Origin: Sulfurimonas sp.
GTDB taxonomy: Bacteria; Campylobacterota; Campylobacteria; Campylobacterales; Sulfurimonadaceae
DNA: 41,603 nucleotides
Reading direction: 5' to 3'
NCBI RefSeq assembly: GCF_014859695.1
Contig: NZ_JACUTS010000012.1
Span: 1 to 41,603 of the forward strand
A model generated the notes under the pieces. The model saw only the letters and a list, made by a program, of their open reading frames with translations, searched no databases and had not been told where the DNA came from. Shown here one piece after another: positions 1 to 41,603 of this stretch. The first letter of the stretch is position 1, and the number at the start of each line of letters is the position of its first letter. Made by a program: the position numbers and the translations under genes.

Positions 1-94
1 GCTTGGAGGAAATATTAAAAAACTTTGTTGTCTTTTAGAATGAATCAGCCGTGTTGTGACGTTTTTCATATTTGCTAAATTTTTTCTTTTTAAA

Positions 95-100
95 TACAAT
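95..100 (+). promoter_or_regulatory. Putative -10 box for the first small gene pair
   Basis: TACAAT lies 26 nt before the ATG at 127, within a T-rich stretch (61-95) like the upstream region of epsilonproteobacterial sigma-70 promoters. An AAGGA ribosome site at 115-119 is well placed for the ATG. There is no clear -35 box. I recognise nothing in bases 1-94. Confidence 0.45.
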
Positions 101-126
101 AGCACATATTTATCAAGGATTTCAAT

Positions 127-450
127 ATGATGACAAAAGAAGCAATAGAAGAACTTTTAAATCAAGAACATTATACTTTTGTTGAAAGTGTTTATAATTC
201 AATAGGAGAAGTATATGAGGCTATTTATTTTGTAAAACCTAATCAAGAAGAACTTCAAAATTTTATAAATAATTATGAAGAGATATTAAAAGAAGAAGAA
301 TATGAACGAAGAAAAAGCTATTTGGCATATGATATTGAAGAGATTGAAAATTTAGCAGAGGATGAAGAAAGAGACCTCACAGAAGAAGAGGAAGAAAAAA
401 TTGCACAGCTTGAAGATGAACTTCAAAGTTTAAAAAATTATCGAAGTTAA
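127..450 (+). CDS. Hypothetical acidic, Glu-rich protein (107 aa)
   Basis: I do not recognise the family. The protein is small, soluble, very rich in Glu and Lys, with no signal peptide or membrane segment; the C-terminal half (about residues 55-105) is highly charged and probably a helical coiled coil. The start at 127 is supported by AAGGA seven nt upstream; ATG at 130 is a possible alternative. The next gene begins one base after this stop, so the two are probably cotranscribed and may act together. Base composition is more AT-rich than the neighbouring bpt gene, which suggests acquired DNA. The function is unknown. Confidence 0.7.
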   Translation: MMTKEAIEELLNQEHYTFVESVYNSIGEVYEAIYFVKPNQEELQNFINNYEEILKEEEYERRKSYLAYDIEEIENLAEDEERDLTEEEEEKIAQLEDELQSLKNYRS

Positions 451-451
451 A

Positions 452-955
452 ATGACTGAACAAGACAAACTAAGCAAAGCAATTTATGGAACTTCGAGTT
501 TAGAATCTTTTTTTAGAGAAGAAAATAATATTTCTAATAGAAATCCTCTATTAAGAGATGCTCTATTATTATTTTTTGCTTTGACAGAAGAACAACAAGA
601 AGAATTTTACGCAATTATAGATTATAATGAAAATAATAGTGATGTTCCAAAAGAAGATAGACAAGACATGATGTTTAAAATGCTTATGGAAATAAATGAA
701 AGAAGTAAAAACTCGATTAGTCAAATAAGTTTGTCTGAAAGACAGAAAATTGTTGAAGCTAAAACAATTATTTCAGTTGAAGAGTTTGAAATGAAATATG
801 GAGATAGCGAGGAAGTTCAAAGAGTTTATAGAGAAAGACCTCAAAATAAAATTCCATACCACCAAAAAGTTAAAAGAGGAAAAATAACTTATAAAGTTAT
901 TGAAGTCGATAGATGGAGAGAAAATAACAATATTTCTAATAAAGAAAATAGATAA
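452..955 (+). CDS. Hypothetical protein with a possible excisionase/MerR-like DNA-binding C-terminus (167 aa)
   Basis: The N-terminal 100 residues are charged, helical and unrecognised. The C-terminal part (about residues 108-160) reads ISVEEFEMKYG, then RPQNKIPYHQKVKRGKITYK, then VIEVDRWREN. That order resembles the small winged-helix fold of excisionases and AlpA-type regulators (helix, basic IPY segment, hairpin, closing D-x-W). This is a pattern judgement, not a search result. The gene follows the 107-aa gene with a one-base gap, so translational coupling is likely. It is strongly AT-rich. It could be a regulator or excisionase left from an integrated element; the direct repeats just downstream fit that idea but do not prove it. 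Confidence 0.6.
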   Translation: MTEQDKLSKAIYGTSSLESFFREENNISNRNPLLRDALLLFFALTEEQQEEFYAIIDYNENNSDVPKEDRQDMMFKMLMEINERSKNSISQISLSERQKIVEAKTIISVEEFEMKYGDSEEVQRVYRERPQNKIPYHQKVKRGKITYKVIEVDRWRENNNISNKENR

Positions 956-980
956 AATTGTTGTTTTAACACTATCTAAT

Positions 981-1001
981 GGGTCAAAAAGGGGTCAAAA
1001 A
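981..1001 (+). repeat. Direct repeat GGGTCAAAAA x2
   Basis: GGGTCAAAAA occurs at 981-990 and again at 992-1001, a period of 11. In the frame ending at 1004 the DNA reads Asn-Gly-Ser-Lys-Arg-Gly-Gln-Lys-stop. From memory, tails of this kind end some tyrosine integrases of mobile elements, so this may be the scar or edge of an integration. No integrase gene is present. Confidence 0.4.
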
Positions 1002-1025
1002 TAAAATTATGATTGAAAAAATCAC

Positions 1026-1031
1026 TATAAA
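1026..1031 (+). promoter_or_regulatory. Putative -10 box for bpt
   Basis: TATAAA (followed by T) lies 26 nt before the bpt ATG at 1058. No good ribosome site lies directly before that ATG; the only GGAG (1035-1038) is about 19 nt upstream. Confidence 0.35.
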
Positions 1032-1057
1032 TATGGAGTTTTTTAAAAATATCTGAA

Positions 1058-1777
1058 ATGAATATACTTAAAGAGTTTAGAATCAGCGATAAGTGCTCCT
1101 ACTTGCCGGACAAGAGTCAGACAACGCACTACAAGGTAATAGATAAGTGCTCCACTACTTATTGTGAGGATTTAATAGAGCGCGGATACAGAAGATTTGG
1201 CAAGATGTACTTCAGACCAATCTGCCCCACATGTGATGAGTGCAAAAGTATAAAAATAGATGTAGAAAACTTCAACTTTTCATCCTCTCAAAGAAGAGTA
1301 ATGAGAAAAGCTTCCAAGATTAAAAGCTATATTCAAAGACCTACAATCAGCAAGGAGCACTTAGAGCTTTTTGAAAAATATCATCTCTATATGAGTGAAA
1401 AAAAAGGGTGGGAGTTTGCGCCATCATCGGTGCAGAGTTACTATAACTCATTTGTAGATGCCCATAACAATTTCGGTCATGAGGTTTTATACTTTTTGGA
1501 TAACAAGCTCATCGGAGTAGATTTGATTGATATTCTTAATGATGGCGTATCTTCAATCTACTTCTACTATGACCCTGATTATGCTCATCTCTCTTTGGGA
1601 AGGTTCTCTTTATATAATCAGATTGCATTTGCAAAAAAAAGCAAAAAAAGGTGGGTTTACCTAGGCTACTACGTCAAAGAGTGTCCCTCTCTTGTATATA
1701 AGTCTCATTACAAACCCTACCTAATGCTTCAAGGCAGACCTACAACAGATGAGGATGCTCTTTGGTTAACTACCTAG
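1058..1777 (+). CDS. bpt: Aspartate/glutamate leucyltransferase (bacterial arginyl/leucyl-tRNA-protein transferase family)
   Basis: Bpt moves leucine from Leu-tRNA to N-terminal Asp or Glu of proteins, marking them for the ClpS/ClpAP N-end-rule pathway. The 239-aa length is normal. The signature is clear: the N-terminal CSYLPDKSQTT segment, then YCEDLIERGYRRFGKMYFRP and the Cys cluster CPTCDECKSIKI (about residues 55-66), followed by SSSQRRVMRK. The C-terminal GNAT-like half includes GVDLIDILNDGVSSIYFYYDP and SLGRFSLYNQI. The start at 1058 gives the usual short lead before CSYLP, although the ribosome site is weak. It is convergent with, and overlaps by 12 nt, the minus-strand gene ending at 1766. 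Confidence 0.9.
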   Translation: MNILKEFRISDKCSYLPDKSQTTHYKVIDKCSTTYCEDLIERGYRRFGKMYFRPICPTCDECKSIKIDVENFNFSSSQRRVMRKASKIKSYIQRPTISKEHLELFEKYHLYMSEKKGWEFAPSSVQSYYNSFVDAHNNFGHEVLYFLDNKLIGVDLIDILNDGVSSIYFYYDPDYAHLSLGRFSLYNQIAFAKKSKKRWVYLGYYVKECPSLVYKSHYKPYLMLQGRPTTDEDALWLTT

Positions 1778-2431
1778 GAGCTCCCCTTTTTGGTACTCTC
1801 TAATCTCTCTTTTTTGTTGATGCAACTCTTCTTCTAATAGTTTATTTTTTCTCTCTTGCCTCTCTTTATCTTTTTCTCTAAGCCATTTTATTCTCTGTGC
1901 TTCACTTCCTCTTTTCGTGGCAGCCTCTCTTGCCTCAACTGCACTCTTACGCTGTTGCAGCTCCTCTTCTATATAGAGTTTTGGCTCCTGCGAGAGAGAA
2001 ATCTCATCCCTGTGCAAAGTGTAAAACTCTACAATACTCTCTCTGTACTCATCTAATTCTATTATTCCTGAATTTATAAGCTGTTCAAAAAGCATAACAT
2101 TATCGTTTTGCATTGATTCTTCAAAACTAATTTTAGAGACTCTTATAAAATTTCTGTCTTTTTTATAGAGCTCTCTTAGCTTTTTCAAATAGAGCGCCTC
2201 ATCTACGCTCTTATCTCCGGACTCGATGGCAAATCCATCCTTTTTTGTAGCATTGACATCTTCTATATACTCTTGTATCTCTTTTTTATAGAGTGATAGC
2301 TCCTCTATCTCCGCTAACTTTTCAATAGCTGCAGAGTTGTTGTAAATCGTGTCACCTAGTTGAGAATATACAGAAGGGTTTTTAGCAAAGAGAGTTAGTG
2401 ATAGAAGTGATAGTATTACAATTTTTTTCAT
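1766..2431 (-). CDS. Secreted hypothetical protein with charged coiled-coil C-terminus (221 aa)
   Basis: I do not recognise the family. The N-terminus MKKIVILSLLSLTLFA is a typical Sec signal peptide, probably cut near residue 16, so the product should be periplasmic or envelope-associated. The C-terminal third (about residues 155-215) is dominated by Lys, Arg, Glu and Gln and is likely a long helix or coiled coil. There are no cysteines and no further membrane segment. Its 3' end overlaps bpt by 12 nt in a tail-to-tail arrangement. It is divergent from the small membrane protein at 2485, with overlapping -10 boxes. The function is unknown. Confidence 0.75.
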   Translation of the reverse strand: MKKIVILSLLSLTLFAKNPSVYSQLGDTIYNNSAAIEKLAEIEELSLYKKEIQEYIEDVNATKKDGFAIESGDKSVDEALYLKKLRELYKKDRNFIRVSKISFEESMQNDNVMLFEQLINSGIIELDEYRESIVEFYTLHRDEISLSQEPKLYIEEELQQRKSAVEAREAATKRGSEAQRIKWLREKDKERQERKNKLLEEELHQQKREIREYQKGELLGS

Positions 2432-2461
2432 CTTTTTTTGCCTAATTTTTTTATTTTTTTA

Positions 2462-2467
2462 ATTATA
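2462..2467 (-). promoter_or_regulatory. -10 box (TATAAT) for the secreted protein gene
   Basis: ATTATA on plus is TATAAT on minus, 30 nt before the ATG at 2431. It overlaps a plus-strand TATAAT at 2464-2469, so the divergent promoters share the same bases. Confidence 0.5.
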
Positions 2468-2472
2468 ATAGA

Positions 2473-2478
2473 TATAAT
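2473..2478 (+). promoter_or_regulatory. -10 box (TATAAT) 6 nt before an ATG
   Basis: A perfect TATAAT ends at 2478 and the ATG starts at 2485. Transcription would start at about the A of the ATG, so the transcript is predicted to be leaderless. A second TATAAT at 2464-2469 could give a short leader instead. There is no ribosome site in this gap. Confidence 0.5.
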
Positions 2479-2484
2479 TGCATT

Positions 2485-2727
2485 ATGATTAAAAAAATAA
2501 AAGTCGAACTTATTTACTTCTTAGCAATCTTGGTGTTGCTTTCTATTTTACAGCACTCCGACCTATTAAGTTCGCCGATTCAAAGAGCCTCTCTCATGAT
2601 GGAACGGGGAAATTTTCTACACCCTCTTCTTTGGACATCCGTCGTTTACGTAATTATACTGGCTTTAAGAGCAGTTGTAAAATTTCTATTTTATATAAAA
2701 AATAGAAATAAAACTAATTTATCATAA
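2485..2727 (+). CDS. Small two-helix membrane protein (80 aa)
   Basis: I do not recognise the family. Two hydrophobic segments are visible, about residues 10-24 (LIYFLAILVLLSILQ) and 48-70 (LLWTSVVYVIILALRAVVKFLFY), with a short loop between and a basic C-terminal tail (KNRNKTN). It is therefore a probable inner-membrane protein. It is divergent from the secreted protein gene and tail-to-tail with fusA, with a hairpin terminator at 2761-2790. The promoter context predicts a leaderless mRNA. The function is unknown. Confidence 0.65.
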   Translation: MIKKIKVELIYFLAILVLLSILQHSDLLSSPIQRASLMMERGNFLHPLLWTSVVYVIILALRAVVKFLFYIKNRNKTNLS

Positions 2728-2760
2728 AATTTTGATTTTTTGTAGATAGTTTGGAGTTAA

Positions 2761-2790
2761 TGCCTCCCCCAACTAAGAGGAGGCACTTTT
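2761..2790. terminator. Hairpin terminator between the small membrane gene and fusA
   Basis: TGCCTCC (2761-2767) pairs with GGAGGCA (2779-2785) and is followed on plus by CTTTTT. It is a good intrinsic terminator for the plus-strand gene. On minus the same stem lies just after the fusA stop (2800), but its U-tract is poor, so it is at best a weaker terminator in that direction. Confidence 0.75.
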
Positions 2791-2799
2791 TGTAGCGGT

Positions 2800-4890
2800 T
2801 TAGCCGTTTCTCTTTTTAATAATCTCTTCAGATACATTTTTTGGAACTTCTTCATAGTGATCGAATTCCATAGAGTACGTTGCTCTACCTTGAGTAGCAG
2901 AACGAAGATCGGTTGAGTAACCAAACATCTCAGCAAGTGGAACGAATGCATCAACAATTTTGTTTCCGCTTCTATCGCTCATTGCGTTGATTTGTCCACG
3001 ACGACGATTAAGGTCACCGATAACATCACCCATGTAATCTTCTGGAACTTCAACTTCTACTTTCATCATTGGCTCTAAAATTGAAGGATTTGCTTTTCTA
3101 CAACCCTCTTTAAAGCCCATTGAAGCAGCAAGTTTAAATGCCATCTCGTTCGAGTCAACTTCATGGTATGAACCGTCATAAAGCGTAACTTCAACGTCTT
3201 CCATCGGGTAGCCCGCAAGAACACCGTTGCTCATTGTCTCAGAACAACCCTTCTCAACTGCAGGAATATACTCTTTTGGAATTACCCCGCCCTTGATTTC
3301 ATTATGGAAAACAAAACCTGTACTAGGCTCGCCCGGCTTGATTCTAAGGTATACATGACCAAAAGCACCGCGTCCACCAGACTGTTTTGCGTATTTGTAC
3401 TCTTGTTCAACTTCTTTTTTGATAGTTTCACGGTAAGAAACTTGCGGAGCACCGACTTCAGCTTCTACTTTAAACTCTCTTTTCATACGGTCAACAAGAA
3501 TTTCAAGATGCAATTCGCCCATTCCTGAAATAATTGTCTGTCCTGTCTCTTCATCAGTATGAACTCTAAAAGATGGATCTTCCGCAGCAAGTTTACCGAG
3601 TGCTAGACCCATTTTCTCTTGATCGGCTTTTGTTTTTGGCTCAACAGCAACAGAGATAACCGGCTCAGGGAATACCATACGCTCTAGCACAACTGCCTCA
3701 TCTGAATCACAAAGAGTGTCACCGGTAGTTGTATATTTAAGACCGACTACTGCACCGATTTCACCCGCATAAATCTCTTTAACTTCTTCACGCTTAATAG
3801 CATGCATCTTTACGATACGGCCAATGCGCTCTCTTTTATCTTTTGTAGAGTTATGAACGAATGAACCTGCTTCTAATGAACCGCGATAAACACGGATAAA
3901 AGTCAATGTTCCAACGAATGGATCAGTCATAATCTTAAATGCTAAAGCAGCAAACTTGCCATCATCAGTAGATGGAACTATGACTTCTTGCTCTTCGTCA
4001 TCCATCACAGTGCCTTTAATCGGAGCACACTCTACAGGAGAAGGAAGATAAGCAACAACTGCGTCAAGAAGAGTCTGAACACCTTTGTTTTTAAATGCTG
4101 TTCCTGCAGTCATAGGAACTATATGCATTGCTATTGTTGCAGCTTTAATTCCTGCAATAATTTCCTCTTCGCTTAGCGCTTCACCCTCAAGGTATTTTTC
4201 GGCAAGCTCTTCGTTTCCGTCAACTTCAGAGATTGATTCAATCATCTTTTCACGATACTCTGCAGCTTTGTCCAACATGTCCGCCGGAATCTCTTCTACG
4301 TGGTAGTTTGAACCCATTGCAGCATCTACATCCCAAACGATTGCTTTCATCTTAACAAGATCTACAACACCTGTAAAACCATCCTCAGCACCGATTGGTA
4401 ATTGGATTGGAACAGGATTTCCTTTTAGGCGATCACGAATTTGAGCTTCAACTTGATAGAAATCAGCGCCTGTTCTATCCATTTTGTTAACAAATACAAT
4501 CGATGGTACACCATAACGATTTCTTTGTCTCCAAACAGTCTCAGATTGTGGTTGAACGCCGCCAACTGCACAGAAAACTGAAACAGCACCGTCAAGTACA
4601 CGCATAGAACGCTCAACTTCAATAGTAAAGTCAACGTGACCCGGAGTGTCTATAATGTTAATTTGTTTGCCGTCCCATTCACAAGTTGTTGCAGCAGAAG
4701 TAATAGTAATACCACGCTCTTGCTCTTGCTCCATCCAGTCCATTGTAGCAGCGCCGTCATGAACCTCGCCGATTTTATGCTCACGACCTGTATAGAACAG
4801 AATTCTTTCAGTTGTTGTCGTTTTACCCGCATCAATGTGAGCAGCAATACCGATGTTTCTTACATCTTCTAGTTTATGTGATCTTGCCAT
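2800..4890 (-). CDS. fusA: Elongation factor G
   Basis: EF-G is the ribosomal translocase GTPase. The 696-aa length is standard. The G motifs are intact: AHIDAGKT (residues 17-24), [10 protein letters not shown] (switch I), DTPGHVDF (about 80-87) and NKMD (about 134-137). Domains II-V follow, including the domain IV segment [14 protein letters not shown] and the C-terminal domain near [12 protein letters not shown]. It starts 11 nt after rpsG and ends the rpsL-rpsG-fusA group. There is no tuf after it; tuf is about 15 kb away with the tRNA cluster. I see no fusidic-acid-type change, though I did not compare every residue. Confidence 0.98.
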
Positions 4891-4901
4891 AATTTATCCT
4901 A

Positions 4902-5405
<504 letters not shown>

Positions 5406-5516
5406 TCAAAATATATCACTTAAGAGATATCCTGTGTTAGCTTAATATTTTTCAGCTTTTCACTAAAACATAATTTCAAATAAAACTAGTTTCATGAGCC
5501 CACTGCTGAAGTGAAC

Positions 5517-5531
5517 TTAGCGTTAGCGTAG
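5517..5531 (-). repeat. Family-2 repeat core in the rpsL-rpsG spacer
   Basis: On minus this reads CTACGCTAACGCTAA, the same 15-mer as at 15530-15544 and 17651-17665. The match extends with GTT and, a few bases on, CTTCAGCAG, which is shared with the copy at 17651. Next to it, GAAACG (5533-5538) pairs with CGTTTC (5547-5552). The spacer thus forms local RNA structure between two cotranscribed genes. Confidence 0.6.
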
Positions 5532-5575
5532 TGAAACGGACTTGTTCGTTTCGCGTACTAATTAATGTTTAGGTT

Positions 5576-5602
5576 CCTAAAAAATAGTCCCTATTTTTTA
5601 GG
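5576..5602 (-). other. AT-rich hairpin overlapping the rpsL stop codon
   Basis: CCTAAAAAATAG (5576-5587) and CTATTTTTTAGG (5591-5602) are perfect 12-bp complements with a 3-nt loop. The arm at 5591-5602 contains the rpsL stop codon (5591-5593). It lacks a GC-rich stem, so it is not a classic terminator. It may protect a 3' end or be a processing point. Confidence 0.5.
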
Positions 5603-5965
5603 ACGTTTTGTTCCGTATTTAGAACGAGCAACCTTACGATTTGCAACACCTGCGGTATCGAGTGCACCACGAACGATGTGATACTTAACACCGGGTAAAT
5701 CTTTTATACGACCGCCACGAACTAGTACGATTGAGTGCTCTTGAAGGTTGTGACCCTCACCACCGATATAAGAAATAACTTCAAAACCTGAAGTCAAACG
5801 AACTTTTGCAACTTTTCTCAAAGCCGAGTTAGGTTTTTTTGGTGTTGTTGTGTAAACACGTGTACAAACACCACGACGCTGTGGACATGATACAAGAGCA
5901 GGTGATTTTGATTTTTTAACCACACGTTTACGCTCATTGCGAATCAATTGATTGATTGTAGGCAT
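5591..5965 (-). CDS. rpsL: Small ribosomal subunit protein uS12
   Basis: S12 is part of the decoding centre and the target region of streptomycin resistance mutations. The 124-aa length is standard. The loop [12 protein letters not shown] carries Lys at position 43 (wild type), and [13 protein letters not shown] carries the second conserved Lys. AAGGA precedes the ATG. It begins the rpsL-rpsG-fusA group, 238 nt after the rpoC stop. That gap contains a strong hairpin (6148-6175) and AT-rich sequence with possible -10 boxes (TATAAG on minus at 6036-6041), so it may have its own promoter or be read through from rpoC. Confidence 0.98.
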
Positions 5966-6147
5966 ACAATTCCTTTACTTAATTTTTCCAGTAGAATTTA
6001 ACTCGCTATTCTCTAGGGAGTTATAGACGCGTAATCTTATAAAAAAAGTGATTAAAGCTAGCTTATTTTAAGTATAAATTAATATATAGAGTTTTATGTG
6101 AGAAGCTATAGAGGCTAATCATAGATAACAAGAGTTTAAGCGGAGAG

Positions 6148-6175
6148 CAACCTCTTGCATAAGCGCAAGAGGTTG
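6148..6175 (-). terminator. Strong hairpin downstream of rpoC
   Basis: CAACCTCTTGC (6148-6158) pairs perfectly with GCAAGAGGTTG (6165-6175), loop 6 nt. It lies 29 nt past the rpoC stop. No U-tract follows on minus, so it is either a weak terminator, an RNA-processing or stability structure, or a partial stop before rpsL. Confidence 0.55.
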
Positions 6176-6203
6176 AGTTTATTTAAATATATAAAGATGA
6201 AAC

Positions 6204-14856
<8,653 letters not shown>

Positions 14857-14881
14857 CTACCTCGATGAGTTGTTTTTAAGA

Positions 14882-14901
14882 CTTAATCTTTATTGATTAA
14901 G
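14882..14901 (-). other. Small hairpin in the rpoB leader
   Basis: CTTAATC and GATTAAG pair around a 6-nt loop, just upstream of rpoB. A further short inverted repeat, TCTAGG...CCTAGA, follows at about 14909-14924. Their role is unknown; they may be parts of the rpoB leader structure. Confidence 0.4.
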
Positions 14902-14981
14902 GTGTCATATCTAGGCGTCCCTAGACAATTTTTTTGAGCTCGAAATCAGAGCTTGTTTTATAGTGCTTATTAACGACGTAA

Positions 14982-15025
14982 GGGCACTTTTACGAAGAGA
15001 TTAAAATCCATTCGTAAAAGCGCCC
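14982..15025 (-). other. Long hairpin between rplL and rpoB (attenuator or RNase III site candidate)
   Basis: GGGCACTTTTACGAA (14982-14996) is complementary to TTCGTAAAAGCGCCC (15011-15025) over 15 positions; the one exception is a G-U wobble in the minus-strand RNA. In E. coli the rplL-rpoB gap holds a partial terminator and an RNase III cut site, so the position is suggestive. No U-tract follows directly. Confidence 0.6.
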
Positions 15026-15031
15026 AAAATT

Positions 15032-15065
15032 GAGGAGCAACAAAAAATTATTTGTGCTACTCCTC
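15032..15065 (-). terminator. Hairpin just after rplL
   Basis: GAGGAG (15032-15037) pairs with CTCCTC (15060-15065), with partial inner pairing of ACAAA-type sequence. On minus it begins 12 nt after the rplL stop and is followed by AATTTT, so it may act as a partial terminator that lowers rpoBC relative to rplL. Confidence 0.5.
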
Positions 15066-15076
15066 CACAGTAGTAA

Positions 15077-15448
15077 TTATTTAACTTCTACTTTTGCGCC
15101 AGCTTCTTCAAGTTGCTTTCTAGCATCTTCAGCTGTCTCTTTGTCTACGCCTTCTTTGATTGTTGAAGGTATATTTTCAGTTGCTTCTTTAGCTTCTTTT
15201 AGTCCAAGACCTGTAAGAGCACGAACAACTTTAATTACGTTAATTTTCTTATCACCTGCATCAGTAATAATAACATTGAATTCTGTTTGCTCTTCAGCAG
15301 CAGCTCCACCAGCTACAGCACCACCAGCCATTGCAACAGGCTGTGCAGATACGCCGAATTTCTCTTCAAACTCTTTTACCATTTCAGAAAGTTCTAGTAC
15401 AGAAAGTCCTGAAATAAACTCTAATACATCTTCTTTAGTTATAGCCAT
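15077..15448 (-). CDS. rplL: Large ribosomal subunit protein bL12 (L7/L12)
   Basis: L7/L12 forms the ribosomal stalk that recruits translation factors. At 123 aa it is full length: N-terminal dimer and L10-binding helices (to about residue 35), an Ala/Gly hinge ([15 protein letters not shown], about 39-53), then the globular domain with [20 protein letters not shown] and [10 protein letters not shown] at the end. AAGGA precedes the ATG. It follows rplJ after a 179-nt spacer carrying a chain of small hairpins and a family-2 repeat core. Confidence 0.98.
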
Positions 15449-15510
15449 AATATTTTTCCTTAAATTTATTGCATAAATTCAAGGGAACCTTAACATCTAT
15501 TTGCACGCCC

Positions 15511-15581
15511 AAAGAAGTAATTCTTTAGGCTACGCTAACGCTAAATTTCCCTCGGCGGGAAGCCCATCGCACTTGTGCGAT
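15511..15581. repeat. Hairpin chain with family-2 repeat core, rplJ-rplL spacer
   Basis: In order on plus: AAAGAA/TTCTTT (15511-15526), the core CTACGCTAACGCTAA (15530-15544), TTCCC/GGGAA (15547-15561) and ATCGCAC/GTGCGAT (15566-15581). The core is identical to those at 5517-5531 (inverted) and 17651-17665. The spacer lies between two genes that are normally translated at different ratios, so mRNA processing or stability is a reasonable guess. Confidence 0.6.
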
Positions 15582-15627
15582 TGTATCCCTAATTAATCTG
15601 ATAATTCAGACAACCTGGAAAAGTGAA

Positions 15628-16113
15628 CTATGCCACTTCTTCCTCTTTTTTTTGTCTTAACGCGTCAAGTCCGATTGTAAAGCATGTAATCGGTGCCATC
15701 CAAGTAGCAGCAAGCATAGCAAGAAGCTCTTCGCGACCAGGAAGTTTAGCAAATGCTTCAACTTTAGCAGCGTCAGCAGGTGCACGATCAACATAAGCAG
15801 ACTTAATCACAAACTTATCGTTATCTTTAGCAAAGTCAGCAGCTATTTTAGAAGTAGCGACTGAGTCAGAACCCCATACTAAAATATTAGTGTCTTTTAA
15901 TTCAACACCTGTTAGTTCTGCATTGCTTAATGCGATCATTGCTAAAGTATTTTTAACAACTTGAACTTTTGCATCTTTTGCACGAGCAGCTTTTCTCAAA
16001 CTCTCAAGACTAGAAACACCAAGTCCTTTATAATCACAAAAAATTACACTTTGAGCTTCTTTGAACTCATTTGAAAGTACTTCAATAATTTCAGCTTTTT
16101 GTGTTTTTGTCAT
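15628..16113 (-). CDS. rplJ: Large ribosomal subunit protein uL10
   Basis: L10 anchors the L7/L12 stalk to 23S rRNA. The start is set at 16113 (MTKTQKAEIIEVLSNEFKEA, 161 aa) because GGAG lies just upstream; a longer reading from 16155 adds 14 residues that do not fit the family. The core VQVVKNTLAMIAL and the C-terminal helix that binds L12 dimers are present, ending in an acidic KKEEEVA. An L10-type leader lies at about 16141-16200. The rplA-rplJ gap of 300 nt also contains a family-1 structured repeat and two hairpins. Confidence 0.95.
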   Translation of the reverse strand: MTKTQKAEIIEVLSNEFKEAQSVIFCDYKGLGVSSLESLRKAARAKDAKVQVVKNTLAMIALSNAELTGVELKDTNILVWGSDSVATSKIAADFAKDNDKFVIKSAYVDRAPADAAKVEAFAKLPGREELLAMLAATWMAPITCFTIGLDALRQKKEEEVA

Positions 16114-16140
16114 AGAATATCTCCTTTCCAGACAATACTT

Positions 16141-16200
16141 CAACAGGAATACCAACTATTAATCGGCAGATTAAGCTTTCGCTCCTATATCTTCAGTCCA
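16141..16200 (-). promoter_or_regulatory. Probable L10 leader (autoregulatory mRNA site)
   Basis: On minus the sequence contains GACTGAAG, then AGGAGCGAAAGCTTAATCTG and CCGA, ending 28 nt before the rplJ ATG. The arrangement ...GAAG/AGGAGC...GCTTAATC-TGCCGA resembles, from memory, the kink-turn part of L10 leaders, where the L10(L12)4 complex binds and represses rplJL translation. No covariance search was run. Confidence 0.5.
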
Positions 16201-16231
16201 TAAAATGCAGTTACCAAAGTAGTAACTTGAT

Positions 16232-16253
16232 AGTGCTTTACGAATAAAGCACT
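16232..16253 (-). other. UUCG-tetraloop hairpin in the rplA-rplJ spacer
   Basis: On minus: AGTGCTTTA-TTCG-TAAAGCACT, a perfect 9-bp stem closed by a TTCG loop. A second hairpin, AGTTAC/GTAACT, lies at about 16209-16227. Neither has a U-tract. They sit between the family-1 repeat and the L10 leader, and may be processing or stability structures. Confidence 0.55.
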
Positions 16254-16270
16254 AAAAATCACTCTCTCAC

Positions 16271-16412
16271 TGATGTTATGCACTAAAACGAACGCGTCCA
16301 TTTTAGTGGCAGAGACAGATGTCCCTACAACCCCCTAAAGCTGCGAAAAACTTGTTTTTCGAGATTCACGAGGTGTTTCTACAAACTTTTTTTCAAAAGT
16401 TGCATAACGTCA
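16271..16412 (+). repeat. Family-1 structured repeat, copy A (~140 bp)
   Basis: The ends are inverted: TGATGTTATGCA (16271-16282) against TGCATAACGTCA (16401-16412). Internal hairpins: CACTAAAA/TTTTAGTG (16281-16288 with 16301-16308), GACA/TGTC (16314-16323), CGAAAAAC/GTTTTTCG (16344-16361) and AACTTTT/AAAAGTT (16384-16401). The linker GTCCCTACAACCCCCT is shared with copies B and C. The element ends one base before the rplA stop codon (16414-16416). It has no coding capacity. Confidence 0.8.
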
Positions 16413-16413
16413 G

Positions 16414-17106
16414 TTACTTAATTTCAGCCAATTGCATAACATCAAGTTTAATAGCAGGACTCATCGTTAAACTAAGTGCGCCATTTTTGATATAGCGACC
16501 TTTTGCGGTTGAAGGCTTGTGCTTATTGATAGCTCTTACAAAAGATGATAGGTTTTCTGCAATTTTATCAGCATCAAAACTTGCTTTGCCGATACCAGCA
16601 TGTATATTTCCTTTTTTATCAACACGGAAATTTACTTGACCACCCTTAACATTTTTAACAGCAGTTGCAACATCTGGAGTTACTGTACCTGTTTTAGGGT
16701 TAGGCATCATACCTTTTGGCCCAAGGATACGACCGATTTGACCAACTAGCCCCATACAATCCGGTGCAGCAACAACTACATCAAAATTAAAGATTCCATC
16801 TTTGATTTGTTGTACTAAATCATCAGTACCGACTATGTCTGCACCTGCTGCTTTTGCTTCATCAGCTTTAACGCCCTTAGCAAAAACTGCAACACGAACA
16901 GTTTTACCGGTTCCGTGAGGAAGAACGATAGCACCACGAATCATCTGGTCTGCATGTCTTGGATCTACATTTAGGTTTAATGCAATTTCAACAGTCTCAT
17001 CAAACTTTGCACTTACTAGGTTTTTAACTACAACTGAAGCTTCATCAACACTGTGCGTCTTTGTAGCATCAATTTTTTCTATTAATTGTTTATATCTTTT
17101 ACTCAT
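16414..17106 (-). CDS. rplA: Large ribosomal subunit protein uL1
   Basis: L1 forms the mobile L1 stalk at the ribosomal E site and can repress its own mRNA. The 230-aa length is standard. Typical segments are [20 protein letters not shown] (about residues 34-53), [17 protein letters not shown] (about 129-145) and the C-terminal half with [20 protein letters not shown] precedes the ATG. It follows rplK by 65 nt and precedes rplJ by a 300-nt spacer full of structure; the family-1 repeat begins one base after its stop codon. Confidence 0.98.
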
Positions 17107-17171
17107 TATGAAATTCTCCTATGAAATTCTGCCACAAAATTTTGTATCACTGTGGTCGATGATATTTATTT

Positions 17172-17597
17172 CTAGTCTACTACTTCTATACCGATTGAAC
17201 GAGCAGAACCGGCGATAATATTAGCCGCCATCTCTTTATCATCAGTGTTTAAGTCTTCGATCTTTCTATTTACAACTTCCATAAGCTGCGCACGAGTAAT
17301 CTTTGCAACTTTGTTTTTAAGTGCATTGTCCGAACCTTTTTTAAGTCCCGCAGCATTCATTAAAAGTGCTGATGCAGGTGGCTGCTTTGTGATAAAAGTA
17401 AAACTTTTGTCAGTATAAACAGTGATAATAACAGGAACTTTAAATCCCATCTTATCTTTTGTTTTTTCGTTAAATGATTTAGTAAACTCCATGATGTTAA
17501 CACCACGTTGTCCTAAAGCTGGTCCAACCGGTGGTGCAGGTGTTGCTTTACCGGCTTCAATTTGAAGCTTAATGTAGCCTAATATTTTCTTTGCCAT
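17172..17597 (-). CDS. rplK: Large ribosomal subunit protein uL11
   Basis: L11 binds the GTPase-associated centre of 23S rRNA. The 141-aa length is standard. The N-terminal domain reads [20 protein letters not shown], then [17 protein letters not shown]; the C-terminal RNA-binding domain ends [27 protein letters not shown] precedes the ATG. The 188-nt spacer before it (after nusG) carries a family-2 repeat core, a 12-nt palindrome and a perfect 18-bp inverted repeat. Confidence 0.98.
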
Positions 17598-17650
17598 TTA
17601 TTTTCCTTTTTATTATTTTAATTAACGCAATCTGAACAAAGTCCAGCTTG

Positions 17651-17665
17651 CTACGCTAACGCTAA
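17651..17665 (+). repeat. Family-2 repeat core, nusG-rplK spacer
   Basis: CTACGCTAACGCTAA, identical to 15530-15544 and to 5517-5531 (inverted). It is followed by GTTTCA and, at about 17692-17700, CTTCAGCAG, as in the rpsL-rpsG copy. A perfect palindrome GCGACTAGTCGC lies at 17711-17722. Confidence 0.6.
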
Positions 17666-17724
17666 GTTTCACCCTCAAGGGGGCATAGATATCTTCAGCA
17701 GAACGCTCGCGCGACTAGTCGCTT

Positions 17725-17778
17725 TAAACTACGCTAACATTAAACTTTTATAAAAAAATCTAATGTTAGCGTAGTTTA
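17725..17778. repeat. Perfect 18-bp inverted repeat just after nusG
   Basis: The left arm is TAAACTACGCTAACATTA (17725-17742) and the right arm its exact complement (17761-17778), with an 18-nt A/T-rich loop. On minus the hairpin begins 7 nt past the nusG stop. It shares CTACGCTAAC with the family-2 core. A stem of this length could be an RNase III substrate or a partial terminator. Confidence 0.8.
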
Positions 17779-17785
17779 TTACCAA

Positions 17786-18328
17786 TTAAATTATTTTTTC
17801 AACTTGGGTATAAGCGATATCAACCGGGGTTGCTCTACCAAAAATTGAAACGTTAAGCTTTAGAGTTCCATGCTCTAAATCATACTCATCTACAGTTGCC
17901 GTAAAGTTTGCAAATGGACCATCCGTAATACGAACAGTTTCACCACTTTCAAAATATACCTTTGGCTTAGGTGCCGCTCTATTTTGAACACGGTCAAGAA
18001 TAACACTAATATCATGCTCGCTTAAAGGTGTCGGCGTATTTGCTTCACCGATAAATCCAGAGACCTTAGGAACAGTCTGGATAAGATGTTGTATCTCTGT
18101 GTTAAGATCTATTCTTGCAAAAACATAACCCGAGTAGAGAGATCTCTCAGATATTTTTTTCTTGCCGTCTTTGACCTCTATAACATCTTCAGTGGGAACA
18201 ATAACGTCTGTTATTCTATCCTGGAGTCCCATCTCTTCAATCATATTTAAGATTGCTAAGCGAACTGTTCTCTCATTTCCATATGTCTGTATAGAGTACC
18301 ACTGATGATTACTTTTTTTTTCCTCCAC
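17786..18328 (-). CDS. nusG: Transcription termination/antitermination factor NusG
   Basis: NusG binds RNA polymerase, couples it to the ribosome and interacts with Rho. The 180-aa product starts at a GTG (18328) with AAGGAG five nt upstream. The N-terminal NGN domain has HQWYSIQTYGNERTV (about residues 8-22) and LYSGYVFARIDL; the C-terminal KOW domain has VRITDGPFANFTATVDEYD (about residues 126-145). It lies 9 nt after secE and is cotranscribed with it. Confidence 0.97.
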   Translation of the reverse strand: MEEKKSNHQWYSIQTYGNERTVRLAILNMIEEMGLQDRITDVIVPTEDVIEVKDGKKKISERSLYSGYVFARIDLNTEIQHLIQTVPKVSGFIGEANTPTPLSEHDISVILDRVQNRAAPKPKVYFESGETVRITDGPFANFTATVDEYDLEHGTLKLNVSIFGRATPVDIAYTQVEKII

Positions 18329-18337
18329 TGCTACTCC

Positions 18338-18517
18338 TTATCCTAAGATTGCTGACATAACTGATGACATTATCAAGTCAATCAATGCTAAAAAAGCAGC
18401 TATAACAGCAACAACTATTACAACTGAAATATAAGCCTGCTTTACTTGACCTTTTGTAGGAAAAATAACTTTGCTTAGCTCTATTTTCGCATTTCTGATA
18501 TGTGTACCTAAATTCAT
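18338..18517 (-). CDS. secE: Preprotein translocase subunit SecE
   Basis: SecE is the small essential subunit clamping SecY in the SecYEG channel. The ORF is 59 aa and starts at ATG 18517 (MNLGTHIRNAKIELSKVIFP). It has the family signature: an amphipathic helix, then LSKVIFPTKGQVKQAYISVV leading into a single transmembrane helix (about residues 31-54, VVIVVAVIAAFLALIDLIM). It lies between tRNA-Trp and nusG, the expected position. It was too short for a standard length cutoff and was found by reading the gap. Confidence 0.95.
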   Translation of the reverse strand: MNLGTHIRNAKIELSKVIFPTKGQVKQAYISVVIVVAVIAAFLALIDLIMSSVMSAILG

Positions 18518-18535
18518 TTAACTTTCCTAATACTC

Positions 18536-18577
18536 ATTAATTACAGATAAAGCTCTGTAGCTTTACAAATAATTAAT
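18536..18577 (-). other. Two-tier hairpin between tRNA-Trp and secE
   Basis: Outer arms ATTAATTA (18536-18543) and TAATTAAT (18570-18577), inner arms TAAAGCT (18548-18554) and AGCTTTA (18559-18565) with a 4-nt loop. On minus it begins one base after the tRNA CCA end, so it may guide tRNA 3' maturation or protect the secE mRNA 5' end. Confidence 0.6.
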
Positions 18578-18578
18578 G

Positions 18579-18655
18579 TGGCAGGCGTAGAGAGATTCGA
18601 ACTCCCAACACCCGGATTTGGAATCCGGTGCTCTAACCGTTGGAGCTACACGCCT
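18579..18655 (-). tRNA. tRNA-Trp (CCA)
   Basis: This is a full cloverleaf on minus with an encoded CCA end (18579-18581). The anticodon stem is CCGGA/TCCGG around TTCCAAA, so the anticodon is CCA. The T-arm contains GTTCGAATC. It lies between rpmG and secE, the usual position in this operon. Confidence 0.97.
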
Positions 18656-18664
18656 ATTTTAAAC

Positions 18665-18690
18665 AAAAAAAGCCAAGTCAAAAAGACTTG
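18665..18690 (-). terminator. Weak terminator-like hairpin between tRNA-Trp and rpmG
   Basis: CAAGTC (18674-18679) pairs with GACTTG (18685-18690), and on minus the stem is followed by GCTTTTTTT. It is the most convincing intrinsic terminator pattern on minus here. It sits between rpmG and tRNA-Trp, so it would partly separate tuf-rpmG from secE-nusG. Confidence 0.6.
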
Positions 18691-18709
18691 AGCTTAAGTT
18701 GCAACTATA

Positions 18710-18862
18710 TTAGAGTTTCATCTCTTTGTGAACAGTATGCTCACGACAAAACTTACAATATTTTTTTACTGAAAATTTTTCAGTATGAGTTTTTTTGTTT
18801 TTAGTTGTGTGATAGTTACGACGAGTACACTTCTCACATCCTAAATGTATTGCTTCTCTCAT
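18710..18862 (-). CDS. rpmG: Large ribosomal subunit protein bL33
   Basis: L33 is a small zinc-ribbon ribosomal protein near the E site. The 50-aa ORF starts at ATG 18862 (MREAIHLGCEKCTRRNYHTT) and has the two Cys pairs CEKC (residues 9-12) and CKFC (residues 36-39), so it is the zinc-binding (C+) form. It ends KEMKL, typical of the family. It lies 45 nt after tuf and upstream of tRNA-Trp. Confidence 0.96.
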   Translation of the reverse strand: MREAIHLGCEKCTRRNYHTTKNKKTHTEKFSVKKYCKFCREHTVHKEMKL

Positions 18863-18891
18863 GTTATTAACCTTATTAAAGGATTAATGCA

Positions 18892-18909
18892 AATTCGCTA
18901 AAGCGAATT
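18892..18909 (-). other. Hairpin overlapping the tuf stop codon
   Basis: AATTCGCT and AGCGAATT pair perfectly with a 2-nt loop and overlap the tuf stop (18908-18910). There is no long U-tract after it. It could shield the tuf mRNA 3' end or act as a weak attenuator before rpmG. Confidence 0.4.
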
Positions 18910-20107
18910 ATGCAATAATCTCAGCTACAACACCGGCACCAACAGTACGTCCACCCTCACGGATAGCGAACTTAGTACCTTTTTCCATAGCGATTGGGTG
19001 AATTAATTCAACTGTAATACTTACGTTGTCGCCCGGCATAACCATCTCAGTACCCTCAGGTAGAGTAATTGCACCTGTAACGTCTGTAGTACGAACATAG
19101 AATTGTGGACGGTAATTTGTGAAGAATGGAGTATGACGACCACCCTCTTCCTTACTTAGTACATAAATCTCAGCTGTAAATTTTGTATGTGGATTAATTG
19201 TGCCTGGCTTACAAAGAACTTGACCACGCTCAACATCATCTTTACCGATACCACGAACAAGAACACCACAGTTATCTCCAGCTAAACCTTCCGTCATCTC
19301 TTTACGGAACATTTCAATACCGGTAACAGTAGTTTTTTGAGTATCACGGATACCTACGATTTCAATAGTATCACCGATTTTAACTGTACCACGCTCAATA
19401 CGACCAGTAACAACAGTTCCACGTCCAGAGATTGAGAAAACATCCTCAACTGGCATTAAGAACTCTTTGTCAACTTCACGAGCCGGCTCTGGAATATATC
19501 TATCTACTTCAGCCATTAATTTTTGAATTTTAGCTGACCATGGTCCAAGAGTACCGGTTTTCGCCTCTTCAAGAGCTTTAAGAGCTGAACCTGCAACGAT
19601 TGGAGTATCATCGCCCGGGAAATCATACATATCTAATAGTTCACGAATTTCCATCTCAACTAATTCAAGAAGTTCTTCATCATCAACCATATCTTCTTTG
19701 TTCATGAAAACAACCATGGCAGGAACACCAATTTGCTTAGAAAGAAGAATGTGCTCACGAGTTTGTGGCATCGGACCATCAGCTGCAGAAACAACTAGAA
19801 TAGCACCATCCATTTGTGCAGCACCCGTAATCATGTTTTTAACATAATCGGCGTGACCTGGACAGTCAACGTGTGCATAGTGACGATTATTTGTTTCATA
19901 CTCTACGTGTGATGTTGCAATTGTAATACCACGCTCGCGCTCTTCTGGAGCATTATCGATTTGATCATAATCCATCATTTTTGCACCGTTAGTTACTGCT
20001 AATACTGCAGTAATTGCAGCTGTCAATGTTGTCTTACCATGGTCTACGTGACCAATAGTTCCAATGTTTACGTGCGGTTTATTACGCTCAAACTTTTCTT
20101 TTGCCAT
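18908..20107 (-). CDS. tuf: Elongation factor Tu
   Basis: EF-Tu delivers aminoacyl-tRNA to the ribosome. The start is at 20107 ([20 protein letters not shown], 399 aa), preceded by GGAGG; a longer frame from 20164 adds 19 unsupported residues. G motifs: GHVDHGKT (about residues 19-26), DCPGHADY (about 81-88), NKED (about 136-139; the usual motif is NKxD). The C-terminal barrel ends [18 protein letters not shown]. It follows four tRNA genes, as in E. coli tufB. Only one tuf gene is in the window. Confidence 0.98.
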
Positions 20108-20197
20108 AGTGTCCTCCGACTTAATTTGTGAATAGAAATGGAATTGTACCCAAAAATTATTCAATTATTGCTTAAATTTTATCTATACTCTATCTTA

Positions 20198-20272
<75 letters not shown>

Positions 20273-20349
20273 ATAGTAAATATAAAACAAGCAATAATTG
20301 CATAATTTTTTTTAAATATTAGTAAATTTTTGTGTAGATAGCTATGTAA

Positions 20350-20355
20350 ATTATA
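20350..20355 (-). promoter_or_regulatory. Possible internal promoter before tRNA-Thr(GGT)-tuf
   Basis: Minus-strand TATAAT lies in the 157-nt gap between tRNA-Gly and tRNA-Thr(GGT). Spaced 17 nt upstream is TTTGTA, a poor -35. The rest of the gap is AT-rich and I see no gene in it. Confidence 0.4.
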
Positions 20356-20429
20356 GAACAATACTATAAATATACAAATCATAATATGAAGTAGGTTGAA
20401 TTTGTACTTCAGCTTCCAGAATGTTTCAA

Positions 20430-20506
20430 TGGAGCGGGTGAAGGGACTCGAACCCTCGACCCTCAGCTTGGAAGGCTGACGCTCTAGCCAACTGAGCTAC
20501 GCCCGC
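20430..20506 (-). tRNA. tRNA-Gly (TCC)
   Basis: The anticodon stem TCAGC/GCTGA surrounds CTTCCAA, giving anticodon TCC; CCA is encoded at 20430-20432. The GGTTCGAGTCC T-arm is normal. Confidence 0.97.
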
Positions 20507-20520
20507 ATGTGCCATTGAAA

Positions 20521-20605
20521 TGGTGGTGAGAAGAGGAGTCGAACCTCTGAACCCGTAGGGAGCGGATTTACAGTCCGCCGTCGTTGGCCACTTGACTATC
20601 TCACC
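20521..20605 (-). tRNA. tRNA-Tyr (GTA)
   Basis: This is a class II tRNA of 85 nt with a long variable arm. The anticodon stem GCGGA/TCCGC surrounds CTGTAAA, giving anticodon GTA; CCA is encoded at 20521-20523. Confidence 0.97.
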
Positions 20606-20660
20606 ATAACAATATATGTTTTGTCCGGTCTAACACTGTTTCTAATATTCTCAAATTCAA

Positions 20661-20737
20661 TGGTGCCGACACGAGGATTCGAACCCCGGGCCTGCTGATT
20701 ACAAATCAGCTGCTCTAGCCAACTGAGCTATGTCGGC
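20661..20737 (-). tRNA. tRNA-Thr (TGT)
   Basis: The anticodon stem GCTGA/TCAGC surrounds TTTGTAA, giving anticodon TGT; CCA is encoded at 20661-20663. It is the first gene of the cluster, just downstream of the consensus promoter. Confidence 0.97.
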
Positions 20738-20754
20738 ATCGAATTTGAGCCAGA

Positions 20755-20783
20755 ATTATAGTGCAATATATTTTCAATGTCAA
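20755..20783 (-). promoter_or_regulatory. Perfect consensus sigma-70 promoter for the tRNA-tuf operon
   Basis: On minus: TTGACA (20778-20783), exactly 17 nt, then TATAAT (20755-20760). The tRNA-Thr(TGT) 5' end is 18 nt downstream. Campylobacterota promoters usually lack a conserved -35, so a full match fits a very strongly expressed stable-RNA promoter. Confidence 0.85.
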
Positions 20784-20887
20784 GAGTTTTTTATTAATTA
20801 TTTGTCGAATCCAACTCTTTAAGTAAAATTGGTTATTATCTGCTCACATATTTCTAATTTTATATATATTGTAAAGGTTGTTTTTAG

Positions 20888-21619
20888 ATGTTAAAGATTT
20901 TATTTTCACCCGCTGAGGGCAAAAAAATCGGAGGAGATGAGGATAAAAAAGAGCTATTTGGTTCTAATAGTGCAAGAGAGGGCATACTAAATGAGTACAA
21001 CACTATTGTCAATAGCGGCAATAATGATGCCATAAAAGAGCTATTTGGCTTTAAAAAATTTAGCGACTGCGAAGCATATATATGTGATATTTTCAACTCG
21101 CCTCTTATGTGTGCGATTGAGCGCTATAACGGTGTGGCTTATGAGTATCTAGATTTTGACTCACTTCAAACAGAAGCAAAAGAGTATCTTAAATCAAATA
21201 CAATCATATTCTCAAACCTTTACGGAGCGATTTTAGGCGGAGATACTATAGCTAACTATAAAGTAAAGCAGGGGAACAATGTAGGCAGTTTTATACCCGA
21301 TAAGTTCTACAAAGATAGATTTTCCTATCAACTTGAACTCTACCTCGCAAACTGTGAGATTTTGGACTTGCGCGCTGGATATTATGATAAATTTTATGAA
21401 GTTAAAAAGCCCTATACCACGCTGAAGTTTTTAAAAGAGGGCAAAACCGTAAGCCACTGGGCAAAGGCCTACAGAGGCTTGGTGCTTAAAGCAGTTGCGC
21501 AAAATGAGATAAACTCGATAAGCGAGTTTATGTCCTTAGAGATAGATGGTCTAAGCGTTGCAGAGATTAAGGTAATAAAAAACAGAACCGAGATTGTTTA
21601 CAATATTACAAATTTATAA
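20888..21619 (+). CDS. yaaA: YaaA/UPF0246 (DUF328) family protein
   Basis: Members of this family bind DNA and, in E. coli, help limit hydrogen-peroxide damage by keeping intracellular iron low. The 243-aa length suits the family. Seen: N-terminal [12 protein letters not shown], the [12 protein letters not shown] segment, [30 protein letters not shown], and C-terminal [12 protein letters not shown]. It starts at 20888 with AAAGG about 11 nt upstream and is divergent from the tRNA cluster. Its 3' end overlaps the copper ATPase gene by 6 nt, tail to tail. The symbol is by family, not proven orthology. Confidence 0.8.
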
Positions 21620-23977
21620 CTCTATTTTTCTCAACCTTAAAGAGTTTGCTATAACAGAGACCGAGCTAAAGCTCATCGCTGCTGCGGCTATCATCGGAGA
21701 GAGCAGCAAACCAAAAAATGGATAGAGAACTCCTGCCGCAATAGGAATTCCTGCTGAGTTGTAAAAAAAGGCAAAAAAGAGATTTTGTCTGATATTTCGC
21801 ATTGTCGCTCTGCTTAATACTCTGGCTCTGACTATGCCTCTTAAATCGCCTTTTACTAAGGTAACACCGGCACTCTCCATCGCAACATCAGTTCCAGTTC
21901 CCATAGCAATGCCGACATGTGCAAGAGCAAGTGCAGGTGCATCGTTTATACCGTCACCCGCCATTGCAACGATATGTCCTTGTGCTTGAAGCTTTTTAAT
22001 AATCTCTGCTTTTTGCTCAGGCAACACCTCAGCATGTACTTCATCTATGCCAAGTTTTTTTGCGACAATTTCTGCCGTGGTTCGGCTATCGCCTGTTAGC
22101 ATGACTACTTTTATGCCTTGTTGATGTAAATTTTGAATGGCTTCTGCCGTGTTCTCTTTGATAGGGTCGGTAATGGCAATGAGACCGACTGCTTTTGAGC
22201 CAACGGCAACCAACATAACAATTTTGCCATCAGAGCGTTCTATATCTGCTTTTTTTGACAATTCAACTGCGTTTATGTTTAAGCTCTCAAACAGTTTTAA
22301 ATTACCGACTGCAACTGTTTGCCCATCAACTTCACCTGTTATTCCCATACCGCTTATAGATTTGAAATTATCAGATTTAACTAACTCTACCTCTCTCTCT
22401 TTCGCACCATTTACAATAGCTTCTGAGAGCGGATGCTCACTCGCTCTCTCCAAACTAGCAACCAAACGTAAGAGTTCATTTTCACTAATTCCATCTTCTA
22501 CATGTATATTTACCAGTTTAGGTTTTCCCTCTGTCAATGTTCCTGTTTTATCGACTACCAGAGTATCAACCTTTTCCATTATTTCTAAGACTTCGGCATT
22601 TTTGATTAATACCCCGCTTGTAGCACCTCGTCCCGTTGCTACCATTATAGAGATGGGCGTAGCAAGACCGAGTGCGCACGGACATGCGATAATGAGTACA
22701 GAAACGGCACTGACGATAGCATAAGCCAGACGAGGTTCACTTCCCCATATCCACCAGACAAAAAACGTTATTACGCTGATACCGATAACAGCTGGAACGA
22801 AATAAGAAGATACTACATCAGCCAGTTTTTGTATAGGGGCACGAGAACGCTGTGCCTTTGAGACCATATCTATGATTTGTGAAAGCAGAGTATCTGCACC
22901 AATCTTTTGGGTTCTCATAAGAAGAGTGCCGCTTGAGTTAATAGTGGCGCCTATAAGTTTCTCGCCTGCAAACTTTTTGACCGCAATCGGCTCACCCGTA
23001 ACCATTGACTCATCAACATTGCTCTCACCCTCTATAACCACTCCATCAACAGGAACTTTTTCCCCCGGGCGGACACGCAGAATGTCTCCGACATTTACTT
23101 TATCAAGTGCGATATCCTCTTCATTACCGTTTTCTCTTACTATCCGTGCGCTGTTTGGAGCAAGCTCTAGCAAAAGTCTGATTGCTGCGTTGGTTTGAGA
23201 GCGAGCGCGCAACTCAAGCACCTGTCCTAAAAGCACAAGCGTTGTAATTACAGCTGCCGCTTCAAAATATACATGTACCAAACCATCACTCATCTGCATC
23301 ATAGGCGGAAAAATATGCGCCATTATCAAAGCGACTACACTATAAGCCCAAGCAACGAATACACCTATAGCAATCAGCGTAAACATGTTTAAATTCATAG
23401 TTTGCAGAGATTTGTAACCTCGGACAAAAAATGGCCAGCCACCCCAAAAAACAACAGGTGTGGCTAGTAAAAACTCTATCCACTGAACCATTTTCATGCT
23501 TAAGACACTCGGTAATAATGAAGGCAATAAGTCTGAAATCATTGCTAAAACAAACACAGGAATAGAAAGAGCCGTACTAACCCAAAAACGACGACTCATA
23601 GATATGAGTTCTTCATTCTTTTCTTCTACTGCTTTTGCGACAACAGGTTCAAGTGCCATACCGCATTTTGGGCAGGAACCTGGATGATCTTGAACTATTT
23701 CCGGATGCATAGGGCATGTGTACTGAGTGGTTTGAAGCTCTTTTTCGTAAGTTTTTTGAATATCTATAGAACAGGTTTCTTCATCGTCACAGATAGATGT
23801 ACTCTCTTCTTTTAAATATTTTTGCGGATTCTTTTTAAACTTCAAAAGACACTGCTCGCTACAAAAATAGTAATCATCTCCAGAGTAATTATAATAGTAT
23901 TTAGAATCACTAGAGACATTCATGCCGCAAACTGGGTCTTTTAGCTGATCGGGTTCTCTCTTAAAATTGATCTCCAT
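21614..23977 (-). CDS. copA: Copper-type P1B ATPase with YHS and heavy-metal-binding N-terminus
   Basis: This is a metal-exporting ATPase of the inner membrane, 787 aa. Domains in order: a YHS domain (about residues 16-55, DPVCGMNVS...[14 protein letters not shown]), a heavy-metal-binding segment (about 87-112, [10 protein letters not shown]...[10 protein letters not shown]), and the membrane core with [11 protein letters not shown] (the CPC ion site). Also present are SMVTGEP in the A domain, [11 protein letters not shown] (phosphorylation Asp), HPLSEA (nucleotide site) and [10 protein letters not shown]. There is no classic HMA domain; YHS plus HMBD replaces it. GGAGG precedes the ATG. Cu(I) is the likely ion, but silver or others cannot be excluded by sequence. 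Confidence 0.92.
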
Positions 23978-23998
23978 ATCGCTACCCTCCTTATATAA

Positions 23999-24613
23999 TT
24001 AAGATTTAGTTACCTCTGTTTCCTCTAGTAAATCTTTAAAGTCTGCTCTTCTCTCTTCAAGCTCTTTTCTGTATGTGTCATAATCCCCAAAATGAAAAAA
24101 TTTATCATATCTTGAGTGCATGTCAATTTGCGGTTTTGAGTGTTTTATGGGACACCAAAACTGCTCGCTTCTTGCCGCTATCTCTCTTGTGTAGCCTATG
24201 ACACCGTTAAAATACTCACAATACAAACAGTTTATCTTCTCAACTCTATCCAGATAAAAAAGATTGTATCTGTCTATGACTACGTAATCACTTCTTTTAA
24301 CTTTTGGTATCTTATATATAGGAAAACAGACCGTTTGATAAATAGTAACAAAGATATCTGCAAGAAGTGCGGGAATCATCATCGACCAGATAAAAGGGAT
24401 TGTGAAAATTACTAAAACAGGAAACGATGATAAATATTTGATGGAGCTTACAATCCTGGATTTCCCCTCTTCTATTACGTTCTCTTGAAACTTTACCTTT
24501 TTATCCTCAAGCGTATAAAAAAATTCATCCTGCTTTTTTCTAAGCTCTGCCATAAGTTCGTCTTCAAGAGTTTTTATCTGTTGTGCTATCTCATCTATTC
24601 TACTATCCATCAA
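23999..24613 (-). CDS. Conserved membrane-associated Cys-containing protein of unknown function (204 aa)
   Basis: The N-terminal 55 residues are charged helix (probable coiled coil). A hydrophobic stretch follows (about 62-97, YLSSFPVLVIFTIPFIWSMM and on), then a soluble domain with the strongly patterned DRYNLFYLDRVEKINCLYCE, YFNGVIGYTREIAARSEQFW and CPIKHSKP. The CLYC pair plus the later Cys and His could bind a metal or form a redox site; this is inference. I recall similar proteins as uncharacterised in other proteobacteria. GGAG precedes the start, and the stop lies 21 nt upstream of copA, so cotranscription with copA is likely. A minus-strand TATACT at 24647-24652 is a plausible -10. 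Confidence 0.7.
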   Translation of the reverse strand: MMDSRIDEIAQQIKTLEDELMAELRKKQDEFFYTLEDKKVKFQENVIEEGKSRIVSSIKYLSSFPVLVIFTIPFIWSMMIPALLADIFVTIYQTVCFPIYKIPKVKRSDYVVIDRYNLFYLDRVEKINCLYCEYFNGVIGYTREIAARSEQFWCPIKHSKPQIDMHSRYDKFFHFGDYDTYRKELEERRADFKDLLEETEVTKS

Positions 24614-24684
24614 ACTCTCCGGTTTTTTTGATTTTATCTTTTTTAAAGTATAGCACTATTTTATCAATTAAACATTTTTAATAA

Positions 24685-26395
24685 TGGAATAAGCTTTTTT
24701 CATTTAAAACCACTAAGGAGCTTGAACCGCTAGAGGAGCCTTTTGGACAGGAAAATGCACTCGAAGCTATAGACTTTACCGCGAACATTGAGCAAGACGG
24801 TTACAATCTTTTTGCCATGGGAACCTCGGGCAGCGGCAAACACTCTACCGTGATGAACTTTTTGCAAAAAAAAGCAAGAAGCCAAAAGGCACCAAACGAC
24901 TGGTGCTATGTCAACAACTTTAAAGACCCTAGAAAACCCATTGCCATAGAACTTCCCTCAGGACATGCCGTAGGATTTAAAGATGACATGGATGATCTTG
25001 TCGAGCTCTTAAAAGAGATTCTTCCGACTGTTTTTGAAGGCAGTGCTTACCGCAATGAGTATGAGGCTATCAACCAAAAATATATGGAAAAAGAGACGCA
25101 GATTTTCAAACATCTCCAAGACGAGGCAAAAAAACATGATATTTCAATGGATGCCAGCTCTAAAAACAGAGTCACCTTGGCGCCCGTCATAAACGGTAAA
25201 GTCATTACTGCCTCAGAGTTCAACGCCATAGAGGGAAAAGAGAAAGAGGAGATTGAGAAGAAGGTCGATGAGTTTGAGAAAATTGTAAAAGATGGTCTGC
25301 ATGGTGTAAATGAGCTAAACAAAGCGCAAAGAAAAGAGCTTAAAGATTTAGAGAAGAGAGTGACTAAGGAGTCGGTCGAATCGCTTATTGACGAAGTGCG
25401 CTCCAAGTACAAATATTCAGACAAAATCACTGCCTATCTTGATGATTTAGAGGATTATGTTATCCGACATGTACAGGATTTTTTGGTAAAACCCGACGAA
25501 ATGCCGATGATGCCCTTTATGAAAGAACTCTCACTCGGCGGCAGAGAAGGATGATATAAACAAGGTACTCCAGACACGCATCGATAGGGCAAACCGCATA
25601 CGGATGAGACTCTACGAACAGATTGATGAGGGCACCATCATGATTGATGTATCAGGCAGTGCAGTAGGTCAGATAAATGCGCTTAGTTTTATCTCCATGG
25701 GAGGATACAACTTCGGTATAGCCTCTAAAATTACCGCTAGAACACGCATCGGCAAAGGCGAGATTATAGATATTGAGCGAGAAGTTGAACTGGGCGGACC
25801 TCTTCACTCAAAAGGAGTTATGATTCTTAGTTCGTACCTTGGCTCAACGTACGCCCAAAACAAACCCTTAAGCCTCTCTGCTTCTTTGGTTTTTGAGCAA
25901 TCCTACAATAAAATAGACGGTGACAGCGCATCTTCAACAGAGCTCTACGCCATTCTTTCATCGCTTGCAAACCTGCCTATAAAACAAAACATCGCAGTTA
26001 CGGGTTCTGTTAATCAATTTGGCGAAATCCAGCCCATAGGCGGAGTAAACGAGAAGATAGAGGGCTTTTTCGACATATGCATGCGCAGAGACAAAAATGG
26101 ATTTTACGGCGTCATTATTCCAGAAACAAACATCAAGCATCTAATGCTCAAAACTGAAGTTCTTGAAGTGGTAGAAAAAGGCAACTTTGCAATCTACGCA
26201 GTAAAAACTATAAATGAAGGTATAGAGATTTTAACCGGTGTAGAAGCGGGAGAAACTGATGAAAACGGCAACTATCCACCATCTAGCATAAACGGCATGG
26301 TAATGGTTCGTCTTGAGGAGTTCTCAAAAAACGCAAAAGATTTTTATCGCAAGAAGAGTGATAGCCCTGATGAAGAGAATAAAACAGATAAATAG
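24685..26395 (+). pseudogene. Decayed Lon-family (LonB-like, S16) ATP-dependent protease gene
   Basis: Two pieces of one gene remain. Piece 1 (24685-25554) reads FKTTKELEPLEEPFGQENAL, then a Walker A GTSGSGKHS and a long charged helical region ending ELSLGGREG-stop. It has no start codon before 24817, which lies at the Walker A motif. Piece 2 is in the next frame, open from about 25540 (AEKDDINKVLQTRIDRANRI) to 26395. It holds the whole Lon protease domain with catalytic Ser in DGDSASS and Lys in GGVNEKIEGFF. Between the pieces, the AAA+ centre (Walker B, sensors, and the usual GGYL region), roughly 300 residues, is missing. So the gene has lost its start, its core and its frame. Piece 2 could in theory still be translated from ATG 25604. 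Confidence 0.85.
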
Positions 26396-26430
26396 TGTAA
26401 AATTACATCAATATAAACAAAAGGCAAGTT

Positions 26431-27180
26431 TTGGAAGATTCACAAGAGTACAAAAACAAAAAAGCATACTTTGAGAAGATAATCACGCTTTATGGCAGAA
26501 ATGTAGTCATAGAGGTTCTTCAAGATGAAAACATCGGTATTCATAAACTTCACATGTCAAACTCTAACAAACCAGACGGTGCGGTAGAGACTATCTTAAA
26601 ACTTGCAAAAAAAAGAGGCATTGAGGTAGTTTATCACGATAAAAATGCACTCAGCAGAATCAGTAAAAATGCAAAACAAGACCAAGGTGTGGCGATTGAC
26701 ATCATTGCTTCCTCCTACCAAAGCGCAAATGAGATAAAGAGTTTAAAAAGTTTCAAACTCTTAGCGCTTGACGGCATACAAAACCCTCAAAACCTAGGGA
26801 TGATTATCCGCTCATGTGCGGCAGGTTATGTCGATGGAATTATTCTTCCTAAAAAAAGCAGCGCAAAAATCTCTCCGCTTGTTATAAAAGCGAGTGCAGG
26901 AACGCTTTTTAAACTCCCAATCTACTACTGCAATACGCTCGATGAGATTTTAAAAGAGCTAAAAGATACAAAAATATTTCTGCTCTCTTCACATGCAAAA
27001 AACAGTATCTATGATTTGAAAAAAAGCGACAAATGCATATTTGTTCTTGGAAACGAGAGTGAAGGAGTCTCAAAAGAGATAGAAAAACTATGTAACGACT
27101 CTATCAGCATCCCTATGAACCGTGGTGTAGAGTCACTTAATGTTGCAGTTACCGCTTCGCTTATCGCTTTTATGAAGTAA
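26431..27180 (+). CDS. TrmH/SpoU family RNA 2'-O-methyltransferase
   Basis: This is an S-adenosylmethionine-dependent methyltransferase of the SPOUT knot class, probably modifying 23S rRNA or tRNA. Length 249 aa, TTG start with AAGG upstream. Motif 1: LLALDGIQNPQNLGMIIRSC (about residues 108-127, with catalytic Arg). Motif 2: FVLGNESEGVS (about 208-218). Motif 3: IPMNRGVESLNVAVTASLI (about 228-246). The N-terminal part resembles the RlmB substrate-binding domain. Target not predictable; RlmB (23S G2251) is the nearest idea. It lies 35 nt past the Lon remnant. Confidence 0.88.
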   Translation: MEDSQEYKNKKAYFEKIITLYGRNVVIEVLQDENIGIHKLHMSNSNKPDGAVETILKLAKKRGIEVVYHDKNALSRISKNAKQDQGVAIDIIASSYQSANEIKSLKSFKLLALDGIQNPQNLGMIIRSCAAGYVDGIILPKKSSAKISPLVIKASAGTLFKLPIYYCNTLDEILKELKDTKIFLLSSHAKNSIYDLKKSDKCIFVLGNESEGVSKEIEKLCNDSISIPMNRGVESLNVAVTASLIAFMK

Positions 27181-27181
27181 A

Positions 27182-27502
27182 TTATCTCATCATAATCTCA
27201 TAAGGGCGTTTTATCTCTTGCACGATCTCATCGACGCTCATGTGGCGTGATTTTCTCAAAAACTCTTTGCTCTCAAGAAAAACCAAAACGGTAGGGATGG
27301 CAAAAACGCTAAAATGCGCGGCTATCTCTTGATCTACTGAAGTGTCTATGCTTATGATTTGAAACTCTTTAAAGTTGCTCTTTATCGCTTCAAAAAGTTT
27401 TGGTTTTAGCGCATGACAAACATTGCATGTGGGTGCTGAAAAGTAGAGCATAACGGCTGGATTTTCTTCTAGAATTTTTTTTATCTCATCTCTGTTTTGC
27501 AT
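27182..27502 (-). CDS. Thioredoxin-family protein
   Basis: This is a small (106-aa) thioredoxin-fold protein with redox site CNVC at residues 26-29 (SAPTCNVCHALKP) and the conserved cis-Pro loop AIPTVLVF (about residues 68-75). There is no signal peptide, so it is probably cytoplasmic. The CNVC spacer differs from the CGPC of standard thioredoxin, so the substrate is probably different. GAGG lies about 9 nt before the ATG. Its promoter is divergent from that of the AEC permease, with -10 boxes 10 nt apart. It converges on the methyltransferase gene with a 1-nt gap. Confidence 0.85.
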   Translation of the reverse strand: MQNRDEIKKILEENPAVMLYFSAPTCNVCHALKPKLFEAIKSNFKEFQIISIDTSVDQEIAAHFSVFAIPTVLVFLESKEFLRKSRHMSVDEIVQEIKRPYEIMMR

Positions 27503-27530
27503 AAGGGAGCACCTCTTTTTTTGGTGGGGA

Positions 27531-27536
27531 ATTATA
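27531..27536 (-). promoter_or_regulatory. -10 box (TATAAT) for the thioredoxin-like gene
   Basis: ATTATA on plus is TATAAT on minus, 28 nt before the ATG at 27502. It lies 10 nt from the plus-strand TATAAT at 27547, so the two polymerases would compete. Confidence 0.6.
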
Positions 27537-27546
27537 CACTATCTGT

Positions 27547-27552
27547 TATAAT
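27547..27552 (+). promoter_or_regulatory. -10 box (TATAAT) 6 nt before the AEC permease ATG
   Basis: TATAAT ends at 27552 and the ATG begins at 27559, so transcription would start on or next to the A of the ATG. The permease mRNA is therefore predicted to be leaderless; no ribosome site is present. Confidence 0.6.
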
Positions 27553-27558
27553 CCCTTT

Positions 27559-28467
27559 ATGAGTTCCATAATATTTTCAATACTCGGCATCTATATATTT
27601 ATACTTATCGGCTTTATCGCAAAAATGAGCTTTAAAGAGAGCATCGACGATAAGACGATTACGCTTATAAACGTCTATTTTTTACAGATTTTTTTAACAT
27701 TTTGGGGACTTCTGATTCGCCCCGTTGACATCACGCTTCTTTATGCGCCCTCCGTATATCTAGTTATTGTTGCTATAGTTTTACTCATCTCGGCGCTGGT
27801 TGCAAAGAGGCTCTTTAAAGATAAAAAAGAGTACTCCATTGCAACAGTTGCGGCTATTATAGGCAATACGGGAAATTTGGGCATACCTTTAAACATAGCA
27901 ATATTTGGCGAAGAGTCTATCCCCTACACGACTATCATAAATCTTATGAACGTGTTTGTTGTCTATACTATCGGGGTCTATTACTACTCAAGAGGGAGTT
28001 TTGACGTAAAAACATCGCTAAAAAACATAGTTAAACTCCCTATTTTATGGGCGGCTACGGCGGCAATAATCCTTAGTATGCAGGGCTACAAACCAAACGA
28101 TGAGATAATGAAAGTGCTTATGATGGGGGCTTACGCTTCCATTGTTATGCAGCTGTTTTTGTTCGGTATGTATCTCTACGGCACTGAGGTAAAAGAGATT
28201 AGCAAAAGACTTACGTTGTGGATTATAAGTATAAAATTTCTATTTTTGCCCGCTGTTGCTTTTTTGATTCTTTATAGTATTGAGATGGATAGCATGATAA
28301 AAGGAGTAATCTTTTTAGAGCTCTTAATGCCTCTTGCTATAGCAAATGTCAACTTTGCCTCGTTATATGACTGCAAACCAAAAATCGTTACCGCTCTAGT
28401 ATTTATCTCCTCTGTCTTGTTTTTGGGAGTAATCTTTGCAGGCACAAAGGTTTTAACATATCTATGA
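27559..28467 (+). CDS. AEC (auxin efflux carrier) family permease
   Basis: This is an inner-membrane permease of 302 aa with about ten hydrophobic segments across the whole length, starting IIFSILGIYIFILIGFIAKM. The family signature GNTGNLGIPLNIAIFG (about residues 106-121) is clear, with the paired C-terminal half. AEC members export organic acids or auxin-like compounds; the substrate is not predictable. The start is the first ATG after a -10 box 6 nt upstream, giving a predicted leaderless message. It overlaps the glycosylase gene by 4 nt (ATGA), so the two are cotranscribed and coupled. Confidence 0.88.
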   Translation: MSSIIFSILGIYIFILIGFIAKMSFKESIDDKTITLINVYFLQIFLTFWGLLIRPVDITLLYAPSVYLVIVAIVLLISALVAKRLFKDKKEYSIATVAAIIGNTGNLGIPLNIAIFGEESIPYTTIINLMNVFVVYTIGVYYYSRGSFDVKTSLKNIVKLPILWAATAAIILSMQGYKPNDEIMKVLMMGAYASIVMQLFLFGMYLYGTEVKEISKRLTLWIISIKFLFLPAVAFLILYSIEMDSMIKGVIFLELLMPLAIANVNFASLYDCKPKIVTALVFISSVLFLGVIFAGTKVLTYL

Positions 28468-29156
28468 ACAAAATATATAAGATTTATAAAACACTGCACA
28501 AAGCCTACGGTCCTCAAGGGTGGTGGCCTATAACAGGTTGCGGATATCATAAACTTGATTATAGTTTCCCGCGAAACAGAGATGAGATATTTGAAGTGTG
28601 TCTTGGCTCGATTTTAACTCAAAACACTACATTTGCTTCCGTCGTAAAATCTTTAAACAATCTACATGTAAAGAGTGCTCTACATGCAGATGCGATAGAG
28701 AGTATGGATATAGACGAACTAAAAGAGGCTATCAGACCATCAGGCTATTTCAACCAAAAAACAGAGTATATTTTAGAATTTATAAAATTTTACAAAAATC
28801 TAAAAGGTGCTACTCCCACAAGAGAGGCTCTTTTACATGTAAAGGGTATTGGCGAAGAGACGGCGGATTCTATGTTGCTCTACGGTTATAATCAGAGAGA
28901 GTTTAAAGTAGATGCCTATACAAAAAGATTGTTGATTGGGTTAGGTTTTGCAGATGAGAGAACAAAGTACTTAGAGATAAAATCTCTTATGCAAAACTCC
29001 CTAAAAGAGTGCATAAAAGATGAAAAAGAGCTGCTTATAGCCTACCAAGAGTTTCATGCTCTAATAGTAGAGCATGGCAAAAGACACTACTCCAAAAAAC
29101 CATATGGAGTAGGCTGTTTTTTAAAAACAACTATTTTTTGCAACCCTCAGCAGTAA
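28464..29156 (+). CDS. MagIII-like HhH-GPD DNA glycosylase
   Basis: This is a base-excision repair protein of the endonuclease III superfamily, 230 aa. The helix-hairpin-helix reads HVKGIGEETADSMLL (about residues 125-139) and the catalytic Asp is D150 in FKVDAYTKR. The position of the endonuclease III lyase Lys (GVGRK) holds Glu132 here (GIGEE), and there is no C-terminal 4Fe-4S Cys set. Both fit a monofunctional 3-methyladenine glycosylase like Helicobacter MagIII rather than true EndoIII. It overlaps the upstream permease by 4 nt and the ComEA-like gene by 26 nt at the 3' end. Confidence 0.85.
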   Translation: MNKIYKIYKTLHKAYGPQGWWPITGCGYHKLDYSFPRNRDEIFEVCLGSILTQNTTFASVVKSLNNLHVKSALHADAIESMDIDELKEAIRPSGYFNQKTEYILEFIKFYKNLKGATPTREALLHVKGIGEETADSMLLYGYNQREFKVDAYTKRLLIGLGFADERTKYLEIKSLMQNSLKECIKDEKELLIAYQEFHALIVEHGKRHYSKKPYGVGCFLKTTIFCNPQQ

Positions 29157-29382
29157 TACTGCTTCTATTTTTCTCTAACATTTTATCTCCAAAGCCCTTG
29201 ATTTCTTTTAGCTCATCTACACTTTTAAAACACTCATTTGCTTTTCTATACTCTAAAATGGCATTTGCTTTTGCTTCGCCGACACCGTTAATACTCATAA
29301 GCTCATCTTTATCAGCTTTGTTAATATCCACAGCTCCAAAACACAAAACGGCACCTATAATCAATAGTGAGAACAACTTCAT
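29131..29382 (-). CDS. ComEA-like helix-hairpin-helix protein
   Basis: This is an 83-aa protein with a signal peptide or membrane anchor (MKLFSLLIIGAVLCFGA) followed by one HhH domain (VDINKADKDELMSINGVGEA, then KANAILEYRK). The double HhH of ComEA is shortened but the second hairpin is seen as ELKEIKGFGDKML. Such proteins bind DNA in the periplasm and pull it in during natural transformation, so this may be a minimal competence protein. The 26-nt overlap with the glycosylase gene is tail to tail. Confidence 0.8.
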   Translation of the reverse strand: MKLFSLLIIGAVLCFGAVDINKADKDELMSINGVGEAKANAILEYRKANECFKSVDELKEIKGFGDKMLEKNRSSITAEGCKK

Positions 29383-29491
29383 TTCTAACTCCTTTTAACG
29401 CAAGATGTTAAATTGTACTTTATTAATATTAAATTAACATTAATTATTAATAAAATCTAATAAAATTTTCTATTTTTGCGAGTGGATACCT

Positions 29492-29560
29492 CTAAAAACT
29501 CACTCTTAGATTGCCACGGCTAAAGCCTCGCAATGACAAGTATGACAATCTAGTTTTTAG
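29492..29560. repeat. Nested palindromic repeat, REP-like
   Basis: Outer arms CTAAAAACT (29492-29500) and AGTTTTTAG (29552-29560). Next inside, AGATTG (29508-29513) pairs with CAATCT (29546-29551). In the centre, TTGC...GGCTAAAGCC...GCAA at 29511-29533. The central TTGCCACGG...CCTCGCAATGAC resembles dispersed palindromes I recall from many bacterial genomes. It lies in a 264-nt gap between the ComEA-like gene and tkt; the rest of the gap is AT-rich and featureless, apart from a small hairpin TATAGGC/GCCTATA at about 29621-29640. Confidence 0.55.
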
Positions 29561-29646
29561 AAGTGTAAAGGTTTTTTTAAAGATTTAATATATATAGGAG
29601 ATAAAATAAAGAGGTTTTACCTATAGGCAATTAGCCTATAAGCAAA

Positions 29647-31566
29647 TTATTTAATTTTTGAGAGAATATTTTCTACAGAGAAGCCGAACTTGGCAAAAAG
29701 CTTATCTGCCGGAGCAGAAGCACCGAATGTATCCATACCGATAACCTCATCGGCAAATCTATACCACTCTAAACCGCGAGCAGCTTCAATAGCTACTTTT
29801 TTACTATCTTGTTTAATAATAGAATCTATATACGCTTTGTCTTGCTCAATAAATAGGTCATAACATGGGACGGAAACAACATCTGCTTCAACTCCTTTTG
29901 CATTCAGCGCCTCTTTTATTTTAAGCGCAAGTTCTACCTCTGAGCCTGAAGCCATCAATGTAACAGTTGCATTTTCATCACTTGCAAGAAGATATCCGCC
30001 TCTATCAGCACTCCCTTTAACCGCAGCCGGAAGAACTGAGAGATTTTGGCGTGAACATACAAAAGCTGATGGAGATTTTTTCATGCTGAGTGCAGTTTTC
30101 CACGCCTCAATATTCTCCGCACCATCCGCAGGACGCCAAACATAAAAGTTTGGAAGTGCTCTAAACTGACTTAAATGCTCAATCGGCTGATGCGTAGGAC
30201 CGTCTTCGCCTACACCGATGCTATCATGTGTCCAGATAAAGAAGTGCTGTATCCCCGCAAGAGCCGCGATACGCGCAGCAGGTTTCAAATAGTCCGAGAA
30301 GACAAAAAACGTTGCAGAAAACGGCATAAGCGGTCCGTAAAGTGCAATCGCATTTGTAATAGCCGCCATTGCATGTTCGCGGATACCAAAGTAGATATTT
30401 CTCCCTTTTGGATAAACACCCATGTCAAGAAGCTCTGTTTTGTTTGAAGGACTAAGATCTGCGGAACCGCCTAAAAAGCATGGAAGAGCCTTTGCAATTG
30501 CATTTAGAATTTTTCCGTTTGTATTTCTCGTAGCATCAGCCTTCTCAAAAGTCGGCCACTGAATTCTTGAAAAATCTGGATTTTGAAAAGCATCTAACGT
30601 CTCATTTTGCTCCATTAAAGGAAGCGCTTTAAGGGAGTGAATCCACTCACGCTCCGCTAAATCACCTTTTTCAATCGCACATCTAAAACGAGCCATAACA
30701 TCTTCATCTACATGGAAACTCTTTGTCGCATCAAATCCACAAGCACTCTTTGCCTCAGCAATTACATCGCTGCCAAGAGGAGCACCGTGAGAGTGATGAG
30801 AACCCTCAAGTTTTCCTCCTCCTTTTGCGATAGTCGTGTTTGCGATGATGATCGTCGGCTTAGTATTTGCTTTTGCAACGGTAATTGCGCCATCAATCGC
30901 ATCAAAATCATGACCGTCACATTCTTGTACATCCCAACCTTGAGACTCAAAGCGAAGACGAATGTTTTCGCTGATACTTAAACTTGTAGAACCCTCGATT
31001 GTAATGCGGTTAGAGTCATAGATAAGAATAAGATTGTCAAGCTTGTTGTGTCCTGCTATAGAGCACGCTTCATAACTAACACCCTCTTCTAAGTCGCCGT
31101 CACCGCACAAGCAGTAAACATTGTGATCTATAACTTTTGCCGTATCGGAGTTAACCTGAGCGCCCATAAATTTTGAAGCCATGGCAAAACCTACCGCATT
31201 TGCAACGCCCTGACCCAAAGGACCTGTAGTAATTTCAACGCCCTCAGTGTGTCCAAATTCAGGATGCCCAGGGGTTTTTGAGTCTAACTGGCGAAAGTTT
31301 TTCAAATCTTCAATCCCCAAGCCGTATCCCCAAAGATAATAAAGAGAGTAGATAAGTCCTGTTGCATGACCACCGGAAAAAACAAGCCTATCGCGGTTTA
31401 ACCAAGATGGGTTTTTAGGATTATGATTTAAGTGTTCACTTAAAACTACCGCAATGTCCGCCAAGCCCATAGGCGCGCCAGGATGTCCTGAATTTGCCGC
31501 TTGAACCATATCTGCCGCTAAAAATCTTATACTGTCTGCCATTTTTTGACGCATTTCATTACTCAT
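29647..31566 (-). CDS. tkt: Transketolase
   Basis: Transketolase is a thiamine-diphosphate enzyme that moves two-carbon units in the pentose phosphate and Calvin-type routes. At 639 aa it is full length. Seen: SGHPGAPMGLADIA (about residues 25-38), the thiamine motif GDGDLEEGVSYEACSIAG (about 154-171), the HSHGAPLG loop, and the C-terminal pyrimidine-domain segments GIREHAMAAITNAIA and DSIGVGEDGPTHQPIEHL. AAGG precedes the ATG. It lies downstream of ispA, separated by a family-1 repeat (31592-31730). Whether it serves CO2 fixation or sugar metabolism cannot be told from sequence. Confidence 0.97.
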   Translation of the reverse strand: MSNEMRQKMADSIRFLAADMVQAANSGHPGAPMGLADIAVVLSEHLNHNPKNPSWLNRDRLVFSGGHATGLIYSLYYLWGYGLGIEDLKNFRQLDSKTPGHPEFGHTEGVEITTGPLGQGVANAVGFAMASKFMGAQVNSDTAKVIDHNVYCLCGDGDLEEGVSYEACSIAGHNKLDNLILIYDSNRITIEGSTSLSISENIRLRFESQGWDVQECDGHDFDAIDGAITVAKANTKPTIIIANTTIAKGGGKLEGSHHSHGAPLGSDVIAEAKSACGFDATKSFHVDEDVMARFRCAIEKGDLAEREWIHSLKALPLMEQNETLDAFQNPDFSRIQWPTFEKADATRNTNGKILNAIAKALPCFLGGSADLSPSNKTELLDMGVYPKGRNIYFGIREHAMAAITNAIALYGPLMPFSATFFVFSDYLKPAARIAALAGIQHFFIWTHDSIGVGEDGPTHQPIEHLSQFRALPNFYVWRPADGAENIEAWKTALSMKKSPSAFVCSRQNLSVLPAAVKGSADRGGYLLASDENATVTLMASGSEVELALKIKEALNAKGVEADVVSVPCYDLFIEQDKAYIDSIIKQDSKKVAIEAARGLEWYRFADEVIGMDTFGASAPADKLFAKFGFSVENILSKIK

Positions 31567-31591
31567 TATTTTATTGCCTTCATTTATTATT

Positions 31592-31730
31592 TGATGTTAT
31601 GCACTAAAACGAACGCGTCCGTTTTAGTGGCAGGGACTAAAGTCCCTACAACCCCCTGAAGCTACGAAAAACAAGTTTTTCGAGAACTACAAAGTATTTT
31701 TTACGCCTTTTTTGTGAAAATGCGTAGGTT
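31592..31730 (+). repeat. Family-1 structured repeat, copy B
   Basis: The left end TGATGTTATGCAC matches copy A; the right end is less conserved. Hairpins: CACTAAAACG/CGTTTTAGTG (31602-31611 with 31620-31629), GGGACT/AGTCCC (31633-31646), CGAAAAAC/GTTTTTCG (31665-31682), and TACGC/GCGTA near the right end. It lies between tkt and the ispA stop (31733), ending about 2 nt from that stop. Confidence 0.8.
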
Positions 31731-31732
31731 AG

Positions 31733-32578
31733 CTATTTATGTCTGTTTATATAGTGTACAAGAAGCGGAAATAGCTCGTTTTTTAACTTCTCATCAAACC
31801 CATCCATCTCTTTTATAAGCGTCTGAGCCAACTCATCTGCTTCTTTTAGCGCCTCATCAAGCCCAAGAAGCGTCACAAAACTGTTCTTTGACTCATCATT
31901 GTTTGTTAGTTTTCCTGCTTCCTCCGAGCTCTGTGTCACATCCAAAATATCATCTTGTATCTGAAACAAAAGTCCAAGTCTTACGCCAAAATCATAAAGA
32001 GTATCTGCCAACTCTTCACGGTCGACAATAATTGCACCCATCTTAAGTGAAGCTGCAATAAGTTTTGCCGTCTTGTTTGTGTGCAAAACTCTTACATCTT
32101 CAATGCCAAGCGCTCTGTTTTCAAAGTAGCAGTCAATCGCCTGCCCCAAGACCATACCGTTTAAGCCGCCGCTTGTTGCAAGCTCTCTTACAAGAGCGAC
32201 TCTCGTATAGTCGGAAAATGGAGCGTTGCTTAAAACCTCAAAAGAGTAGGTATTTAACGCATCACCGACTAAAATAGCAGTTACCTCATCATAAAGTACA
32301 TGCAGAGTCGGCTCTCCGCGTCTTAACGGCGAGTTGTCCATCGCAGGCAAATCATCATGAATAAGAGAGTAAGTATGCAGAAGTTCAACCGCGTAAGCAG
32401 CATGATACGCTCCGCCTATTAAAAGCGGGTTGTACGCATTTACCACTCCTAGCAAAAGTGCGGGACGAAATCTCTTCCCGCCTGCAAGGAGCATTTTTTG
32501 AAGCGCCTCTTCATAAGTCGGATGTATGCTTTTTGAAGTCGGTAGGTAATTTAGTAAAAAATTCTCAAAGTTCTGCAT
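31733..32578 (-). CDS. ispA: Polyprenyl diphosphate synthase (farnesyl/geranylgeranyl type)
   Basis: This is a short-chain trans-isoprenyl diphosphate synthase, 281 aa. The first Asp-rich motif reads LIHDDLPAMDNSPLRRGEPT (about residues 73-92) and the second FQIQDDILDV (about 204-213). Substrate is most likely isopentenyl diphosphate plus dimethylallyl or geranyl diphosphate, giving C15 or C20 for quinones and lipid carriers. It starts 12 nt after the PDZ gene. The family-1 repeat lies just past its stop, before tkt. Confidence 0.93.
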   Translation of the reverse strand: MQNFENFLLNYLPTSKSIHPTYEEALQKMLLAGGKRFRPALLLGVVNAYNPLLIGGAYHAAYAVELLHTYSLIHDDLPAMDNSPLRRGEPTLHVLYDEVTAILVGDALNTYSFEVLSNAPFSDYTRVALVRELATSGGLNGMVLGQAIDCYFENRALGIEDVRVLHTNKTAKLIAASLKMGAIIVDREELADTLYDFGVRLGLLFQIQDDILDVTQSSEEAGKLTNNDESKNSFVTLLGLDEALKEADELAQTLIKEMDGFDEKLKNELFPLLVHYINRHK

Positions 32579-32590
32579 ATGAAATTTTAC

Positions 32591-33571
32591 CTAATTTACT
32601 TTCACAAAAAACTGAAATTGTTCTCTTTCAAAGAGAAGATTTGCACTCTTTTTAGGATTGTCTATTATCTCTAATATTTCCTCTTCATTCTTTACATCTT
32701 TTATGTTGACCTGCAGTAACTGATCTCCTAGTTTGAGACCGTAATGCTCAGCTTTTTTCTCTATTTTGGTGATAAAGAGATTTTTATCAAACGATATGCC
32801 CAAAAACTCTAAAAACGTATCGCTCAAATATCCGCCGCCGACTCTGTTTTTGCTCTTTGCGCTCAAAGTAAGCAACTCATTCCCACGTTTGATTTTCACA
32901 CTGTGAGTAGAACCGATTTCGCTAAATAGCACATCTCTCATAAACGCAGCACTGTTTTTAATTTTTTTGCCATCCAGCTCAAGGAGTATATCGCCTTTTT
33001 GAAACCTATTCTCTTTTATAAAAGGGTTGGAGCTGAAAACAACAACGTCAGAACCGACATTCTTGACTCTGATGCCGAAGTCTCCATAAGCCACCTTTTT
33101 GCTCTTTAAAAAATGCGCTATATACTCTTTTTCGATTATTCCGCGCTCAGTCACGACTCCCTCTATGGCACAACAGCTGTTTAGAAGCAGACTCGGTGCA
33201 GAGAGCGGTTTGCTAAATGTTGCAAAACTGTTCAGCCCAACCTGTCTCTTTATAATCTTACCCTCAATCACACTGCTGTTGTCAACACCGAAACTCCCGA
33301 GGGATTGATTTATGTTGACTCTAAAAGGGTATTTAAAACTATTTTTGTCTTCTACAAGATAGAGTGAGAGAAAGGGGTCATGTTTGATTATTTTTGCAGT
33401 TGGTTTAGTTTTGGAAAAAATTAATTTTTGATTGTTTTTGAGTGGTATATGAAGAGAGGTGCACGCTATGGCTTTTGAGTCGACAACTTTAAGTCTGCAA
33501 GAATCAGAACCGCCTTTACATGCATAAAGGTTTAAAAAGAGAAGGTTAAGCGCTAAAAGCAGCCTAAGCAC
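32591..33571 (-). CDS. Secreted PDZ-domain protein of unknown function (326 aa)
   Basis: It has a signal peptide (MLRLLLALNLLFLNLYA, then CKGGSDSC). The middle is unrecognised. A PDZ-like fold follows at about residues 165-250 (GIRVKNVGSDVVVFSSNPFI...FQKGDILLELDGKKIKNS) and a second, weaker PDZ-like part near the C-terminus (EKKAEHYGLKLGDQLLQVNI). It lacks any protease catalytic triad, so it is an adaptor or chaperone-like periplasmic protein. GTG start at 33571, directly after the ybaB stop codon, so translation is coupled. The Cys pairs (residues 18/25 and the CC at about 132-133) could form disulphides. Confidence 0.75.
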   Translation of the reverse strand: MLRLLLALNLLFLNLYACKGGSDSCRLKVVDSKAIACTSLHIPLKNNQKLIFSKTKPTAKIIKHDPFLSLYLVEDKNSFKYPFRVNINQSLGSFGVDNSSVIEGKIIKRQVGLNSFATFSKPLSAPSLLLNSCCAIEGVVTERGIIEKEYIAHFLKSKKVAYGDFGIRVKNVGSDVVVFSSNPFIKENRFQKGDILLELDGKKIKNSAAFMRDVLFSEIGSTHSVKIKRGNELLTLSAKSKNRVGGGYLSDTFLEFLGISFDKNLFITKIEKKAEHYGLKLGDQLLQVNIKDVKNEEEILEIIDNPKKSANLLFEREQFQFFVKVN

Positions 33572-33889
33572 TTACTTAGTCCCAAATGGATTTGCACCAC
33601 CCATTCCACCAAGCATACCTAAAGCACTGTTTTGTCTATTGTCTTCTACCATTTTGTTTGCATCATTGATGGCGCCGATAAGCAGGATCTGAAGTGAATC
33701 TTTGTCATCAAGGAGTGAGTCATCGATATTTATATCAATCACCTCTCCTTTTCCGTTAATGGTTACTTCAACCATGCCGCCGCCGCTTTTTACCTTAAAA
33801 ACTTTAGACTCTAGCTCAGCTTGAAGTTTTTTAGCATTCTCCTGCATTCCTTCAAGCATTTTACCCATGTCGCCCAAGTTGCCAAACAT
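33572..33889 (-). CDS. YbaB/EbfC-family nucleoid-associated protein
   Basis: This is a small (105-aa) dimeric DNA-binding protein. It has the family shape: a helical N-terminus (MGKMLEGMQENAKKLQAELE), the GGGMVEVTINGKGEVIDINI sheet, and a helical C-terminus with a Gly-rich tail. It starts one base after the panD stop (33891) and its stop abuts the GTG of the PDZ gene. Confidence 0.92.
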   Translation of the reverse strand: MFGNLGDMGKMLEGMQENAKKLQAELESKVFKVKSGGGMVEVTINGKGEVIDINIDDSLLDDKDSLQILLIGAINDANKMVEDNRQNSALGMLGGMGGANPFGTK

Positions 33890-33890
33890 T

Positions 33891-34256
33891 TTAGATACTC
33901 TCTAAAATTTCTTCGATATCATTGTTTTCATCTACTAAAACAACTTTTGGCTTATATGTCTCTAAATCTTTTTCGTCATAAGTAGCATACGCAACTATAA
34001 TGATTTTATCGCCTTTGTGAACTTTTCTAGCAGCCGCACCGTTTAGACAGATGTCTCTTTTGCCGCGTTCACCCAAAATAATATATGTTGAAAATCTCTC
34101 ACCGTTATTGATGTCAAGTATCTCAACTTTTTGTCCAACCCTCATCTTTGCAGCTTCCATCAGCTCCTGATCTATGGTAATAGAACCAACATAGTTTAGG
34201 TTAGCATCAGTTACGGTAGCGCGATGAATTTTGCTGTACAACATCTCTATTGTCAT
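33891..34256 (-). CDS. panD: Aspartate 1-decarboxylase precursor
   Basis: PanD converts L-aspartate to beta-alanine for pantothenate and coenzyme A. At 121 aa it is standard. The self-cleavage site is Gly24-Ser25 in NYVGSITID, making the pyruvoyl group from Ser25. Lys9, the Tyr/Arg active-site residues ([13 protein letters not shown]) and the NGAAAR loop (about residues 72-77) are present. The gene follows the ferredoxin gene by 3 nt and precedes ybaB by 1 nt. Confidence 0.96.
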
Positions 34257-34259
34257 TTT

Positions 34260-34634
34260 TTACATTCCCATCTGTTTTTTCATATCGCACGGCGATATCG
34301 GTTCGTCCCACACTTCGGAACTAATTAAAAACTCTTCAATCACTTTGCCGCCGATGATGTGTTCTTCCACTATTCTATCAATTTTCTCTTTAGTAAGTGC
34401 TGCGTACATAAAATGTCCCGGCTCTACAAGCATAACAGGACCCGAACTACAGCGGTTTAGACACGATGTACGGATAGGTTGAACTGTTCCCATCACGCCC
34501 TCTTTCATCAATTTCTGTGCCAAATGCTGAAACAGATCCTGTGTCTGTGGCGTTACGCATGAAGGTTTCGGCATGCCCGGAGGAGCTGATTGTTCACACT
34601 TGAATATGTAAAATGCCGGTTGAGGAATTCCCAT
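34260..34634 (-). CDS. Thioredoxin-like [2Fe-2S] ferredoxin
   Basis: The cluster ligands are visible: CEQSAPPGMPKPSC (about residues 13-26) and CLNRCSSGP (about 59-67), the spacing of thioredoxin-fold 2Fe-2S ferredoxins. The start is placed at ATG 34634 (MGIPQPAFYIFKCEQ, 124 aa), with AAGGA eight nt upstream. A longer reading from TTG 34661 overlaps the -10 box, so it is unlikely. TATAAT on minus at 34661-34666 gives a ~20-nt leader. The gene heads the run ferredoxin-panD-ybaB-PDZ-ispA. The partner is unknown. Confidence 0.85.
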   Translation of the reverse strand: MGIPQPAFYIFKCEQSAPPGMPKPSCVTPQTQDLFQHLAQKLMKEGVMGTVQPIRTSCLNRCSSGPVMLVEPGHFMYAALTKEKIDRIVEEHIIGGKVIEEFLISSEVWDEPISPCDMKKQMGM

Positions 34635-34660
34635 AATGTCCGTCCTTAATATTTTTCGCA

Positions 34661-34666
34661 ATTATA
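34661..34666 (-). promoter_or_regulatory. -10 box (TATAAT) for the ferredoxin operon
   Basis: Perfect TATAAT on minus, 27 nt before the ATG at 34634, with T-rich sequence upstream and no clear -35. It supports the short start for the ferredoxin. Confidence 0.65.
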
Positions 34667-34723
34667 GCAAAAATAATCTCATAAATATTAATGCGTATAA
34701 ATAACTTTTTTTCTTTAAGAATC

Positions 34724-34865
34724 TGACCCCTTACGCACTTTTGCAAAAAAGTTCGTAAATACCTCTAATCTTCTCGAAAAGTACCCTTTTCGTAGCTTTA
34801 GGGGGTTGTAGGGACATTTGTCCCTGCCACTAAAACGGACGCGTTCGTTTTAGTGCGTAACATCA
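34724..34865 (-). repeat. Family-1 structured repeat, copy C (inverted)
   Basis: The terminal inverted repeat is TTACGCAC (34731-34738) against GTGCGTAA (34853-34860), with outer TGA/TCA. Hairpins: CACTAAAACG/CGTTTTAGTG (34828-34837 with 34846-34855), GGGACA/TGTCCC (34811-34824), CGAAAAG/CTTTTCG (34775-34792) and ACTTTT/AAAAGT near the end. Orientation is opposite to copies A and B. It ends 8 nt from the murE stop (34874). Confidence 0.8.
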
Positions 34866-34873
34866 GTAAGAAT

Positions 34874-36169
34874 TTAACTTATTTTTAGCAACTCTCTTAC
34901 TACTTCTCTGTCATCAAAAGGAAATTTTTCATCGTAGATTATCTGAAAAGATTCATCACCTTTTCCAAGAATTACAACTACTTCATCCTCCTGCTGCTCA
35001 TCAAGCGCCATCTGAATAGCTTTTTTTCTGTTTAGCTCTACAGTGACAATGCTTCTGTCTTCAATCCCCTCTAAAATATTATCTACGATACTTTGAGGGT
35101 CTTCATTTCTAGGATTGTCGCTTGTAATATAGAGCTTTTTCGCTAGGCTTGCAGCAACTTTTCCCATAAGAGGTCGTTTGCTTCTGTCTCTATCTCCACC
35201 TGCTCCAAAGACAACCAAAAGCTCTTTCTCTTTGAGTGCATTTAAAACCTGCTGTATGCCATCAGGCGTATGCGCAAAATCAACTATAACATTCGGCACT
35301 TCGCTTACCTGCTCCATTCGCCCACTCACACCGGCAAAATTATCCACAACTTCACAGACCTCTTCAAGCTTTTTGCCACTCAATATATGAGTTGCCGCAA
35401 TAGCCGCCAATAAGTTGTAAAGGTTGAAAAATCCATGCAAAGATGCAGTAAAAGGCACCACATCTTTTATGTTTTGAATAATTCCGCTTGTTGCATTATT
35501 GAGCGAATAAGCAATCAGCCTATATGTGGCAGAGTTTTCTATGCCGTATGTAAAAGTATTTTTAAAATTAAACGATGCTTTTGTCTCATCTTTATTGATG
35601 AGTTTCTTTCCATCATCTTGGAAAAAGCTGTTCTTAACGGCAATATATTCGCCTATTGTCTTATGATAGTCTAGATGGTCTTGAGTGATATTTGTTAAAA
35701 TTTTAAGTTCAAAATCAAGCCCCTCTACTCTTTTTTGAGCGATGGCGTGCGAACTTACTTCCATGATAAAAAACTCACATCCAGCCGCTACTGCCTGATA
35801 GATGTGCTTATATGTATTTAAAACGGAAGGCGTTGTTAAACTTTTACCCTCGATAAGCTCATCGTTCATAAAAAAACCGCGCGTTCCCTGCATTGCAACC
35901 TTGTAACCAAGATCTAGCAAAAATGAGTAGATAGCACTTGCCGTCGTCGTCTTGCCGTTTGTTCCGGTAATTCCGACAATTTTTATATTCTCTACGCCAA
36001 AGAGTTTTGCAACATCTTTTATACTTATAATCGAGTGAGCGCCGTTCTCTTTTGCGTTTTGAAGATACTTCTCATTTTGAGCCGTGAGCACGAATGCCGT
36101 CTCTTTGTCGCACTCCTGCGAATTTTCGGTTATATACCTAAACTCCTCTTCCGGCAGTTCAATTTTCAA
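34874..36169 (-). CDS. murE: UDP-MurNAc-L-Ala-D-Glu:meso-diaminopimelate ligase
   Basis: MurE adds meso-diaminopimelate to the peptidoglycan precursor in the cytoplasm. At 431 aa it is shorter than the ~490 aa of E. coli, mainly at the N-terminus, as in other epsilonproteobacteria. Seen: the P-loop GITGTNGKTT (residues 66-75), TTPSVLNTY, the carbamylated-Lys region (TQDHLDYHKTIGEYIAVKNS) and the diaminopimelate-specific DNPRNEDP. TTG start at 36169 inside the TPR gene (11-nt overlap). Repeat C follows its stop. Confidence 0.95.
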   Translation of the reverse strand: MKIELPEEEFRYITENSQECDKETAFVLTAQNEKYLQNAKENGAHSIISIKDVAKLFGVENIKIVGITGTNGKTTTASAIYSFLLDLGYKVAMQGTRGFFMNDELIEGKSLTTPSVLNTYKHIYQAVAAGCEFFIMEVSSHAIAQKRVEGLDFELKILTNITQDHLDYHKTIGEYIAVKNSFFQDDGKKLINKDETKASFNFKNTFTYGIENSATYRLIAYSLNNATSGIIQNIKDVVPFTASLHGFFNLYNLLAAIAATHILSGKKLEEVCEVVDNFAGVSGRMEQVSEVPNVIVDFAHTPDGIQQVLNALKEKELLVVFGAGGDRDRSKRPLMGKVAASLAKKLYITSDNPRNEDPQSIVDNILEGIEDRSIVTVELNRKKAIQMALDEQQEDEVVVILGKGDESFQIIYDEKFPFDDREVVRELLKIS

Positions 36170-36749
36170 CTTTTTTGCCCTTTGTCAGCTTTGTAAGCAA
36201 TTTTCTAAGAAGTACATCACTCGGGTAAACGCTTAGAGCATTTTCCAAATAGGTCAAAGCCATCTCCGCAAAACCATGGTCCATAAGACTGTCCAAGAAG
36301 TCGACAAAGTCCTCTTTTTGGGTGATTATAACTCTTGTAGAGAACATTATGTTTTCAAAAGTCTCTTTAAAACTCTCTCCAGAATCAATCAACGCCTTAA
36401 AATCTTTATACAAAATACCGTCCTCAAACTCTATTCTGTCGCGGATAGGCTGTGCAAACACTTCGCTAAGCTTCTCCATTGAGCCGTCGATATTTTGCAA
36501 AATATCGCTCATGATGATGTCTGCTTGCTCTTTGTCTTCCTCTTTCAATATCTCATAATAGTCAAAAAGAGCCTCGGCACCACCTTCCCCACTGAGTGCC
36601 ATCTCTGCCAATATAACGCCGTTGTAAGCCTCTTTTGAATTTGGAAAATTCTGCAGTACTGCTGCAAACTTCTCCAGTGCATTTTTATAGTCTGATTTGG
36701 AGAAACTGTCTTTAGCTTGTGATAATATTTTATGTTTACTTATTGCCAT
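36159..36749 (-). CDS. TPR-repeat protein of unknown function (196 aa)
   Basis: The protein is helical with a TPR-like repeat at about residues 8-42 (AKDSFSKSDYKNALEKFAAV, then LQNFPNSKEAYNG) and another at the C-terminus (MALTYLENALSVYPSDVLLR). There is no signal peptide, so it is probably cytoplasmic. It lies between the NifU-like gene and murE and overlaps murE by 11 nt, so it is coupled to cell-wall synthesis by transcription, if not function. The role is unknown. Confidence 0.8.
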   Translation of the reverse strand: MAISKHKILSQAKDSFSKSDYKNALEKFAAVLQNFPNSKEAYNGVILAEMALSGEGGAEALFDYYEILKEEDKEQADIIMSDILQNIDGSMEKLSEVFAQPIRDRIEFEDGILYKDFKALIDSGESFKETFENIMFSTRVIITQKEDFVDFLDSLMDHGFAEMALTYLENALSVYPSDVLLRKLLTKLTKGKKVEN

Positions 36750-36766
36750 TTTGTCTCCTTCATTTT

Positions 36767-37048
36767 TTATAAATTATCTATTTCGTCTTCCATGCCTATT
36801 GGTACATTTATAACTGTTATCTCAGGATGGATAGCCATCTTAAGCTGTCTTTCCACGCCGTATTTTAACGTGCTACCGCTACTGGCACAACCTATGCAAG
36901 AACCTCTTAATTGTATATATACCTTCGAGTTTTTAACTGTTATAAACTCTATATCTCCGCCATCAAGAGCCAAAGATGGACGAACTTTGTCTATAACGCT
37001 TCTTGCCGGATTCATCAACTCTTCGTCTGTAAATGGTATCATGCCCAT
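36767..37048 (-). CDS. NifU-like Fe-S cluster scaffold/carrier protein
   Basis: This is a 93-aa protein consisting of the C-terminal NifU domain alone. The CxxC that holds a [4Fe-4S] cluster is CIGC at residues 51-54 (RGSCIGCASSGSTLKYGVE), and the preceding LALDGGDIEFITV is typical. It probably receives and hands on Fe-S clusters. AAAGGATG precedes the ATG. It begins the run nifU-TPR-murE. Confidence 0.92.
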   Translation of the reverse strand: MGMIPFTDEELMNPARSVIDKVRPSLALDGGDIEFITVKNSKVYIQLRGSCIGCASSGSTLKYGVERQLKMAIHPEITVINVPIGMEDEIDNL

Positions 37049-37122
37049 CCTTTATAATTTATATCTTTTATTGTTTTCATAAGATATGCAAATATTGCTT
37101 AACAAGTCATAAAAAACAGAAG

Positions 37123-38355
37123 CTACCTATCCAGCGAAAGGATTTCATGCACATATGAAGACTTCCTCATCCCAACGAGGATATAATCGACATTTTCGCT
37201 ATTTATTAAAAACTTTAGTGAGCACTCCGGCATTGTAGCGCTGCACTCTTTAAAGAACTCTTTTAGCTCTGCTCTTGTTCTTTTTGCACACTCATGTGCT
37301 ACCATTTTTCTATACTCGATGAGAAAAAGATCAATAAAATCTAGCATTGTCCGGCTGCTCTCTTCATCTACTTTTTGCAGGGTTTTTCTCATATGCGGTA
37401 TTATCTGGGTAAATAGAAAAAGATCATAATCGCCGATCCATCCAAATTTGTGCTTAGTTGCATCGAGTTGCTCCAACAGATTATAAAGAGGTCTTAGAGC
37501 TTCATTGTCGCAAACTTCCATCAGCTCATTAAAGTATGTGTAGTAATCCTTACTCTCATCATAATCAGCCAAGCGGTACATCATTTCATTATATTTTGCA
37601 TTTAGCGGTCTGTTTGCTAAAACTCTAAGCCCGTTCTTTTTTGCCCATGAAGCGCATTTCAGCCCATCCCTCTCCAAAATATTAATGGGAAGCTCTATGG
37701 TTGTAAAGCTGTGAGTTCTGTTTCCGACTATCATTGCCGCATTATACGCAAGCGTCGGCAAATCTTCATACGGCAGAAATTCATCACTTGCGCGTGGGAG
37801 AGAAAAACTGTTGGAACTGATGCCGTAAGAGCCTATTCTACCGCTTTTAACTTCCTCTTCAAGCCCTACAAAAGCCTCTTGTAATCTTCTGTACATCTCG
37901 TCTAGACGCTCATCTTTGTCCATACCTCTGTTGATTGCGTCTAAAATATAGTACTCCGGATTGTGTATGAGATAACAGTCAATCCTCTGCATCTCAAGTC
38001 TTTGCAGTGAAGCGCTTAACTGCTCATGCATAAATGATTTTGCTATAGAGTGGTAGCACTCATCGCTGTATTTTACAACTTCTTTTTCATTCTCAATTAT
38101 TGAGGGGTCTTCTTTGTAGTTAAGCAGATTTGTTCCTTGAAGATACCCAAATTTGCTTACTATTTCGACTTGATCTTTTTTATCTTCATCGAACTCTCTA
38201 AAAGCGATTGCGATTGCACGCTCTGCGCCGCCATCCATATAGTTTGAAGATGTATCTATCATCTCTATACCGGATTCTATCGCCTCTTTTAAGGCTTCAA
38301 TGTGTTGTGGATTTATATCACTTATTCTATAAGTTCCAAATGCAAAATTACTCAT
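37123..38355 (-). CDS. Aldo/keto reductase family protein (410 aa)
   Basis: This is a probable NADPH-dependent oxidoreductase. The AKR tetrad can be seen: Asp in MIDTSSNY, Tyr in the same segment, Lys in VSKFGY and His in CYLIHNPEYY, with a GTYRISDINP N-terminus. At 410 aa it is longer than most AKRs (about 300-330), with an extra helical C-terminal part of about 100 residues. The substrate is unknown. It is the nearest gene to the rplQ operon, with a 12-bp hairpin (38409-38436) between. Confidence 0.82.
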   Translation of the reverse strand: MSNFAFGTYRISDINPQHIEALKEAIESGIEMIDTSSNYMDGGAERAIAIAFREFDEDKKDQVEIVSKFGYLQGTNLLNYKEDPSIIENEKEVVKYSDECYHSIAKSFMHEQLSASLQRLEMQRIDCYLIHNPEYYILDAINRGMDKDERLDEMYRRLQEAFVGLEEEVKSGRIGSYGISSNSFSLPRASDEFLPYEDLPTLAYNAAMIVGNRTHSFTTIELPINILERDGLKCASWAKKNGLRVLANRPLNAKYNEMMYRLADYDESKDYYTYFNELMEVCDNEALRPLYNLLEQLDATKHKFGWIGDYDLFLFTQIIPHMRKTLQKVDEESSRTMLDFIDLFLIEYRKMVAHECAKRTRAELKEFFKECSATMPECSLKFLINSENVDYILVGMRKSSYVHEILSLDR

Positions 38356-38408
38356 AATGTCTCACTTTTATAATTTAAGTAGTTTTGAATGTGGAAATCT
38401 TGAAGGAT

Positions 38409-38436
38409 AGCAGAAAGACCGACGGGTCTTTCTGCT
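38409..38436. terminator. Strong hairpin between rplQ and the aldo/keto reductase gene
   Basis: AGCAGAAAGACC (38409-38420) pairs perfectly with GGTCTTTCTGCT (38425-38436), loop GACG. It ends the rpmJ-rplQ operon on minus, but no U-tract follows in that direction. It is probably a terminator or 3'-end stabiliser. Confidence 0.6.
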
Positions 38437-38449
38437 TATTTGTGCTAAA

Positions 38450-38800
38450 TTATACTAATTCAACGAATGCCATAGTAGTAGCATCACCACGGCGGATACG
38501 AGTTCTAGTAATTCTAGTGTATCCTCCTGGACGATCAACATACTTAGGAGCTATCTCATTTACTAAAGTTTTAGTTGCCTCTTTACTTTGAAGCGCCGCA
38601 AATACTGCTTTATGAGCATTAGAATCGCCCTTACCGGCGATAGTGATAAGTTTTTCAACGTAAGAACGAAGTTCTTTTGCTTTCATAATAGTAGTCTCTA
38701 TTTTACCATGTTCAATTAACGAAATACTTAGGTTCTTAAGTAGAGCTGCACGGTGTGAGCTTGTACGACCTAGTTTACGGTATCCATGACGATGTCTCAT
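38450..38800 (-). CDS. rplQ: Large ribosomal subunit protein bL17
   Basis: This is L17 of the 50S subunit, 116 aa. The N-terminus [20 protein letters not shown] is diagnostic, followed by [20 protein letters not shown] and the C-terminal [20 protein letters not shown]. It follows rpoA by 23 nt and is the last gene of the operon. Confidence 0.98.
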
Positions 38801-38823
38801 CTATAATTCCTCTTTTTACAAGC

Positions 38824-39816
38824 CTATAAAGCTTCAATTTTCTTTTTTAGTCCACTAACGATCTCATCTGCAAGATCGCCTCCAACTTCATATCCAAACT
38901 CTTGAAGTTTTTCAACAATCTCATCATATGACTTTTTACCAAGATTTTTAACGTTTTTGAGGTCATTTGTACTCATTAACGCTATTTCACCTATAAATTT
39001 TATATTTGAGCGGTCAAGACAGTTAAAACTTCTTGCACTCAAACCTAAATTATCAATATGCATAGTTAGTTTTTTAAGGTCCGGGCTCTCTTCTGTTCTC
39101 TCAATAGCAGCCGGAGATTTAACGCTTATTTCACTGTTAAATACAGCTAATTGAGCATACATAACTTCTAGCGAATTTCTAAATGCATCAAGCGGAGAAA
39201 TTTGTCCATCAGTTCTGATGTTTAAAATCACTCTCTCAAAGTTAGGATTATCTTCTACAAGTACGTTCTCAATTCTATATGTTGCGCTACGAACAGGAGT
39301 GAAATATGCGTCTAGTGTGATATATCCCTCTTCTAGCCCATCATGAGTGTCTTCACTAGCAACATAACCGATACCTTGAGCAATTTTGATCTTAAAGTTA
39401 AGCACTGAATCTTCATTTAGAGTTGCTAAATGCATATCCGGTGTTACCACTTCTACTTCGCTGTTTGTAAGGTCGCCGCCTTTAATGGTACAAGGACCGG
39501 CAAAGCTATAGTTAACTTCTGTCTCTGTAGCACCGCCAAGCAGCTTAAATCTTATCTCTTTAAGATTTAAAATAAAGTCTGAAATGTCTTCGAGCATACC
39601 GCGTACAGAATCAAACTCATGTTTAGCGCCTTCAATTTTAATAGCTATAGGAGCATAACCAACTGAGCTACTTAACAAAAAACGGCGAAGTGGATGAGCT
39701 AAAGATATAGCATAACCCGTTTCAAATGGGTATGCCATAATATTAGCTTCATTTTCACTAATCTGTTCTACCTCAAACTCTTGAGGAGCAAGTGGAGTAG
39801 TTTTAATTTTTTTCAT
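38824..39816 (-). CDS. rpoA: DNA-directed RNA polymerase subunit alpha
   Basis: The alpha subunit dimerises to start polymerase assembly and contacts activators. At 330 aa it is normal. The N-terminal domain includes [20 protein letters not shown] (about residues 40-59); the C-terminal domain has [20 protein letters not shown] (about 253-272) and the helix-hairpin [13 protein letters not shown]. It is 21 nt after rpsD. Confidence 0.98.
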
Positions 39817-39837
39817 TTAACGCCTTTTATTTAACTT

Positions 39838-40464
39838 TTATTTCGAGTAAAGCTCAACGATTAAACGCTCTTCTACAGGGATAACAACTTCTTCACGCTC
39901 CGGCAAACGAGTAAAGATACCGAATTTTTTATCAGCATCAATATCAACCCATGGTGCAAGACCAGTTTGATTTACAAGCTCTAGAGCACGAACAATCTGA
40001 GAGTTGTTTTTGCTGCTCTCACGAATCTCAATCTTTTGTCCCGGTCTTACACGGTAAGAAGGAATATCCAATTTAGCACCGTCAACAAGAAGGTGGCCAT
40101 GTGTTACAAGTTGGCGTGCAAAACGACGTGTCGTTGCAAATCCCATTCTGTAAACAACATTGTCTAATCTCTGCTCAATTAAAGTAACAAGGTTTGTACC
40201 CGTATTGCCTTCTCTTCTTTTAGCTTCAACGAATAGTGCGCGGAATTGCTTCTCAGAAAGACCATACATAAATTTTGCTTTTTGCTTTTCATTTAACTGT
40301 AAACCGTACTCTGATACTTTTTTACGACGCTGACCATGTTGACCCGGACCATATGGACGTTTCTCTAATGCAGACTTACCTGCTAAACGACGCTCCCCTT
40401 TTAGGTTAAGGCTAACTCCAAATCTTCTTTCGATTTTTTCTACTGGACCTCTATATCTTGCCAT
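39838..40464 (-). CDS. rpsD: Small ribosomal subunit protein uS4
   Basis: S4 is a primary 16S-binding protein and operon regulator. At 208 aa it is standard. It has the N-terminal [39 protein letters not shown] and an S4 RNA-binding domain ([20 protein letters not shown], then [11 protein letters not shown]). It does not carry the Zn-binding Cys of some S4s. It follows rpsK by 11 nt. Confidence 0.98.
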
Positions 40465-40475
40465 CAGTAATCTCC

Positions 40476-40868
40476 TTAAACTCTACGGCGCTTAGGCGCG
40501 CGACAACCATTGTGTGGCAGTGGAGTAACATCTTTCATAAATGTTACGCGAATACCTTCAATGGAACCTACTGCTTTAGTTGCAGTTTCTCTTCCTGAAC
40601 CGGGACCTTGAACTTTAATACCAAGTTCTTTTATGCCATGCACTTGAGCTTTTGCTACTGCATCTTCTACTGCTGCTTGAGCTGCAAACGGAGTAGATTT
40701 TTTGCTACCTTTAAAACCAAGACTACCTGCAGAGCTCCAAGCAATCATGTTGCCCATTTCATCTGTAATAGTTACAAGTGTATTGTTAAATGATGCAGAG
40801 ATGTGGCAGATACCACGTGCAATATTTTTCTTTATTACTTTTTTTCTAACAGCTTTTCTTTTTGCCAT
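40476..40868 (-). CDS. rpsK: Small ribosomal subunit protein uS11
   Basis: This is S11 of the 30S platform, 130 aa. Diagnostic segments are [39 protein letters not shown], and the C-terminal [18 protein letters not shown]. It lies 10 nt after rpsM. Confidence 0.98.
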
Positions 40869-40878
40869 TTGCTAATCC

Positions 40879-41241
40879 TTATGCTGCGCCGACAGTTTTA
40901 CGTTTACCCTTGCGAGTACGCGCATTTGTCTTAGTTTTTTGACCACGACATGGAAGACCACGACGGTGACGAAGACCTCTGTATGAACCTAAATCCATAA
41001 GTGCTTTAATGTCCATTGCAACTTGCTTACGAAGATCACCTTCTACAGTATGATTTGCACGAATCTCTTTTGTAATCGCCGCAACATCATCTTCGCTAAG
41101 TTCGTAAACTCTTTTGTTATAGTCTATCCCTGTCGCATCTAAAATCTTGCGAGAAGCATGTAGACCAATGCCATATACGTATGTTAGACCATACTCAATT
41201 CTTTTCTTTTTAGGTAAATCAACACCAGAAATACGAGCCAT
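40879..41241 (-). CDS. rpsM: Small ribosomal subunit protein uS13
   Basis: This is S13 of the 30S head, 120 aa. Seen: [20 protein letters not shown], the GIG loop ([19 protein letters not shown]), [20 protein letters not shown] and the basic tail. The start ATG lies 2 nt after the rpmJ stop. Confidence 0.98.
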
Positions 41242-41243
41242 GA

Positions 41244-41357
41244 TTATCCTTGTCTCTGTTTATGTTTTTTAACTTTGCAGATCACTCTAACAATGCCTTT
41301 TCTCTTGATAACTTTACAGTCATCACACATCTTCTTAACTGAAGCACGTACTTTCAT
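41244..41357 (-). CDS. rpmJ: Large ribosomal subunit protein bL36
   Basis: This is a 37-aa zinc-ribbon ribosomal protein: [20 protein letters not shown], then [17 protein letters not shown]. The Zn ligands are the C-x2-C at residues 11 and 14, then C27 and H32, the usual set. GGAG precedes the ATG. It is too short for a length-filtered gene finder and heads the operon, with its promoter at about 41493. Confidence 0.97.
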
Positions 41358-41492
41358 TGAAAGTCTCCTCTATATTAATTCTTTGCTGCATTTAGGCAAA
41401 CATCTATATCCGTTTACCAATACTTTTATCTATATATCTCTATATAGGTAAAAATACTCTAGCTTGTTGTCAAAACAGCAAAGCGGATGAGG

Positions 41493-41498
41493 ATTATA
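41493..41498 (-). promoter_or_regulatory. -10 box (TATAAT) for the rpmJ-rplQ operon
   Basis: Minus-strand TATAAT lies 136 nt before the rpmJ ATG. T-rich sequence lies upstream and no good -35 is seen. There is no infA or secY in 41358-41603; I see no gene in that stretch, only the leader and AT-rich DNA. Confidence 0.5.
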
Positions 41499-41603
41499 CA
41501 CAAATAAATGTAAAAGATTTATTAAAGCATTATGTTTCATATAAGATTAATAGGTAAATCCGACGAGATATAGGCTCGATAATTGCTTTAGGGTTTTAAA
41601 AAG

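Follow-up and report, generated by a model that had tools for sequence, protein, structure and literature searches.

A short transposon family with a conserved three-hairpin core in Sulfurimonas and other Campylobacterales

What kind of element recurs between the genes of a Sulfurimonas genome with hairpins whose arms change together from copy to copy? The question arises from a stretch of 41,603 nucleotides of Sulfurimonas sp. (contig NZ_JACUTS010000012.1, positions 1 to 41,603), which we call the window. A preliminary description recognised three copies of a repeat that share a linker and three hairpins, and left open whether the repeat is a MITE, a REP-like element or an RNA. All three copies lie where they had been described and are slightly longer once the terminal C/G is included. 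The features are as follows.

16270–16413, plus strand: MITE copy A, in the spacer between rplA (L1) and rplJ (L10), both genes on the minus strand
16280–16308, plus strand: hairpin H1 of copy A, conserved tip CGAAC..GTCC[G/A], with an A x C mismatch (G.T/G.U on the other strand)
16311–16328, plus strand: hairpin H2 of copy A, AGAGAC..GTCCCT; consensus AGGGAC..GTCCCT
16329–16345, plus strand: nearly invariant unpaired linker of copy A, ACAACCCCCTAAAGCTG; consensus ACAACCCCCTAAAGCTAC
16346–16364, plus strand: hairpin H3 of copy A, CGAAAAAC..GTTTTTCG, then the conserved GAGA
31591–31732, plus strand: MITE copy B, flanked by minus-strand genes for transketolase and polyprenyl synthetase
34716–34722, minus strand: right 7-bp target duplication of copy C, ATTCTTA, read directly
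34723–34866, minus strand: MITE copy C, 7 nt downstream of a Mur ligase gene
34867–34873, minus strand: left 7-bp target duplication of copy C, ATTCTTA, read directly

The arms quoted earlier for hairpin 2 (GGGACT/AGTCCC in copy B, GGGACA/TGTCCC in copy C), for hairpin 3 (CGAAAAAC/GTTTTTCG in copies A and B, CGAAAAG/CTTTTCG in copy C) and for the ends (TTATGCA/TGCATAA in copy A, TTACGCA/TGCGTAA in copy C) are correct. In copy A, hairpin 2 contains a single mismatch (GAGACA/TGTCCC); in copy B, the two ends no longer match each other perfectly. Two features come in addition to those first described: a fourth hairpin, at the right end of the element, and the target duplication of copy C. Copy C also has an additional GG beside its right end. 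The right end of copy A touches the rplA stop codon and no target duplication is recognisable; that of copy B touches the stop codon of the polyprenyl synthetase gene, and its ends are partly decayed, without a perfect duplication. In copies A and B the duplication has been lost or was never present. Our covariance model hits copy A at 16272–16368 and copy B at 31593–31689, the latter with the top score in the genome sample. Copy A fills the rplA/rplJ spacer (window 16156–16413), which is the usual place of the L10 autoregulatory leader.

Ends, target duplications and spread

The element is a non-autonomous transposon (MITE) of about 140 bp. Most copies are 120–145 bp long, contain no transposase gene and have inverted ends (CTGATGTTACGCAC / CTGACCTTACGCAC, with the pattern CTGA[TC][GC]TTACGCA); they start CTGATGTTACGCAC and finish GTGCGTAAGGTCAG. 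Perfect 7-bp direct repeats lie directly outside the ends of 26 of the 73 distinct two-ended copies, compared with a mean of 0.7 and a maximum of 4 when the pairing of flanks is shuffled. Across repeat lengths from 3 to 12, there is a large excess at 7 only, that is, the duplication has a fixed length. Two copies that are broken at contig ends (C101/C49 and C52/C85) re-pair through reverse-complementary 7-mers. Empty sites are found as well: the spacer orthologous to that of copy C lacks the element in a Sulfurimonas crateris MAG (L259), and the copy at L299 has an orthologous empty site at L034. Together with ends that match those of an insertion sequence (IS, next section), the target duplications and empty sites establish the MITE option of the preliminary description.

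Other MITEs, of 230–280 bp, are present in genomes of the same genus (L128 1501–1766, L130 791–1038, L133 1501–1768 and L144). They have the same CTGACCTTACGCA ends and unrelated interiors; the CTGACCTTACGCA ends carry several different cargoes.

A search of this and related genomes, suggested at the outset as a check, shows that the family is far larger than three copies. In the window's own genome (a draft of 2.37 Mb in 186 contigs) BLAST finds 43 places (at least 40 copies) and the covariance model at least 55 copies. The end pattern matches 60+58 times, against 9+16 times for a reversed control. This abundance is far beyond chance. The core is present in 84 of the 399 sampled genomes of the order, spread over 21 of 87 genera, and a closed genome from another family (G039) has 74 copies, some with 7-bp duplications. 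When 84,980 species were scanned with a 22-base pattern, every title among the matches listed was Campylobacterota or a genus within the phylum, to which the element is likely restricted.

Some copies contain smaller inserted pieces. Module 1 is a hairpin of about 33 nt (TGTCATGGAGTATGCCATTGGTTAGCATACCTA) that directly follows the CCCCCT of the linker in many copies; it has 20 sites in the window's genome, a few of them apparently outside the MITE, and its loci there include L023, L024, L025, L084, L089, L090, L110, L111, L115, L117 and L121. Module 2, of about 41 nt (AAGCTAATGCGGTTTTCACGAAGTGAAAATGTTTCTTTAGA), sits within H1 or H3 stems with AAAAC on both sides (L110, L116, L120 and L121 in the window's genome, L314 and L335 in other species), much like a very small mobile unit that makes a 5-bp duplication of its own. 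At L004 and L115 there is a 14-nt deletion form of Module 2 (TCTAAAGAAACTTC between GTTTT repeats). The window also holds a second repeat family (GCTACGCTAACGCTAA), partly in the form of hairpins, at 5514–5543, 15523–15548, 17639–17669 and 17722–17778.

The likely mobiliser

Several contigs of the window's genome enter a different element that has the same 14-bp end (CTGACCTTACGCACC) and break off after about 50 nt of it, as is expected of a multi-copy IS that has been collapsed by the assembler. One end of this IS encodes ANQITYSELQKLKGA-stop, and the other has a start codon at the corresponding place; the MITE thus shares its ends with an IS in the same genome whose transposase start and stop lie at contig ends. 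The 7-mer TTACTAT beside the IS at contig end C106 is the reverse complement of ATAGTAA at contig end C10; joining the two ends restores a single IS insertion flanked by a 7-bp duplication. A deletion element derived from the IS (L160) is flanked by TTAATAA on both sides.

A full-length element with a transposase and the same ends, which the preliminary description recommended looking for, is found as a relative in genome G225; the window's genome shows two ends only. In G225 a frame of 351 codons has the C-terminus IKANQVAFTELQRLKGA-stop, which matches ANQITYSELQKLKGA, and the inverted ends are those of the IS in the window's genome. The right end of the MITE tracks lineage, being CTGACCTTACGCAC in the window's genome (G000) and CTGACGTTACGCAA in G039 and its family f4, and a partial IS of G076, from the same genus as G039, starts CTGACGTTACGCAA.

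The G225 protein scores 329.8 bits against the NCBIfam profile NF049921 (IS701_2, cut-off 250), and the profile match of the mobiliser rests on this protein, the transposase of the window's genome being known from its C-terminal residues. Its motif IYEKRWKVEEYHKSLK is a complete Y(2)R(3)E(6)K, and the spacing is the same in G003. Typical IS701 elements produce duplications of exactly 4 bp and lack a complete YREK; ISPepr1, a subgroup of the IS4 family, has 5'-CT ends, AT-rich targets, 7–8 bp duplications and a complete YREK (PMC2266710). The mobiliser straddles these published definitions. It is like IS701 in that NCBIfam assigns its transposase to IS701_2, and like ISPepr1 in its 5'-CT ends, AT-rich targets, 7-bp duplication and complete YREK (PMC2266710). 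Neither the 4-bp duplication nor the incomplete motif of IS701 was found: one IS copy, the L160 deletion element and the MITEs all have 7-bp duplications, and the motif is complete in G225 and equally spaced in G003 (PMC2266710).

The likely mobiliser of the MITE is an IS4/IS701-type insertion sequence that shares its ends. Through these ends, the DDE transposase of the resident IS would move the element of about 120–145 bp in trans, and each insertion would duplicate 7 bp of an AT-rich target. The best full-length IS relatives (G225 and G003) have no perfect target duplication, and no cognate transposase was detectable in the MITE-rich genomes G005, G021 and G039. MITEs are present in 5 of 12 transposase-positive genomes compared with 84 of all 399 sampled; the presence of the transposase weakly predicts that of the MITE.

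A folded core between the ends

Without guidance, RNAalifold predicts three hairpins (H1, H2 and H3) from 29 diverse copies. With the structure fixed, 94–95% of cells pair, and pairing falls below 50% when the partners are slid by one column. We used a plain MAFFT alignment (A1) and two that were built by fitting to the model and are biased in its favour (A2 and A3); for nearly all measures none of 500 shuffles reaches the observed covariation, the exception being the number of double-change pairs in A3, which 11 of 500 reach. Hence, covariation in the larger alignment is strong by both the shuffle and the slid-column control, and it goes beyond chance as in a structured RNA family.

The outer stem of H1 and the stem of H3 are mostly replaced between genomes and still pair, with column identity near zero at many of their positions among G000, G035 and G039. 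The H1 tip, H2, the linker CCCCCTAAAGCT and the GAGA are near 100% identical across the compared genomes. The interior is a separate cargo and is not derived from the mobiliser IS. G052 belongs to another family and has, at L135 and L147, a MITE that shares the ends and contains an H1-like hairpin (CGAGCAAATCCCG) but differs in the remainder, which suggests that conservation of the H1 tip extends outside the core family.

One could argue that the arms change together for mechanical reasons, through hairpin-templated repair and the exchange of whole hairpins between copies, and not through selection on the fold. This would fit the large excess of both-side over one-side changes, the whole-hairpin swaps within one genome (H3 is CGAAAAAC..GTTTTTCG or CCCCTATC..GATAGGGG) and the nested hairpin modules. 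However, templating should remove the A x C that is conserved in H1 and should not hold the unpaired segments invariant; moreover, where a genome has one or two copies, the stems found at orthologous sites are different in sequence and pair nonetheless. We consider a purely mechanical origin unlikely.

The two strands do not fold equally well. The A x C mismatch in the H1 tip, kept in 141 of 199 copies, is a G.U pair on the opposite strand. The strand reading AGGGGGTTGTAGGGAC folds better as RNA by about 6 kcal/mol in 182 of 193 copies, a difference that is gone once G.U pairs are excluded. For the window copies, predicted z-scores are -4.3, -6.4 and -5.9 on the AGGGGGTTGTAGGGAC strand versus -2.3, -4.2 and -2.3. 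These predictions hint at an RNA role for the AGGGGGTTGTAGGGAC strand. The opposite idea, based on wobble counts, that there is no RNA strand at all was dropped, since the other strand carries the G.U pairs.

Could the core then be primarily a functional RNA (an sRNA or a cis-acting mRNA element) that became enclosed by IS ends and is now a mobile RNA module, with its fold selected as a transcript of the AGGGGGTTGTAGGGAC strand? The G.U-dependent folding advantage, the stronger z-scores in all three window copies, the G.U reading of the H1 tip and the persistence of the element at two orthologous sites (S1 and S2, described below) speak for it. The mRNA at S1 and S2, however, contains the other strand, orientation bias relative to genes is absent, and a conserved promoter was not noticed upstream of the AGGGGGTTGTAGGGAC-strand core. 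Among varying pairs, wobbles show a modest asymmetry (87 vs 58, from copies that are non-independent). A search of Rfam, at the gathering or a relaxed threshold, returned no known RNA family, in agreement with the earlier remark that no named family matches. This origin of the core is possible, but we find it doubtful.

The positions of the copies look like those of tolerated insertions and not like those of a strand-specific regulator. In 134 of the 155 copies with enough flank, overlap with an ORF does not exceed 50 nt. Convergent spacers are over-represented (33 of 134 copies, compared with about 12% of spacer length). In tandem gene pairs 39 copies have the same and 39 the opposite orientation, and a strand-specific cis-regulator was rejected on this count. 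Among the observations that the preliminary description had named as speaking against a selected fold (three copies only, no covariation in a larger alignment, random placement relative to genes), the randomness of orientation was found and the others were not. A spacer between ilvE-like and hflK-like genes holds the element in opposite orientations in different species (L021, L335, L036 and L351) and looks like a hotspot with independent insertions.

A comparison of the neighbours of all copies revealed two sites common to distinct species. Site S1 lies between genes that, by resemblance, are putatively DUF3972-like (upstream) and DUF89-like (downstream). The element is found there in five species, in the same place and orientation, with the right half missing in all, and in most species the TGA of the left TIR is at the stop codon of the upstream gene. 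A 23-nt segment (TCCCTACAACCCCCTAAAGCTAC) is identical in all five species, and the H1 stems differ between species and still pair, in a setting where third codon positions of the flanking genes are 37–55% identical in distant pairs (about 37–60% for S1 and S2 together). Site S2 is presumably the purU/trmL spacer, again named by resemblance. Here three species have the element, including G033, in which it is the sole copy found by the model; at L332 the element is missing and the two genes are 15 nt apart.

Judged from these alignments, some copies look constrained in place at orthologous operon spacers. Old copies in multi-copy genomes could be refreshed by gene conversion, but a genome that has one or two copies contains no donors for it, which makes constraint in place the simplest reading. 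Independent re-insertion at S1 is possible; it needs the same base, the same orientation and then loss of the same half. That the core is retained after the transposon ends have decayed suggests domestication, probably as a structural element at the mRNA level. Selection on the folded form, one of the options raised at the start, is supported by the covariation and by persistence at the orthologous sites.

Our preferred explanation, to which we give a probability of about 0.78, is that the MITE is moved in trans by an IS4/IS701-type transposase, carries the folded core as a separate cargo and has been domesticated in a minority of copies, the core fold being preserved as a single strand over at least three families. 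The cargo, three hairpins with nearly invariant unpaired joints, would be selected as a folded strand. Most copies would be tolerated intergenic insertions; the minority at orthologous operon spacers would have lost the transposon ends and kept the core as an mRNA-level structural element. More tentatively, the core might be a functional nucleic-acid module that spreads with IS ends, is repeatedly domesticated in operon spacers and controls mRNA processing or stability there.

MITE interiors are usually viewed as freely decaying filler. The cargo of the present element, by contrast, is unrelated to the mobiliser and has retained its exact fold and invariant linkers throughout many families of Campylobacterales. 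The element is thus a specific example, open to testing, of structured mobile DNA turning into host sequence, and its natural stem variants could be swapped in assays.

Comparison with known repeats

A literature search returned nothing relevant on MITEs or palindromic repeats in Sulfurimonas or Campylobacterota, or on such elements from IS701. The closest parallels come from other bacteria.

Hairpin repeats of the REP/BIME type are moved by RAYT (Y1) transposases, and the present element recalls them in that GTAG precedes H2 on its minus strand (GTAG-GGAC..GTCC in Sulfurimonas copies) and that the window's genome has two Y1 genes. Yet a RAYT gene flanked by the repeat, the hallmark of a REP/RAYT system, was found at no fetched Y1 gene: the core lies beside none of them, and the nearest is about 8 kb away. 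Genome G021 has 20 copies and no Y1 match, and in family f4 the GTAG is replaced. Y1 transposition is, moreover, not expected to leave 7-bp duplications. A REP/RAYT origin was rejected as highly improbable, and the REP-like option of the preliminary description is not supported, given Y1 loci without an adjoining core and G021 without a Y1 match.

BOX of Streptococcus pneumoniae is a modular, structured, MITE-like intergenic repeat with variable internal modules and a predicted folded RNA, and its mobilisation via an IS with similar ends has been proposed (PMC3049150). The present element is likewise a structured intergenic MITE with a predicted fold and an IS with similar ends. However, BOX varies in boxB number, whereas the present element has a fixed three-hairpin core with lineage-specific covarying stems (PMC3049150). 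Correia/NEMIS of Neisseria are also short MITEs with inverted ends; RNase III cuts their transcripts at these ends, and they can affect mRNA when co-transcribed (PMC10969869). They differ in ends, length and host, and the conserved part of the present element is an interior multi-hairpin core (PMC10969869). ERIC / RU-1 of Enterobacteria is a structured intergenic mobile repeat of about 127 bp with effects on mRNA 3' ends (PMC10969869, PMC2759123), in different hosts. The sequence of BOX is unrelated as far as known and no sequence relation is known for ERIC / RU-1, relations to BOX, NEMIS/Correia and ERIC being judged through Rfam and the papers alone (PMC3049150, PMC10969869).

Strong covariation over an order, with stems replaced around constant loops, is unusual. 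The repeat is best read as a new family of MITEs, similar in kind to BOX, Correia/NEMIS and ERIC; its folded core is conserved and has a putative function.
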